A program made the position numbers and the translations under genes. Shown here in pieces: positions 1-64,000 of a stretch of DNA of 64,000 bases. The number at the start of each line of letters is the position of its first letter. The stretch's first letter is position 1. The stretch is from Photorhabdus heterorhabditis. Lineage in GTDB: Bacteria; Pseudomonadota; Gammaproteobacteria; Enterobacterales; Enterobacteriaceae. Location: NCBI RefSeq assembly GCF_018448905.1, contig NZ_RCWA01000009.1:1-64000 (forward strand). Reading direction: 5' to 3'. A model generated the notes under the pieces. The model made no database searches. It saw only the letters and a list, made by a program, of their open reading frames with translations, and was not told the DNA's origin.

Positions 1-145
1 AAGACAGCGTGGTTCAGAGGGCATGGCTTAATATCACTGGTGGAACAGCAACGGCAGTTCCAGCGTTAACATGAACCGCCGTATGCGGAACCGCATGTAC
101 GGTGGTGTGAGAGGACGGCGGGAGTGATCCCGCCTCCTACTCGAT
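1..145 (+). mobile_element. 3' end of a group II intron (domains V and VI), cut by the window edge
   Basis: Seen: a CCGTATGCGG / CCGCATGTACGG hairpin followed by GGTGTGAGAGG, a short GC-rich stem (GGCGGGAG / CTCCCGCC-like, about 115-136) and a CCTACTCGAT end near 145. This matches the domain V hairpin and domain VI/3' boundary of bacterial group II introns as I know them. The reverse-transcriptase ORF would lie upstream, outside the window. The intron end sits against the 3' end of the minus-strand GNAT gene, whose stop codon (137-139) falls inside the intron. Intron assignment is by remembered consensus and the exact 3' splice base is uncertain. Confidence 0.72.
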
Positions 146-798
146 CGCTATTTTTGGGGGTATTATCGTTAACTTCATTGCAATCCTTGTACCCAAGCCA
201 GCGGTTGCTTCCTTAGCCAAAGTTTTCCGTAATTCATCAGGAATATCACCCGATCCTAGTACTACAAAACCAAATTTATCATATAATCTGCGGCTTGGCA
301 TAAAATCGCGGAAAGTTGTGAGATAAAGTGCCGTTTTGTCGTGCTGCTTTAATTTTTCGATGATTGAATTAAGAAGGGCACTGGCAATGCCCTTGCCATT
401 ATATTCAGGTAGTACATCAATCTCAGCTAACAGAGTTAATTGATTTGAAAAGCGGATTAGCGCGAATCCGACCCGTTTTTGATCACTTTCTGCTACCCAA
501 AGTCGTTGTTCTTGAACTGCTGATTCAATTTCATGTACAGGCAAGGTTTGACTACAGAGTGTTTTCGGCAGTAGTTCATCTGGAAAAAGGGAAGCCGCTT
601 GTCGTTCTATACCCAATAGATTTCAAGATGCATCGCGACGGCAAGGGAGCGAATCCCCAGGAGCATAGATAACTCTGTGACTGGGGTGAGTGAGTGCAGC
701 CAACAAAGAGGCAACTTGAAAGATAACAGGTATATATCGCTGATGGTAACACCATCTTCATAGCTCGCCATTCTGATCGTTATGTTGTTCATAATCAT
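137..798 (-). pseudogene. GNAT N-acetyltransferase, interrupted by an ERIC element
   Basis: Two fragments belong to one gene. The N-terminal piece (about 735-798) begins MNNITIRMASYEDGVTISD, and the C-terminal piece (137 to about 607) contains a GNAT core with the acetyl-CoA loop EYNGKGIASALL and the later motif RRLYDKFGF. The roughly 127-bp ERIC copy at 608-734 separates them and the pieces are in different reading frames, so the full-length protein cannot be made. A shortened product could start at a TTG at 616, inside the ERIC end. The 3' end is also odd: the last few codons and the stop lie in the group II intron end. Substrate unknown. Probably non-functional. Confidence 0.7.
608..734 (+). 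repeat. ERIC/IRU palindromic repeat, full-length short form
   Basis: About 127 bp running from TATACCCAATAGATTTCAAG to CTTGAAAGATAACAGGTATA, with the central ATCCCCAGGAGCATAGATAA and GTGACTGGGGTGAG blocks of the enterobacterial ERIC consensus. The ends are imperfect inverted repeats. It lies inside the GNAT coding region and starts and ends in TATA, fitting insertion at a TA target. Confidence 0.88.
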
Positions 799-1055
799 GT
801 TTTATTAGTTTTGGTTTTTTAATAATGTATTGGAATAGATGAAAGCAATAAATACTATTCTAAAAATGCTATCTTAAGTGAAAATGTATCGGTCAATGTA
901 TAATCAATAGCTACAAAGTTAAATGTTAACCATGGCAATAATATACTGATAATTAAAAATAATTTACAGACGGCACAGTTCTCTTCGTTTTCTGTATGAA
1001 GAGTTAACATTAAATTAGTGATGTATATCTCAACCTGAACAATGTTTCTTTTTTA

Positions 1056-1072
1056 AACTGGTACGCTGAGTT
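1056..1072 (+). promoter_or_regulatory. possible FadR operator upstream of fadD
   Basis: The 17-base stretch AACTGGTACGCTGAGTT shares most positions with the FadR consensus as I remember it (AGCTGGTCCGACNTGTT). It lies about 80 bases before the fadD start, where FadR represses fadD in E. coli. The rest of 799-1152 is AT-rich leader and promoter DNA with no other gene. By-eye match only. Confidence 0.45.
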
Positions 1073-1152
1073 AATAATTTGTTAAAACAAGGCGTGCGTT
1101 ATTTATTAGGCGAGTGATAACATAGCAATTATAAAATTTCAGGAGTACTACC

Positions 1153-2841
1153 TTGGAGAAAGTCTGGCTAAAGCATTATCCGGCAGATATCCCTATGGAA
1201 ATTGATCCGGATCGTTATGCATCATTGGTTGAGATGTTTGAAAATGCCGTTGCGCACTATGCAGATCAACCTGCGTATATAAATATGGGTGAGGTTATGA
1301 CCTTCCGTAAGTTAGAAGAGCGTAGCCGGGCGTTTGCCGCTTATTTACAAAATGGTTTGGGATTAAGCAAAGGGGATCGTATTGCACTGATGATGCCAAA
1401 CTTGTTGCAATATCCTGTTGCTCTGTTTGGTGCTTTGCGCGCAGGTTTGATTGCTGTAAACGTCAACCCGTTGTATACGCCACGTGAGCTTGAACATCAG
1501 CTTAATGACAGTGGTGCTTCAGCCATTGTGATCGTTTCTAACTTTGCTCATACACTGGAAAAGGTCGTTTTTAATACCAGAGTTAAACATGTTATTTTGA
1601 CTCGTATGGGTGATCAGCTAGCTCGTCCTAAAGGTACATTGGTTGATTTTGCTGTGAAATATATCAAACGACTGGTACCGAAGTATCACCTGCCTGATGC
1701 TATCTCATTTCGTTGTGCGATACACAAAGGTTATCGCATGCAATATGTGAAGCCGGATATTAACGGTGATGATTTGGCTTTCTTGCAATACACTGGCGGC
1801 ACTACTGGCGTTGCTAAAGGGGCAATGCTGAGTCACCGTAACATGCTAGCGAATCTTGAACAGGCAAAAGCAGTTTATTCACCATTACTGCGTGTAGGTC
1901 AGGAGCTAATAGTTACTGCGTTGCCGCTTTATCATATATTCGCGTTAATGGTGAACTGTTTGCTACTTATTTACGTGGGTGGATGTAATCTTCTGATTAC
2001 TAACCCGCGTGATATTTCAGGGACAGCTAAAGAATTGGGTCGTTATCCATTTACTGCAGTGACTGGAGTGAATACGTTATTTAACGCCTGGTTGAATAAC
2101 GAAGAATTTAAGAAGCTTGATTTTTCCGAATTGCGTCTTGTTGTTGGTGGTGGTATGCCAGTTCAGAAAACAGTGGCTGAGAAGTGGGCTGAAGTGACTG
2201 GAAGGACTCTTCTTGAGGGCTATGGTTTGACAGAGTGTTCACCACTAGTTTCCTGTAATCCTTACAACATGAAAAATTACACGGGTAGTATAGGTTTTCC
2301 AGTGTCTTCAACGGAAATCAAACTTACCGATGATGATGGTAATGAGGTTCCAATAGGCCAACAGGGGGAGCTGTGGGTCCGTGGCCCACAAGTTATGGTG
2401 GGTTATTGGAATCGTCCTGATGCGACAGAAGAGGTATTGAAAGATGGTTGGGTCGCGACGGGTGATATTGCGAATATTAATGAGCAAGGTTTTATTCATA
2501 TCGTAGATCGTAAAAAAGATATGATTTTGGTTTCTGGTTTTAATGTATATCCTAATGAAGTTGAAGATGTTGTATCAGCTCACCCGAAAGTGCTAGAGTC
2601 AGCAGCAATAGGCGTACCAAGTGAAAGCTCAGGTGAAACCGTCAAAGTGTTTGTGGTTCGCAGAGAGCCTGGATTGACCGAGGATGAGCTTAAAACGCAT
2701 TGTCGTCGTTATTTGACTGGGTATAAAGTACCTAAGATCATTGAGTTCCGGGATGAATTACCTAAATCTAATGTGGGTAAAATTCTTCGGAGGGAACTAC
2801 GAGGTGAAGAGGAAAAAGTAAGGAATGCGATTGTAGCTTGA
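1153..2841 (+). CDS. fadD: long-chain-fatty-acid-CoA ligase FadD (candidate cinnamoyl-CoA ligase StlB)
   Basis: ATP-dependent acyl-CoA synthetase: activates a carboxylic acid to acyl-AMP, then transfers it to CoA, at the inner face of the membrane. 562 residues against 561 in E. coli FadD. Seen: the AMP-binding signature [12 protein letters not shown] around residue 213, the YGLTE motif around 355, and a C-terminal VDRKKDMI...VGKILRREL segment typical of the ANL superfamily. The start is TTG at 1153, preceded by AGGAG at 1141, as in E. coli, which also uses TTG. Followed by rnd as in E. coli. From memory, the Photorhabdus enzyme at this position was named StlB, the CoA ligase that feeds cinnamoyl-CoA into stilbene synthesis. 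Its dual role is inference here. Confidence 0.95.
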
Positions 2842-2861
2842 TCCTTTTCATAATACTTATG

Positions 2862-2899
2862 AGCACGACAACGCCGGATAAAACCGGCGTTGTCGTGCT
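2862..2899. terminator. 16-bp perfect hairpin between fadD and rnd
   Basis: Perfect stem AGCACGACAACGCCGG / CCGGCGTTGTCGTGCT with a 6-base loop. Only two T follow the stem on the plus strand, so it may act as an mRNA 3'-end protecting structure or a weak terminator rather than a full intrinsic terminator. Confidence 0.6.
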
Positions 2900-2928
2900 T
2901 ACTCCATAATGGCTAAGAGAACTATGTT

Positions 2929-4056
2929 TTGAATTATCAGTTGATCACCACAGATGCTCAGTTGCAACAAGTCTGCGAAAGAGCGAAAGAACACTCAAAA
3001 ATAGCATTGGATACTGAATTTGTACGCACACGGACGTATTACCCACAATTAGGTTTGATACAACTGTATGATGGCGAGCAACTGTCTCTGATAGATCCAC
3101 TTAATATCACCAACTGGCAACCTTTTCGTGAATTAATTACCAATCCTCAGATATTGAAGTTTCTGCACGCGGGTAGTGAAGATTTGGAAGTCTTTCTGAA
3201 TGCTTTTCAATGTTTACCGGAGCCGATGGTAGATACTCAAGTCCTTGCCGCTTTTATCGGGCATCCTCTTTCATGTGGTTTTGCCGCATTAGTGGCTGAA
3301 TATATCCATGTCGAACTGGATAAAAGCGAATCTCGTACTGACTGGCTTGCTCGTCCGTTAAGTGAAAAGCAGTGCGAATATGCGGCAGCGGATGTTTATT
3401 ATCTGCTGCCTTTGGCTGATATTTTGATGACTGCAACAACGCAAGCCGGATATATGGAGGCAGCGATTGGGGAATGTGAGCTTATCAGTCAACGTCGCAG
3501 GGAAATATTAGCCCCGGAATGTGCTTATAAACAGATAGGTAATATCTGTCAATTACGTCCCCAGCAGCTTGCGTGTTTGAAAAAGCTGGCGGCATGGCGT
3601 TTGAATCAGGCCAGAGAGCGTAATTTGGCTGTGAATTTTGTTATTCGTGAAGAAAATCTGTGGCAGGTAGCGCGTTATATGCCAACCTCTTTGGCGGAGT
3701 TGGATGCATTGGGGTTAAGTGGGCAGGAGATTCGTTGTCATGGGCGTCGCTTGTTGGCAATGGTGGTTGAAAGTGAAAAGATTCCAGAAAGCGAGTGTCC
3801 TCCACCAGTGACAAACTTGATTGATCAACCTGGTTATCGCCAAGCGTTTAAGGATATTAAGGCACTGATCAGTCAGATAAGTGAATGGCATAAATTTAAT
3901 TCAGAATTACTGGCGTCTCGTCGTCAGATTAATCAGTTACTCAGTGCTCACTGGAAGTTGAAGCGATTAAATGGCAAACCTGAATTGCTCAGTGGGTGGC
4001 GAGGAGAATGGTTGGCAGAACCCGTCGCAGAGATTCTGTCGAATTATCCTAATTAA
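2929..4056 (+). CDS. rnd: ribonuclease D
   Basis: 3'-5' exoribonuclease that trims tRNA and other structured RNA 3' ends in the cytoplasm. 375 residues, the same length as E. coli RNase D. Seen: DEDD-type exonuclease motifs, with DTEFVRTRTYYP near residue 29, HAGSEDLEVF near 84 and YAAADVYYLLPLAD near 150, followed by an HRDC-type C-terminal region. The start is TTG at 2929, directly after a short T-run. E. coli rnd also starts with UUG, so I keep it. It follows fadD and converges on minE. Confidence 0.95.
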   Translation: MNYQLITTDAQLQQVCERAKEHSKIALDTEFVRTRTYYPQLGLIQLYDGEQLSLIDPLNITNWQPFRELITNPQILKFLHAGSEDLEVFLNAFQCLPEPMVDTQVLAAFIGHPLSCGFAALVAEYIHVELDKSESRTDWLARPLSEKQCEYAAADVYYLLPLADILMTATTQAGYMEAAIGECELISQRRREILAPECAYKQIGNICQLRPQQLACLKKLAAWRLNQARERNLAVNFVIREENLWQVARYMPTSLAELDALGLSGQEIRCHGRRLLAMVVESEKIPESECPPPVTNLIDQPGYRQAFKDIKALISQISEWHKFNSELLASRRQINQLLSAHWKLKRLNGKPELLSGWRGEWLAEPVAEILSNYPN

Positions 4057-4078
4057 CACGCATCAGATGAGAGCAGTT

Positions 4079-4108
4079 GCTTTAGCCTGCTCGATATCAG
4101 GCTAAAGC
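4079..4108. terminator. hairpin between convergent rnd and minE
   Basis: Stem GCTTTAGCCTG / CAGGCTAAAGC with an 8-base loop, followed by a second GGGGT/ACCCC hairpin to about 4141. It lies in the 150-base gap between convergent genes, so it probably serves both strands. Confidence 0.6.
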
Positions 4109-4209
4109 ACGTGGGTGGGGTTCTCATTTAGAGTTACCCCATCTCAGGCTGTCACATAATCGACTTGGCTATCTTGGCTATAATGATAAAACAACCTTGT
4201 TTACCCACG

Positions 4210-4479
4210 TTATTTCTGAGCTTCTTCTGTTTCAGGTAATGTTATATTCAACTCCAGTACGGAGATGTCATCACCTTTCTGCTCAAATTGCACTGAGAGC
4301 ATTTCAGGATCTACTTGTATATATTTACATATTACAGCCAGAATATCCCGTTTCATGTCAGGCAGATAGGCTGGTTCAGAATCACCGCGGCGTCGTTCCG
4401 CCACAATGATTTGCAGTCGCTCTTTAGCGATGTTGGCTGTCGGCTTTTTCCTCGACAGAAAAAAATCTAGTAAGGCCAT
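4210..4479 (-). CDS. minE: cell division topological specificity factor MinE
   Basis: MinE stimulates MinD ATPase and drives pole-to-pole oscillation so that MinC inhibits Z-ring assembly only away from midcell. 89 residues (88 in E. coli). Seen: the N-terminal membrane-binding segment [12 protein letters not shown], then the MinD-contact region with [15 protein letters not shown], then the dimerising topological specificity domain. Last gene of minCDE, starting 3 bases after the minD stop. Confidence 0.97.
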
Positions 4480-4482
4480 GTT

Positions 4483-5295
4483 TTACCCCCCAAACAGGCG
4501 TTTTAAGAAGCCTTTTTTCTCTTCTTCAATGAAACGAAAAGGACGCTCTTCGCCCAATAAACGTTCAACAGTATCTGCATACGCTTTTCCTGCATCGGAT
4601 TCCGTATCTAAAATAACAGGCTCTCCTTGGTTGGATGAACGCAACACAGATTGATCTTCAGGAATCACACCAATTAAAGGAATGCATAAAATTTCCAGAA
4701 CGTCTTCCATACTGAGCATATCACCACGGCTTACACGCCCTGGATTATAACGGGTTAGGAGTAGATGCTCTTTAATTGGATCTTCACCGCGTTCAGCGCG
4801 TCGTGATTTAGAGGCTAAAATGCCCAGAATGCGGTCTGAATCACGCACTGAAGAGACTTCAGGGTTAGTTGTGATAATGGCTTCATCAGCAAAATAGAGT
4901 GCTATTAATGCACCACTTTCAATTCCGGCTGGAGAATCACAGATAATAAAATCAAAACCTTGTTTATCCAGATCGAGCAGAACTTGCTCGACCCTTTCAG
5001 AAGTGAGAGCATCTTTATCGCGGGTTTGTGATGCAGGTAAGATATAAAGATTTTCGGTACGTTTATCCTTGATTAATGCTTGATTAAGTGAGACGTCACC
5101 TTGAATAACGTTTACGAAGTCATAAACCACGCGACGTTCACATCCCATAATGAGATCGAGGTTACGTAGACCGATATCAAAATCGATAACAACGGTTTTT
5201 TTACCTCTTTGAGCAAGGCCAGTAGCAATGGCCGCGCTTGAAGTGGTTTTGCCAACGCCACCTTTACCTGATGTAACAACAATAATGCGTGCCAT
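4483..5295 (-). CDS. minD: septum site-determining ATPase MinD
   Basis: Membrane-cycling ATPase of the ParA/MinD family that recruits MinC and is released by MinE. 270 residues, the E. coli length. Seen: deviant Walker A motif GKGGVGKT at residues 10-17, DFDIGLRNLDL switch region near 38-48, and a C-terminal amphipathic membrane-targeting helix ending KKGFLKRLFGG. Middle gene of the minCDE operon, 23 bases after minC. Confidence 0.98.
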   Translation of the reverse strand: MARIIVVTSGKGGVGKTTSSAAIATGLAQRGKKTVVIDFDIGLRNLDLIMGCERRVVYDFVNVIQGDVSLNQALIKDKRTENLYILPASQTRDKDALTSERVEQVLLDLDKQGFDFIICDSPAGIESGALIALYFADEAIITTNPEVSSVRDSDRILGILASKSRRAERGEDPIKEHLLLTRYNPGRVSRGDMLSMEDVLEILCIPLIGVIPEDQSVLRSSNQGEPVILDTESDAGKAYADTVERLLGEERPFRFIEEEKKGFLKRLFGG

Positions 5296-5318
5296 GAAGT
5301 AATTCCTTATTAAAAGGG

Positions 5319-6002
5319 CTAGATTAAAGGTTCGATAGTTAATTCATTATTTATCAGGCTAAGTTTTGCGGCTTTTCCTGCTAATTCAGTTGGGATTTTA
5401 TCGCCGAGCCAATATTGTCCTGCGATAGAGACTAACTCGGCGTTTAAATGAGTGCAAAAAACCAGGCATTCCTGATCACCGGATGCACCGGCTAATGCTC
5501 GGCCTCGCATCATGCCATAGATATGAATATTGCCGTCCGCAATCAATTCTGCACCGGCACTCACATTGCTAGTGACAATAAGATCACTTCCTTGCGCATA
5601 AATTCTCTGGCCTGAACGAACAGGTAAATTAATTATGCGAGTTTTTTTAGCCGTAGGTTCTGCCGGTTTATTTTCCTGTACCGGAACTTTTTGTTTTTTG
5701 CCTTCATTCAACAGCGGTAAGGATGCTTTTATTGCCGCCCGGCGTTGCTTTTCATCACGGCAACCGCTAATTCCGACAATACGGAATCCTGCTGAATCAA
5801 TAGCATGATGCAGAGCTTTTAGATCAGCTTCTGCCGGCAGAGCGGAGATATTAATGACAACAGGCGCATTTTTCAGGAAATCCGGTGCTTGTTCCACCTT
5901 TCCCTGTAGGGCCTGTAGAATAATTTCAGGTTGATCATTGTATAGATGAACGACTGAAAGTGTAAAATTACTGCCTTTTAGCTCAATTGGCGACTGTGAC
6001 AT
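5319..6002 (-). CDS. minC: septum site-determining protein MinC
   Basis: FtsZ polymerisation inhibitor positioned by MinD. 227 residues (231 in E. coli). An N-terminal FtsZ-inhibiting domain (about 1-105) is joined by a linker rich in Lys/Pro/Glu to a C-terminal beta-helical MinD-binding domain with the conserved [15 protein letters not shown] and [17 protein letters not shown] segments. First gene of the minCDE operon, divergent from ycgL. Confidence 0.97.
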
Positions 6003-6141
6003 CTATCCTGACTCAGATTCAGCAAATTTGAGATCCCCAGAAACAACATCTGGGATGCGATATTTTGAAATACAATAAGCATGTTATAATTACTGAATTA
6101 TTCAAGCAAGTCGCAGCCTTAATTTAAAAGAGTTTATTATA

Positions 6142-6414
6142 ATGATTTGTGTGATTTACAGAAGCCCGAAGCGGGAGCAAACATATCTTTATGTTGAAAA
6201 AAGAGATAATTTCTCTCGTGTTCCTGAGGAGTTACTGAAAAGCTTTGGTCGGCCTCAATATGTAATGATGATTTCCCTAGCAGACAGGAAAAAACTGGCA
6301 GGTGCTGATATAGAAAAAGTAAAAATATCGTTAATTGAACAGGGTTTTTACCTGCAAATCCCACCTCCGGTCGAAAACTTAATGAATCAACATTTGAACC
6401 AGATGGAAAAATAA
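6142..6414 (+). CDS. ycgL: YcgL domain protein
   Basis: Small cytoplasmic protein of the YcgL family, function not established. 90 residues. Seen: the family's opening [29 protein letters not shown] and [10 protein letters not shown]. Some homologues carry a longer N-terminus, but the ATG at 6142 lies at the conserved position. Same neighbourhood as in E. coli (minCDE divergent, ycgM and ycgN downstream). Confidence 0.93.
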
Positions 6415-6432
6415 GGAAAATCTGAGGATTTG

Positions 6433-6600
6433 ATGGGTGAAATTGACCGTCATTGTGGTTTTATTAACCACTTCAATATTAACGGGTACGGTGTTTCAAG
6501 GGAAAATAACGTAGAGTTGTACCGGTTGGGCCATCGAGCAATCAATATAGAGGATAAATTTCCTCTGAATGCCGCAGACTCGTTATTCCTGATGATGTAG
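6433..6600 (+). CDS. possible 55-residue protein, unrecognised
   Basis: Open frame from ATG 6433 to TAG 6600 in the gap between ycgL and ycgM, read in the same direction. It is polar, with no signal peptide or membrane segment and no domain that I recognise. A GAGGATT stretch 5-11 bases before the ATG could be a weak ribosome site. It may be a gene fragment or chance. Confidence 0.3.
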   Translation: MGEIDRHCGFINHFNINGYGVSRENNVELYRLGHRAINIEDKFPLNAADSLFLMM

Positions 6601-6651
6601 TGTAACAAATGCTATAATCAGAGGTACCTGACAAACCAGACAGAGTGAGAA

Positions 6652-7314
6652 ATGGGTATGTATCAGCACAGAGACTGGCAGGGCGCATTACTGGATCTTC
6701 CAGTCAATAAAGTTGTTTGCGTTGGCAGTAATTACGCCAAACATATTAAAGAGATGGGTTTTCAACCGCCGGAAGAGCCGGTCATTTTTATTAAACCGGA
6801 AACTGCGCTGTGTGATATACATCAGCCAATTGCAATTCCAAAAGATTTTGGTGTTGTTCATCATGAAGTTGAACTGGCTGTGCTGATTGGTACACAGTTG
6901 AAACAAGCAAATGAGGAGCGTGTTGGTATAGCGATTGCTGGTTTTGCTGTCGCATTGGATCTTACCTTGCGTGATTTGCAGTCTAAATTTAAGAAAATAG
7001 GTCAGCCGTGGGAAAAAAGTAAAGCGTTTGATGGTTCTTGCCCGATATCTGGCTTTATTCGGATGGGTAGTTTTGGTGATCCACAAAATGCTCAGCTTTC
7101 ACTGACAGTTAATGATGAACTGCGGCAGAATGGTAATACCAACGATATGTTGACCCCTATCATTCCTCTGATCAGCTATATGTCGCACTTTTTCACTTTG
7201 CGGCCAGGAGATGTGATTCTCACTGGTACACCGGAAGGTGTTGGATCACTGGAATCCGGTGATACGTTGAAGGTTACCCTGAATGATAATTCACTCACCA
7301 CAAGAGTGATTTGA
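6652..7314 (+). CDS. ycgM: YcgM, fumarylacetoacetate-hydrolase-family protein
   Basis: FAHD1-like member of the FAH fold. The family includes acylpyruvate hydrolases and oxaloacetate-handling enzymes, and the substrate here is not shown by sequence. 220 residues (219 in E. coli). Seen: KPETAL substrate-loop motif, metal-site HHEVELAVLIG around residue 66, the DLTLRDLQ segment and the C-terminal ILTGTPEGVG. Stops 24 bases before ycgN and is likely co-transcribed with it. Confidence 0.92.
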   Translation: MGMYQHRDWQGALLDLPVNKVVCVGSNYAKHIKEMGFQPPEEPVIFIKPETALCDIHQPIAIPKDFGVVHHEVELAVLIGTQLKQANEERVGIAIAGFAVALDLTLRDLQSKFKKIGQPWEKSKAFDGSCPISGFIRMGSFGDPQNAQLSLTVNDELRQNGNTNDMLTPIIPLISYMSHFFTLRPGDVILTGTPEGVGSLESGDTLKVTLNDNSLTTRVI

Positions 7315-7338
7315 ATAATATAAGGAATAGTAGAAGTT

Positions 7339-7773
7339 ATGTCTCAGCCTTTCTGGCAGGTAAAAACTCTGGATCAGATGACGGATGAAGAATGGGAATC
7401 ATTATGTGATGGATGTGGACAGTGTTGTCTGCATAAGTTGATGGATGATGATACCGATGAGATTTATTTCACTAACGTTGCCTGTAATCAGCTCAATATA
7501 AAAACCTGTCAGTGTAAAAATTATGAAGACCGTTTTAGATATGAGCCGGACTGTATCAAACTGACTCGTTACAATTTGCCAACTTTTGAATGGTTGCCAA
7601 TGACTTGTGCATATCGTTTGCTTGAAGAAGGAAAGTCTTTGTTACCTTGGCATCCACTGATTAGAGGTTCTAAATCAGCAATGCATAGCGAAAGGATTTC
7701 TGTCAGGCATATTGCAGTACGGGAAATTGATGTTGTGGAATGGGAAGACCATATCATTAATAAGCCAGAATAA
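7339..7773 (+). CDS. ycgN: YcgN, cysteine-cluster protein (UPF0260/YkgJ family)
   Basis: 144-residue cytoplasmic protein of unknown role. The N-terminal [12 protein letters not shown] cluster and later cysteines ([22 protein letters not shown]) are the family pattern and probably bind a metal or Fe-S centre. Downstream partner of ycgM, as in E. coli. Confidence 0.92.
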
Positions 7774-7966
7774 TGATTTAATTGACTGTAATTTAATAAA
7801 TTATTTTTCTATGTTTCCCCGTGGAGCTGTTTGGGATCTTGCTCCAGAGCTAGTTATCCAAGGGGTGTATCTATCGAAATTAACTAAAGGTTGATTGTAT
7901 ATAATTGCATCTATACTATTACCGTTAGGTAATTAAACCTGTGGTTTATTAGAGGAAGCATAAAAT

Positions 7967-8605
7967 ATGCCAAGATATTCGGAAAACATAGAAAAAATTA
8001 CCAATGATTTCAGTTGGTTAAATGAGCCAGAGCTCAACTGTGCTCTTTATAGTATTTTTGATTCCTCTGGTACTGATATTGTGCAGGATGTGAATGAGCT
8101 CATTCTTCCACCGGGCTACCGATTGGTCAGGGTTGATAGCAGGTTAGATTTGGATATAGATGAGCCTCACTTTGAATTAGCGTTGCTGAGTGACGATGCA
8201 AAAGAAGTTGTTTATTACAACAAAGTCATTGTGATGAATGATTTGGTGCTTAATTGCAGTCCTGCGTCGCAAACGCTTGTGTGGCGAACGAAAAAACCAA
8301 AACATAAAGCGGCGTTAAGTGATTTAGCAGCTAAAATCTTTTTCCACTATCTAATTAAAACATATGATGTAGTTGCTTCAAACGTCAACCAAATAATAGA
8401 TGATATCTCTTTTTGGCAAGCTCGAATGTATGAAGCATTACAGTTTGGGCTCTATGTTTACGGTTATGATGTTATGACTTGTGAATTGAGAAATATCCTA
8501 ACTGAGGATGATGTTGGTAAAGAGCAGAGTTGGCTATGGGGTGATGCAGAGTATTATATGGATAGATTAGCGATTATTTCCAAGATCAAATTACCTGATA
8601 AGTAA
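7967..8605 (+). CDS. hypothetical protein, 212 residues
   Basis: Not recognised. Soluble and acidic, with no signal peptide or membrane helix. The N-terminal half contains a run of beta-rich sequence (YRLVRVDSRLDLDIDEPHFELALLSD) and the C-terminal half looks helical with several aromatics (FWQARMYEALQFGLYVYGYD). A GAGGAAG stretch precedes the ATG. It is a single gene between ycgN and an ERIC copy, so probably accessory. Confidence 0.7.
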   Translation: MPRYSENIEKITNDFSWLNEPELNCALYSIFDSSGTDIVQDVNELILPPGYRLVRVDSRLDLDIDEPHFELALLSDDAKEVVYYNKVIVMNDLVLNCSPASQTLVWRTKKPKHKAALSDLAAKIFFHYLIKTYDVVASNVNQIIDDISFWQARMYEALQFGLYVYGYDVMTCELRNILTEDDVGKEQSWLWGDAEYYMDRLAIISKIKLPDK

Positions 8606-8637
8606 TTAATTGTACTATGTTATATCTGTGGTTAATC

Positions 8638-8763
8638 TACCCAATAGATTTCAATTTGCAGCGCGGCGGCAAGAGAGCGCATCCCCAGGAGCATAGATAA
8701 CTATGTGACTGGGGTAAGTGAACGCGGCCAACAAAGCAGCAATTTGAAGGATGAAGGGTATAT
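8638..8763 (+). repeat. ERIC repeat, short form, diverged
   Basis: About 126 bp with the same layout as the copy at 608-734 (ATCCCCAGGAGCATAGATAA, GTGACTGGGGTAAGTGA), but with the terminal arms altered to TTTGCAGCGCGGCGGC. It lies immediately downstream of the 7967-8605 gene. Confidence 0.87.
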
Positions 8764-8789
8764 AATGGTTCGAACTAACTCGAACCATT
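8764..8789. terminator. hairpin at the 3' side of the 8812-9432 gene
   Basis: Perfect 10-bp stem AATGGTTCGA / TCGAACCATT with a 6-base loop, directly after the ERIC end. Its position fits transcript termination for the minus-strand gene, but there is no clear T-run. Confidence 0.45.
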
Positions 8790-8811
8790 ATCAATTAATT
8801 AGAAAGATTAA

Positions 8812-9432
8812 TTAGAAAGCACTGGAAACCCAAGAACTAATTCTCTCGAAGAAAGATTTAATTGATTCCCATGCTTTACTTAGCCATTCAGTGAGTTGCC
8901 GGGCCGCCTCAAGAATAAAGCTGGAAATTCTACCAAACAGGTTGGAAAAAAATGTGCTAGTTTTTTCCATAAAGCTTTGTATTGCCGCTCTGGCTTCCGG
9001 GTATTGTAAGCCAAATTTAATCGCTTTATCGTAACTTGAATCAATTTGTCTGTTATTCTCGTCTTTGGTTCTTTGGCGAGATTTATTCATATTATCGATC
9101 CAGTCTTGGTCTGCATTATCTGGATCAGAGATAATCGCGTTTTGATATTTCTGGGTGCTGTCAGTTACACTTGTCTTAGAAACTTTTGTTATTGAATTAG
9201 CACCAGATTTCACTGAATCTTTCAATTCATTAACAATACCATCTATTTCCTTATTTTCGGTAATATTTATATTTTCATATTGTTCCTCAAGTATATTTGC
9301 ATATTCCTGGAGTTCAGGTGTCGATGGTGCAAATGGTTTAATGTTAGGATTATCTAATATACGTTTTGCGTGTTGACGCATTTCGTTCATTAGGTCGATA
9401 AATTGGATATCAGTAAGTGTAATATCGGACAT
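8812..9432 (-). CDS. hypothetical helical protein, 206 residues
   Basis: Not recognised. The first 140 residues are polar and predicted helical/coiled by eye (many E, K, N, Q). The last 60 residues form an amphipathic, Trp/Phe-rich stretch (FMEKTSTFFSNLFGRISSF, then LTEWLSKAWESIKSFF) that could insert into or lie on a membrane. No signal peptide. A family such as a secreted effector or pore-forming helper is possible but unsupported. Good AGGAAAT ribosome site before the ATG. Confidence 0.65.
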   Translation of the reverse strand: MSDITLTDIQFIDLMNEMRQHAKRILDNPNIKPFAPSTPELQEYANILEEQYENINITENKEIDGIVNELKDSVKSGANSITKVSKTSVTDSTQKYQNAIISDPDNADQDWIDNMNKSRQRTKDENNRQIDSSYDKAIKFGLQYPEARAAIQSFMEKTSTFFSNLFGRISSFILEAARQLTEWLSKAWESIKSFFERISSWVSSAF

Positions 9433-9740
9433 GGATTATTTCCTTGTATTTAGTTAGTAAACTATTTATTAAATTAAAAAAGTATAGAATTATTTATGTA
9501 AATTGGTGGAAATAAGTTAAAAATAAGCTGTATTATCTATATCTATTTTTGTCGATCTTGGTTTAATATATTCAAAAATGAATATGGTATAATTTAGATA
9601 CTCATTTCTGGCGGTGCCGGAGAATGTTTTCCGGCACCTGAAACAAAAAACGTTTTAATAAAGAAAGTGTTATCCAGGTTAATCCCGAAAATCCTAATCC
9701 TAAAAACGTTTAATGCTAGCCATATAACTTATTTTTCTAA
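9433..9740. other. gene-free AT-rich stretch with one hairpin
   Basis: About 308 bases that hold the upstream region of the 8812-9432 gene and the 3' side of hslJ. The only structure I see is a stem GGTGCCGGA / TCCGGCACC at 9613-9638, which may be a terminator for hslJ transcripts on the minus strand. Confidence 0.5.
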
Positions 9741-10166
9741 TTACTGAACATAATCCTTTAATTTATAAACCAGCGTATTATTATCGTGGGATAGTGTCAG
9801 TTTTTGATTTTTTAGTGTGACTTTAACGCCATCAGCCAATACCTTACCAATCAGGTAATCCCATTTGTTCAATTTATCATCAGCGCAAAGCATCTGAGTG
9901 CTGGCCAAATCTTTAACGGTCAATACACTATTTTTCAGTTTGCCTTGGCCCATAAAGAGATTACACATAGAACCAGAAACATGCATTTTTTCACCGAATT
10001 CAATGGTTGGTACGCGACCATCTTGATTTTTCGCACTTTCGCCATTAACACTTACCAGGACAAATCTGTGATGCTGTAAATCACCGACCGACACGTTTTC
10101 TACCGCTGAGGCTTGAAATGTGGCGAGCAATAAAGTTGCTGTTGCCAAAGGTAGTATTTTTTTCAT
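9741..10166 (-). CDS. hslJ: HslJ, META-domain heat-shock protein
   Basis: Envelope protein of the HslJ/META family, linked in E. coli to novobiocin resistance. 141 residues (140 in E. coli). Seen: QHHRFVLVSVNGESA and the SGSMCNLFMGQGKL core motif with the two family cysteines (MCN, MLCAD). The signal peptide ends ATFQASA and has no lipobox Cys, whereas E. coli HslJ is a lipoprotein (LMAGC), so this one should be soluble and periplasmic. It lies 22 bases after ldhA on the same strand, as in E. coli. Confidence 0.93.
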   Translation of the reverse strand: MKKILPLATATLLLATFQASAVENVSVGDLQHHRFVLVSVNGESAKNQDGRVPTIEFGEKMHVSGSMCNLFMGQGKLKNSVLTVKDLASTQMLCADDKLNKWDYLIGKVLADGVKVTLKNQKLTLSHDNNTLVYKLKDYVQ

Positions 10167-10188
10167 ATTTATCTCCTAATATATTATT

Positions 10189-11193
10189 TTAAGGGTACTT
10201 ACTAACAATATTCGGGCAATTTTCCCCGTTGATTAATTGCTGGATATTTCTCAGCGTAGTTTCACTGATACTGGTCAGTGCTTCTTCTGTTAAAAATGCC
10301 TGATGACCGGTAAACAGCACGTTATGACATGAAGACAAGCGACGAAAAATATCATCCTGAATCACGTCATTAGATTTGTCTTCAAAGAAGAGGTCGCGTT
10401 CATTTTCATAAACGTCCATACCTAGAGAGCCAATTTTTTGTTGTTTTAATGCGTTGATAGCAGCAACGGAATCAATTAGGGCTCCGCGGCTGGTGTTGAC
10501 GATCATTACGCCGTTTTTCATTTTACTGAAGGCAAGTTCATTCAGCAGATGATAGTTTTCTGATGTCAACGGGCAATGAAGAGATATCACATCGGATTGT
10601 GCATATAGCGTATCCAGATCGACATATTCAGCACCGAGATCCAAAACAGCTTGATTGGGGTATGGATCATAAGCCAACAGGCGCATACCAAACCCTTTTA
10701 GAATACGTAGAGTTGCGACACCAATTTTACCGGTTCCGATAATTCCCGCTGTGCGGTTATGCATATTGAAACCAATTAAGCCTTCGAGAGAAAAATTGGC
10801 GTCACGGGTGCGTTGATAAGCTCGGTGAATACGGCGGTTTAAGCACAGGATTAACCCAATGGCATGTTCGGCAACTGCTTCGGGAGAATAGGCTGGCACC
10901 CGTACAACCTGAATACCCAGCTCTTCAGCTGCATCTAGGTCAACATTATTAAAACCTGCACAACGCAATGCGAGGATTTTTACATTCATTTCAGCCAATT
11001 CTTTGAGTACTTCACGGTCAGCATTATCGTTAACGAAAATACAAACAGCATCTGCACCAATAGCGTTTTTAGCGGTTTGTGCACTGAGAGGAAAATCGAA
11101 AAACTCGAAATCATAATCAAACCCGAGTTTTTGATTAACCAGCTCCAGATGTTTATGGTCATACTGTTTGGTACTGTAAACGACTAATTTCAT
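10189..11193 (-). CDS. ldhA: D-lactate dehydrogenase, fermentative
   Basis: NADH-dependent reduction of pyruvate to D-lactate in the cytoplasm during fermentation. 334 residues (329 in E. coli). Seen: the NAD-binding glycine motif GTGKIG near 153, and the catalytic Arg/Glu/His in NTSRGALID, DVYENERDLFFED and TGHQAFLT. Operon partner hslJ follows. Upstream and divergent lies the remnant of ydbH-ynbE-ydbL. Confidence 0.97.
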   Translation of the reverse strand: MKLVVYSTKQYDHKHLELVNQKLGFDYDFEFFDFPLSAQTAKNAIGADAVCIFVNDNADREVLKELAEMNVKILALRCAGFNNVDLDAAEELGIQVVRVPAYSPEAVAEHAIGLILCLNRRIHRAYQRTRDANFSLEGLIGFNMHNRTAGIIGTGKIGVATLRILKGFGMRLLAYDPYPNQAVLDLGAEYVDLDTLYAQSDVISLHCPLTSENYHLLNELAFSKMKNGVMIVNTSRGALIDSVAAINALKQQKIGSLGMDVYENERDLFFEDKSNDVIQDDIFRRLSSCHNVLFTGHQAFLTEEALTSISETTLRNIQQLINGENCPNIVSKYP

Positions 11194-11363
11194 GGAATTA
11201 TCTCCGCTATAATTTAAGTAGCTAATAAATTGTTTAGGGCTTAAATTATTGCTGACGTAAAGGGTTAAATAAACCGATAAATTAATTAACTCTATAGATG
11301 TATTGCTCGTTTCTCCCTATATGTTCAACATAATTTTCTTATTAATCAATGTCTTAGTTTGAG

Positions 11364-11540
11364 GTGTGTCTGCTAAAATATGGAATAATGTCAGGTTGTG
11401 TACGCCTTGAAGTGGTAACACCTGAGAAGCCAATTAATATGAATGTCAAAATTGAGCATGAAATTCATGTAAAGATAGACAGACAGGTTGAAGAGATGCT
11501 TAAGAATAATGTGGGTTTATTCCAAGAGCTTGGCATATGA
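11364..11540 (+). CDS. ynbE: YnbE-like small lipoprotein
   Basis: 58 residues if started at GTG 11364, with a short hydrophobic start and a lipobox-like MSGC, then RLEVVTPEKPINMNVKIEHE, which is the conserved YnbE core. E. coli YnbE (61 residues) is an outer-membrane lipoprotein that works with the AsmA-like protein YdbH. No ydbH is present here: ldhA lies directly upstream in the opposite direction. The stop overlaps the ydbL start (ATGA). The signal peptide is unusually short, so the gene may be non-functional. A later ATG at 11388 is possible. Confidence 0.6.
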   Translation: MCLLKYGIMSGCVRLEVVTPEKPINMNVKIEHEIHVKIDRQVEEMLKNNVGLFQELGI

Positions 11541-11852
11541 AAAAGAGATGGGCGGGCATATTGTTGTTGACTGGCGTATTGTTCAGTTCTTTTGCTTCTG
11601 AATGAGGCAAAGCAGAAGGGGCTGGTAGGTGAAACTTTCAATGGTTATTTGGCTATAGTGAAAACAGATGTTCAGGCACAGGCTTTGGTGATAAAAATAA
11701 ATCAGGCTCGTGAGAGAAAATACGCTGAGGTTGCTGCCAGTAATAACATTTCTGCGGAGCAAGTCGTTAAACTGGCAGGTGAAAAACGGGTAAATAGAGC
11801 AGAGCCTGGAGAGTATGTACAGGGTATTAATGGTCAATGGCTAAAGAAATAA
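11537..11852 (+). pseudogene. ydbL: ydbL with a frameshift after the signal peptide
   Basis: ATG 11537 opens a clear signal peptide (MKKRWAGILLLTGVLFSSFA) that hits TGA at 11603-11605. The mature YdbL sequence (LNEAKQKGLVGETFNGYLA to GEYVQGINGQWLKK) continues in another frame to 11852. The two pieces together total about the 108 residues of E. coli YdbL, so a small deletion near 11598-11602 has broken the gene. DUF1318 family, periplasmic chaperone-like partner of YnbE/YdbH in E. coli. Confidence 0.75.
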
Positions 11853-11854
11853 AA

Positions 11855-11872
11855 GCGCGCTAGGTAGCGCGC
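11855..11872. terminator. hairpin after ydbL
   Basis: Stem GCGCGCT / AGCGCGC with an AGGT loop, flanked by A-runs on both sides. It is placed between convergent ydbL and azoR and could end both transcripts. Confidence 0.65.
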
Positions 11873-11911
11873 AAAATAATAAAGTCACGTGTGAATGATG
11901 AATAAAAATGA

Positions 11912-12526
<615 letters not shown>

Positions 12527-12805
12527 TTAAATTAACTTTTGATAGTTCACTTGTTAATCACGACACCGTCATTCTATGAGTTATTACTTTCTGGTAACAG
12601 ATCAATATTTAGAGATTAGAATTCAAATTTATTGAATAACTTTACCCGTACCAATACCCATTCGCAGGAGTACTCGCTGAAATTATCTCCAATAAATTAG
12701 GATGTGCTACTATATTGCCAATAAGAGCTATGTTGCCAATAAAAACTGAGCTATCAATAAACACTGGCTAATCAGCAAAATAAGAAATCAAAGGACCAAT
12801 GTAAG

Positions 12806-15800
12806 GTGAAAGAATTTCAGAAAATCATTAATCGTCAGGCTGTCTGTCCAACAATCAAATATCCAGAAAACCTGCCTGTCAGCCAGAAGAAAGATGATAT
12901 TTATAAGGCCATTCGTGACCATCAGGTTGTGATTATCGCTGGGGAAACCGGTTCAGGTAAAACAACGCAGATCCCGAAAATCTGTCTTGAACTGGGTAGG
13001 GGAATAAAAGGATTGATTGGCCATACTCAACCTCGACGGTTGGCGGCTCGTGCTGTTGCTAACCGTCTGGCGGAAGAATTAGAAACCTCAGTAGGTTCGG
13101 CTGTGGGTTATAAAGTTCGTTTCAGTGACCATGTAGGCGATAATACATTGGTTAAGCTGATGACGGATGGTATTTTGCTGGCGGAACTGCAAAATGACAA
13201 ATGGCTTAAACAGTATGACACTCTGATTATTGATGAAGCGCATGAACGTAGCCTGAATATTGATTTTATTCTGGGCTATTTACGTCAGTTACTGCCAAAA
13301 CGTCCTGATTTGAAAGTCATCATCACTTCAGCGACTATCGATCCTGAACGTTTTTCTCGCCATTTTAATCATGCACCGATTATTGAAGTTTCTGGTCGAA
13401 CCTATCCGGTAGAAGTGCGTTATCGGCCTGTTATGGGGGATGATAATGATGGAGAACGGGATCAGCTTGAAGCAATTATTGATGCTGTTGATGAGTTGAG
13501 TCATGAAGGGGCTGGGGATATCCTGATCTTTATGAGTGGTGAACGGGAAATTCGCGATACCGCTGATGCTTTGAATAAACTGAATTTGCGTCATACCGAA
13601 GTATTGCCGTTGTTTGCGCGTCTTTCTAACAGTGATCAGAACCGGATTTTTCAGTCACATGCTGGCCGGAGAATTGTATTGGCAACTAACGTGGCAGAGA
13701 CGTCTTTGACGGTACCGGGAATTAAGTATGTGATTGATACTGGTTATGCGCGTATCAGTCGTTACAGTTATCGGACGAAAGTCCAGAGATTGCCGATAGA
13801 GCCAATCTCTCAGGCATCGGCGAATCAACGGAAAGGGCGCTGCGGGCGTGTATCTGATGGGATTTGTATCCGCTTGTATTCAGAAGATGATTTCCTTTCA
13901 CGGCCAGAATTTACTGATCCAGAAATCCTGCGTACTAATCTGGCATCGGTCATTCTACAAATGACTTCAATTGGTCTTGGGGATGTCAGCGCGTTTCCGT
14001 TTGTGCAACCTCCTGATAAACGTAACATTCAGGATGGTATCCGGCTGCTGGAAGAGCTTGGTGCTATTGATCAGAAAGCAACTGTTCAGGGTAATTACCG
14101 TCTTACTGTAATAGGGCGCCAATTGGCTCAGCTTCCCGTTGATCCTCGATTGGCGCGTATGGTACTGGAAGCGCGCAATCATGGTTGTGTGCGTGAAGTG
14201 ATGGTCATTACAGCTGCGTTGTCTATTCAAGATCCAAGAGAAAGGCCACTGGAGAAACAGCAGCCTTCCGATGAGAAACATCGTCGATTTGCTGATAAAG
14301 ACTCCGATTTTATCGCATTCCTGAAATTATGGGATTTTCTGAAAGAGCAGCAAAAGGAGCTATCTTCTGCGCAATTTCGTAAATTGTGCCGTCAGGATTA
14401 TCTTAACTATCTGAGAGTCAGAGAATGGCAGGATATATATACCCAGTTACGGCAAGTAGTGAAAGAAATTGGTTTACCAGTAAATAGCCAGGATGCAGAT
14501 TACCGCAGTATTCATGTTTCGTTACTCTCCGGGTTGTTATCGCATATCGGCCAGAAAGATACAGATAAACAGGAATATACCGGCGCACGTAATGCTCGTT
14601 TTTCTATTTTCCCTGGCTCCGGTTTATTTAAAAAACCGCCTAAATGGGCAATGGTGGCGGAACTGGTTGAAACTAGCCGCTTGTGGGGGCGTATTGCTGC
14701 CAGAGTGGAGCCTGAGTGGGTTGAACCGTTAGCGGTACATTTGGTGAAATATCATTACAGCGAACCGCACTGGCAAAAATCTCAGGGCGCGGTAATGGCT
14801 AAGGAAAAAGTCACTTTATATGGCCTGCCAATTGTGGCTAGCCGTCAGGTTAATTACAGTAAAATTGACCCAATGCTCTGCCGTGAATTGTTTATTCGCC
14901 ATGCGCTGGTGGAAGGTGATTGGCAAACTCGGCACGCATTTTTCCGCTCGAATCTGAAATTACGTGAAGAGATTGAAGCGTTGGAACATAAATCCCGCCG
15001 TCGCGACATTCTGGTGGATGATGAAACCTTGTTCAGCTTCTATGATCAACGTATACCTCAGAATGTAGTTTCTGCCCGCCATTTTGATCGCTGGTGGCAG
15101 AAGACAGGGAAAGAACAGCCAGAGCTGCTCAGCTTTGAAAAAAATATGTTGATCAAAGGTGATGCAGATAAAATCAGCGCATTGGATTATCCTAATTACT
15201 GGTATCAGGATGCACTGAAATTACGGTTAAGCTACCAGTTTGAACCGGGTACGGAAGCCGATGGCGTGACAGTTCATATTCCGCTGCCAGTGCTGAATCA
15301 GATTAAAGATGACGGATTTGATTGGCAAATCCCAGGTATTCGTTACGATCTCGTCGTTGCTTTGATTAAATCATTGCCGAAACCGGTTCGTCGTAATTTT
15401 GTACCTGCGCCAAACTATGCTCAGGCATTTATGGAACGAGTATCTCAGCCACAATCTACCTTACTGGATAGTCTTGAGAAAGAATTACGGCGCATGACGG
15501 GTGTGACAGTGTCACGTGATGATTGGCAGTTAGGACAAGTCCCCGATCACCTTAAAATGACGTTCCGAATTGTAGGTGAGAAGAACCGAACTATTGCTGA
15601 AGGCAAAGATTTATCTGCGTTGAAATTACGATTGAAAGACAAAGTTCAGGAGACACTTTCAGCCGTTGCTGATGATGGTATTGAACAGAGTGGGTTGCAT
15701 ATTTGGAGCTTCGGTGAATTATCGGAACGGTATGAGCAAAAGCGTGGGGGTTATTCCGTCAAAGCATTTCCAGCATTGGTGGATGAAAAAGAGAGTATTG

Positions 15801-16549
15801 GTATTAAGTTGTTTGAAACTGAACTTGAACAACAGATTGCTATGTGGGAAGGCACTCGTCGTCTGCTATTGCTAAATATTCCTTCACCAATAAAATACTT
15901 ACATGAGAAATTACCTAACAAATCCAAATTGGGTCTCTATTTTAATCCTTATGGCAAAGTGCTGGATTTAATCGACGATTGTATTGCCTGTGGTGTTGAT
16001 AAATTGATAGCAGGGCATGGAGGTCTGGTTTGGAATGAGCAGGCTTTTATTCAGTTACAGGATAAGGTTCGGGCTGAGCTAAATGATACGGTTGTGGAAA
16101 TTGCTAAGCAGGTAGAACAGATACTCACTACCGTTTTTGCTATTAACAAACGTCTTAAAGGCCGGGTCGATATCTCACTGGCGTTAGCGTTGTCTGATAT
16201 CAAAGCACAGATTTCTGGTTTGGTTTTCAGAGGATTTGTTACCGCTAATGGCTGGAAACGTTTGCCCGATGTTTTGCGTTATTTGCATGGTATTGAGCGT
16301 CGTTTGGAAAAATTGGCCGTTGACCCACATCGGGACCGGACACAAATGGGACGTATTGAGAATGTTCAGCAACAATGGCAGCAATGGCTAGCGAAATTAT
16401 CGTTGCAACAGAAACAGCTACCTGAGGTACAAGAAATTCGTTGGATGATAGAAGAATTACGGGTTAGTTTGTTTGCCCAGCAACTGGGTACACTATATCC
16501 AGTTTCTGATAAGAGAATTTTGCAAGCAATGGAGCAAATTGCTTCTTGA
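12806..16549 (+). CDS. hrpA: ATP-dependent RNA helicase HrpA
   Basis: DEAH-box 3'-5' RNA helicase that acts on mRNA and stalled ribosomes in E. coli. 1247 residues against about 1300 in E. coli. The missing part is N-terminal: the frame opens at GTG 12806, and the first conserved block is YPENLPVSQKKDDIYKAI, which lies about residue 70 of the E. coli protein. Helicase motifs are complete: GETGSGKT near 45, DEAH near 146, SATIDPERF near 173, and ETSLTVPGIKYV and RKGRCGRV further on. The long C-terminal HrpA-specific region is present. Upstream DNA (12518-12805) has no in-frame extension that I can read, so the start may be a genuine shorter form or follow an N-terminal loss. Confidence 0.95.
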   Translation: MKEFQKIINRQAVCPTIKYPENLPVSQKKDDIYKAIRDHQVVIIAGETGSGKTTQIPKICLELGRGIKGLIGHTQPRRLAARAVANRLAEELETSVGSAVGYKVRFSDHVGDNTLVKLMTDGILLAELQNDKWLKQYDTLIIDEAHERSLNIDFILGYLRQLLPKRPDLKVIITSATIDPERFSRHFNHAPIIEVSGRTYPVEVRYRPVMGDDNDGERDQLEAIIDAVDELSHEGAGDILIFMSGEREIRDTADALNKLNLRHTEVLPLFARLSNSDQNRIFQSHAGRRIVLATNVAETSLTVPGIKYVIDTGYARISRYSYRTKVQRLPIEPISQASANQRKGRCGRVSDGICIRLYSEDDFLSRPEFTDPEILRTNLASVILQMTSIGLGDVSAFPFVQPPDKRNIQDGIRLLEELGAIDQKATVQGNYRLTVIGRQLAQLPVDPRLARMVLEARNHGCVREVMVITAALSIQDPRERPLEKQQPSDEKHRRFADKDSDFIAFLKLWDFLKEQQKELSSAQFRKLCRQDYLNYLRVREWQDIYTQLRQVVKEIGLPVNSQDADYRSIHVSLLSGLLSHIGQKDTDKQEYTGARNARFSIFPGSGLFKKPPKWAMVAELVETSRLWGRIAARVEPEWVEPLAVHLVKYHYSEPHWQKSQGAVMAKEKVTLYGLPIVASRQVNYSKIDPMLCRELFIRHALVEGDWQTRHAFFRSNLKLREEIEALEHKSRRRDILVDDETLFSFYDQRIPQNVVSARHFDRWWQKTGKEQPELLSFEKNMLIKGDADKISALDYPNYWYQDALKLRLSYQFEPGTEADGVTVHIPLPVLNQIKDDGFDWQIPGIRYDLVVALIKSLPKPVRRNFVPAPNYAQAFMERVSQPQSTLLDSLEKELRRMTGVTVSRDDWQLGQVPDHLKMTFRIVGEKNRTIAEGKDLSALKLRLKDKVQETLSAVADDGIEQSGLHIWSFGELSERYEQKRGGYSVKAFPALVDEKESIGIKLFETELEQQIAMWEGTRRLLLLNIPSPIKYLHEKLPNKSKLGLYFNPYGKVLDLIDDCIACGVDKLIAGHGGLVWNEQAFIQLQDKVRAELNDTVVEIAKQVEQILTTVFAINKRLKGRVDISLALALSDIKAQISGLVFRGFVTANGWKRLPDVLRYLHGIERRLEKLAVDPHRDRTQMGRIENVQQQWQQWLAKLSLQQKQLPEVQEIRWMIEELRVSLFAQQLGTLYPVSDKRILQAMEQIAS

Positions 16550-16612
16550 TGAGAAGAAAGGCCGGAAACTGTTCATGGTTTCGGCGAGGTCGTTTTTTAT
16601 AAACAGAGCGAG

Positions 16613-16636
16613 GCCACCTCTTTTAGAGGTGGCTTT
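16613..16636 (+). terminator. intrinsic terminator after hrpA
   Basis: Stem GCCACCTC / GAGGTGGC with a 5-base TTTTA loop, followed by TTT, about 65 bases after the hrpA stop. Confidence 0.7.
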
Positions 16637-16805
16637 ACAGAACAGTAGAACACCATGCTGGTTGTTAAATTTGTTGAACTAGGGGAGCGATCGAACTATT
16701 ATCATATTATGTGATATAAATTTATATCATGTTAAGTGACATCAGTTTGATAACTGCTAATCATCTATTCGCTTGAATTTCATAATGTAATGTTAGGAGG
16801 CTATA

Positions 16806-17156
16806 ATGAGAACTGAACACACCAGATCTATACAGACTATTAGCCACTCAACAGAAGTTATTGACTCTTTTAAAGATTTTAATACAAATAAATTCTTTTT
16901 TGTTCTCCGTCTCAGTGAACGACAAGATGTTAATAAGCAGTTATTCATAGTAACTCTTAAAGATGATAATAAGAGTGATAATTTCTATGTGGTCCCATTC
17001 GCCGAATTAGTTGTCAGAAGGGAAAGAGTGAAATATCTTGTTTCTCCTGAGAATCAATATCCAGAATACAATGGCAATATTGATGTTATCATGAAACATA
17101 TTGAATCCGTTGTTAAGAATTTTATTGATAATTTCAAACTAACGACTGTCCATTAA
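16806..17156 (+). CDS. hypothetical protein, 116 residues
   Basis: Not recognised. Soluble, charged, with a central beta-rich stretch (FFFVLRLSERQDV, QLFIVTLKDDN, FYVVPFAELVVRRERVKYL). AGGAGG precedes the ATG. It lies 17 bases before the next gene on the same strand, so the two are probably one transcript. AT-rich like many accessory genes. Confidence 0.65.
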   Translation: MRTEHTRSIQTISHSTEVIDSFKDFNTNKFFFVLRLSERQDVNKQLFIVTLKDDNKSDNFYVVPFAELVVRRERVKYLVSPENQYPEYNGNIDVIMKHIESVVKNFIDNFKLTTVH

Positions 17157-17173
17157 ATCTTACAGGGATAGCG

Positions 17174-17896
17174 ATGGCTCCCAATCTTATTAGTTCATAT
17201 TCAAAGGATTTGAGCAGAAAGCCAAGTTGTGTTTCAGAGAATATTATTGACGAATTTCATCATTTATCACTGGAAGATGATTTGTTGAAAATTACAGAGT
17301 ACGCCCTTATCGGGAGTGAATATCATTACTATTCAGAAATAGTTTATGTGGGGTGTTCGACCTCTAATTTCTATTCTGAATATGCCGAACACTTAAAAGA
17401 ATGCGGGTATAGCTCTGAGCGGATTATTAATGAATTGCTTTCTCTTGATATGCATGAGGGATCAGAGGACACTCTGATTGGCAGAATTGCATATAATGAC
17501 TTTAACTTTGTCGATAAAGGAATAACCAAAACTGGCAAGCAAATAAGAGCCATTGAAATATCAGAAGATTTTCGGAGATCTGGTTTGGCTCGTTCGATTT
17601 ATAACACCTTGTTATTAAAACATGGACATATTATTTGCGACAATATTCAGAGTTTAGCGGGTGGTTCTTTGTGGGCTTCTGGTATTATTAAGTTGGGTGA
17701 TGTCCGTATTTACGACGTTATTAAAAAACAGTTCATAGATGTATTAACTCCATATGGTATAGGGATTAATGGTATTATTCCTTGGAGTGCTTTAGACTTG
17801 CCTGTTAGTGAGTTATCTAAGTGGGACCCAAGACCTTTATCTCCCAAATCTTGCCACCATATAGTTAACATCATTAGTAAAGATCTTCATTCATAA
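17174..17896 (+). CDS. GNAT-like hypothetical protein, 240 residues
   Basis: Residues about 128-150 (AIEISEDFRRSGLARSIYNT) resemble the acetyl-CoA-binding motif A of GNAT acetyltransferases (beta strand, then R-x-x-G-x-A). The rest is not recognised. Partner of the 116-residue gene upstream. The pair sits between hrpA and the T6SS module and looks accessory. An acetylating effector or modifying enzyme is possible but not shown. Confidence 0.6.
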   Translation: MAPNLISSYSKDLSRKPSCVSENIIDEFHHLSLEDDLLKITEYALIGSEYHYYSEIVYVGCSTSNFYSEYAEHLKECGYSSERIINELLSLDMHEGSEDTLIGRIAYNDFNFVDKGITKTGKQIRAIEISEDFRRSGLARSIYNTLLLKHGHIICDNIQSLAGGSLWASGIIKLGDVRIYDVIKKQFIDVLTPYGIGINGIIPWSALDLPVSELSKWDPRPLSPKSCHHIVNIISKDLHS

Positions 17897-18127
17897 ACTT
17901 ATCTCTCACGGGTTTTCTATATCTGTCTGATTAAGACTGAAGTGAACCCAGAAAGTTGAACGCTTAAAAATTAGGGAGCACTTCATCGTCTATTATATTT
18001 ACTTAAATATTCCATAGTTAGAGGGCAATGCAAGGAAATGGGTATTATCATATCAGTGATAATGCATAATCATTAAATTGTCGTCATTAATGGAATAATA
18101 TAGAAAGACCATATTCTATGATCTTAT

Positions 18128-18613
18128 TCAGATTGTCTCATTCCAGCTATCGGCATGAATTATATTTCCATCATTATGCTTCCAAGTGATTTTTTCATAG
18201 CGAAGTTCAACGATTTCCATATGATTGAATTTCTCTTTTGATGCGTCCTTTATATCGAGCATAACAGGAACAATATTAACCACTTTTACATTCTCCATGA
18301 AAGTATTGAAGTACTCTCTTTCTTGCCCATGTTCATTTATTTTATACCATTTTAACTCTGCTGATTTTAATGTTTGCCCTGTGGTTAATGCCTTATAAAG
18401 ATAGGGTGATGACGAATCGACTTCTTTTTCAATCATAAATGGGAGGTGTTTCCTCGTTCCAGTCAATTTTCCCGTATTATCATCATTGGCGATACTGACG
18501 CTATGATGAAGACCTAAAACCTCAATACTGCCTTCTCTACCATAGATATCAACGGAACCTTTCATATCTGATCCGCCATCGTCTTTTATGTACATATAGA
18601 GAGGAATAGCCAT
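18128..18613 (-). CDS. Hcp-family type VI secretion tube protein
   Basis: 161 residues. Seen: the Hcp opening MAIPLYMYIKDDGG, the GREGSIEVLGLHHSVSI block, and the TGTRKHLPFMIEKEVDSSSPYLYKAL core. Hcp stacks in hexameric rings as the T6SS inner tube and can carry effectors. No other T6SS structural gene is in the window, so this is an orphan hcp. It starts 2 bases after the upstream putative immunity gene, which suggests one operon with the effector/immunity pair. Confidence 0.88.
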   Translation of the reverse strand: MAIPLYMYIKDDGGSDMKGSVDIYGREGSIEVLGLHHSVSIANDDNTGKLTGTRKHLPFMIEKEVDSSSPYLYKALTTGQTLKSAELKWYKINEHGQEREYFNTFMENVKVVNIVPVMLDIKDASKEKFNHMEIVELRYEKITWKHNDGNIIHADSWNETI

Positions 18614-18615
18614 CG

Positions 18616-19146
18616 TTAATCTCCTTCAGAAAATGATTTTGAATTACCAGTGGTAGAAATAAGTTTTTGTAAACATTTTTCACCGCCTTTGTTTTTATAC
18701 AGTGCACGAATACTGTCAACGACATATTGATTCAACTCAGCTTCCGTTCCTTGATAAAAAGGCAGAGAACATACAGAATCAGTGCTAATTGAAATGTTGG
18801 CGTTATTAAGGATAGACAGAACAACAGAGGCATTCTTTGGTATTGCTGTTGCAACAGCGATTGTTAGATCTTCTGCTGAGCCTGCATCAACCCCAGTTGA
18901 TAATATCGGAACGATTTTCAACCATTCAGGATCACCACTTGATATATGGGATAAAATGTAATCCCATGTGCTGTCATCTGTATTAGGTGAGGTCGATGTT
19001 ACGAATTTCCTTGCTCCCATTGAATTTACTTTTTCAGCAACTTGCTCTGGTGTCAGATTAGGGTATGGATTATGTTTCTTTAACTCAGCCGCAAAAGAAT
19101 TAAAAGTCAAAAGGGTTAAAACTATTATTGGAAGTGATTTTTTCAT
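18616..19146 (-). CDS. putative periplasmic immunity protein of the Tlde1-like effector
   Basis: 176 residues with a clear Sec signal peptide (MKKSLPIIVLTLLTFNSFA). The mature part has two cysteines (SVCSLPF and EKCLQK) and is mostly helical. The ATG overlaps the stop of the effector reading frame (ATGA), and hcp follows. This placement and export fit an immunity protein that protects against an L,D-transpeptidase-type peptidoglycan toxin acting in the periplasm. Function is inferred from position, not from recognised sequence. Confidence 0.65.
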   Translation of the reverse strand: MKKSLPIIVLTLLTFNSFAAELKKHNPYPNLTPEQVAEKVNSMGARKFVTSTSPNTDDSTWDYILSHISSGDPEWLKIVPILSTGVDAGSAEDLTIAVATAIPKNASVVLSILNNANISISTDSVCSLPFYQGTEAELNQYVVDSIRALYKNKGGEKCLQKLISTTGNSKSFSEGD

Positions 19147-19508
19147 GGTACTACAACCAATATATCATCGCTAGATGAAGCAATACTTTTTCTCAATGCT
19201 GCACCATTTATAACGATACAACCCTCAGAAGCCTGATGGTATGAATCATCGTTCCTATCTCCGTGGATTCTAAAAGCGTCTCTCCCATAAGTGTTTGTTC
19301 CTAAAATGGGAACAAGTTTTACAGTATATGGACCTTTATGGTTATTGTACCCATTAATTCTATAATGGCCTTATGGAATGGGGCCTGTTAAGTATACGTC
19401 CTGCATAGATGAATTATTTATCCCAGCGCCATGACCGCTATAGCCTTTTGCGATAAAAGAGCCATTATGTGTCAATACGCCAGTGCCTTGTGAATATTGC
19501 CAAGTCAT
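19143..19508 (-). pseudogene. Tlde1-like (DUF2778, L,D-transpeptidase-type) T6SS effector with an in-frame stop
   Basis: One frame of 122 codons runs from ATG 19508 to TGA 19143, but codon 46 (19373-19371) is TAA. Before it: MTWQYSQGTGVLTHNGSFIA. After it: GHYRINGYNNHKGPYTVKL, then FRIHGDRND and EGCIVINGAALRK, which hold the His and Cys pair expected of the YkuD-like catalytic site. In the family a Lys or Pro usually stands before the G-x-Y at the stop position, so a single-base nonsense change (for example AAA or AAG to TAA) is likely. Tlde1-type effectors modify peptidoglycan tetrapeptides in target cells. The domain call is from memory. Confidence 0.72.
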
Positions 19509-19822
19509 ATTTATCCTCATTAAAAATTTATATGAACCAAGGGGATTAATTTAAATGTAATAAAATTTTTTAAAGTATAATTATGTAAAAAATATAATAT
19601 TTTTGTAAATATGGCTATTTAAAACAATAAATTAAGAACTAATATTGTTGTAAGATAAACCTGAATTATAGTCGAATGAAAACCTCGAAAAAGTATAATG
19701 GTATTCACCAAATTTCTTAATGAAACGCTAAGGTTTGTTGCCCTTAATCTTGATAAAAAATAATCACAAACAGTGCGCCAGCTAAGAAATTAAATCTCCT
19801 ATAGCTGATGCAGATTAATTTA
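19509..19822. other. gene-free stretch between the T6SS module and the fimbrial operon
   Basis: Strongly AT-rich, 314 bases. It contains the promoter side of the effector operon and the 3' side of the adhesin gene. I see no clear hairpin or coding frame. Confidence 0.5.
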
Positions 19823-20818
19823 TTATTGATAGGTTAATGTGATTGTTGCGGTCACATTTGCTTGTCCGGGAGTTATATTGCGATCGATCTGGAAATAGCG
19901 AGCATGTAAGGGAATAGATAATTTCCCACCTGAATAGCTGTTACCGATATTGATTTGTGAATGAATAATTACGGGTTGATTGTTGTGAAGTATTTGTAGA
20001 CCAACACCGGAAGCTGTTGTCTGGTTATTATCCTGATCGAGTGCCCAGACATGATATAAGTTATTCTTTGCTTGCTTTCCATCAAGCATGAATTGAATAT
20101 TAACATCATCATCGCAATCTAAAATAACCTCAAAATCTTTTCCTCCTGCGGTACTGTTAACACCAGAAAAATCGCTTTTTTTGATATCGCCCATAGGAAC
20201 AATAATATTGGTATCTTTCAGCGAACAGCTTTTAGTCATAATCCGGGTATTTCCCAAGCGGTAGGTATGAACGATGTTATCATTTATTCGTGCCTGAATT
20301 AACTGACCGTTTTTAACAAAGCCAGAGCCGGTTGTTGGTGCTATTTTTATCAGTTGAATTGTCAGATATCCCCATGTATTACCACAATACCAATGGGCTG
20401 AATTGTCACAGCTTATAGGGTCGTGAACAATACGGGGTAACCAGTCCAAACCATAACCGGGACCCCAAGTATTTATTCTTATACCAACACCAGGAACACC
20501 GGATTCGTAAATAGCGTCCTTATTGTAGTCGGCGCTTTTATAGGATGTATATCCCCATGATGTTTTAACACTTGTATCGCAATAGAAGATATTGCCCTTA
20601 TTGGCTAATTCATCAGCACGATATTCATAAATGGTTGTACCAATAGCGTGATCTCTTGGTACATATAAGGTACCAAAAGACAGATTAGTAATTTCCGGTT
20701 TAAATTCTTTGTCAAACTGGCAGCTAGCGGCAGAAATATAAGAACTCATTGTTAAACCGATAAATAAATGAGTGATCATTAGTAAATGTTTAATTATATT
20801 GTAAATATTAAGCATCAT
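19823..20818 (-). CDS. fimbrial two-domain tip adhesin (FimH/MrpH-like)
   Basis: 331 residues from ATG 20818, which has CAGGAAAT before it (an earlier ATG at 20842 overlaps the usher stop). Signal peptide ends ISAA before SCQF. The N-terminal half (to about residue 185) has several cysteines and aromatics and no pilin pattern, as in receptor-binding domains. The C-terminal half is a pilin domain with a C-rich start (KSCSLKDTNIIVPMG) and the penultimate-Tyr ending TATITLTYQ that pairs with the chaperone. Last gene of the fimbrial operon, so the likely tip subunit. Ligand unknown. Confidence 0.8.
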   Translation of the reverse strand: MMLNIYNIIKHLLMITHLFIGLTMSSYISAASCQFDKEFKPEITNLSFGTLYVPRDHAIGTTIYEYRADELANKGNIFYCDTSVKTSWGYTSYKSADYNKDAIYESGVPGVGIRINTWGPGYGLDWLPRIVHDPISCDNSAHWYCGNTWGYLTIQLIKIAPTTGSGFVKNGQLIQARINDNIVHTYRLGNTRIMTKSCSLKDTNIIVPMGDIKKSDFSGVNSTAGGKDFEVILDCDDDVNIQFMLDGKQAKNNLYHVWALDQDNNQTTASGVGLQILHNNQPVIIHSQINIGNSYSGGKLSIPLHARYFQIDRNITPGQANVTATITLTYQ

Positions 20819-20834
20819 ATTTTCCTGAAAGTCG

Positions 20835-23369
20835 TTATTCACAGTGAGCTTCTATTATATAGATGCCAGATAGAGGTTTTTTTTCTGGTAACTTGTAATT
20901 GACACTACATTCCTGAATATCCTGATAACCCCACTTAACCAATAATCGTCCACTATCGGGTAAACCAGTGAGGTAAACCTGTCCTTCATGACTGACAATT
21001 GCACTGTTTGTTTCATCAATTTCATGGCGTTTTTCTAACGTAACAATCGCTCCAAAAGGAATAGGATTACTTTGATAATATAGGTTTATCAGAACCCTAT
21101 GACCTATTCTGGTTTGGAAATTAGCCAGAACTAAAGCACCTTGAGTAGGAATAACCGTTTGGGCATTAACATCAATATCGACATTATCAGCTAATGAATG
21201 GGTATCCAGTGCAATGCGGTTTTTTCGGTAGCTGCTAACATAAGGAATAATCGCGAGGCCGTTCCAATCGGTCGTAATACCCACATTATTATGGATCTTT
21301 ATTCCTTTAGCACCATCAGTCCTGACTAATGCTAAAGTATCACCTAAATGTTGTGAAAGAGTGATGCCATATGGGTGGGCAACAATTCCGCCTTGAAGTC
21401 CGTAATTCAGTTGGCGAGAATGTCGGTCATAACTATAACCGGCACTAATCTGACTATAAGATCCTTTATATTCTGCATGAGCATGACCACCAACACCGGT
21501 GCCGTGATTTGCGTAACTCTGTTGCAAGCTATAGGTTAAATTATTGTCTTCAAGTGCCGAACCACTTAAACCTGTTTGGTGGGAAATATCTTTGTTTTTA
21601 TTTGTATTCAGGTTGTAATAGGCCCAGCTATTTTTCAACCAGCGATCTAATGGAACCTGTATGCTAAATGAAAAAAGTTGCTCGTTTTTATTCGTATCGG
21701 GGAGTTGGTTGTAAGTATAATTCAGACTGTAATTGATGTTGTTATAACTGATACTATAGCCGGCATTGATACTGCGTTCATAGCCATTTTGTTGCCAATA
21801 ATTTTGCTGAAAAGCAGATAGATATAAACTCCCTAAATTACCCAGAGACTGATTAACGTGCAATTGCAGCTTACTTCTCTTATTGGTGCGATAATGCCAG
21901 TCACTATTATTAGAATTATCTATATCATTGGCTTCTTTAAAATCATAAAAGCCACGTGTTGAATAGCGATAACCCGCCAGAGTAAAATTAGTCCCTGTTA
22001 ATGAAAGATCTTTTGCATATTGAAAACGGTAAGATTGTCCTTCGGTACGGGTATTTGACTGTAAATCAGTATTTGCGTGGGTTATATCAAAAGAGAGAGA
22101 ACCTAATGTACCCAAATTATAGCCTGATCCCAAAGCAATTGATTGATAATCTTTTGATAAAATAGTACCGCCATAGGTGGTGAGATTATTGGAAAGACCA
22201 TAGATTAATGTGCTTTGGGTAAAATTAGGTTCTCTTCCACGGTTATTTGATGATTGATACTGACCCAGCGTCACCGAATATTGAATTCCCCCTTCCCGTA
22301 GCATGATGGGAACAGTCGAAAATGATTGGGTAGATCGACGTTCCTGACCATTTGCCTCTTTAATAATAACTTCCAAATTTCCGCTTGATGTGGTTGAGAA
22401 AAGGTCATTAATGATAAATGGGCCAGGTGCGACATAAGCCTGATAAATGATATAACCATTTTGCCTGATCGTAACTTGCGCATGGCTTTGCGCAATTCCA
22501 CGGACAGTAGGAGCAAACCCTTTTAAGCTGTCTGGTAACATATTATCGTCAGAAGCTAGCTGTAGACCACGAAATTGGTTACCTTCAAAAATATGGGAGG
22601 ATGTAAAGCTGTCACCTAAGGTTAATTGTCCTTTCAGTGAATGAATATCCCGTTGTAAATAGGTGTTAATACTTTTCCAGCTCTTATTACGGCTGGTATA
22701 GGTGGAATAATTACGTAAGCGCCATGCTTGCCAATTAGCACCTGTTCGGAGATTCAGATAGTTGGTTTGTTTAGAGCCAGATTTGTTGTCTTGCCAGCTA
22801 TTTGATCCACTATAACTGTAATTAATTAACAATGAAGTTAATCCTTGCTGCCATCGTTCAGGTGAAACATAACCTCTTGCCTGATTGTTTAACGCCGCTT
22901 GGGGAATACTGATATCCAGCCTTTGCTGACTAAAATTAAAAGCTGTACTTGCTGATAGAATATATTGTCCCAAATCAGACAGCTCTGTTTCTGGCGGTAA
23001 ACTGACTAATTCTGGAAATGTATCTATTTTTACTCCCATATCCTGTAATTGTTGAATTGTCAGTTTAGGCAGCAATTTGTTATTTATCATGACAAAGGTC
23101 ACGTTTCGGGTATGGACTTTATCTTTGTTAAGATAAATATCTACCCAGTAAGTACCTGGAGGGTAGTCATCTTGTGTGAAAATAGAGAGATCAATATCTT
23201 CGGGGGAATCAGTACCTGTTTCTAAGGCATGAATATTGAAATAATCTTCAGAATAAACGTTAGTAGAGTGAAAAAGCGCTCCAATTGTCATAAATAGAGG
23301 TAATAAGCACCACGGGTGTTCAATATGATATGGATTTTTATTAATTTTATGCCGTGAGTACTTTTCCAT
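20835..23369 (-). CDS. fimbrial outer-membrane usher
   Basis: 844 residues, PapC/FimD family: a 24-strand barrel that exports chaperone-bound pilins. Seen: signal region, NTD motif FNIHALETGT, middle-domain segment FAPTVRGIAQSHAQVTIRQN typical of ushers (plug), GPFIINDL, and the C-terminal ECSVNYKLPE. Starts about 40 bases after the chaperone and overlaps the adhesin reading frame slightly. Length is normal for ushers. Confidence 0.93.
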   Translation of the reverse strand: MEKYSRHKINKNPYHIEHPWCLLPLFMTIGALFHSTNVYSEDYFNIHALETGTDSPEDIDLSIFTQDDYPPGTYWVDIYLNKDKVHTRNVTFVMINNKLLPKLTIQQLQDMGVKIDTFPELVSLPPETELSDLGQYILSASTAFNFSQQRLDISIPQAALNNQARGYVSPERWQQGLTSLLINYSYSGSNSWQDNKSGSKQTNYLNLRTGANWQAWRLRNYSTYTSRNKSWKSINTYLQRDIHSLKGQLTLGDSFTSSHIFEGNQFRGLQLASDDNMLPDSLKGFAPTVRGIAQSHAQVTIRQNGYIIYQAYVAPGPFIINDLFSTTSSGNLEVIIKEANGQERRSTQSFSTVPIMLREGGIQYSVTLGQYQSSNNRGREPNFTQSTLIYGLSNNLTTYGGTILSKDYQSIALGSGYNLGTLGSLSFDITHANTDLQSNTRTEGQSYRFQYAKDLSLTGTNFTLAGYRYSTRGFYDFKEANDIDNSNNSDWHYRTNKRSKLQLHVNQSLGNLGSLYLSAFQQNYWQQNGYERSINAGYSISYNNINYSLNYTYNQLPDTNKNEQLFSFSIQVPLDRWLKNSWAYYNLNTNKNKDISHQTGLSGSALEDNNLTYSLQQSYANHGTGVGGHAHAEYKGSYSQISAGYSYDRHSRQLNYGLQGGIVAHPYGITLSQHLGDTLALVRTDGAKGIKIHNNVGITTDWNGLAIIPYVSSYRKNRIALDTHSLADNVDIDVNAQTVIPTQGALVLANFQTRIGHRVLINLYYQSNPIPFGAIVTLEKRHEIDETNSAIVSHEGQVYLTGLPDSGRLLVKWGYQDIQECSVNYKLPEKKPLSGIYIIEAHCE

Positions 23370-23411
23370 AATTAATTTTCTAGCATAGAATACATTAATG
23401 TAACTACTTTG

Positions 23412-24086
23412 TTAAATGCTTGTTTTTTCTTCGGCAGTTACACCACCAAAATCATTAATCGCTTTCCAACTAACTTGCTTTATGTTCTTTACAGGTAAGT
23501 GCCAATTCAGTTGACTAAAAGGTTTAATCATTCCTGCCGGTTTTATTTCATGTTGATCAGCCTTAAGGTGCGATAATGAAATAAAGTAAGGGGTAGGGTT
23601 TTCTGCAACTAATATATTATTTTCTGATCGAAATTTTAGCTGTTTGTGGGCGATACTTGACTTTTCCACTAAATTTACAGGACGGTAAAATAATTTAAAC
23701 TTTGATTTAACTGTAATCTGTAATTGATTTTGATCTGATTTTACCGAGGCAGGAATAGATTTCACATTGAGCCAAAAAAGTGATTCCCGATCGTCAGGTA
23801 GGTTAGTTCCTGTTTTGACAATGCGCAGGATATTTTCATTACCTGCTGTGAGCTTAAAAATCGGCGGGGTAACAATAAAGGGGGTTTTCGTATTATCGTT
23901 TTCATCTTGAATCCAGGACTGGATCAGATAAGGTGCATCTTTTTCTGGGTTGTGTATAGAAATGGATGCTTCTTTTTTGTCACTGATATAGATAATGCGG
24001 GTTCCGCCAATGACGACGCCCGCGATAGCAAAATTTATGCTGATAATATATAGAAATATCATTGTCAATAAACGTTGGTACTGCAC
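23412..24086 (-). CDS. periplasmic fimbrial chaperone
   Basis: PapD-like two-Ig-domain chaperone, 224 residues from GTG 24086 (GGAG lies about 8 bases upstream). Seen: signal peptide to AIAGVV, GGTRIIYISDKKEASISIHN (the conserved T-R-x-I-Y), PPIFKLTAGNENILRIV, and FKLFYRP at the end of the first domain, which are the family's subunit-binding strands. A longer frame reaches 24161 but runs into an ERIC repeat, so the GTG start is preferred. Located between the major subunit and usher. Confidence 0.9.
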   Translation of the reverse strand: MQYQRLLTMIFLYIISINFAIAGVVIGGTRIIYISDKKEASISIHNPEKDAPYLIQSWIQDENDNTKTPFIVTPPIFKLTAGNENILRIVKTGTNLPDDRESLFWLNVKSIPASVKSDQNQLQITVKSKFKLFYRPVNLVEKSSIAHKQLKFRSENNILVAENPTPYFISLSHLKADQHEIKPAGMIKPFSQLNWHLPVKNIKQVSWKAINDFGGVTAEEKTSI

Positions 24087-24102
24087 GGTAAGTTCTCCGT
24101 TT

Positions 24103-24248
24103 ATATACCCGTTATTTTTCAAGTCGCCTTTTTGTTGGTTGCACTCACTCACCCAGGTCACAGAGTTATCTATGACATAGTTATCTATGCTCCCGGGGAT
24201 TCGCTCCCTTGCCGTCGCGATCTATTTTGAAATCCATTGTTGGGTATA
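24103..24248 (-). repeat. ERIC repeat, long form, between the pilin and chaperone genes
   Basis: About 146 bp. Same ends and core as the other copies, with a second GTTATCTATG block (AGTTATCTATGACATAG then TTATCTATGCTCC) that lengthens it by about 16 bp. It lies in the fimA-chaperone gap, so it is transcribed within the operon and could act as an mRNA stem-loop that favours more pilin than chaperone message. Confidence 0.87.
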
Positions 24249-24311
24249 CGTTATTTTGTGGGATTAGTGGGCATCCATGCCCATATTTTTTTGTTACTCA
24301 GTTTGATTGTC

Positions 24312-24842
24312 TTAATTATAAACAATAGTAAAGTTAGCGACTGCATCACCAGAGCCAGGACTAATCGTTTGAGCTGTTGCAATATACTTTGCAATAAACT
24401 TCAATTCTGCCGTTTTTTGATCAGTAAACGCTTGGAATTTGGATGCCTTGATTAAAGGAATCAACGTTGAGTTATCTTCTTCATAAATACCAATAGCGAC
24501 ACCATCAGCAACGGCTTGACCTGTATCGTTGGATAGGGCTAGAAGATTGCTATTTTTACTATCTGTTTGCCCATCAAATTTAACTTGTGCATTGCTGTAG
24601 TCTGATGGGCAATCACTCAGTTTAATGCTGAAAGGTGTTGCGGCAGCGGTGCTGTCTACACCATTAAATGCACTTGAGCTAATTGTTCCCATATTCACGT
24701 TTTGGTTTGCAGAATTGGTATCGATTTTACAAGCATTAGTGATGATATTACCTGTAAAGTTGATTCTTCCGTCAGCTGCATTTGCTACGGAAATAAATAC
24801 AGAAGATGCAAGTAAGGATGAAATAATCAGTTTAGCTTTCAT
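24312..24842 (-). CDS. major fimbrial subunit (FimA/MrpA-like)
   Basis: 176-residue type 1-like pilin. Seen: signal peptide ending ANAA, INFTGNIITNACKIDT with the first disulfide Cys, SDCPSDYSNA with the second, and the C-terminal beta-strand ANFTIVYN with the penultimate Tyr that the chaperone recognises. First gene of the operon. Confidence 0.92.
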   Translation of the reverse strand: MKAKLIISSLLASSVFISVANAADGRINFTGNIITNACKIDTNSANQNVNMGTISSSAFNGVDSTAAATPFSIKLSDCPSDYSNAQVKFDGQTDSKNSNLLALSNDTGQAVADGVAIGIYEEDNSTLIPLIKASKFQAFTDQKTAELKFIAKYIATAQTISPGSGDAVANFTIVYN

Positions 24843-24912
24843 TTTAAATAGATCCTAACTCTGGCGAGTATTATGTCAGGGAAACAGAAAAATTGATTTA
24901 ACCGAAACTGTA

Positions 24913-25054
24913 TATACCTGTTATCTTTCAAGTTGCCTCTTTGTTGGCTGCACTCACTCACCCCAGTCACAGAGTTCTCTATGACATAGTTCTCTATGCT
25001 CCCGGGGATTCGCTCCCTTGCCGTCGCGATCCATCTTGAAATCTATTGGGTATA
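24913..25054 (-). repeat. ERIC repeat, long form
   Basis: About 142 bp with the AGTTCTCTATGACATAG / TTCTCTATGCTCC doubled centre. Directly upstream of the major pilin gene (about 70 bases from its start). Confidence 0.88.
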
Positions 25055-25513
25055 AATGTCAATACAGCATGTAAATATCTAAAATTTTTATCCAGTAATA
25101 AGAGCCATAGTCCAGACTATATTTTGTTCGGCGTTTCTTATTTAGGATAAGGTGTGAGTGATAATAGCGATTAATTCGTAAGAATCCAAAGGATGACTCG
25201 ATAATATGCTGCATTTAATATTTTTATCTATAGTTAAAGACTAAACAGGATTTTTTCATGGTTTATTGTGGTTTATCATATGAAATAAATTATTATGCTA
25301 ACTAATACGAATATTTATTAATTAATAATTAGTTATGAAATTAACTGTGATTTATATCACGATTCATATATTGCTATGAAAAGGTTATTCTTTTTTTGTT
25401 TGATTTATTATCTTCACGTTATTATTTTATATGGTTATTTTTTTTCTTTGAGAATGTATACACATGATAGAATAAGTTATTTAGATTAAGTTACTATGTA
25501 GCTTAATCATGTT

Positions 25514-25655
25514 TATACCTGTTATCTTTCAAGTTGCCTCTTTGTTGGCTGCACTCACTCACCCCAGTCACATAGTTCTCTATGACATAGTTCTCTATGC
25601 TCCCGGGGATTCGCTCCTTTGCCGTCGCGATCCATCTTGAAATCTATTGGGTATA
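25514..25655 (-). repeat. ERIC repeat, long form, near-identical to 24913-25054
   Basis: About 142 bp with the same doubled centre. Differences from 24913-25054 are a few bases (for example CATAG for CAGAG and CTCCTTTG for CTCCCTTG), so the two copies are closely related. It points the same way. Confidence 0.88.
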
Positions 25656-25898
25656 TATTTCTCATTTGATCTTTCTGTTTATTTTTCACCATACAAATAG
25701 CTCTTTGCTAATATAAGCTTTGAATTGCAATATATTTCGAATGTATTCTGTTCAATAAGAGGGATTTTCAGCATTGTCTTTCTAGTCGTATGTGTAATAT
25801 AGGAACCCTATTATAAATTTATTGATTTTGTACGGATCTTGGTGCGAGTCTGGATAATCTTCAACGTAATAGGTAATTAACGCAGTAAGGGAGGAAAA

Positions 25899-26744
25899 AT
25901 GAGACAGTTCGTCTTTGCATTGGGTTTATTGGTTATTGTGTTCGCCGTCGCGCAGCCCGTTTCGGCCACGGAAACAGAGCAGAAAACTGTCACTAATGGC
26001 GCGACATCAATTGAATATTCGGTGCGCGGGGAGGGACCTCTGATTATGATAATCGCTTCAACAGGGCGGGGAACGGCAGAATTCGCACCGCTTGCAGATC
26101 GACTGGTGGCGCGAGGTTATCGCGTGGCTCTGCCTGAACCACGCGGAATCGCAGGATCGACCGGTTCGATGAAGAATGTGACTTTCCACGACTTTGCCGG
26201 CGATTTTGCGGCGGTGGTCGCTGCGGAAGGTGGCGAGGCAATCGTGGCTGGTCATGCTTATGGTCACTGGATCGCCAAGACGATTGCTTCGGATTATCCC
26301 GAAATGACGCGCGGCATAGTGCTTCTGGCAGGGGCTGCGAAATCTTGGCCTTCTGAACTCTCGGATGCAATTACTGTGATTAGTGATCCAAAATCTACTC
26401 GTGAGGAGAGACTGGCAGGACTTCGGCTTGCCTTCTTCGCGGAAGGTAATGATCCAACACCTTGGCTTGAGGGCTGGCATTCCGATGTCATAAAAAGCCA
26501 GTCTGCGGCGCACAAGCTGACCCCTTGTGGGGATTGGTGGGCTGGTGGGACGGTGCCGATCCTCGATCTACAGGCGGGGTCTGACCCGTTTCGACCTAAA
26601 GAGTCTCGAATGGAGGCAAAGGACGAGTTCGGTAACCGTGTTACTGTCGCAGTGATCGAAGGGGCCAGCCATGCGCTGCCCGCTGAGAAGCCAATCGAAA
26701 CGGCAGATGTAATTGCGGATTGGGCCGACAAACTGAATAACTAA
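25899..26744 (+). CDS. alpha/beta-hydrolase-fold protein with Ala in place of the nucleophile, exported
   Basis: 281 residues with a signal peptide ending VSATE. Fold signs: EYSVRGEGPLIMIIASTGRG, the elbow VAGHAYGHW (about residues 117-123), and EGASHALPAEKP late in the chain carrying the usual His. In catalytic members the elbow is G-x-S-x-G, whereas here it is G-H-A-Y-G, so Ala120 replaces the nucleophile. Some family members (such as RutD) also have G-H-A. The gene is clearly richer in GC and uses different codons from its AT-rich neighbours, which suggests transfer from a distant donor. AGGAGGA-like ribosome site. Substrate unknown. Confidence 0.82.
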   Translation: MRQFVFALGLLVIVFAVAQPVSATETEQKTVTNGATSIEYSVRGEGPLIMIIASTGRGTAEFAPLADRLVARGYRVALPEPRGIAGSTGSMKNVTFHDFAGDFAAVVAAEGGEAIVAGHAYGHWIAKTIASDYPEMTRGIVLLAGAAKSWPSELSDAITVISDPKSTREERLAGLRLAFFAEGNDPTPWLEGWHSDVIKSQSAAHKLTPCGDWWAGGTVPILDLQAGSDPFRPKESRMEAKDEFGNRVTVAVIEGASHALPAEKPIETADVIADWADKLNN

Positions 26745-27141
26745 GAGCAATATCCGGTTTCTGTCAGGGTATCTAAACTGCGTCTGTTTCGGCGCGAATG
26801 TCCCTGGCAGAGGCGATTCTGATAGGACAAAATAGGTATCCTAAAGCCAGATATCATTATGCGCCTTTTACACGGCTTCGCTATGTTTGCGACGGTTATT
26901 CTTACTGATGGCAAGATCGTATTCGAACCACACGGTGGGCAATTTTCGAACTCGACAAGAATTAACCAAAGAACCATACCAATCAGGTATAGATTATATT
27001 AACGTAATTAGTTACAACATACATTTAAAAACAAACACTAAAGAAATATGACAGAAAAGTGTAAAAAACAAACAAAGTGCTATATGGAAACACGATAAGC
27101 TACTACCATCAAAAGATGATAATAGCTTAAAATAGATAAAG
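26745..27141. other. gap between the transferred hydrolase gene and ydgI
   Basis: About 400 bases. The first 230 retain the higher GC of the hydrolase gene and hold only short frames in all readings, possibly remnants of the donor DNA. After 26990 the DNA becomes AT-rich again up to the ydgI stop. No identifiable IS end. Confidence 0.4.
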
Positions 27142-28533
27142 TTATTTAATTAATAACCAAGTTGCAGGGATCGTGCTTATCAACAATACGGCGATAGCTA
27201 ATTTTTCAGTCAAAGAAAGACTATCTTTCTGTGGATTTTGACTACGTGCATACAGGAAAACAATAACTCCCGGGGCATAGAGAACAACAGACAATAGTAA
27301 ATTCATCAGACCAGATGCATAGAGCAGCCATATGCCATAAATACAAGCACCACTGGCAATCAGTAATAACCCTTTACTACTGCGATTAAAAGCGACCTTT
27401 AATAAAAATGCACCAACTAGGAAATAGGGCACTAAAATCATCTCTGATGCAATTGCCAGTAATGAATTATAATTGCTTCCACTTAACCAGATAAAAACGA
27501 GAGAGAGTTGTACGGCACCATTCGTCAACCATAATGAAGATGATGGCGCATTATTGCTGTTTTGCAAGCCAAAAACTTTTGGAAAAGAACCATGTTGGGA
27601 CGCGATAAATGGCACTTCAGCCGCCATGATTGTCCAGCTCAGATAAGCGCCGCAAACGGAAATAATCAATCCTGTAGCAATAATGATTTCACCGGTGGAA
27701 CCAACAAGTCCTACCATCAGATTTGCCATTGATGGATTGCGCATTTCTGCTAACTCAGGCCGAGGTACTAATCCAAGGGAGAGTAGGGTGACTAATATAT
27801 AGATTCCTAATGCTGCAACAACAGCCAGCATAGTCGCAATACCAACATCTGTCCGCTTTTTCGCCCTGGCTGAGACCACAACAGCACCTTCGATACCAAT
27901 AAAAACCCAAAGGGTAATTAACATGGTATCTTTTATTTGTTGCCAGACAGGAACACCCAAGCCAATACCTTTAAAGTCAAGACTAAAAACGTCCATCTTA
28001 AATGCTATTGCAGCAAGAATGATGAAAGCACCTAAAGGTAATAATTTTGCCATTGTTGCCAGTTTATTGATTCCGGCTGCGGTTTGAACGCCGCGAAGTA
28101 CCAGCCAGTGTACTAACCAAAGTAAAATAGATTCTCCTAATAAAGATTGCCAAGTATTACCGTCACCTAAAATGACTACATTCTCTTTATCAGTAAAAAA
28201 GCTCAGTGCGGCGAAAACGATAACCAGATAGGAAACATTGGCAACTACTGCACATAACCAATATCCCCAGGCAGAACAGAAGCCGATTAATTCCCCGAAG
28301 CCTTCTTTGGCATAAGTGAAAATTCCTCCATCAAGATCTGGGCGAATACGGGAGAGAAGTAACAGTGTAGTAGCCAGAAACAGGATACCGACACCTGTTA
28401 TTACCCAACCGATCATTAACGCGGCTGGACTGGCGACCTCAGCCATATTCTGCGGTAAGCTGAAAACACCAGCACCGACCATAGAGCTGAGTACCAGAGC
28501 AGTAAGAGCTGTAAGACCTAGTTTTTTTTCCAA
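27142..28533 (-). CDS. ydgI: APC-family amino acid antiporter YdgI (arginine/ornithine type)
   Basis: Inner-membrane permease with about 12 predicted helices, 463 residues from TTG 28533 (AGGA lies 8 bases upstream), which matches the E. coli protein start (MEKKLGL). A longer frame to 28590 exists but lacks such a site. Seen: EKKLGLTALTALVLSSMVGAG, the APC GVFSLPQN motif, GFCSAWGYWLC and IGVEGAVVVSARAK-like WVFIGIEGAVVVS. Close to E. coli YdgI and ArcD-type antiporters, but the transported pair is not proven by sequence. E. coli has ydgI beside ydgH, here separated by stlCDE. Confidence 0.92.
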   Translation of the reverse strand: MEKKLGLTALTALVLSSMVGAGVFSLPQNMAEVASPAALMIGWVITGVGILFLATTLLLLSRIRPDLDGGIFTYAKEGFGELIGFCSAWGYWLCAVVANVSYLVIVFAALSFFTDKENVVILGDGNTWQSLLGESILLWLVHWLVLRGVQTAAGINKLATMAKLLPLGAFIILAAIAFKMDVFSLDFKGIGLGVPVWQQIKDTMLITLWVFIGIEGAVVVSARAKKRTDVGIATMLAVVAALGIYILVTLLSLGLVPRPELAEMRNPSMANLMVGLVGSTGEIIIATGLIISVCGAYLSWTIMAAEVPFIASQHGSFPKVFGLQNSNNAPSSSLWLTNGAVQLSLVFIWLSGSNYNSLLAIASEMILVPYFLVGAFLLKVAFNRSSKGLLLIASGACIYGIWLLYASGLMNLLLSVVLYAPGVIVFLYARSQNPQKDSLSLTEKLAIAVLLISTIPATWLLIK

Positions 28534-28599
28534 AGATATGTTCCTAAAATCACTAAACTGCATTGTTATCCAGTTCGTTACCCTGATCATAACAGATGA

Positions 28600-28764
28600 A
28601 TTAAGTATTGGGTTTTCAGCGCGTCCAAGCTGTACAGAACGGAAAACAGACTGGTTAAACCTAGAAATAGAGGGCGATTCTACGGAGGGTATGTGCCGGA
28701 TGCAATGGTTTTCTATGCAAATAACTACAAAATTTATGCACTGATTGGCGATGGTAAAGTGTAA
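28600..28764 (+). pseudogene. short coding-like fragment of unknown origin
   Basis: Between TGA at 28597 and TAA at 28762 lies an uninterrupted frame without an early ATG. It has coding-like composition (KPRNRGRFYGGYVPDAMVF, NNYKIYALIGDGKV) and reads like the C-terminal end of a larger protein whose 5' part is gone. No family recognised. May be chance. Confidence 0.3.
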
Positions 28765-29451
28765 TGCTATACAATTTATTCTTATAAACTTATGTCAGTA
28801 ATTTTTATAATTCTGCTTATTGTACTAAGGGAAATAAATGATAAGTGTAAAACCTAGTGATGCTATTACTAATTAAGTAATTTTTATTTTAATTTTTTTA
28901 ATCAATATCAAAATTTAACAAAAATCATTACGTCAAATAAGTTCTTTTGCTTTAACTTTTATTTTGCTATGCGATGTTATTGTCTGGTAATAATAACTCT
29001 TAGTTTATATATCAAATCGTTCAGTTAATCCATTAAACATTGCCAATTAATAAAATTATTATTTCCATTAAATTTAAAGTTATTGATTTATCTGTTGTTT
29101 TATCTTTTGCTTTAATTGACTTTGTTAATTTTGGGTTGGGGTTAATATATTTTTCGTTAACTATTCTTAGTGGTGACAAATTAATGTTCGCCAATGTGAC
29201 ATAATACTATTATTATATAAAAATTAGAAAATCATGTTGACAACGACTACTTTGATTTATATTGTTTGTGAAAATATTAACCTATCATTTATTAGCTCAT
29301 TTTTTTGGCTGTATTTTTAATTTTCAGGAATGATCATATGCACATATGTAAAAAAAAATTTCCAGATGGTTAGGGGTTATTGTTATTCAAATTATTATCT
29401 TTTAAGCGCCGATGAATGGCTTAGTATTAAATATTCATAAGGTTAGAACAT
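28765..29451. other. AT-rich leader upstream of stlCDE
   Basis: About 690 bases without a coding frame, extremely rich in A and T, with runs of T and A typical of H-NS-bound promoters (my inference). It should contain the stlC promoter. I saw no clear operator. Confidence 0.5.
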
Positions 29452-30396
29452 ATGAAACGTGTTCTGGTGGTGTCGTATTCTCAAAGTGGTCAATTGATCG
29501 AGGTGGTGAAGAGCTTAATCGCACCTCTGCATGAATCTGATGAGATATACATTCGTGAAGTCGTTCTGAAACCGATTCCAGAATATGAATTTCCCTGGTC
29601 GTTTTCTAAATTTATTAATGCTTTTCCTGAAACAGTACAGTTACATCCACCCGAAATAGCACCTTTACATTTGGAAGATGAAGAACCTTTTGATTTGGTG
29701 ATATTGGGCTACCAAGTTTGGTATTTGTCACCATCTCTTCCAATAACAGCATTTCTTAAGAGCGAAGAAGGAAAACGGTTACTTAACGGTAAGCCGGTAG
29801 TGACGGTTATAGCTTGTCGAAACATGTGGTTGATAGCCCAGGAAACGGTCAAAAAATTTTTACACGAAAGTGGAGCGTATTTACGCGACAACGTGGTTTT
29901 TGTTGATAAAACGAACTTTTTTATAACATTGTTCACAACCCCGTTATGGCTAATGACAGGAAAAAAACAACCTTTTTCCAGTGTACCGCCGGCTGGGGTA
30001 TCAAAGGAAGATGTTCAAGGAGCTAAACGTTTTGGACATGCGTTGGTAGCAGCTCTTAAAGCGGATAAAGAGAAAGATGATGCCCCAATGTTGAAAGGTT
30101 TAGGGGCGGTATTTGTAGATAAATCTTTTATTTTCGGTGAGCGTTCTATACATCGAGGATTTAGATTTTGGTCCGGGTTTATTCATCGTGTAGGTAAACG
30201 AGGAAAGTGGGTAAGGCGTTCTCTATTGACTCTGTTTGTGATCTATTTGGTATTGATGGTGTTAGTGGTTTTGCCCATTTCAATCGTTGTTCGCCGTTTA
30301 CTTACAATATTACTTAAAAAACGTCTTAATGAATTACAAAAATACTATGAACAACCATCCGGTTCTGCCCGCTATGATAATAAAGGAGATAGATAA
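29452..30396 (+). CDS. stlC: StlC-like flavodoxin-fold aromatase of stilbene/dialkylresorcinol synthesis
   Basis: 314 residues. Residues 1-210 are flavodoxin-like, with an FMN-phosphate loop SYSQSGQLIEV and GYQVWYLSP, and one hydrophobic segment follows (SLLTLFVIYLVLMVLVVLP). In the DAR/stilbene pathway this type of protein (DarA/StlC) is thought to oxidise the cyclohexanedione made by the ketosynthase to the aromatic ring. It ends 4 bases before stlD and sits with stlE. Names stlC/D/E are recalled from Photorhabdus. The aromatase role is a family inference. AAGG precedes the ATG. Confidence 0.82.
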   Translation: MKRVLVVSYSQSGQLIEVVKSLIAPLHESDEIYIREVVLKPIPEYEFPWSFSKFINAFPETVQLHPPEIAPLHLEDEEPFDLVILGYQVWYLSPSLPITAFLKSEEGKRLLNGKPVVTVIACRNMWLIAQETVKKFLHESGAYLRDNVVFVDKTNFFITLFTTPLWLMTGKKQPFSSVPPAGVSKEDVQGAKRFGHALVAALKADKEKDDAPMLKGLGAVFVDKSFIFGERSIHRGFRFWSGFIHRVGKRGKWVRRSLLTLFVIYLVLMVLVVLPISIVVRRLLTILLKKRLNELQKYYEQPSGSARYDNKGDR

Positions 30397-30400
30397 GTAA

Positions 30401-31549
30401 ATGAGTAATAACGTTTATATCACTAAAGTTTCCGCCTTTATGCCGGGAAATCCAATCGATAATGACACAATGGAATCTGTCCTTGGTTTTGTTGGTAATA
30501 AACCATCAAGATCTCGCCATATAGTACTGCGTAATAATGGTATCAAGTACCGCCATTATGCATTGGACCCGGAAACTGGTGAGGCAACCTATTCAAGTGC
30601 TCAACTGGCGGCTGAAGCAATAAAAGGTTTGGTCGATGAACATTTTTCTTTAGATGATATGCAAAGTCTGGCAGCAGGTGCAGCTATCCCAGATCAGATT
30701 ATACCTGGTCATGCTGTTATGGTTCATGGTGAACTCAAAAATGAACCCTGCGAAATTGTTTCAACTTCAGGCTCTTGCATGGTTGGCATGACAGCAATGA
30801 AATATGCTTATTTGTCTATTCTCTCGGGAACGACAAATAATGCGGTTGCAGCAGCATCGGAAACCGTTTCATCTGTACTACATGCGCGTAATTTTCAGAA
30901 TGAAAGTGACGCTCGGGTTGCAGAGTTGGAACTGCGTCCTGAAATTGCTTTTGAGAAAGATTTTCTGCGCTGGATGCTTTCAGATGGTGCTGGTGCTGTT
31001 TTGCTCGAAAATAAACCGCGGGCTGATGGTATTTCGTTACGAATTGATTGGATAGACATGTACTCTTTTGCTAATGAGCTAGATACATGTATGTATTCTG
31101 GTGCAGAAAAGTTAACAGATGGCAGTTTAAAAGGTTGGTCGCAAATGAATCCGGCTGATTGGCTTGCTTATTCTGTTTTCTGTATCAAACAAGATGTTAG
31201 ACACTTAAATGAGCGAGTCGTTAAATATACGCTTAGTGAACCTCTGAGAAGAACGGTAGAAAAGCGTAATTTATCAGCAGATTCCATTGATTGGTTCTTA
31301 CCTCATATATCATCTGAATATTTCCGTATGAAAATGTCAGCAGGCCTTGATGATATTAATTTTAGTATTGATCAAGGTCGTTGGTTTACTAACTTAACTA
31401 CTAAAGGGAATACTGGGGCGGTTTCTATTTATGTCATGCTGGAAGAGCTGGTTAATTCGGGTAAACTGAAAAAAGATCAAAGTCTTTTATGTTATATCCC
31501 GGAAAGTGCTCGATTCTCCGGGGCATTCATGCACCTAACTGTTGTATAA
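30401..31549 (+). CDS. stlD: StlD/DarB-like cyclising ketosynthase (beta-ketoacyl-ACP synthase III fold)
   Basis: 382 residues, thiolase-fold ketosynthase that joins a 2-branched beta-ketoacyl unit to an unsaturated acyl unit (cinnamoyl-type) and closes a ring, giving the cyclohexanedione precursor of isopropylstilbene or dialkylresorcinols. Seen: active-site Cys in [10 protein letters not shown] (C126), a Glu in AASETVSS (E154), His in FLPHISSEY (H302) and Asn in TKGNTGAVS (N337). Second gene of the cluster. Product assignment depends on acyl partners outside the window. Confidence 0.86.
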
Positions 31550-31569
31550 ATATCTAATCTTATCAATAA

Positions 31570-31665
31570 TATACCCTATGGATTTCAAGGTGAATCGCGA
31601 CGGCAAGGGAGCGAGTCCCCGGGAGTACAGCCAACCAAGAGGCAACTTGAAAGATAACGGGTATA
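31570..31665 (+). repeat. ERIC repeat with an internal deletion, between stlD and stlE
   Basis: 96 bp: both terminal arms are present (TATACCCTATGGATTTCAAG to AACTTGAAAGATAACGGGTA), but about 30 bp of the centre (the ATAGATAAC...GTGACTGGGG block) is missing. It is transcribed in the stl operon gap. Confidence 0.82.
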
Positions 31666-31718
31666 AATGGGGAAACAATAAGTTTCCCCGTGTATTAGTA
31701 AATTAGGAAAATAATAGC

Positions 31719-31961
31719 GTGGAAAATTTAGAGAATCATGTTAAAAGTGTTGTTTCAGAACAACTTGGAATCCCCGAAGCCCAGATTCTTACCACACAGA
31801 CATTTGAAGAATTGGGCGCCGATTCGTTAGACAATGTAGAGCTGATTATGGCTCTGGAAGAACATTTCGGGATAACGATTGATGATTCAGAAGCGGAAGA
31901 AATGGTAACTATACAAAACGCCATTGATTGTATTCGTCTGAAATTAGAATCTGCTAGCTAA
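31719..31961 (+). CDS. stlE: acyl carrier protein of the stilbene cluster
   Basis: 80 residues, acidic four-helix ACP. Seen: the phosphopantetheine site GADSLDNVELIMALEE (Ser at about 36), and FGITIDDSEAEEMVTIQNAI. Starts at GTG 31719, with AGGAAAATAATA upstream. It would carry the acyl chain for StlD. It follows stlD after an ERIC element, so it is likely part of the same transcript or has its own start. Confidence 0.88.
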   Translation: MENLENHVKSVVSEQLGIPEAQILTTQTFEELGADSLDNVELIMALEEHFGITIDDSEAEEMVTIQNAIDCIRLKLESAS

Positions 31962-31982
31962 AAATTTTGTTATCCTTCAGTA

Positions 31983-32017
31983 AAAAAGGCACATATGGTT
32001 ATCATGTGTGCCTTTTT
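31983..32017. terminator. bidirectional terminator between stlE and ydgH
   Basis: Strong stem AAAAAGGCACATATG / CATGTGTGCCTTTTT with a 5-base loop and T/A runs at both sides, between convergent stlE and ydgH. Confidence 0.88.
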
Positions 32018-32034
32018 CTTAGGATAATCCAGCG

Positions 32035-32988
32035 TTATTTGAACAGATCTGCACTGATAGTAGAGGTTCCACCCGTGGATTGCCATTCACGGGTAATATG
32101 ATAATACTTAGCGCCTTTAGCTGCCGCACGTTTAGCAACTTCATAGGAAACATCAGTCATGCTGTTGTAGTAACCTGAGAAGGTAATGGAGTCAAAAGGC
32201 ACCATCTGAGCAGCACTAACTTTATTCAATTCTTGGATTTTTGTACCATCAGGGAGAGTGACAGTGTAACGCTCACCTCTAGAGTACTGAGTTTCAAAGA
32301 AACGACCAACAGAATTACTGGTTGACGTTGAAGAGGCTAAACCTGGAATTTCCACTTTCTTAGCCGTTTCGCCGCCAGCGGCCAGTGCAGCACGTCCTGA
32401 GTCTGAATCAGCCGGGATAACGGCTTCATTAGCTTGAATTTGGCGTTTTGGGGCATCTGCTTTGTAAACATAAGCTGTAACCGTTTGATTGCCGCCATCA
32501 TTGGTTGAGAACTGACGCACAATAAAGAAAGAATCAGCATCTTTTTTCTTTGCTTCTTTCGCAATGGCTTCATTTAAATCTGGTTCACTGGCGTAAAAAC
32601 CACTGATGGTTACGGTATCGAATGGCTCCAGTGTAACTGCTTCTGTTTTGGGTAATTCTTTAATACCGCGAAATATCCGATATTTAGTTGAGTTATCAGC
32701 TTTTTCTGCATCTTTGTGATACAGATCAGCTACAACGCGCAGGTTGCCGCTATTATTTAGATCGTCAAGGCTTTGGATATAGAATCCATCTGCGCCCATT
32801 TTATCTGCCCGACGGGAAACGGCATCGGCAGCTTCATAAATAGCATTAAAAGGACCTGTAACTGTAATACGTTTAAATGGTTTCAGTTCTGCTGCTTTCT
32901 CCGGGGATAATTCCTGGGCTGCCTGAGCAGTGGTAATACTAGTTAATGAGAGCACCGCAACTGCGATGATCGTTGTTTTCAGCTTCAT
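32035..32988 (-). CDS. ydgH: YdgH, triple YdgH/BhsA/McbA-domain periplasmic protein
   Basis: 317 residues with signal peptide ending TTAQAA. Three repeats of the DUF1471-type fold (about 40-105, 135-195, 250-317), each with a PF-x-x-I/V-T-x-x-G start: LKPFKRITVTGPF, LEPFDTVTISGFY and MVPFDSITFSGYY. Role in envelope stress in related bacteria. Divergent from pntA, as in E. coli. Confidence 0.94.
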   Translation of the reverse strand: MKLKTTIIAVAVLSLTSITTAQAAQELSPEKAAELKPFKRITVTGPFNAIYEAADAVSRRADKMGADGFYIQSLDDLNNSGNLRVVADLYHKDAEKADNSTKYRIFRGIKELPKTEAVTLEPFDTVTISGFYASEPDLNEAIAKEAKKKDADSFFIVRQFSTNDGGNQTVTAYVYKADAPKRQIQANEAVIPADSDSGRAALAAGGETAKKVEIPGLASSTSTSNSVGRFFETQYSRGERYTVTLPDGTKIQELNKVSAAQMVPFDSITFSGYYNSMTDVSYEVAKRAAAKGAKYYHITREWQSTGGTSTISADLFK

Positions 32989-34909
<1,921 letters not shown>

Positions 34910-34919
34910 GGGGTAATTT

Positions 34920-36308
34920 ATGTCGAGTGGAGTAGTTACAGCGGCATATATTGTTGCCGCTATCTTATTTATTTTTAGTCTTGCAGGCTTGTCTCGTCAT
35001 GAAAGCTCCAAACGTGGGAATATTTTTGGTATTACCGGGATGGCAATTGCATTGATTGCGACTATCTTTGGGCCAGATACCGGCAGTGTTGTTTGGGTTA
35101 TTCTGGCTATGGTGATCGGCGCGGTTATTGGTATTCGCCTGGCAAATAAAGTTGAAATGACTGAAATGCCGGAACTGGTTGCAATCTTACACAGTTTTGT
35201 CGGCTTAGCAGCCGTATTAGTCGGTTTTAACAGCTTTATTGCTCACGATAGTTTTGCTGAACCGATAATGGAAAATATCCATCTGACAGAAGTATTCTTG
35301 GGGGTTTTCATCGGTGCAGTTACCTTCACAGGTTCTGTTGTCGCATTTGGTAAATTATGTGGAAAAATTTCTTCTAAACCGCTGATGCTACCAAATCGTC
35401 ATAAATTAAATCTTGCAGCATTAGTTATCTCTTTTGTATTGCTAGTGACTTTTGTGAAAACGGAAAGTATCGGTTTACAAGTATTCACGCTGTTAATTAT
35501 GACTGCAATTGCACTGGCGTTTGGTTGGCACTTGGTGGCTTCTATCGGTGGGGCAGATATGCCGGTAGTGGTTTCAATGTTGAACTCCTATTCTGGTTGG
35601 GCGGCAGCGGCAGCTGGTTTCATGCTGAGTAATGATTTACTGATTGTAACGGGTGCGTTGGTAGGTTCTTCGGGGGCGATTCTGTCTTACATCATGTGTA
35701 AGGCAATGAACCGTTCTTTTATCAGTGTAATTGCCGGAGGGTTTGGTACTGATGGTTCTTCAACTGGTGATGATCAGGAGATGGGAGAATACCGCGAAAC
35801 CACGGCTGAAGAAGTTGCTGAGCTGCTGAAAAATTCAACTTCTGTCATTATCACTCCGGGATATGGTATGGCTGTTGCACAGGCACAGTACCCAGTACAT
35901 GACATCACCGCCAAACTACGTGAAAAGGGGATTAAGGTTCGTTTTGGTATCCATCCAGTTGCAGGACGTTTGCCAGGACATATGAATGTGCTGTTGGCGG
36001 AAGCAAAAGTCCCTTACGACGTTGTTCTGGAAATGGATGAAATCAATGATGATTTTTCTGATACCGATACCGTACTGGTCATTGGTGCTAATGACACCGT
36101 TAACCCGGCTGCACAGGAAGATCCAAACAGCCCGATTGCTGGTATGCCTGTGCTGGAAGTCTGGAAAGCCCAGAACGTTGTTGTGTTCAAACGCTCGATG
36201 AACACAGGTTACGCTGGTGTGCAGAACCCACTATTCTTTAAAGACAATAGCCAGATGTTGTTTGGTGATGCGAAAGCAAGCGTAGAAGCAATCCTGCGTG
36301 CACTGTGA
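34920..36308 (+). CDS. pntB: NAD(P) transhydrogenase, beta subunit
   Basis: 462 residues, E. coli length. N-terminal half is membrane-spanning (about 9 helices). C-terminal domain III binds NADP(H) with [30 protein letters not shown] and [15 protein letters not shown]. Operon with pntA. Confidence 0.97.
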
Positions 36309-36328
36309 TTTTTTATCGTTATAACTAC

Positions 36329-36355
36329 AAACCCCACGTTATTTTGTGGGGTTTT
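36329..36355 (+). terminator. intrinsic terminator after pntB
   Basis: Stem AAACCCCAC / GTGGGGTTT with an 8-base loop, followed by TAATTT, 20 bases after pntB. Confidence 0.82.
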
Positions 36356-36390
36356 AATTTAACCTGAGATTTACTTAAGAAGGGAACGCT

Positions 36391-36452
36391 ATGCCTGAGA
36401 CACGATCAACGTTTTTATTAAAGGAAACAAAATCGTGAAGCTTCTCAGGCAT
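36391..36452. repeat. imperfect inverted repeat upstream of the Nudix gene
   Basis: Arms ATGCCTGAGA (36391-36400) and TCTCAGGCAT (36443-36452), extended inside by CACGAT (36401-36406) and ATCGTG (36432-36437), the extra 5 bases AAGCT forming a bulge. Total 62 bp, 22 bp from the Nudix start. Could be an operator, an mRNA leader hairpin or the remnant of a small mobile element. Confidence 0.6.
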
Positions 36453-36473
36453 GTGTAATTTAGGGGAAATTAA

Positions 36474-36962
36474 ATGAAAATAAGAAATTCCGCTAGGGCA
36501 TTATTGATCAATAGTAAACAGGAAGTACTGCTTTTTAAATTTAGTTTTGAAGAAATTAAAGACAATATTAATGCGGATTTGATTGAGTTTTGGGTTACTC
36601 CTGGTGGTGGTCTAAAAGAGGGAGAGTCCTTTGAGCAAGCATTAAATAGAGAGTTAAGTGAGGAGGTTGGTCTTATCCTAAGGTTTACACCTGAATGGAT
36701 TTGGACTAGAAACGTAGTTTTAGAATGGAAAGGTGAGAAATTTCTAAGTCACGAGAGATATTTTTTGGTATATGAGGACATTTGTGATAAAGAAGATAAT
36801 TGTATGACCGAAAAAGAGATACGTACCCTAAAAGATATGAATTGGTGGAGTTTGCAAGCACTATTAAGTTCTAGTGAGGACTTTCGCCCACCTAATATTG
36901 CTAAAGAAATACAAAAAATTATCTATGGTTATAATCAAAATTTCCCTATTGAAGTTGACTAG
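36474..36962 (+). CDS. Nudix hydrolase
   Basis: 162 residues. The Nudix box is complete: G-x5-E-x7-REL-x-EE-x-G from GGGLKEGESFEQALNRELSE into EVGL (about residues 43-66), so it should bind Mg2+ and hydrolyse a nucleoside-diphosphate-linked substrate. The specific substrate cannot be read from the sequence. AGGGGAAATT precedes the ATG. Single gene, not in the E. coli order. Confidence 0.82.
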   Translation: MKIRNSARALLINSKQEVLLFKFSFEEIKDNINADLIEFWVTPGGGLKEGESFEQALNRELSEEVGLILRFTPEWIWTRNVVLEWKGEKFLSHERYFLVYEDICDKEDNCMTEKEIRTLKDMNWWSLQALLSSSEDFRPPNIAKEIQKIIYGYNQNFPIEVD

Positions 36963-36971
36963 ATTATTTAA

Positions 36972-37088
36972 CTAACTCTTGATATATTGATACGCTTTTT
37001 CTAGGCCAAATTCTTGATAACTGTATTCAAAAATAGCCTCTAAATCCTGTTCAGCTTTAGGCTTTAGAAAAAATGTTTTACTGGACAT
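36972..37088 (-). pseudogene. truncated ParE/RelE-type toxin
   Basis: 38 codons only. MSSKTFFLKPKAEQDLEAIF then EYSYQEFGLEKAY is the N-terminal part of a ParE-family toxin, whose usual length is about 95. It ends at TAG 36972-36974 and the DNA beyond is the 3' end of the Nudix gene, so the rest has been lost. It overlaps the ParD stop by 11 bases, the usual arrangement. Confidence 0.72.
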
Positions 37089-37338
37089 TGTGTGTTTTAT
37101 TTTTCATACGTGTAAGGAAAGTATTGAGATCCCACTCTATAACTTCTCCACTGTTATCACCTTCATCAATTAGCTGACGAAGTGCTTCAAGTTTGGACTC
37201 AGCTTGTTTTTCCTGTAATAACCGTAATCCCTCCCGAACGACTTCACTATTAGTTTTGTAATAACCTGATTCAACTAGGCTTTCTACAAAACCACGTAAT
37301 TCTTCGCCGGTATCTACCGTCATTGTACGCGATACCAT
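37078..37338 (-). CDS. ParD-family antitoxin (orphan)
   Basis: 86 residues from ATG 37338, which has GAGGTGT 4 bases upstream (an earlier ATG at 37350 lacks one). Seen: MVSRTMTVDTGEELRGFVES and SGYYKTNSEVVREGLRLL, a ribbon-helix-helix antitoxin of the ParD/CC2985 type. The C-terminal part would wrap a ParE. With the toxin truncated it is now an orphan and may be decaying or serve as an anti-addiction relic. Confidence 0.82.
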   Translation of the reverse strand: MVSRTMTVDTGEELRGFVESLVESGYYKTNSEVVREGLRLLQEKQAESKLEALRQLIDEGDNSGEVIEWDLNTFLTRMKNKTHNVQ

Positions 37339-37635
37339 AATACACCTCATTCAGATAATTAACATTCTATAGTATAAGACATATTCTTACACTCCGAAAG
37401 TATTCCATTACGTACATAGGGTGCTCTTTATTGCACACTCCAGATAGATGGTCACTTTACTCTTTCTAATGTTAGAGCTTTAAATGGTAATCTATTAAAA
37501 TCAATATTTTCTAACTTATCAAAATAAATTCCTTATTAGGGGAATAAAGTCAATATTTTACTGTGATATTGATGCTGATCTAGTGGACGATGCTTAGTGT
37601 CCTCAAAAATTCGTTCGCAACCTACCTTAAGTAGA

Positions 37636-37745
37636 ATTGTGTCGCGAGCATAACAACATTTCTGGGTGTAATACACCGCACACATGTAAAGAATTTCGTG
37701 TTTGTTACTTAATCTCCAGCGTATCGTATCCCCGCCAGCGATAAT
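37636..37745. repeat. 110-bp direct repeat, copy A (displaced 3' end of the nickel permease gene)
   Basis: Identical to 38467-38576 except two bases. Copy B carries the last 40 bases or so of the nickel permease coding region plus the downstream sequence, and copy A carries the same sequence 831 bases away, with no gene to belong to. The intact RHH/RelE toxin-antitoxin genes lie between the copies. Confidence 0.92.
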
Positions 37746-37763
37746 GAAACCTATTGGGTATAG
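37746..37763 (-). repeat. ERIC end fragment
   Basis: GAAACCTATTGGGTATA is nearly the terminal 17 bases of the ERIC right end (GAAATCTATTGGGTATA) and starts exactly where copy A of the 110-bp repeat stops. Confidence 0.55.
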
Positions 37764-37777
37764 ATCTTGATGCAATT

Positions 37778-37814
37778 GCTGTCTCTTAGTTAGATTTCTC
37801 GATTAAGAGACAGC
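37778..37814. terminator. 11-bp perfect inverted repeat downstream of the intact toxin gene
   Basis: Arms GCTGTCTCTTA and TAAGAGACAGC with a 15-base loop, 33 bases past the toxin stop on the minus strand. Reads as a stem-loop that could end the TA transcript. No T-run. Confidence 0.5.
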
Positions 37815-37846
37815 GTTAATGGATAGTTTCTAATCTTGTAAAAGGG

Positions 37847-38143
37847 TTAATGTTTGTAGTTGATTTCTCGCTGGTGACGGATAGCCAAAATGTAACGTGT
37901 ATTACTTCCGGGGGCTTCTCTGTATAGCAATACATAGCCTGTGCCACCAAAAGAGATAATTAATTCAAAGAGTGGATAAACTTCTGTTGGCCGTCCAGCT
38001 AGAACGTTAGATTTCATTGCACGGATATGTTTGCTGATAATACTAAGTACTGATTTTGCAGCAACTGCATCGCGTTGACGTAAAAAGTCAACAAGACGAT
38101 TTATATCCCTTACAGCTGCTGGAGTGATTATTACCGATGGCAT
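37847..38143 (-). CDS. RelE/ParE-family toxin
   Basis: 98 residues. Seen: PSVIITPAAVRDINRLVDFL and the C-terminal YVLLYREA and YILAIRHQREINYKH, which follow the ParE/RelE fold. Either a gyrase poison or a ribosome-dependent mRNase; the sequence alone does not settle it. The start overlaps the antitoxin stop by 13 bases. Full length, unlike the truncated ParE upstream. Confidence 0.82.
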   Translation of the reverse strand: MPSVIITPAAVRDINRLVDFLRQRDAVAAKSVLSIISKHIRAMKSNVLAGRPTEVYPLFELIISFGGTGYVLLYREAPGSNTRYILAIRHQREINYKH

Positions 38144-38424
38144 TCAGGTAATTCCTTATTATCCTCGCCACGTGTGATAGCATCCAACCAGTCAGAAAGT
38201 TCATCGCCAGTCAAATGCAAGCCGGTAGCTTCATATTCTAACCAGGCGCTTTCGGCATCACGTAAAAATTGTTGTCTGGCTTCCAGTACATCAATTTCAT
38301 TTTCGATTGAACGGACCATGAGCGAATGGGCAGAAATGCCTTGCGTGTCAGCTAATGCTTTAATACGTGCTTTGAGTCCTTCATCTAAGCGAAGGGTTAC
38401 TGTCTGTTTCATTTGTTTATGCAT
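38131..38424 (-). CDS. ribbon-helix-helix antitoxin
   Basis: 97 residues from ATG 38424 (AAAGG just upstream), or 93 from ATG 38412. The N-terminal MKQTVTLRLDEGLKARIKAL is an RHH (CopG/MetJ-like) DNA-binding arm, and SLMVRSIENEIDVLEARQ follows. Probably autorepresses the pair. A longer frame to 38514 runs across the direct repeat and has no ribosome site. Partner of the RelE/ParE toxin. Confidence 0.82.
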   Translation of the reverse strand: MHKQMKQTVTLRLDEGLKARIKALADTQGISAHSLMVRSIENEIDVLEARQQFLRDAESAWLEYEATGLHLTGDELSDWLDAITRGEDNKELPECHR

Positions 38425-38466
38425 AGCCTTTCTCACAATGATATCATCAGTAATACAAATGCTATC

Positions 38467-38576
38467 ATTGTGTCGCGAGCACGACAACATTTCTGGGTGT
38501 AATACACCGCACACATGTAAAGAATTTCGTGTTTGTTACTTAATCTCCAGCGTATCGTATCCCCGCCAGCGATAAT
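38467..38576. repeat. 110-bp direct repeat, copy B (native 3' end of the nickel permease gene)
   Basis: Same sequence as 37636-37745 but for two bases (CG for TA in GCACGACAAC). It overlaps the last codons of the nickel permease at 38536-38576 and the region just downstream. Confidence 0.92.
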
Positions 38577-39549
38577 TCATCACTGATAATGTCCAGAACA
38601 AAATGAAAATTCCAACGACCCAAAAACCAACGTTACCCATATTGTCATTCAATGCTCCAATGGTGTCCCAGAAAATGCCGTGTAAATCCCACTGGTCAGC
38701 GATAAGCCCGAGCGCTTCCAGCCCACCGATGAACAACGCTACGGCGACGGAGGCAGCGGTAATAGTCATATTGTAGTAGATCTTGCGCGCTGGCTGGGAA
38801 AAAGCCCAGCCATAAGCCCCCACCATAACAAAATTATCCAGTGAGTCGATTAGCGCCATACCACTGGCAAATAGGGCAGGAAATACCATTATTGACCACA
38901 ACGGAAGCCCACTAAGAGAGCCAACAGCGGATATACTTAACAGACCAACTTCGGTAGCTGTGTCGAAACCTAACCCAAATAGAAAGCCAACCAGATACAT
39001 ATGCCAGCTTTTGTTCACCAATCGGAAGACTGAGTGGAACAAGCGGGTCATTATTCCTCCTGGCGTTGCTTCTAGTCCGGTTAAATCACTTTTAGCCAGA
39101 ATTCTTCCTCGTTTGATCTCCTGAAACTTCTGATAGACGCTTTTCAGTATCAGTAAATTAATCAGCGCTATTGCTAGCAGAAAACAGGCAGAAACTAAGG
39201 TACCAATAATGCCGCCATAATCATGGACCCAACCCATCTGATCTTTAAAAGCCATTGAGGTCAGGACAATGGCGAGGCAGGCCAGAATAACAATGGTAGA
39301 GTGTCCCAGGGAAAAGAAAGCGCCGACCGCAATGGATGATTTGCCTTGCTGCATCAGTTTACGGGTGACGTTATCAATTGCGGCGATATGATCGGCATCT
39401 ACCGCATGGCGTAGACCATAACCGTAAGCCAACAGAGCAGCTCCCATCATTACCGCATGATGACGGAAAGCAATAAATGCCCAAATCCAGGCAAGTATGT
39501 TGGCAGCAACCAGAACAACAAGAAGAGAAAGTGCGCGTTTTTTATGCAT
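38536..39549 (-). CDS. NiCoT-family nickel/cobalt permease
   Basis: 337 residues, about 8 membrane helices. Seen: the family metal signature RHAVDADHIAAIDN (H-x4-D-H) near residue 47, then LGHSTIVI, LGFDTATEVGLL and GMALIDSLDN, all NiCoT motifs. Located next to ureABC and transcribed away from it, so it most likely brings in Ni2+ for urease. Its 3' end is duplicated downstream. Confidence 0.92.
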   Translation of the reverse strand: MHKKRALSLLVVLVAANILAWIWAFIAFRHHAVMMGAALLAYGYGLRHAVDADHIAAIDNVTRKLMQQGKSSIAVGAFFSLGHSTIVILACLAIVLTSMAFKDQMGWVHDYGGIIGTLVSACFLLAIALINLLILKSVYQKFQEIKRGRILAKSDLTGLEATPGGIMTRLFHSVFRLVNKSWHMYLVGFLFGLGFDTATEVGLLSISAVGSLSGLPLWSIMVFPALFASGMALIDSLDNFVMVGAYGWAFSQPARKIYYNMTITAASVAVALFIGGLEALGLIADQWDLHGIFWDTIGALNDNMGNVGFWVVGIFILFWTLSVMNYRWRGYDTLEIK

Positions 39550-39855
39550 AATAAGAAACCTATTGATATTAAACCCGCTTGCGGGTGATTTCTAAGAGAA
39601 AAAACAGCTAGTATCCGCTGTACGCAATAATGTACGGTCTTCTGCTAAACCATAATAATAGTCAACTTGTAATATTACCTTGGATAAACTTAAATAAGAG
39701 GTAAGAGGACTAACTTGTTTTAAGGAGAATATCTTAATTGACATAATATGATTCTTATGTCAAAACTTTTTTCTAAAGGATATATGACCCAGTATTCAGA
39801 ATTATTTTGACATAAAATTGTAACTGTATGGAATAACCAATTATTAGGGGGTTTT
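39550..39855. other. divergent promoter region between the nickel permease and ureA
   Basis: About 306 bases that should hold both promoters. A short CCCGC/GCGGG hairpin lies at 39573-39584. I do not see a convincing NikR or UreR-type operator. Confidence 0.5.
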
Positions 39856-40158
39856 ATGCAATTAACGCCAAGAGAAATTGAGAAACTCATGGTATATACA
39901 CTGGCTGATGTTGCATTAAAGCGTAAGTCTCGCGGCTTAAAGCTCAATTACCCTGAAGCTGTCGCTATTATTACCACCGCTGCCTTGGAAGGGGCTAGAG
40001 AGGGTAAAACGTTAGAAGAAGTCATGAATGATTCCAGGCACGTCCTAACTAAAGAAGATGTTATGGATGGTGTGGCTGATCTCATTCCACATGTGCAGGT
40101 TGAAGCAATATTTACTGATGGCAGTCGTTTGGTGACTGTACATGATCCTATTCAATAA
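39856..40158 (+). CDS. ureA: urease gamma subunit
   Basis: 100 residues, the family length. Seen: [47 protein letters not shown] and a C-terminal [18 protein letters not shown]. Structural subunit of the (UreABC)3 enzyme. First gene of ureABCEFGD. AGGGGG before the ATG. Confidence 0.97.
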
Positions 40159-40251
40159 TTTTCAGAATAGATTATAAATAGCAGGAAAAGTTATCCAGAC
40201 ATAATATTAATTTATGGTCTTGATTCACGTCTATAACGTAGAGATTTTCTG

Positions 40252-40647
40252 ATGAAAAATAATAATAAAGAAGATATCACTCCGTTAGGGGGATATATCC
40301 TTGCTAAAGACCCAATCTCATTTAATGAAGATTGTCTGGTTATTCAATTGAAAGTTCGTAATTCAGGTGATCGCCCTATTCAGGTGGGATCTCATTTTCA
40401 TTTTTTTGAGGTGAACAACGCTCTGCAATTTGATCGCGCGTCTGCGTTCGGTAAACGACTCAATATCACTGCCACAACCGCAATCCGTTTTGAACCCGGA
40501 GATGAAATTGAAGTGTCACTGATCCCGATTGGTGGGAAACAAAATGTTTATGGATTTAATAATTTAGTTGATGGCTGGGTGGGTAAAGGCACTGTTGCTA
40601 CCGGTGAGCATGTAGAAAAAATCATTGTTGTACGCCGGGCTAGCTAA
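40252..40647 (+). CDS. ureB: urease beta subunit
   Basis: 131 residues, longer than the usual about 101 because of an extra N-terminal [16 protein letters not shown] stretch, as in Yersinia-type ureB. Seen: [36 protein letters not shown] and a [10 protein letters not shown] end. Assembles with UreA and UreC. Confidence 0.95.
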
Positions 40648-40713
40648 CGGGGTATAAAACTATCGAGTAGGGTTGACGAACATCGTAAGATCTTTCGAAT
40701 AAAGGAATAAACT

Positions 40714-42429
40714 ATGCCAACCATTTCCCGGCAGGAATATGTGGGTCTTTTTGGTCCAACTATCGGTGATAAGATTCGCTTGGGTGATACCAATCTGTTT
40801 GTTGAAATTGAAAAAGATCTGCGCGGTTATGGCGAGGAGTCGGTCTACGGCGGGGGTAAATCTCTGCGTGATGGCATGGGTGCAGATAATCGTATGACCA
40901 GCGCAAATGTCTTGGATTTGGTGATTACCAACGTCACTATTTTGGATGCACGTCAAGGGGTAGTTAAAGCTGACGTCGGTATAAAAGATGGTCGCATCGT
41001 CGGGATAGGTAAAAGTGGTAATCCCAGTATGATGAATGGAGTGACCCCCGGTATGGTGGTTGGCGTCAGTACGGATGCGATATCTGGTGAACATCTGATT
41101 CTCACGGCGGCGGGCATTGATACCCACATTCATTTTATTTCGCCCCAACAAGCTGAACATGCTTTGTCCAATGGTGTGACGACTTTCTTTGGTGGTGGTG
41201 TTGGTCCCACTGATGGTACTAACGGTACTACTGTCACCGCGGGTCCGTGGCATATTCACCGAATGTTGCGTGCTTTTGAAGGCTTACCGGTTAACGTAGG
41301 TATTTTGGGAAAAGGCCATGCTGCGGTGGCTATGCCACTGGTGGAGCAGATTAAGGCCGGAGCTGTCGGGCTGAAAGTGCATGAAGACTGGGGAGCAACC
41401 AACTCTGCATTGCGTAATGCTTTACGAGTGGCAGATGAAATGGATATTCAAGTGGCGGTACATACCGACAGTTTGAATGAAGGTGGTTATGTTGAGGATA
41501 CCATTGATGCTTTTGAAGGGCGCACCATTCATACTTTTCACACGGAAGGCGCTGGTGGCGGGCATGCACCAGATATTATTAAAGTTGCCAGCCAGATGAA
41601 TGTGTTACCCAGCTCCACTAATCCCACGTTGCCTTACGGTATCAATAGTCAAGCAGAACTGTTTGATATGATTATGGTTTGCCATAACCTGAATCCCAAT
41701 GTGCCGGCTGATGTTGCCTTTTCTGAAAGCCGTGTGCGCTCGGAAACCATTGCCGCGGAAAATGTCTTGCATGACATGGGGGTATTGTCGATGTTTTCCA
41801 GTGACTCCCAGGCAATGGGGCGGGTGGGAGAAAATTGGTTGCGAGTGATGCAAACTGCCCATGCCATGAAAGCAGCACGCGGTAAGCTACCAGAAGATGC
41901 TGCGGATAACGATAATTTCCGGGTATTACGTTACGTCGCCAAAATTACGATTAATCCGGCGATTGCGCAAGGTATAAGCCACGTACTTGGTTCAGTCGAA
42001 GTGGGAAAAATGGCTGATCTTGTGTTATGGGAGCCGCGTTTCTTTGGCGCAAAACCTAAGTTGGTTATCAAAGGCGGCATGATTAACTGGGCGGTAATGG
42101 GTGACCCGAATGCTTCATTATCGACACCACAGCCGACATTTTATCGTCCGATGTTTGGTGCATTAGGCAAAACGCTTCAAGAAACTTGTGTAACTTTTGT
42201 ATCCCAAGCGGCAATGGAACAGGGGATAAAAGAACAGCTTGATTTGGCGCGCCAGGTCATGGCGGTACGTAATTGCCGGGCTATTTCCAAGCAAGATATG
42301 GTACGTAATGCCGAAACGCCAACTATTGAAGTGGATGCTGAAACCTTTGCTGTCAAGGTGAATGGTGAATATGCCACAGTGAAACCGGTCAGGACAGTCG
42401 CACTTAATCAGCGCTATTTCTTCAGTTAA
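40714..42429 (+). CDS. ureC: urease alpha subunit (catalytic)
   Basis: 571 residues. The Ni2 site ligands are visible: HIHF (His pair, near residue 139), carbamylated Lys in GLKVHEDWG near 220, and His residues in VHTDS and [15 protein letters not shown]. The mobile flap Cys is in MVCHNLNPN near 320. Hydrolyses urea to ammonia and carbamate. Requires UreD, E, F and G to be activated. AAAGGA before the ATG. Confidence 0.98.
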
Positions 42430-42504
42430 TCTATTTTTTACTGTCTGGTCAGAGAATATTTTTCTGGCCCGATTAACCGATCCACGCGTTTAGAGGATTA
42501 TCTA

Positions 42505-43101
42505 ATGATTATTATTGAACATATTCTGGGTAATGCCAAAAAAGATGTTTTCTGGCGAGACCGCTTGCAAGGGATCTCGCCGGATATCTTAGTACTTTCG
42601 CAATGGGAAGCGCAAAAAAGCCGTTGCCGTAAATCCACGCTTAATGGGTTGGATTTGGGGATTTCTCTTGACCGTCATCAGGTATTATCTGATGGCGATA
42701 TTTTATTGTGGGATGAAACCAAAGGGCTGGCTGTTATTGTACAGATGAGTTTACGTGATGTGATGGTTATTCATTTGAAGTCATTACTGTCAGTAGATTC
42801 AGAAACGATACTGAAAACCAGTTTTGAACTTGGTCACGCCTTGGGTAATCAACATTGGAAATCAGTGATTAAAAATAACCAGATTTATATTCCGCTGACA
42901 GTATCAACTAAGGTGATGGATTCAGTCATGAAAACTCATGGTTTTCATGCATTGCCTTATTCTTTTGTCAAAGGCGAAGAGATCTTGCCTTCTCTTAACA
43001 ACTCCGAGGCACGTTTATTATTTGGTGGGGCAGAGGATTCCGCAACACACGTTCATGTCGATAACACATTTCTCAACCAGCATGTGATTAAACTGAAATG
43101 A
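42505..43101 (+). CDS. ureE: urease nickel metallochaperone UreE
   Basis: 198 residues. N-terminal and central domains are as in UreE ([32 protein letters not shown]). It lacks the His-rich C-terminal tail of Klebsiella-type UreE, ending [14 protein letters not shown], so the Ni2+ is likely held mainly at the dimer site. Overlaps ureF by 4 bases. Confidence 0.93.
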
Positions 43102-43784
43102 ATGCTCTGCGCTTAATCAGAATCATGCAATTTGCGGATTCAGTGTTGCCTGTTGGTGCGTTTTCTTTCTCAAATGGTTTGGAGTCAGCTATTCAAAGTA
43201 AGATCGTATATGACGTGGCGACGCTCAGCGAGTTTACCCGAACGGCGCTGTTACAGGCCGTTAGCGGTGATGGTCGTGCAGTCGTCGCTGCTTGTCAGGC
43301 ATTGAATAGTGGACAACATGACGCCGTTATCTCCCATGATTGGGCGGTGTTTAACCGCAAATTGAATGAAGAAGGTCGCACTATGGTAACGCGGATGGGG
43401 AAAAAATTAGCCGAAATGGCTGTTGAGGTAACGGGTACGTCATTGATTGCATGGTGGCTGGCACAAATAAAGAGCGATATTGCTGCCGGCACCTATCCGA
43501 TTACCTTGGCGGTGGTCATGAGCGCATTAGGCGCGACTCCGCGTGAAGTGATCGTTATGCATCAATATGGTGTTGCCATGACAATACTCAGTGCGGCTAT
43601 ACGTCTAATGCGTGTTACCCATATTGAGATTCAACGTATTTTGTTCTTGTTGAATCAGGATATTGAGCTGTTTTGTGACGAGGCGGAGAAAGGGGGAATT
43701 GAGCAGATGACATCTTATGCACCCGTGACTGATGTACTGGCAGCATTGCATGTTAATGCTTTTACCCGGCTATTCAGTAACTAA
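43098..43784 (+). CDS. ureF: urease accessory protein UreF
   Basis: 228 residues, all-helical. Seen: [20 protein letters not shown] near residue 13 and [19 protein letters not shown]. Works with UreD and UreG on the UreABC apoenzyme, probably gating GTP hydrolysis. Overlaps ureE. Confidence 0.94.
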
Positions 43785-43836
43785 CTTGATCCTGATATCG
43801 CTTTAAACTACGTCTTAATCGTGTGAGGAAATTCCT

Positions 43837-44472
43837 GTGAAAAAAATTACCCGTATTGGTATTGGTGGCCCAGTCGGTTCAGGTAAGACCGCTATTATTG
43901 AAGTTATCACACCTATCTTGATCCAGCGCGGAATAAAACCACTGATTATCACCAACGATATTGTTACTACTGAGGATGCTAAACAGGTCAAGCGGACACT
44001 GAAAGGCATTTTGGATGAAGAGAAAATACTTGGTGTAGAAACTGGTGCTTGCCCTCACACCGCAGTACGTGAAGATCCCAGTATGAATATTGCTGCGGCG
44101 GAGGAAATGGAAGCGCGCTTTCCTGACAGCGACGTTGTGTTGATTGAAAGTGGTGGTGATAATTTGACCCTGACTTTTAGTCCGGCACTGGCAGACTTTT
44201 ATATTTATGTGATTGATGTGGCCGAAGGGGAGAAAATCCCACGTAAGAACGGCCCTGGTTTGGTCCAGGCTGATATTCTGGTGATCAATAAAATCGATTT
44301 GGCTCCTTATGTCGGTGCTAGCCTGGCGGTGATGGAGAGTGACACTCGGGTAGTACGCGGTCAGCGTCCTTATATCCTCACTAATTGTAAAACCGGTGAG
44401 GGGGTTCAAGCGTTAGTAGATATGATCATGCGTGATTTTCTGTTTACTCATGCGCTACAGGCGACACAATGA
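43837..44472 (+). CDS. ureG: urease accessory GTPase UreG
   Basis: 211 residues. P-loop GGPVGSGKT near residue 8, the CPH metal site in TGACPHTAVRED, VIDVAEGEKIPRKNGPG, and NKIDLAPYVGA for guanine. Supplies energy for nickel insertion. Overlaps ureD by 4 bases. Confidence 0.97.
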   Translation: MKKITRIGIGGPVGSGKTAIIEVITPILIQRGIKPLIITNDIVTTEDAKQVKRTLKGILDEEKILGVETGACPHTAVREDPSMNIAAAEEMEARFPDSDVVLIESGGDNLTLTFSPALADFYIYVIDVAEGEKIPRKNGPGLVQADILVINKIDLAPYVGASLAVMESDTRVVRGQRPYILTNCKTGEGVQALVDMIMRDFLFTHALQATQ

Positions 44473-45434
44473 CGTCTACTGGCTTGCTGCAAAACGCCAA
44501 TGAAGCACATCAACGCGTTCATGAGCTTGGTGTCAACGCCCCGGAACTTGCATTGTTTCAGGATGAACCTCCGCAGATGGCAAGCGGTGATGTGGGTAAA
44601 AATGGCTATCTTCGATTGGGGTTTGCCCGGCGTGGTGAGCGCAGTATTCTGGCTCAGATGGAGCGTCAGGTTCCTTATCTGGTGCAGCGAGCGTTGTATT
44701 GGGATGAGGCACTACCCCAGATGCCGTGTATATTTATGATCTCCACCTCAGGATGCATATTGCAAGGAGATAGGTTAGCGCTGGACATTCATGTTGCTCA
44801 GGATGCGTTTGGGCATGTTACTACCCAATCGGCTACCAAGATTCATTCGATGGTGAATAATTACGCGGCGCAGGCACAAACTATCCAGATAGAGCAGGGA
44901 GGCTATCTGGAAATGATGCCCGATCCGGTGATACCGCATAGTGGTTCTCGGTTTATCACTGATACTCAGATAGTTATCCACCCGACGGCCACGCTGATTT
45001 ATTCTGAGATAATCATGTCTGGCCGTAAATATCACCCAGCGGATCAGGGATTTAAATTTGATGTTTACTCATCACGTATTACGGCGATTGATTTCGATGA
45101 CAAGATATTGTTTGCAGAACGTTATGTACTGGAACCTAAAAAACAACCGCTGAATAACGTAGGGGTGATGGGGCCATTTCATGTGTTTGGTAACGTAATC
45201 CTGCTGACACCTCAAGTTCATCACGATCGTATTCTGACGCGCATAACCCCGCAATATGATGCTGAAACGGGTATAGCTAGCGGTGCTAGCCGCTTACCTA
45301 ATCAATGTGGTTTGATATTTAAGGCGCTGGGGAAAGAAACTCATCAAGTGAAAGCCAGTATCCGTCTTTTCTGGCGTATAGCGCGGGAGGAGATCCTTGG
45401 TGTGACACTGCCTGAGCCGTTTATTTGGCGATGA
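44469..45434 (+). CDS. ureD: urease accessory protein UreD
   Basis: 321 residues, UreD/UreH family. Seen: YLRLGFARRGERSILAQM, QRALYWDEALPQMPCIF, GCILQGDRLALDI and TQSATKIHSM. Scaffold that binds the apoenzyme for UreF-UreG. Last gene of the operon, followed by a bidirectional terminator. Confidence 0.94.
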   Translation: MTSTGLLQNANEAHQRVHELGVNAPELALFQDEPPQMASGDVGKNGYLRLGFARRGERSILAQMERQVPYLVQRALYWDEALPQMPCIFMISTSGCILQGDRLALDIHVAQDAFGHVTTQSATKIHSMVNNYAAQAQTIQIEQGGYLEMMPDPVIPHSGSRFITDTQIVIHPTATLIYSEIIMSGRKYHPADQGFKFDVYSSRITAIDFDDKILFAERYVLEPKKQPLNNVGVMGPFHVFGNVILLTPQVHHDRILTRITPQYDAETGIASGASRLPNQCGLIFKALGKETHQVKASIRLFWRIAREEILGVTLPEPFIWR

Positions 45435-45469
45435 AATCCAGAACGGAAAATTTGTTTTGGATTTCATCA
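45431..45469. terminator. bidirectional terminator between ureD and uspE
   Basis: Stem GATGAAATCCA / TGGATTTCATC with a 17-base loop, including the ureD stop. The two genes converge, so it can serve both. Confidence 0.65.
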
Positions 45470-45492
45470 CTAAAGGGATTGCTATCATTCTT

Positions 45493-46437
45493 TTATTCTT
45501 TGGCTGCTTTAATTGGACATTCAAAACCATCTGGTTTGATTGCCAGAAGGTCACATTTTAGATGATCGATCACATGTTCTACGGTATTTCCCAGGAAAGC
45601 AGCAGACAGCCCAGTTCTGCCAAGAATACCGAGAACAACGATACCCGCACTCATTTCATCACACATTCTAGGAATAACCTGTTCCGGTAGCCCTTCATGA
45701 ACGTGAGTATATTTTTCATCAATGCAGAATTTCTGGCGAAGTCCTTTCATGGCGATAAGGTGCTGACCACGCAGTGCGCTGTTATAAACGCTTGGGTCGA
45801 AATCCGGTAGTTCAATACTAATATTCAGCGGTGCTACAGGATAAGCGCTGACCAAATGAATTTCTGGGTTTTTCACTATCTGATTTGCCAGGTCTTGGGT
45901 TTCTCTGACGAGTTTCAAGTTCAACTCATGATGGTATGACTCTTCATCAGATAGATTAACTGCGACCAGAACAGCGCCTTGATCCGGCCATACCTGATCT
46001 TTTACCATCCATACCGGACATGGGCATTTGCGTAATAACTGCCAGTCAAGTGGGGTGAAAATCAAAGATCCCATCTTGTCATGTTTGTGTGTCATCTTCA
46101 GAAGCAAATCATGTTTATCAGCAATGAGTTCCTGAACAATCGCTTCGTGAGGCCGATTGTGCCATATCACTTTTATTTCAATATCAATGCCGGCTTCCAG
46201 ATAGTAGTAAGCTTGTTGTTTAAGCCAGGCAATACGCTGGTTGATCATACCTTGACGCATAGCACTAGCTTCTTCAGGGGAAAGCAAGGTAGTCATTTCA
46301 TAGGATAGATCATAAATAGGCAAAAAGGCTTTAATCCGACCACCGTTACGTTGCACGATATAAACTGCACGTCTTAATGCCGGTTGATCATCCTGACTTG
46401 GGTCAATTGCAACTAAAAGGTTTTGATAGTTTGCCAT
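45493..46437 (-). CDS. uspE: universal stress protein UspE
   Basis: 314 residues (316 in E. coli), two tandem Usp domains. First: [19 protein letters not shown]; second: [18 protein letters not shown] with a later [25 protein letters not shown], the nucleotide-binding-like G-x2-G-x9-G motif. Cytoplasmic role in stress and motility in E. coli. Next to fnr on the same strand, as in E. coli. Confidence 0.96.
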
Positions 46438-46556
46438 AATGGTTCCTCACAGAGGCTAGACAAAACATTCTTCAATATTAAAGATAAACCAATATAAGCA
46501 AACCGGACAGGTTAGTGGTGAACCAGATCAACAAAATAAGATGATCTGGCTTAAAA

Positions 46557-47312
46557 TCAGGAAATTGAAACAGATTTTTTTCCGGCTAAGTCAGATAATG
46601 CATCCATATTTTCGATAGTGATGTATTTACCTTTTACGCCGAGAGTTCCGCTTTTTTGGAAACGTCCGAGCAGACGACTGATTGTTTCAACGGTTAAACC
46701 AAGATAATTACCAATATCACTGCGGGTCATGGTTAAACGGAATTCTCTTGGTGAGAAACCGCGCTGAGCGAAACGGCGGGAAAGATTAGAGATAAATGCA
46801 GCCAATCGTTCTTCAGCATTCTTCTTGGAGAGTAACAGTATCATTTCTTGGTCGCCTTTAATTTCGCCACTCATCAGGCGCATCATTTGTTGGCGGAGAT
46901 TAGGCATTTTACCAGACAGGTCATCTAATGTTTCGAATGGGATCTCACAGACCATTGATGTTTCCAAGGCTTGTGCAAAACTTGGATGCTGAGTATTAAG
47001 GATAGCATCAAAACCCACCAAATCCCCAGCGAGATGGAAACCGGTAATTTGTTCATCACCTTCTTCAGTGATGGTGTAGCTTTTAATTGTTCCAGAACGG
47101 ATAGCATAAAGAGATTTCAACTCGTCGCCTGCTTTAAACAGAGTTTGTCCTTTCTGGATGGGTTTTTTACGCTCAATGATATTATCGAGTTGATCAAGCT
47201 CGTGCTCATTCAGGGTAAAGGGGATGCACAGCTGGTTAATGCTGCAATCCTGGCAGTGGATCGCACAACCACCGGACTGGATTCGACGAATAACACGTTT
47301 TTCCTGGATCAT
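46557..47312 (-). CDS. fnr: anaerobic regulator FNR
   Basis: 251 residues (250 in E. coli). [4Fe-4S] ligands are all present: C20, C23 and C29 in [11 protein letters not shown] and C122 in SMVCEIPFE. The HTH is [23 protein letters not shown]. Oxygen-sensing global activator/repressor. It is expected to act on ldhA, pntAB-type and other redox genes, but I did not assign its operators here. Confidence 0.98.
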
Positions 47313-47807
47313 ATGGCATGCTCGTTAGAAATATTGATATGGCTCAACTTTAGCATCTCTTTATGATTCTGGTAAGAGCTATAATAGTTTTCTGCAATTT
47401 ATTTGAGAAAATGTATTACTTGTTTATCCTATCTATAAGAAATTATCACATTAAATTATTACGTGGCACAAAGTTGATGTTTGGTCGTTGTCATAACAAG
47501 ACGGTATTCAATATCAGTAGTTTGAATTTGGTGAGAGTTTTAAGTAGGGTAAGACATACTTCTTGGTTTTCTTGGCGCTGAGAGAAAGCAAGGCGTTGTG
47601 GTATTGGGTAAAATGTTGCAATTTGTTCATTAATGTTTGTAATATTATCGGCAATAGAGCCAATCGAAAAAGACAAATGGCATGAAAAGGTTTATTCCCC
47701 TGAAATTAAGTTTAAAGAAACTTTTTTGATTAAATATCCAAATTACTAAATGAGTGTTTTTTCGGTTTTATAATTAATGATCTTTTGAAGGTGTTTTAAT
47801 GAGCAAA
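47313..47807. other. gene-poor AT-rich stretch upstream of fnr
   Basis: About 500 bases. A minus-strand frame of about 60 codons (47491-47676) has no recognised domain and is probably chance. Otherwise only the fnr promoter region and AT-rich DNA. Confidence 0.45.
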
Positions 47808-47808
47808 A

Positions 47809-47847
47809 CCTTGCCGTCGCGATGCATCTTGAAATCCATAGGCTATA
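47809..47847 (-). repeat. solo end of an ERIC repeat
   Basis: About 39 bp: CCTTGCCGTCGCGATGCATC then TTGAAATCCATAGGCTATA, matching only the right-hand third of the full element. The remainder is absent, so it marks a deletion end. Confidence 0.75.
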
Positions 47848-47849
47848 TC

Positions 47850-47941
47850 AGGGGATTACTCCCGGGTTAGCGAGGGTTGTTGGAGTATTGCTTGTATTAG
47901 TCGGGATTTATCTCACTAGAAAAACGACTGAGTCAAAATAA
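47850..47941 (+). pseudogene. C-terminal remnant of a probable EamA/DMT-type permease
   Basis: A frame directly after the ERIC fragment reads LYQGITPGLARVVGVLLVLV then GIYLTRKTTESK, ending at TAA 47939. It resembles the last helix of drug/metabolite transporters. The rest of the gene is missing, so the ERIC may mark one side of a deletion. Assignment rests on about 30 residues. Confidence 0.4.
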
Positions 47942-47967
47942 GAATATAATTAATAATGGGGTAAGAA

Positions 47968-49149
47968 ATGATAAACAAATTACTTAATGATCGTTCATAT
48001 CATATTGAATTTAATGGCCATCTTACTAATCACGTTAAACATGCCGTTATAGCGCTTCATGGCTTAGGGATCAATGCTAGCAGAATTAAAGACTATTATG
48101 ATAATTATGCTAAATCGACGCCCTATGGTATGGGGCTTGAACCACCTAAAACATTAAAGCATGTGATAGATAGTACGAACTGGCAACATTTCTTGGGTAA
48201 GCGAACAAATTATTCTTCTTACTGTGATTATTTTGAAGAAGAAATTAAAAAGAAAGGGATTGAACAGGTATTGCAAGAATATATGCCAACGCTTTTGTCA
48301 GGATGGGCGGGTGCATTAACTCACGGTACAATCCATTTAGGTTGGGCATTGGATATCGATCATCCCTGGATGATTATTGAAGGGCTTGCCTACATGGCAT
48401 TTTCGTATGTTCCTTGTCATTCAGAGAGTGCTTTTATTGATAGTTCTCTAAATGATAAGAATGCTTTTGATTCTATATTGAGAATTTCAACACTGTGGGA
48501 AAAGAGAAAAGTAGAATTGACCGATTGGGTGAATTCGTTGATTGATAATGAAGAGTTAGCCGATACTGATTTAATACATCCTGAATTAAAAAGATCCGGC
48601 CTTCAATATCGTATTGCACGTATCTTAATGCAAGGTCACCCAGAAATATACCGTTTGCCGGTTTGGATTGAGACGCAAAATGTAGAAGAAAGTTGGGCGC
48701 AGTTATTTTATGTCGTGACATTGATTTATCTTGCTAAACCCGGTGATTTTTTGCTTCTTCATTTAGTGACTTCGTTGTTTGCAATGAAAAAGATCGCTTC
48801 ACGTTTGCCTGCTGATGAAAGTAAAAATATTATTAAATGTTATTGGATTGGTATGTTATGCATTTTGTTTTCAACAACTGACTTATCGAAGCCTGCTAAA
48901 TTTTCTGCGCTTAATCAGGCTTATTCATTCAGGCAAGACGAAATGACTTATCCTGTCTGGGAACAGGAGTGGTCGCATATTATTGCTAGGGTATTAGAGG
49001 AAGAGGAAGAACATAACCCGAAACTGGTTTATGTGATGAATCAATTGTGGAAAGAACATGGTTTAACTATTTATAGGGCAGCGGCAAGTCAATTTACAAG
49101 TACGCCTTTGCTTCCCCACGGTTTTTATGAAAATGGATATCGGTCTTAA
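47968..49149 (+). CDS. questin-oxidase-like protein (DUF4243)
   Basis: 393 residues, soluble, mostly helical. Seen: AGALTHGTIHLGWALDIDH near residue 113, the Gly-His-rich signature of the questin oxidase/AflY-like family, and HFLGKRTNYSSYCDYFEEE and HEL-like positions. In fungi such proteins do Baeyer-Villiger-type ring opening of anthraquinones, but bacterial members are uncharacterised. AAGAAATG-type start with GGGG upstream. Single gene. A role in tailoring an aromatic compound made in this organism (Photorhabdus makes anthraquinones) is only an idea. Confidence 0.72.
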   Translation: MINKLLNDRSYHIEFNGHLTNHVKHAVIALHGLGINASRIKDYYDNYAKSTPYGMGLEPPKTLKHVIDSTNWQHFLGKRTNYSSYCDYFEEEIKKKGIEQVLQEYMPTLLSGWAGALTHGTIHLGWALDIDHPWMIIEGLAYMAFSYVPCHSESAFIDSSLNDKNAFDSILRISTLWEKRKVELTDWVNSLIDNEELADTDLIHPELKRSGLQYRIARILMQGHPEIYRLPVWIETQNVEESWAQLFYVVTLIYLAKPGDFLLLHLVTSLFAMKKIASRLPADESKNIIKCYWIGMLCILFSTTDLSKPAKFSALNQAYSFRQDEMTYPVWEQEWSHIIARVLEEEEEHNPKLVYVMNQLWKEHGLTIYRAAASQFTSTPLLPHGFYENGYRS

Positions 49150-49166
49150 AATATCGTAGTCATTGA

Positions 49167-49191
49167 ACCTACCGCCTCTTTTGGGGTAGGT
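49167..49191. terminator. hairpin between the questin-oxidase-like gene and mhpD
   Basis: Stem ACCTACC / GGTAGGT with an 11-base loop in the 60-base gap between convergent genes. T-rich DNA follows (GGATTTTT). Confidence 0.6.
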
Positions 49192-49210
49192 AATTTGGAT
49201 TTTTAACTTG

Positions 49211-49993
49211 TCAGACGAAATTAACTCCAGCAGATCCCAAGCCGAGTAAGTTGATTTTCAAGCGATCACCTTCATTAATTGGCACCATGGTGGCGAGAGA
49301 ACCAGAGAGAATGATTTCTCCACGGAGCAATGACATATCCAGCGTTCCTAGCATATTCGCTAGCCAAGCAACGGCATTGGCTGGGTGCCCCAGTGCAGCG
49401 GCACCAATACCGGTGTCAATCAATTTACCGTTTTTTTCCAGCGTCATTGTGATGGCAGCCAAATCAATTTCTGATGGCAGACGAGTTCCATTACCAATGA
49501 TAAACAAGCCTGACGAGGCATTATCAGCAACGGTATCTGTGATTTTTATTTTCCAGTCACGGATACGGGAATCGACAATTTCGATGCAAGGTACGACATA
49601 ATCTGTCGCTTGCAGCACATCTGCAATTGTGATACCTGGACCTCGCAAATTACGTTTCAGGATAAAACCAATTTCACCTTCAGCTTTGGGGGCAATTAAT
49701 TGTTTAATGGACACAGTGGAATTATTTGCGCAATACATATCTGAGGTGAGAATACCAAAATCTGGTTGGTCTACGCCCAATAGATCCATAACCGTCTGGC
49801 TAGTGATACCGATTTTTTTACCAATAATTCGCTCACCGGTGGTTTCCAGACGACGGACAATAAATTTTTGCTGGATAAGATAAGCATCGTGTAATGTCAA
49901 TTCTGGATAATTATCGGAAATGGGAGTGATAGCTTGATTATTCCGCCATGATTGAAACAGTGTTTCGCTAAGATGGTTTATCACATTACTCAT
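49211..49993 (-). CDS. mhpD: 2-hydroxypenta-2,4-dienoate hydratase (MhpD)
   Basis: 260 residues of the FAH-like hydratase family; adds water to 2-hydroxypentadienoate to give 4-hydroxy-2-oxovalerate in phenylpropionate degradation. Seen: IGKKIGITS near residue 57, the AEGEIGFIL metal-site segment, CIEIVDSRIRDW and LGHPANAVAWLANML. It follows mhpC on the minus strand with about 70 bases between, likely one transcript from near hcaR. Confidence 0.9.
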   Translation of the reverse strand: MSNVINHLSETLFQSWRNNQAITPISDNYPELTLHDAYLIQQKFIVRRLETTGERIIGKKIGITSQTVMDLLGVDQPDFGILTSDMYCANNSTVSIKQLIAPKAEGEIGFILKRNLRGPGITIADVLQATDYVVPCIEIVDSRIRDWKIKITDTVADNASSGLFIIGNGTRLPSEIDLAAITMTLEKNGKLIDTGIGAAALGHPANAVAWLANMLGTLDMSLLRGEIILSGSLATMVPINEGDRLKINLLGLGSAGVNFV

Positions 49994-50062
49994 CGGTTGT
50001 TGCTCCAGAACAGGCGATAAAAGTGATATTCCGATTGGAATATCACTCGTTTGAAAGAGGCG

Positions 50063-50962
50063 TTATTGATTGCCATTGAGTAGAAAATCAATATGAATTT
50101 GGTTGAATGTGTCTGGATCTTCATATTGAGGCCAGTGACCGCACTGTTCCATAACAACAAAACGGCTGTTTTTGATCAGTTTGGCAAGCCGTTGCCCCAC
50201 AGAAACTGAGGCTGTTGGATCGTGGGTTGTCCATAATACCAGCGTTTCAGCCTGAATTTGCATCAGTTCATTTTCAGTCAGGAGGTTACGTAAACGGGTA
50301 TCCATATCTTGCAGGCACATGATGCTTTCCATTGCGGACAACATATCTGGCTGACGATAAATAGCAAAACGGGATTCAACCAAGTCTTCTGTCACGATAG
50401 CCGGATCTTCCATCAGGAATTCAAGGCGTTTGCGGGTCGCTTCCCGATCTGGGTTTTTCACGGCATTCAAGCTTAGAGTACGCAGGCGTTCCATGACATT
50501 TGGATCAGCAATCATACCACCCGCAGTATTCAACACCAGACGGTGAATGTATTGTGGATATTTTGCAGCGAACCGGGCTGCAACCCACCCACCCAGAGAC
50601 TCACCAGAAAGATGAATTTTCTCCAGATTTAATGTTTCTATAAGATCTCGTAAGTGTTCTACATAATCGGCAATTTCATAGGCACGGTCAGGTTTATCCG
50701 TGAAGCCATGCCCCAACATATCAATTGCCAGCACACGAAAATGGGCAGCATGGGGCAGAATATTGCGCATATAGGCTTCAAGATGGCCTGCAATACCATG
50801 TAGGAAAATCAGAGTAGGGCCATTGCCAGCTTCAAGAACACGGGTTTTTATCCCTTTTACATCAATATAATGCAGATGAATTTCACCACTAGCAATTGCA
50901 GACCAAAGAGAACAAAATTCGGGTTGTACGGGTTTATGTTGAAGATTAGTCGATATTGACAC
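50063..50962 (-). CDS. mhpC: C-C bond hydrolase MhpC (2-hydroxy-6-ketonona-2,4-dienedioate hydrolase)
   Basis: 299 residues, alpha/beta-hydrolase. Seen: IFLHGIAGHLEAY oxyanion region, the nucleophile elbow SGESLGGWVA near residue 124, the acid in TTHDPTASV and the His in QCGHWPQYED. Cleaves the ring-opening product of MhpB to succinate or fumarate and 2-hydroxypentadienoate. Precedes mhpD. Confidence 0.9.
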   Translation of the reverse strand: MSISTNLQHKPVQPEFCSLWSAIASGEIHLHYIDVKGIKTRVLEAGNGPTLIFLHGIAGHLEAYMRNILPHAAHFRVLAIDMLGHGFTDKPDRAYEIADYVEHLRDLIETLNLEKIHLSGESLGGWVAARFAAKYPQYIHRLVLNTAGGMIADPNVMERLRTLSLNAVKNPDREATRKRLEFLMEDPAIVTEDLVESRFAIYRQPDMLSAMESIMCLQDMDTRLRNLLTENELMQIQAETLVLWTTHDPTASVSVGQRLAKLIKNSRFVVMEQCGHWPQYEDPDTFNQIHIDFLLNGNQ

Positions 50963-51077
50963 GTGATATCTCCTTTATTTTCTTCGAGTTAATTCATTAT
51001 TAATATAACGGTGGCTAGACATATTCACTAATACTTAATATGTCTAGCCTTAAATGTGAAAACGATAACTGTTATAT

Positions 51078-51956
51078 TTATAAATATTTGTTTTCAACAA
51101 CATCTATTAAATGTGCTAATAATTCTGATTTGTTGTCTTTTCGCCATGCCATTATTATATCTATTGTGGGGGAATATCCTGATAATGGCCGACAGACAAC
51201 GGCATCTGTCATAATGCTAGTGATATAAAATGGCACTATTGCACATCCTAGATTCATACTGACCATATTTAAAATTAATAAAAGATTATTAGCTGTTTGA
51301 ATAGTGTTAGGGACAACATTATGTTCAGCAAAATAGTTTTCTATAATCTGTTGTAAGATACCGGAATGTATGGGATCAGTAGCAATAAAGTTTTCACCAT
51401 GTAAGTCATTGACTGAGATTTTTTCACAGTATCTGAGCCTATGGTTAGCTGGCATTAGGACGACCAGGGGTTCATTAAGAATAACTTTAAAATCAATATA
51501 ATCACTCTCTATTGGTGGACGCATAAAAGCGACATCAATATCACCTTGTAATAATTTCTCTTCTTGTCCTGGTTGAAATAAGCTGATGAGTTCTACTTTT
51601 GATCCAGGATGAGAAAAACGAAATATTGGGATAACTTCAGGTAATACTTTAACTTCGGCTGATGGCACAAATCCAATGGTTAACACAATTTGTTCTTGGG
51701 CCGCTCTGCGAGCCATTTTTTTGGCTTTCTCTGCGTTATCAAGAATAATTCTGGCCTGTTGTAGGAAAACTTCCCCAGATTTGGTTAAAGAAACTCTGCG
51801 TTTGTTCCTTTCTAACAACGTAGATCCGATATAATCTTCTAAATCTTTTATTTGCTGACTTAACGAAGGTTGTGCGGTATGCAACTTTTTCGCAGCTTTA
51901 GTAAAATTTAATTCTTCTGCTACTGCAATAAAGTATCGTAAGTGTCTTAATTCCAT
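51078..51956 (-). CDS. hcaR: LysR-type regulator HcaR
   Basis: 292 residues. LysR HTH at the start: MELRHLRYFIAVAEELNFTK, KKLHTAQPSLSQQIKDLE, then an effector-binding domain. It is divergent from hcaE, as in E. coli, where HcaR activates the hca operon with phenylpropionate or cinnamate. Likely regulates both the plus-strand hca operon and mhpC-mhpD by position; the latter is inference. Confidence 0.93.
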   Translation of the reverse strand: MELRHLRYFIAVAEELNFTKAAKKLHTAQPSLSQQIKDLEDYIGSTLLERNKRRVSLTKSGEVFLQQARIILDNAEKAKKMARRAAQEQIVLTIGFVPSAEVKVLPEVIPIFRFSHPGSKVELISLFQPGQEEKLLQGDIDVAFMRPPIESDYIDFKVILNEPLVVLMPANHRLRYCEKISVNDLHGENFIATDPIHSGILQQIIENYFAEHNVVPNTIQTANNLLLILNMVSMNLGCAIVPFYITSIMTDAVVCRPLSGYSPTIDIIMAWRKDNKSELLAHLIDVVENKYL

Positions 51957-52092
51957 TGCCGTTTCCTCATATATCGAAAAAAAGTCTTAAATTAAACAAA
52001 CAATGTATTTCACAAAATATTAATCTATTAATAGCATTCATTTTGCATGTTGGCAAAAAGTCAACCTTTCTTTTACATAAGGATCAGATAAT
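51957..52092. promoter_or_regulatory. hcaR/hcaE divergent promoter region
   Basis: 136 bases between divergent starts. The HcaR operator should lie here (a LysR T-N11-A motif cannot be singled out by eye). AAGGATCAG is the probable hcaE ribosome site. Confidence 0.55.
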
Positions 52093-53454
52093 ATGACATT
52101 GAGCAAAAATTCAGATATCTACCGCCTGATTGATGCCCGAACTGGTCGTGTAACTCCTCAGATTTATATCGATCCTGAACTCTACCAATTAGAACTCGAA
52201 AGAATATTTGGTCGTTGTTGGCTATTTCTGGCTCATCAGAGCCAAATCCCGCGTCCGGGCGACTTTTTTAATACTTATATGGGAGAAGACAGTGTTGTCG
52301 TTGTCCGCCAGAAAGAGGGTTCCGTTAAAGCCTTTCTAAATCAATGCCGTCACCGTTCTATGCGGGTTTGTTACGCGGATAGCGGCAATACTCGCGCGTT
52401 TACTTGTCCTTATCATGGCTGGGCATACGGTGTTGATGGGCGATTAGTTGATGTTCCGTTGGAAGAGCGAGCTTATCCGCATGGGCTTTGCAAAGAGAAG
52501 TGGGGTCTTCAGGAAGTGCCATGTGTGGAAAGTTATAAAGGGTTAATTTTCGGTAACTGGGATACCACGGCACCCTCCTTGATTGATTATCTCGGTGATA
52601 TGGCTTGGTATCTTGATGGTGTACTTGATCGCCGTGAGGGTGGAACAGAAGTCATTGGCGGTGTACAAAAATGGCTCATCAACTGTAACTGGAAATTCCC
52701 GGCTGAGCAGTTTGCCGGCGATCAGTACCATGCTTTATTTAGCCATGCCTCTGCTGTACAAGTTTTAGGGGTAAAAGAGGGGGACGATGAAAAAGCATTA
52801 GGTGCTGGTCAGACTGCCCGACCAGTTTGGGAAACAGCAAAAGATGCGGTGCAATTCGCTCAAAATGGTCACGGCTGTGGATTTTTCTTGACAGAAAAAC
52901 CGGATGCCAATGTTTGGGTTGATGGTGCTGTTGCCCGTTACTACCGTGAAACCTATACCGAAGTAGAGCAACGTCTGGGGAAAGTCCGGGCATTGCGTCT
53001 TGCGGGTCACAACAATATTTTCCCGACACTTTCCTGGCTGAACGGTACCGCGACTATGCGGGTTTGGCATCCACGAGGGCCAGACCAAGTGGAGGTATGG
53101 GCATTTTGCATTGCAGATAAAGCGGCTTCTCCAGAGGTAAAACAGGCGTTTGAAAACAGTACTACTCGTGCATTTGGTCCATCAGGTTTTCTGGAACAAG
53201 ATGATTCTGAAAATTGGGTGGAAATCCAGAAGGTACTTAAAGGCTACAAAGCTCGTAACAGCACGTTGTGTCTGGAAATGGGATTGGGACGAGAAAGGGT
53301 GCGAAATGATGGAATTCCAGGTGTGACCAACGATGTTTTTTCTGAAACTGTGGCCCGAGGCATGTATCAACGCTGGGCTGACTTACTCACCAGTGAAACC
53401 TGGGATGAGATAGAGGAAAAGAGTCGGGCTTATCGGCAGGAGTTGGTTAAATGA
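52093..53454 (+). CDS. hcaE: 3-phenylpropionate/cinnamate dioxygenase, large subunit
   Basis: 453 residues (453 in E. coli). Rieske centre C-x-H...C-x2-H in [10 protein letters not shown] and [10 protein letters not shown] (about residues 85-109). Mononuclear iron site [15 protein letters not shown] near 210 (D-x2-H-x4-H). Attacks the ring at the 2,3-position to give the cis-dihydrodiol. Overlaps hcaF by 4 bases. Confidence 0.97.
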
Positions 53455-53993
53455 AAGCACTAATCATCAATAAAGAAACGCGGGTAACGTCAGAGCTGCA
53501 TTATGAAATAAGCCAGTTTCTGTATTACGAAGCAGCTTTACTGGATGAATGGCAATTTCGTGATTGGCTTGAGCTGTTATCAGAAGATCTCAGCTATACC
53601 ATGCGCACGATTGTTAATGCACAAACCCGTGATCGCCGCAAGAGCATCCAACCACCAACAACTTGGTTATTTAACGACAATAAATTTCAGCTTGAACGCC
53701 GAATTGCTCGGTTGGAAACCGGTATGGCGTGGGCAGAAGAACCGCCGTCCCGCACTCGTCATTTATTAACAAACTTGGTGATTACTGAAACTGATTCGCC
53801 TGACCAATTTCATGTTCAGTCCAACTATCTGTTGTACCGTTCACAAAAAGAGCGAGATGAAGCTTTTTATGTCGGCAAGCGGTTGGATTGTGTTCGCCGT
53901 AATGTGGAAACCGGTAGCTGGTTAATTTGCCGACGTGAAATTACCCTAGACCAGGCGGTTTTAACTTTCCATAACTTGAGTGTTTTATTCTGA
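53451..53993 (+). CDS. hcaF: 3-phenylpropionate/cinnamate dioxygenase, small subunit
   Basis: 180 residues (172 in E. coli). Seen: [20 protein letters not shown] and [13 protein letters not shown], typical of ring-hydroxylating small subunits. Structural partner of HcaE in an alpha3beta3 enzyme. Shares one base with hcaC's start. Confidence 0.95.
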
Positions 53994-54307
53994 TGAGCCA
54001 GTTATTTGTATGTACTGTTGAAGAACTGCCCGATGGAGAAGCGCGTAAGGTTGAATACACGCCTGATATTGCTCTTTTTCACTATGACGGTGAGTTCTAT
54101 GCTGTTGATGACCGGTGCAGTCATGGTAATGCCTCTATATCCGAAGGGTATCTGGAAGATAATGCGACAGTTGAGTGTCCACTGCATACGGCCAGCTTTT
54201 GTCTCAAAACCGGGAAGGCGCTTTGTCTTCCCGCTACAGAACCATTGAAAACGTATCCTGTTGTTGTTGAGGATGGAAAAATCTATATCACAGTAGCGGA
54301 GGAGTAA
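53993..54307 (+). CDS. hcaC: Rieske ferredoxin of the dioxygenase
   Basis: 104 residues (106 in E. coli). Rieske ligands CSHGNAS and ECPLHTASF. Carries electrons from HcaD to HcaE. In the operon between hcaF and hcaB. Confidence 0.96.
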
Positions 54308-54309
54308 TA

Positions 54310-55146
54310 ATGAGTTGGCTTGAAGATCAGGTCATTTTATTAACTGGTGGCGGTTCTGGTTTGGGATTGGCTTTGGTAGAGCGTTTTATCGCTGAAGGTG
54401 CCAGAGTTGGCATACTGGAATTATCTGCGGAGAAAGCAGCTGCCTTGGTGCATTGTTTTGGTAAAAGTGTCTGCGTGATTCAGGGCAATGTTGTCTCTTT
54501 TGAAGATAATGAGCGGGCAGTGACTGAAACTGTCCGATGTTTTGGCAAACTAGACTGCTTGGTCGGTAATGCTGGCATTTGGGATCACAAAATTAGCTTG
54601 CTTGATGCATCAGCAGAACAGATTGACAAAGGGTTTGATGAACTAATGGCTGTTAATCTGAAAGGGTACATTTTAGGCGCTAAAGCTGCATTGCCGGCCC
54701 TGACCGCATCAGAAGGCAGCATGATTTTTACGTTGTCAGGTGCGTCATGGTTTTCTGGTGGAGGTGGTGTGCTGTATACCGCCAGCAAGCATGGAGCCGT
54801 TGGGATGATCCGTCAGTTAGCTTATGAATTGGCGCCGGTTATTAGAGTGAATGGGGTTGCGCCTTGTGGTATGCCAAGTGATCTTCGAGGTCCTGTAGCA
54901 TTATCCCAACAAGATCAATCCGTTATAGACAGCTTGTCCCCGGAAATTATCGGTGCGATTTTACCCCTGCAATTCACCCCTCAACCGGAGGATTTCACCG
55001 GCCCGTATGTCATGCTCGCTTCTCGTGCAAACAATCGCACTTTAACCGGTGTCATGATAACGGCTGATGCAGGGCTAAGTATCCGTGGAATTCGCCAGGT
55101 TACAGCGGGAGTAATGTCACCCGATAAGAAGAGGAATTTCAGATGA
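54310..55146 (+). CDS. hcaB: cis-dihydrodiol dehydrogenase
   Basis: 278 residues, SDR family. NAD motif [10 protein letters not shown] near residue 12 and catalytic [10 protein letters not shown] (Tyr-x3-Lys) near 156, with Ser in [10 protein letters not shown]. Oxidises the dihydrodiol to the 2,3-dihydroxy acid. 3 bases after hcaC and 4-base overlap with mhpB. Confidence 0.95.
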
Positions 55147-56084
55147 CTATTAAGTTGATTTGTACCTCACACACGCCTTTGATGGATTTTTGTTCTCCAA
55201 CTGAGACGACAGAAAAGCATGTTCGGCAGGTTTTTCAGCAACTGGCTGAACAGGTAAAAGAATATGATCCACAGTTAATTGTGATTTTCGCACCTGACCA
55301 TTTTAATGGCTTCTTCTATGATCTCATGCCAGCGTTTTGCGTTGGCGTGAGGGCGAATGCTGTGGGGGATTGGGATATTGGTAAAGGGCCACTAAATGTT
55401 CCTGAAAACACAGCGAAAGAATTAATTTCTGCCTTATATAACGCAGGAATTGATGTTGCCCAATCTTGGCGGATGCAAGCTGATCATGGTTTTACTCAAC
55501 CCTTGATGTTGCTTTGTCAGGATTTACAGCATTATCCAACCATCCCAATATTTATTAACTGTGCGGCCAGGCCATTACCTGGGTGCCATCGTGCAGTTGC
55601 GTTGGGCCGCGCAGTGGGTCAGTTTCTGTCTACTACCGATCAGCGGGTACTGCTGCTCGGTTCTGGTGGTTTATCACATGATCCACCGATATCGCAGATT
55701 GGACAAGCTTCGCCACAAGTTGAGGAATTCTTGATAGCAGGCAGAAATCCAACAAAAGAGGCTCGTCAGAAACGGCAAAGCCGAGTGATTGCGGTTGGAG
55801 AAGCGCTGGTTCGTGGCGAAAATGTTGCTGTTCCATTGAATCCCCAGTGGGATGACGAATTGCTGAATACTTTTTGTAGTGGGGATATACAGCGCCTTGC
55901 TGCATTAACGGATGAAGCCATCGACATTCAGGGGGGTAAAGGGGGACAGGAGATTCGCTGTTGGATTGCGGCTTTTGCAGCGCTTTCTGTTTATGGTGAA
56001 TATCAGGTACAACGGCATTATTACCAACCTATTCGGGAATGGTTGGCTGGGATGGCTATGGTCAGCGCTCAACCGGTGGCTTAA
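55143..56084 (+). CDS. mhpB: 2,3-dihydroxyphenylpropionate/cinnamate 1,2-dioxygenase (MhpB, extradiol)
   Basis: 313 residues (314 in E. coli). LigB-type: [11 protein letters not shown] near residue 8, [17 protein letters not shown] with the metal-region His, DHGFTQPL, and [11 protein letters not shown]. Opens the ring with Fe2+. In E. coli mhpB is in the mhp operon, whereas here it is embedded between hcaB and hcaD. Confidence 0.95.
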
Positions 56085-56097
56085 ATAGGAGCGTAAT

Positions 56098-57267
56098 ATG
56101 CGAGGTCAGACTTTTATTATTGTCGGGGCTGGGCAAGCGGGAGCTATGGCTGCTGCAACCTTGCGACAGCAACAGTTTGATGGTGATATTATTTTAATTG
56201 GTAAAGAATATCATGCGCCTTATGAGCGGCCTACCTTATCAAAAGAGTATCTGACGCAATCGGAAACAGAACCGAAGTATCTGTTCTCTGAAGAATTCTA
56301 TCTGAATAACCGGATAGATTTGCGCGTAGGTCAGCCGGTCAGCCATATTGTCCCATTGGAACATTGCGTGGTTATGGAAAATGGTGACAAGCTCAGGTAT
56401 GACAAACTCCTGCTTACAATGGGGGCGAGAGCCAGGCGGTTTCCGTTACTCGATCAACTGGGTGAAAATGTTTATACCTTGAGAACATTGGATGATGCGC
56501 AACGTTTACGCCAGGCAGTGAAAGAAGGTAAACGGGTTTTAGTCGTCGGTGGTGGTGTTATTGGTATGGAACTGGCGGCAACTTCTCGTGAACTGGGTGC
56601 AAACGTGACAGTTATCGAGCAGGCTGATAGTGTCATGGCACGTTGCGCCCCTCCGTTATTGCAGGACTATCTTTTGCATCGTCATCAAGAAAAAGGGGTG
56701 CAATTCTTCCTTGATACCAATATTGTTTCCGCGCAAAAGCAGGGGGAGGAATTAGTTCTGATGTTGAGCACTGGAGAAACGGTGATCGGGGATATCATTA
56801 TTTATGGTATTGGTGCTGAATTCAGGGATAAGCTCGCGGTTGATGCGGGTTTGGTTACCAATAGGGGTATTGTCATTGACGAGCATTGTCAAACTTCTGA
56901 GCAGGATATTTTTGCAGCCGGAGATGTTTGCCTCCAGAGAGAACCACTGACCGGTGAACTCCAGCACCGCGAAACTTGGGAAAATGCTAACCGCCAGGCG
57001 ACTATTGCTGCGCATGCCATGATGGGGCTGGAGCCTCCGCAACTAGGTGCTCCGTGGTTCTGGACCGATCAATGGGGCATTAACATTCAAATGATTGGAA
57101 AAATGCAGGCTGAAAATTGGCATATCAAAGGTGATTTGCAATCAGATAAAGCCATTTTGATTGGTACAGAAAATAAAATCTTAGTGGGTGCTGTTGCTAT
57201 CAATCAGGGAAGAGAAATGCGGAATTTACGGAAATTACTTGCTAATCCTGCGGTTGTTCCGGTGTAG
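56098..57267 (+). CDS. hcaD: ferredoxin reductase of the dioxygenase
   Basis: 389 residues (400 in E. coli). FAD loop GAGQAGAMAA near residue 8, NAD loop GGGVIGMELAATSRELGA near 149, and FAD motif FAAGDVCLQ near 281. Reduces HcaC with NADH. Last gene of the operon. Confidence 0.95.
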   Translation: MRGQTFIIVGAGQAGAMAAATLRQQQFDGDIILIGKEYHAPYERPTLSKEYLTQSETEPKYLFSEEFYLNNRIDLRVGQPVSHIVPLEHCVVMENGDKLRYDKLLLTMGARARRFPLLDQLGENVYTLRTLDDAQRLRQAVKEGKRVLVVGGGVIGMELAATSRELGANVTVIEQADSVMARCAPPLLQDYLLHRHQEKGVQFFLDTNIVSAQKQGEELVLMLSTGETVIGDIIIYGIGAEFRDKLAVDAGLVTNRGIVIDEHCQTSEQDIFAAGDVCLQREPLTGELQHRETWENANRQATIAAHAMMGLEPPQLGAPWFWTDQWGINIQMIGKMQAENWHIKGDLQSDKAILIGTENKILVGAVAINQGREMRNLRKLLANPAVVPV

Positions 57268-57297
57268 TATTTGAATAACTGGCTTTATTATTGAATT

Positions 57298-57321
57298 CGG
57301 TGACCGTTTAGATGGTCACCG
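57298..57321 (+). terminator. hairpin after hcaD
   Basis: Stem CGGTGACC / GGTCACCG with an 8-base loop, 30 bases past the hcaD stop. No T-run follows, so terminator status is uncertain. Confidence 0.45.
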
Positions 57322-57367
57322 ATGGTAGACATATTGAATAATTTATATACTCAATCAAGGCAATGAA

Positions 57368-57658
57368 CTATCTTACAAGTAACGGTTTTATTACATACCC
57401 ATTTTCTGTCACTCGATGTTCTCCGACAATAATCTTAGTATCAGGTAAAACGAAATATGAATATATGATTTTTAGCCTTCTGACTGACATGATATAACCA
57501 CGCCAATCATCGACAACCCAAGGGTCCTTGGAACCTCCAGGAACTATAGTAAAATAATCGTCGGATACTGTGTACTGTGCGTGATCAGTGCTCCAGTAGT
57601 TAATTGCAACTTCAATTATGTCACATTTCGTATTGTTGGTAACGTGAATCATGCCCAT
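57368..57658 (-). CDS. small beta-rich protein, tandem paralogue 1 (96 residues)
   Basis: Starts MGMIHVTNNTKCDIIEVAIN and ends VGEHRVTENGYVIKPLLVR, with a central YWSTDHAQYTVSDDYFTI and WRGYIMSVRR. Strand-rich, with no signal peptide. It is about two-thirds identical by eye to the neighbour at 57744-58034. Aegerolysin- or lectin-like folds come to mind from the N-terminal V-x-N-N and Trp/Tyr pattern, but I cannot assign a family. GAGGGAG precedes the ATG. Confidence 0.7.
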   Translation of the reverse strand: MGMIHVTNNTKCDIIEVAINYWSTDHAQYTVSDDYFTIVPGGSKDPWVVDDWRGYIMSVRRLKIIYSYFVLPDTKIIVGEHRVTENGYVIKPLLVR

Positions 57659-57743
57659 ATTACAACTCCCTCACTATTTCAATCTGATTTGATTAAGATT
57701 TGATTTATTAGGATGTTGTTTCGGACTAACAACATTAAGTGAA

Positions 57744-58034
57744 CTAGCTTACCAATAAAGGACTTATCACATACTCATTTTCTGTCACTCGATGTTCTCC
57801 GACAATAATTTTGGTATCCGGTAAAATGAAATATGAAGCGGTGATTCCTTTCCTGCTGACTGACATGATATAACCGCGCGAATCTTCAACAAACCAAGCA
57901 GCCCTAAAATGTCCAGGAGTGATATTAAAATAATAGTCGGACACTGTGAATCGTGCGTAATCAGTGCTCCAGTAGCTAATTGAAACTTCAATTGTGTCAC
58001 ATTTCATATTGTTAGTAACGTGAATCATGCCCAT
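57744..58034 (-). CDS. small beta-rich protein, tandem paralogue 2 (96 residues)
   Basis: Same architecture: MGMIHVTNNMKCDTIEVSIS, YWSTDYARFTVSDYYFNI, SRGYIMSVSR, and an end VGEHRVTENEYVISPLLVS. Start ATG 58034 with GAGGGG upstream (an in-frame ATG at 58049 has no better site). Both copies retain the same upstream sequence. Function unknown. Confidence 0.7.
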   Translation of the reverse strand: MGMIHVTNNMKCDTIEVSISYWSTDYARFTVSDYYFNITPGHFRAAWFVEDSRGYIMSVSRKGITASYFILPDTKIIVGEHRVTENEYVISPLLVS

Positions 58035-58321
58035 ATTACAACCCCTCACTATTTTAATCTGATTTGATTAAGATTTGATTTATTAGGATGCTGTTTTGGA
58101 CTAACAACATTAAGTGTAGATGAGAAATTCCAATTTAAACTGATATTCTTTATCGTTTTCATTTCATAAAATAACTCATCACTATAATTAATATTAGGAA
58201 TGAATTATCAAAGCAGTTTTTAACTTAAACTACCGGATGATTTATTACGGTTTGAAACTGATTAAATTTTTCCAAACCGTAATGTTTATTTAAATGCTAT
58301 AATAACTTTAGCATTGCCCAG

Positions 58322-59935
58322 TTAATGTTTAATAACATAAAGATCTTTTGACGATATAAAACCGAGAGGGCTGGTGTAATATCCGCCAATATAAGATTTT
58401 ACCAGCTTGGCACTAACATAATGGTAAATAGGAATTGCTGGAATATCTTTTGCCAAAATATCCTCTGCTTGCTGAAAATATGTTGGATCATTTGTTGCTT
58501 TAGCTTTCTGGATCAGGTCATCATAAATATCATTACTATATAATGAGGTATTATTAGAGCTATTGGTAACAAAATTATTTAAAAACGATGCTGGATGATC
58601 ATAATCAGCCATCCATGCATGTCTTACGACATCAAAATTACCTTGATGCATTGTATCTAACATGGTTTTCCATTCTTGATTTAGTAAAATGGCATCTACA
58701 CCTAGATTTTTCTTCCACATTGAGGACACTGCAATAGCAATTCTCTTGTGATCTTCTGATGTATTATAAAGAAGATTAAATTTCAACGGATTGCTTCTAT
58801 TGTAACCCGCCTCATTCAATAACTGCCGAGCTTGTTTAATTTTTTTTGGTAGTGTCCATGATGCATAATCAGGTTGTTTTAAATCTATTCCACTTGTATT
58901 TTGCGGGGTATGATTATAAGCAGCTTTTTGACCTTGCCCTAATACCTTATTTGCTATGATATCTTTATCTAAAGCTAAATTTAATGCCTGTCTGACTCTA
59001 ACATCATTAAAAGGTGCTTTCTGGGTATTAAATCCATAATAGTAAACACCTAATGTAGGTGAAATATGAACCTGATTGCCTAATTTGGTTTTTAAAGAGT
59101 CAAATAAAACTGATGGAATGCTTTTTGTTATATCTATTTCTCCCGACAAATAGCGACTTACGGCTGCTGTTGCTGATGTTATAGCAAGATAAGTGACTTT
59201 ATTAATAACGGTATGTTCATTGTCCCAATATTGTTGATTCCTGACTCCAACTATCTTTTCATTCACGATCCATTCTGATAATTTAAATGGCCCGCTGCCG
59301 ACAAACACATTCGGTTGAGTCCATTTCTCACCATATCTTTCAACAGCTTTTTGACTGATTGGCACCATAACCGGATGGGCCAGCATTTGTAAGAAATAGG
59401 ATAGCGGTTGTTCTAACGTCACTTCTACTGTTAAGCTATCCAATGCTTTTACACCTAATTCTTCAGTTTTTTTCTTTCCAGCAAGAATATCTCGGGCATT
59501 TACAATATGCATGTTTTCAATATAACTGCCATATGGAGATGCTATTTGCGGATCAATTAAACGTCGCCAACTAAAAACCACATCATGCGCAGTAATCGGT
59601 GAACCATCAGACCACTTTATTCCTTCTTTGAGATGAAATACCCATATTTTATTATCTTTAATTTCCCAACGGGCAGCTAAATTAGGACTTAATTTTCCAT
59701 CATGATCTATACTGATTAATCCACTAAAAAAATCATTAATAATATCAAATTCAACATCACTTTCAACTTTATGGACATCAAGAGAAGCAGGTTCTGAACC
59801 ATTATTACGGACAATTTCTTGATTAATTGCCAATTGTGTGTCTGGTGGAATAATTGCTGCATGAGATAATGTCAAACTCCCAATTATTATTCCTGTGAAT
59901 AAAGATATATTTTTTATCGCCTTTTTCATCATCAT
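58322..59935 (-). CDS. mppA: MppA/OppA-type peptide-binding protein, copy 1
   Basis: 537 residues, the E. coli MppA length. Signal peptide ending LSHAA, then SBP_bac_5 fold: QEIVRNNGSEPASLDVHK, DGKLSPNLAARWE, EGIKWSDGSPITAHDVVFSW and VRQALNLALDKD. Periplasmic binding protein for murein tripeptide or oligopeptides that uses the Opp permease. E. coli mppA lies near uspE-fnr, so this may be the local native copy. No permease genes are in the window. Copy 2 lies at 62772. Confidence 0.9.
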   Translation of the reverse strand: MMMKKAIKNISLFTGIIIGSLTLSHAAIIPPDTQLAINQEIVRNNGSEPASLDVHKVESDVEFDIINDFFSGLISIDHDGKLSPNLAARWEIKDNKIWVFHLKEGIKWSDGSPITAHDVVFSWRRLIDPQIASPYGSYIENMHIVNARDILAGKKKTEELGVKALDSLTVEVTLEQPLSYFLQMLAHPVMVPISQKAVERYGEKWTQPNVFVGSGPFKLSEWIVNEKIVGVRNQQYWDNEHTVINKVTYLAITSATAAVSRYLSGEIDITKSIPSVLFDSLKTKLGNQVHISPTLGVYYYGFNTQKAPFNDVRVRQALNLALDKDIIANKVLGQGQKAAYNHTPQNTSGIDLKQPDYASWTLPKKIKQARQLLNEAGYNRSNPLKFNLLYNTSEDHKRIAIAVSSMWKKNLGVDAILLNQEWKTMLDTMHQGNFDVVRHAWMADYDHPASFLNNFVTNSSNNTSLYSNDIYDDLIQKAKATNDPTYFQQAEDILAKDIPAIPIYHYVSAKLVKSYIGGYYTSPLGFISSKDLYVIKH

Positions 59936-60047
59936 TTCTCCAATAAGCTCACATTTTTTAAGATTGGTACTGCAAATTGAGCAATACCTGATATTCGCTT
60001 TTCTGTAAATTACTCTGTCTAGGTAAGTAAACAGGGATAATTATAGA

Positions 60048-60182
60048 TATACCTGTTATCTTTCAAGTTGCCTCTTTGTTGGCTGCATTCACCCCGGTCA
60101 CAGAGTTCTCTATGACATAGTTATCTATGCTCCTAGGGATGCGTTCACTTGCCGCCGCACTGCAACTTGAAATCTATTGGTT
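60048..60182 (-). repeat. ERIC repeat, long form, diverged
   Basis: About 135 bp with the doubled centre (AGTTCTCTATGACATAG, TTATCTATGCTCC) and an altered right arm TTGCCGCCGCACTGCAACTTG. It is upstream of mppA copy 1. Confidence 0.86.
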
Positions 60183-60320
60183 GGCTTCTTTGATACCAGC
60201 AATAGCGTAATGGTTTTGATAGCCAATGGGTTATGTTGCAATGTGATATCAGTTGATAAGGAAAGGGTAGAAATAGGAATACATTTTTGATCACGGTACA
60301 AATGGATAAGATTTGCATTG

Positions 60321-60363
60321 GTTAACGATTGTGTATATATTTTTTGTATTGTCAGTCGTTAAC
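60321..60363. promoter_or_regulatory. inverted repeat before the HTH gene, possible operator
   Basis: Perfect 8-bp arms GTTAACGA (60321-60328) and TCGTTAAC (60356-60363) separated by 27 bases, ending 12 bases before ATG 60376. In the position expected for an autoregulatory operator of the HTH protein. Confidence 0.55.
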
Positions 60364-60375
60364 ACGAGGTGCATT

Positions 60376-61065
60376 ATGCAAGTTTTATATAGGAGAACCA
60401 GGCTCGATAGTAACGCGGCGGTTTCTCATCATGAGTACGATGATGCTGATGCAGCGGCTGATCGTCTTGAAAATATCGTTAAAGAACTGGCAAATAATAT
60501 CCGTAGTCAGGGTAATGCTGGTATCAAGCGTCAGTTAGCACTGCCGGATAACCAGTTTCTCGTTAGCATGTTATTTCAGGCTATGCCGTCGTGGGCGCTG
60601 TCTGAGCTGACGCCAGAAAAGAGAAGGCTATTCAACCGTGTACGTAGTCGCGCGCGCTTTTTTGACAATGTACGTGAAAATGGTGGGGTGTTAAGTTCTG
60701 CTGAAGTAGCAAAGCTGCTGGGTGTTAGCAAGGTAACGGTTAAAAAGAAAAAGGACACTGGTAAATTATTGGCTCTTGAACATGATGGTGAGTTCATCTA
60801 TCCCGCTTTTCAGTTCTCAGAGGATGAAAATAAAAGCGAAAAAGGTGTGCTGAGAGGAATGGCGGAGATTCTGCCTCACCTTAGTCGTTTCAGCGGTGTG
60901 ATGCAGTACGGCTTTTTCGCGCAGAAACGTGACGTATTGGATTGTCGCCTGTCGGCGGATCAAGAATTCACTATCATCGATATACTGCGAGAGGGTATTT
61001 CGGATGATAAACTTCAGGCAATTATTCGCTTGGCTAAGTTATTTGGTACTCAAGACGCCGCATAA
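60376..61065 (+). CDS. HTH DNA-binding protein, likely antitoxin of the RES toxin
   Basis: 229 residues from ATG 60376, which has GAGGTG upstream (a longer frame begins at 60313 without one). Middle HTH: LSSAEVAKLLGVSKVTVKKK (about residues 108-127), followed by YPAFQFSEDENKSEKG and a C-terminal FFAQKRDVLDCRLSADQEFT then IIDILREG..., similar in layout to toxin-binding domains of RES-partner antitoxins. The neighbouring RES gene faces it (44-base gap). Antitoxin role is inferred. Confidence 0.7.
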   Translation: MQVLYRRTRLDSNAAVSHHEYDDADAAADRLENIVKELANNIRSQGNAGIKRQLALPDNQFLVSMLFQAMPSWALSELTPEKRRLFNRVRSRARFFDNVRENGGVLSSAEVAKLLGVSKVTVKKKKDTGKLLALEHDGEFIYPAFQFSEDENKSEKGVLRGMAEILPHLSRFSGVMQYGFFAQKRDVLDCRLSADQEFTIIDILREGISDDKLQAIIRLAKLFGTQDAA

Positions 61066-61109
61066 TCGCCGCAATACAATAAAAGAAGGGTAACTTGCTT
61101 TCGCATCTG

Positions 61110-61733
61110 TCATATTATTGGAATATCCAGATCGTTCACCAGAATGTCTTCGGCTATTTGCCCTTCGTACTCAAAATCTCTGAGTACCGTTAACTCAGCG
61201 GTGCGTATCACGCCTTTACCTGACGGATCGTTATGCCAAAGTACTATGCAAGGCTCGAGTGTGACATTAGACATGTAAGCTAGCCCGTTCGCGTGTGGTA
61301 ATAGCTGTGCGGCAAGCTTCTGGGTGTCCCGGTAGTCCGTTCCGGTTAGTTGATGGGCGGTTACGTGCATTTTCGGCGCAAGCTGGGTAATGTCCACAAC
61401 GCGCAAGTCCTTTTCTGTTACCAATGTAGCCATATAGTATTCGTCTAGCTCTCGGTCTGTAATAGCCGGCAGGTTTTGAAATACCTCTTTCATCGACGTT
61501 CTCGGTGAGTTGGCTAAATACAGGCTGCCATTTAAACCCTTTGTTAACCCGTATCGGGTATGTTCTCCATTGTGGTTAAAGAACACGCCACTGCCTCCAT
61601 ATTCACCTTCTTGCAGTCGGTAAAAAATCGTGCCGGCTGAAATGATGATGATACTCTGCGTGATTTTATCGATGGTGAGTGTATTGATCTTCTTTGCCAC
61701 CAAATCGGGGGTTTCACCTGATTTTATTACCAT
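61110..61733 (-). CDS. RES-domain protein, probable NAD-consuming toxin
   Basis: 207 residues. RES-type features: FYRLQEGEYGGSGVFFN (Arg 38), GSLYLANSPRTSMKEVFQ (Ser and Glu of the family), TGTDYRDTQKLAAQLLPHAN and GLAYMSNVTLEPCIVLW. RES toxins of the Xre-RES family degrade NAD+. This one is encoded convergently to its presumed antitoxin, not downstream of it as in the usual operons. Confidence 0.78.
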   Translation of the reverse strand: MVIKSGETPDLVAKKINTLTIDKITQSIIIISAGTIFYRLQEGEYGGSGVFFNHNGEHTRYGLTKGLNGSLYLANSPRTSMKEVFQNLPAITDRELDEYYMATLVTEKDLRVVDITQLAPKMHVTAHQLTGTDYRDTQKLAAQLLPHANGLAYMSNVTLEPCIVLWHNDPSGKGVIRTAELTVLRDFEYEGQIAEDILVNDLDIPII

Positions 61734-62352
61734 TGAACATTCCTTTATTCCTACCTGTTTCAGCTATAAGTTGTCTCCGGTCTGGTTACGACAAACGTGT
61801 AACGCCGGGCATTTGTCCAGTAACTAAAAGTGTATTATAGAAAAGGGATCGCACAAGGGGGAGTGGGACATGTTTTGATAAATAAAGTGAAATGTGAGAA
61901 TTAACTCACTCGGATAGCGTAACGACATCCTGAATTTACATTGACTAATAACATCAGAAGATTTTTCGACGATGTAAAATAAGATTGGCTTATATAATCT
62001 CAATCGATATCAAAATAACCTCGATATATTGTAGTTAATATTATTTTTTTGATTCTGTAAAATAACATCCACACTTAGATTTATCCCTGTTTAATTTGTG
62101 GCAGAGAAATTATTAATAATAAAATGGAATAATAAACCACTTGCCAAGATTTATATTGATGATTGATTTATTACATAATTATACTATTGTTTAATTAGCA
62201 GGATAGGTTTGTTTTCTAAAAAAACAGGAATTACATCAACCAACTGCAAGTTAGTATATTTTTCTATGCCATTAATTTGTCATGTCATCAAAAAATTGAT
62301 AATGATGGGTAATAAACAACTGTATTCCACATGAATACTATAGGGTAAGATT
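61734..62352. other. gene-free AT-rich stretch
   Basis: About 620 bases with no gene-like frame. The part after 61900 is very AT-rich. It contains the upstream regions of the RES gene and the next small gene. Confidence 0.5.
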
Positions 62353-62595
62353 ATGCCGCGTGTGAGAATTCCGATAAGATATAATCCAAGTCCGATAACA
62401 ATTCGTGCATGGATAGATAATTGGAGAGAGGAATCCCTCGTAAATTGGGAAGTAGATTGGAATCAAGTTGATTGTAGCGGGACAGTAATTAAAATCCCTT
62501 TTAATGGTGGAAATATTGCTGCACTAGAGATGGCTGTTAGAAGAGATGTGCATGTTTTTGATCATACTATTGTAGACTTTGTTAGTATAGAATGA
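62353..62595 (+). CDS. hypothetical protein, 80 residues
   Basis: Not recognised. MPRVRIPIRYNPSPITIRAW then IDNWREESLVNWEVDWNQVD is rich in Trp and Arg and looks strand-rich. No signal peptide. A GGGTAAG stretch before the ATG is a weak site. It is followed by a deleted ERIC copy. Confidence 0.5.
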   Translation: MPRVRIPIRYNPSPITIRAWIDNWREESLVNWEVDWNQVDCSGTVIKIPFNGGNIAALEMAVRRDVHVFDHTIVDFVSIE

Positions 62596-62609
62596 TAAAG
62601 ACTTATGAA

Positions 62610-62691
62610 TATACCTGTTATCTTTCAAGTTGCCTCTTTGTTGGCTGCGTTCATTTGCCGCCGCACTGCAACTTGAAATCTATTGGGTATA
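62610..62691 (-). repeat. ERIC repeat with a large internal deletion
   Basis: 82 bp. Both ends (TATACCTGTTATCTTTCAAG and CTTGAAATCTATTGGGTATA) are intact, but the centre with the CCCC.../GTGACTGGGG blocks is missing, leaving the arms of the palindrome. Confidence 0.85.
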
Positions 62692-62702
62692 AATCGTCAT
62701 TT

Positions 62703-62733
62703 AAAAGGGAAGTCGAACACTGATTTCCCTTTT
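62703..62733. terminator. hairpin before mppA copy 2
   Basis: Stem AAAAGGGAA / TTCCCTTTT with a 13-base loop, flanked by T-rich DNA. Placed downstream of mppA copy 2 on the minus strand and may terminate it. Confidence 0.65.
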
Positions 62734-62771
62734 ATTGTTAATGCTTATTAAAACACTACATTAATATCACA

Positions 62772-64000
62772 CTAGTGCTTAATAACATAAAGATCTTTCG
62801 ATGACATAAAGCCGAGTGGACTCAGATAATATCCGCCAATATAAGGTTTTACCAGTCTGGCACCAACATAATAAAACACAGGAATAGCAGGGACGTCTTT
62901 TGCCAGAATATTTTCTGCTCGCTGGAAATATTTCTGATCATTTGTTGCTTTGGCTTTTCTCACCAAATCATCATAAATTTCATTGTGGTATAAAAATGTA
63001 TTATTGGAACTATGAGTAACAAAATTATTTAAAAATGACGCCGGATTATTGTAATCAGCAATCCGTGCATATCTCACCATATCAAAATTACCTTGACGTA
63101 TTGCATCTAACATTGTTTTTCGCTCTTGATTTTGTAAGACAATATCTACACCCAGATTTTTTTTCCACATTGATGTTGCTGCGATCGCAATTCTTTTATG
63201 CTCTTCTGATGTATTATAAAGCAAGTTAAATTTCAATGGATTATTGCTATTGTAACCGGCTTCATTCAATAACTGTTTGGCTTTTTCAATCCTTGACTGT
63301 TGTGTCCACGATGCATAATCAGGTTGCTCTAGATTCATTCCTCCGGTGTTCGGTGGAGTATGGTTATAAGCAGGTTCTTGACCTTGCCCTAATACTTTAT
63401 TTGCTATAATGGTTTTATCTAAAGCTAGATTTAATGCCTGCCTGACCCTAACATCATTAAAAGGTGCTTTTTGGTTATTCAGATCATAATAATAAACACC
63501 TAATGCGGGTGTAATGTGAACCTGATCACCTAATTTTGCTTTTAAAGATTTAAATAAAATCGATGGGATGCTCTTTGTTATATCGATTTCTCCTGCCAGA
63601 TATCGATTTATATCTGCTGTTTCTGATGATATTGGGAGATAGGTGACTTTATTGATGACGGTATGTACATTATCCCAATATTGTTGATTCCTGACTCCAA
63701 CCACTTTTTCATTGACGATCCATTCAGCTAATTTAAATGGGCCACTACTGACAAATACATCTGGGTGAGTCCATTTCTCGCCATATTTCTCAACGGCTTT
63801 TTGGCTAATTGGCACCATAATAGGATATGCCAGCATCTGTAAAAAATAGGATACGGGCTGTTCTAACGTTACTTCTACTGTCAGATTATTCAGTGCTTTT
63901 ACACCTAATTCATTGGTTTTTTTCTTTCCAGAGAGAATATCTTTGGCGTTGACTATATGCATATTTTCAATATAGCTGCCATATGGAGACGCCATTTGCG
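62772..64000 (-). CDS. MppA/OppA-type peptide-binding protein, copy 2, cut by the window edge
   Basis: The last 409 codons of a protein nearly identical in layout to copy 1; the N-terminus lies beyond 64000. Seen: ASPYGSYIENMHIVNAKD, EQPVSYFLQMLAYPIMV, VRQALNLALDKT and the same SSKDLYVIKH end. Differences are scattered (for example YDLNNQKAP for YGFNTQKAP). A tandem paralogue of copy 1, with the RES/HTH pair and small genes in between. Confidence 0.88.
   Translation of the reverse strand, partial: QMASPYGSYIENMHIVNAKDILSGKKKTNELGVKALNNLTVEVTLEQPVSYFLQMLAYPIMVPISQKAVEKYGEKWTHPDVFVSSGPFKLAEWIVNEKVVGVRNQQYWDNVHTVINKVTYLPISSETADINRYLAGEIDITKSIPSILFKSLKAKLGDQVHITPALGVYYYDLNNQKAPFNDVRVRQALNLALDKTIIANKVLGQGQEPAYNHTPPNTGGMNLEQPDYASWTQQSRIEKAKQLLNEAGYNSNNPLKFNLLYNTSEEHKRIAIAATSMWKKNLGVDIVLQNQERKTMLDAIRQGNFDMVRYARIADYNNPASFLNNFVTHSSNNTFLYHNEIYDDLVRKAKATNDQKYFQRAENILAKDVPAIPVFYYVGARLVKPYIGGYYLSPLGFMSSKDLYVIKH

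Follow-up and report, generated by a model that had tools for sequence, protein, structure and literature searches.

This locus raises the question of whether a direct repeat around a toxin-antitoxin pair records the insertion of that pair. The 64,000-nucleotide stretch of DNA analyzed here (the window) contains a 110-nt direct repeat, copies A and B, with a start-to-start distance of 831 bp and 721 bp between the copies (Table 1). The copies are identical at 108/110 positions (98%), and the two mismatches lie side by side, TA in A and CG in B. Copy B consists of the last 41 bp of the NicO nickel permease ORF, stop codon included, and 69 bp beyond it. An intact RHH/RelE pair lies wholly between the copies, and copy A meets an ERIC end fragment, a kind of match that occurred at 0.05 per 64 kb in simple shuffles (both strands, no more than 2 mismatches). 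The initial annotation had described all four of these features correctly. From them it concluded that insertion of the toxin-antitoxin pair had duplicated the gene end.

The best CopG and RelB-like profile matches of the antitoxin have E values of about 1e-3, all under cut-off, and the toxin had no match among the NCBIfam profiles. The inverted repeat upstream of the antitoxin gene reaches with its outer arm across the edge of copy B. No integrase gene is present in the bracketed DNA, which consists of the pair and short noncoding stretches. Among the candidates scored, the 110-bp sequence occurs in the whole genome at these two places only. A site-specific element or insertion sequence around the pair was considered and rejected, as the repeats lack an insertion sequence and, among the candidates scored, were found at the two places only. 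The other near-identical nearby repeats in the window are two ERIC-type pairs (24909/25510 and 60137/62643); a 74-nt pair (57668/58043, 96%), present in one of two repeat listings, extends a larger tandem repeat. A short palindrome, GGTGTATTACACC, lies behind the permease gene (38496-38508) and again at 37665-37677. Six named relatives have GATGTATTACATC in its place, a paired change, and the palindrome may be a regulatory site.

Table 1. Features of the permease-pntB slot and its borders, with the evidence for each assignment.
Feature	Position	Strand	Evidence
NicO nickel permease	38536..39549	-	PF03824, E 7.9e-101
Copy B, native 3' end of permease gene with beginning of promoter region for the pair	38467..38576	-	Repeat and relatives
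Inverted repeat, probable operator, upstream of antitoxin gene	38434..38472	.	19-nt arms, 84% complementary
RHH-type antitoxin	38131..38424	-	Weak CopG/RHH/RelB-type matches, all below curated cut-offs
RelE/ParE-type toxin	37847..38143	-	PF05016, E 1.4e-12, above cut-off
Inverted repeat between pair and pntB, probable two-way terminator (predicted)	37778..37814	.	Sequence; in 10/12 relatives
ERIC element end fragment joined to copy A	37745..37762	+	17/18 positions match ERIC terminus
Copy A, stray permease 3' end (last 41 bp coding) and 69 bp downstream	37636..37745	-	Repeat comparison; relatives single-copy
Possible serine resolvase scrap, immediately after copy A	37596..37634	-	13 aa, 85% to resolvase of genome G006, E 0.009, small set; weak
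Possible Tn3-family transposase scrap	37550..37591	+	14 aa, 79%, E 0.002, small set; weak
ParD antitoxin of second, broken pair	37078..37350	-	PF03693, E 3.1e-18
Truncated parE, 38 aa	36972..37088	-	91-97% (aa) to five other genus loci
NUDIX gene, probably relic of P. asymbiotica cluster	36474..36962	+	PF00293, E 2.4e-14; match in L002
MITE-like repeat beside pntB	36353..36471	.	Dozens of genus matches, most ~75-87% identity
Presumed pntB, other slot border	34920..36308	+	ORF

Relatives were used to establish the native order. A permease search kept 80 loci, and the best 12 (L002-L013) are named Photorhabdus records. The nearest permease loci are those of P. australis (93.7% DNA identity over 1033 bp) and P. 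asymbiotica (92.7% over 1048 bp); judged by sequence, the host is a Photorhabdus near these two species. The gap between the permease gene and pntB, a name assigned to the border ORF from its sequence, was compared in the 12 named loci, with two (L008 and L013) covered via alignment only. The permease end is present in one copy in all 12, split in P. asymbiotica (L002) by ERIC-type elements. The pair or its remains occupies the gap in 11/12 loci, L004 being scored by eye only. Both genes are full-length in five loci (L006, L007, L008, L009, and L013), six loci are partial, and one lacks the pair. The partial loci hold a whole antitoxin with a broken toxin (L002 and L011), antitoxin pieces (L005 and L010), or, behind a RES/Xre-type pair now occupying the gap, a toxin scrap (L012 by blastn, L004 by eye only). 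The RES/Xre-type pair of L004 (L004:7168-8509) has a PF08808 toxin (E 1.2e-15) and a partner that matches an Xre/MbcA C-terminal family under cut-off; that of L012 was assigned by sequence likeness. P. australis (L003) is the locus without the pair, and its slot holds an Rpn/YhgA-type gene (PF04754, E 2e-83) and a NUDIX remnant. The contents of the gap vary accordingly among the RelE-type pair, the RES/Xre-type pair, the Rpn/YhgA gene, and, in the window, a broken parDE. Outside Photorhabdus, the pair was found near the permease gene in 0/68 loci (L014-L081, E 1e-2).

A further 12 Photorhabdus genomes, a set that overlaps the named loci, each gave a single location for the 110-bp sequence itself; this genome-wide search scored part of the first-look candidates, and a strongly diverged second copy could escape it. 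The matches are shorter (48-60 bp) in G003, G006, G011, and G012, and in G002 the match is two adjacent pieces split by ERIC-type elements. The pair has about 86% DNA identity to L006, L007, L008, and L013, whose aligned permease region has about 84-86%, and 84-85% identity to L009 and L011. Because the divergence of the pair matches that of its surroundings, and the pair or its remains is so widespread in the gap, the pair is a long-standing neighbor of the permease gene and copy B is the native end. On this comparison, B together with the pair is the ancestral state and copy A is a lineage-specific addition. The NUDIX gene of P. asymbiotica belongs to a gene cluster that fills the permease-pntB gap, and one deletion-like joint seemingly cuts both the toxin gene and the cluster's last gene. 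This joint makes it likely that the common ancestor had an intact pair. Fresh insertion of the pair into a pair-free permease end, with duplication of 110 bp, would give a structure of this shape. It is contradicted by the relatives, with the pair or its remains in 11/12 named loci and a single permease end in 12/12, and is very improbable; the duplication of the gene end by insertion of the pair, as initially annotated, is not borne out. The newcomer in the permease bracket is, on the same evidence, the extra permease-end copy and not the pair.

The sequence around copy A is debris. Copy A is bordered by the ERIC end on one side and by possible Tn3 scraps. The order from the ERIC end is copy A, the resolvase-like scrap, the Tn3-like scrap, about 140 bp, parD with the cut parE, the NUDIX gene, and the MITE-like repeat. 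In relatives such as L007, the conserved inverted repeat is followed by the end of pntB within about 40 bp, and the window has the debris at that spot. For the stretch behind A (37405-37650), a comparison with 198 family genomes gave no good relative; the 10 weak matches, in genomes of 0.3-1.1 Mb, look chance-like. The Tn3 transposase-like scrap matches 33 bp at 88% inside a Tn3-type tnpA of G009. A complete tnpA and tnpR are absent beside the pair, where the 13- and 14-aa scraps are found, and the whole genome has two short tnpA-type matches on other contigs. A plasmid search with the slot DNA returned four records, with matches to the parDE part or to the MITE-like repeat and to nothing else in the slot. 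Part of PMC7157771 describes Tn3 transposons in which parDE adjoins the resolvase gene. The window resembles them in having parD/parE near possible tnpR and tnpA scraps; it differs from the elements described there in having short fragments and no complete element, and the bracketed pair is another one. A link between this parD and a Photorhabdus Tn3 (L221) was rejected, as L221 holds a different pair between tnpA and tnpR. The parE gene is cut in nearly the same short stretch, by eye, at three places: the window (36972-37088) and L103 and L113, which are G008 and G002 loci. Rfam at the gathering threshold gave no match in the slot. Elsewhere in the window, Rfam matched 5'-ureB sRNA (56.8 bits, 40871-41160, minus strand), antisense to a urease gene, and a group II intron at the left end (74-145, plus strand).

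Copy A probably arose by partial duplication, either a tandem duplication with the second pair lost or templated copying. The RelE-type pair was by then an old resident between the nickel permease gene and pntB, in a slot torn by ERIC, probably Tn3, and other insertions. By the first route, the permease end and the pair would have been duplicated in tandem, the ERIC/A joint would be the duplication joint, and the second pair behind A would have been lost. By the second route, a templated copy of the permease end would have been pasted in during repair of the debris-rich gap. If A and B dated back to the split from P. australis or P. asymbiotica, the probability of two or fewer differences in 110 positions would be 0.028 or 0.011, respectively. 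Where the two copies differ, A agrees with 7/8 aligning relatives and B has changed. Gene conversion could make A and B look young, and this dating is weakened because conversion can keep copies alike; a sign of it is the letter shared by both copies at the mnmC locus of G002 (described below) and absent from other genomes.

The structure could also have been produced by re-insertion with a long target duplication, in which the pair was lost and the permease end and pair then returned by one crossover, leaving the resident end as copy A, in the manner of the long-target-duplication insertions reported for restriction-modification systems. Loss and re-gain are possible, as the pair is absent from P. 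australis (L003) and has a broken toxin gene in P. asymbiotica (L002), the closest relatives. Re-insertion accounts for both repeat edges, the ERIC joint and a break in the resident promoter, and mnmC and malY have brackets of the same type alongside one-copy counterparts. Such bracketed pairs at other loci hint at an insertion process to which the permease locus could also have been subject. Against re-insertion, the sequence behind A is debris with a tnpR-like scrap and no native flank, unlike the mnmC locus, where the native flank continues behind the far copy. Sliding identity gave no import signal at the permease locus: relB is 96% identical to P. asymbiotica over 329 bp, and 250-bp stretches on the permease/urease side range from 80 to 98%. 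Re-insertion also requires both a loss and a gain, and we consider it unlikely.

An assembly artefact, with two alleles joined or a 110-bp overlap misplaced, was considered because the assembly is a draft (5.05 Mb in 226 contigs) and one joint has an ERIC end, a repeat able to break assemblies. The two copies are separated by 721 bp and differ at two sites, there are no N letters within 36000-40000, and the two sides of the joint have, by eye, only about one base in common, all of which make an artefact very unlikely. Whichever way A arose, recombination between the 110-bp direct repeats would remove the pair and leave the permease gene intact. The pair should be removable in this way by analogy with mnmC, where one-copy, pair-free sites exist.

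The initial annotation had suggested looking for other toxin-antitoxin genes flanked by copies of neighboring gene ends, and such pairs were found at mnmC-yfcL and at a malY-like gene. In the source genome, a RelB/ParE pair at mnmC-yfcL (G000:C11:90104-91487; L294, L343) lies between 43-bp gene-end copies. Profiles identify the pair (PF04221 and PF05016), YfcL (PF08891), and an oxidoreductase (PF01266) whose gene, beside yfcL, is presumably mnmC. The 43-bp repeat contains the last few codons of the mnmC-like gene, the stop codon, and the following sequence. Two copies with the pair are present in 4/13 genomes, and the copies within each genome are 95% identical in G000 (the source), 98% in G002, 88% in G003, and about 81-88% in G005 (by reading). 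Three genomes (G001, G007, and G008) have one copy and no pair and run straight into the same flank. The empty site predicted by the insertion reading, one copy without the pair, is present here in 3/13 genomes and has no clean example at the permease gene (0/12). By eye, the single copy in G001 and G008 resembles copy 1, and that in G007 resembles copy 2 of G005. The other six genomes have no clear repeat by eye; five retain remains of the pair and G012 has none. Since the pair or its remains is found across the genus, the one-copy mnmC sites look like losses through the repeats.

The second case is an Aminotran_1_2 gene that we take to be malY-like. Copies of its 3' end lie beyond cargo in three genomes (G011, G012, and G006; loci L334, L331, and L330), and the cargo differs. 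G011 has a 133-bp copy (99%) and a PaaA2/ParE pair, and G012 has a 133-bp copy (92-96% to the query) and a BrnT/BrnA pair. G006 has an 80-bp copy (92%) beyond 13 kb of cargo, a T6SS-like island with ORFs presumed to be VgrG-like and Rhs-like. A BrnT search found the gene in 1/13 genomes, in the malY-bracketed copy. G002, G003, and G000, three of the six genomes assigned to this paralogue by identity, have the same malY-like paralogue (83-85%) with one copy and no cargo. The same flank adjoins the malY-like end in G002 and G003 and starts after about 260 bp in G000. A second malY-like paralogue (78-81%), also in one copy, is present in most other genomes. Stray copies of the malY-like 133 bp were also seen elsewhere (L332 and L333).

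The permease locus teaches caution about direction, in that repeats flanking a gene pair are no proof of its insertion. Elsewhere in the genus, brackets of a similar kind that have counterparts lacking the pair hint at a recurrent way of gaining or losing toxin-antitoxin pairs. The mnmC and malY sites have two-copy and one-copy states in one genus, and the malY bracket carries different cargo, which makes gain, loss, and exchange of toxin-antitoxin pairs via flanking repeats directly testable. We tentatively propose that Photorhabdus type II pairs of several families may enter and leave gene borders within direct repeats of 43 to about 300 bp copied from the neighboring gene, as in the long target duplication of restriction-modification systems. 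The repeats would provide a precise exit, and addiction would let pairs within brackets persist longer than other genes so placed. Among the members of this class, the permease pair would be one whose bracket was rebuilt by re-insertion or later duplication. The proposal as a whole is possible rather than probable, and at mnmC and malY the general idea is worth pursuing.

Related arrangements have been described. Passages of PMC3874152 and PMC3031569, which cite Nobusato 2000 and Furuta 2010 for a long, variable target duplication, describe insertion of restriction-modification systems with long (about 100 bp) target duplication. In view of these articles, the initial remark that the arrangement does not correspond to a described mobile unit is not entirely correct; among titles and abstract openings, no plain report of target duplications for type II toxin-antitoxin pairs was found. 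As in the restriction-modification systems described in those passages, the permease locus has an addiction-type pair flanked by direct repeats of about 100 bp, which are copied from the target and through which the pair could be amplified or deleted. It differs in that the pair is older than the second copy and is a type II toxin-antitoxin rather than a restriction-modification pair, and the mnmC and malY loci fit those accounts better than the permease locus does. Part of a 2020 review (PMC7167474) calls the movement and integration of chromosomal toxin-antitoxin pairs unelucidated and describes gaps that accept different elements, ccd in folA-apaH and parDE in relA-mazG; decay of such pairs is also described there and in part of PMC2654758. 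The permease-pntB gap resembles these plastic intergenic slots in its fixed borders, varying pairs, repeats, remnants, and visible decay, and differs from those described in that part of the review in that a direct copy of a gene end brackets the pair. For Photorhabdus, part of PMC3091717 describes rearrangement linked to ERIC elements.

The frequency of brackets was compared between ParE loci and control loci (HTH_3 and resolvase). A first pass at 90% identity gave 5/30 ParE, 1/29 HTH_3, and 0/26 resolvase loci; one of these ParE brackets (L235) is an artefact of a cut locus, and the sole HTH_3 bracket (L288) is also an artefact. The second pass used 1.5-kb flanks and repeats of at least 40 bp, with the identity threshold loosened from 90% to at least 85%. 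It took in another 40 ParE loci, following list order and skipping three near contig ends, and another 39 HTH_3 loci, which for the most part followed list order; loci were dropped as short (ParE 1, HTH_3 5, resolvase 5). Brackets were found at 12/69 ParE loci, which are the better-scoring part of 153 matches rather than a random draw and do not include the window's own pair, and at 1/64 HTH_3 and 0/25 resolvase loci (12/69 versus 1/89 controls, p = 0.0002). The same loci at 90% identity give 9/69 versus 1/89. Counted by sequence group, the values are 6/19 ParE versus 1/26 controls (p = 0.031), and 4/19 versus 1/26 (p = 0.15) without the ERIC and IS982 brackets. The 40 added ParE loci include the previously known L343, L349, L352, and L364, of which L343 and L352 count as bracketed. 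With the loosened threshold and previously known loci in the sample, the excess of brackets at ParE loci is a lead and no proof.

Several other pairs lie between longer repeats. L353, L354, and L361 have PaaA2/ParE-like pairs between repeats of 235-296 bp near a gene that we take to be ligB-like, and the L361 repeat is a copy of the 5' part of this gene. L346 and L356 have an RHH/ParE pair resembling that of the window between 124- and 157-bp repeats, in a different order relative to what are presumably a VapBC-like pair and a beta-lactamase-like gene. These five brackets may reflect tandem duplication of neighboring toxin-antitoxin regions rather than insertion. Two parDE pairs lie between shorter repeats, 43 bp of a TPP-enzyme-like gene at L228 and 70 bp of an IS982 scrap at L229.
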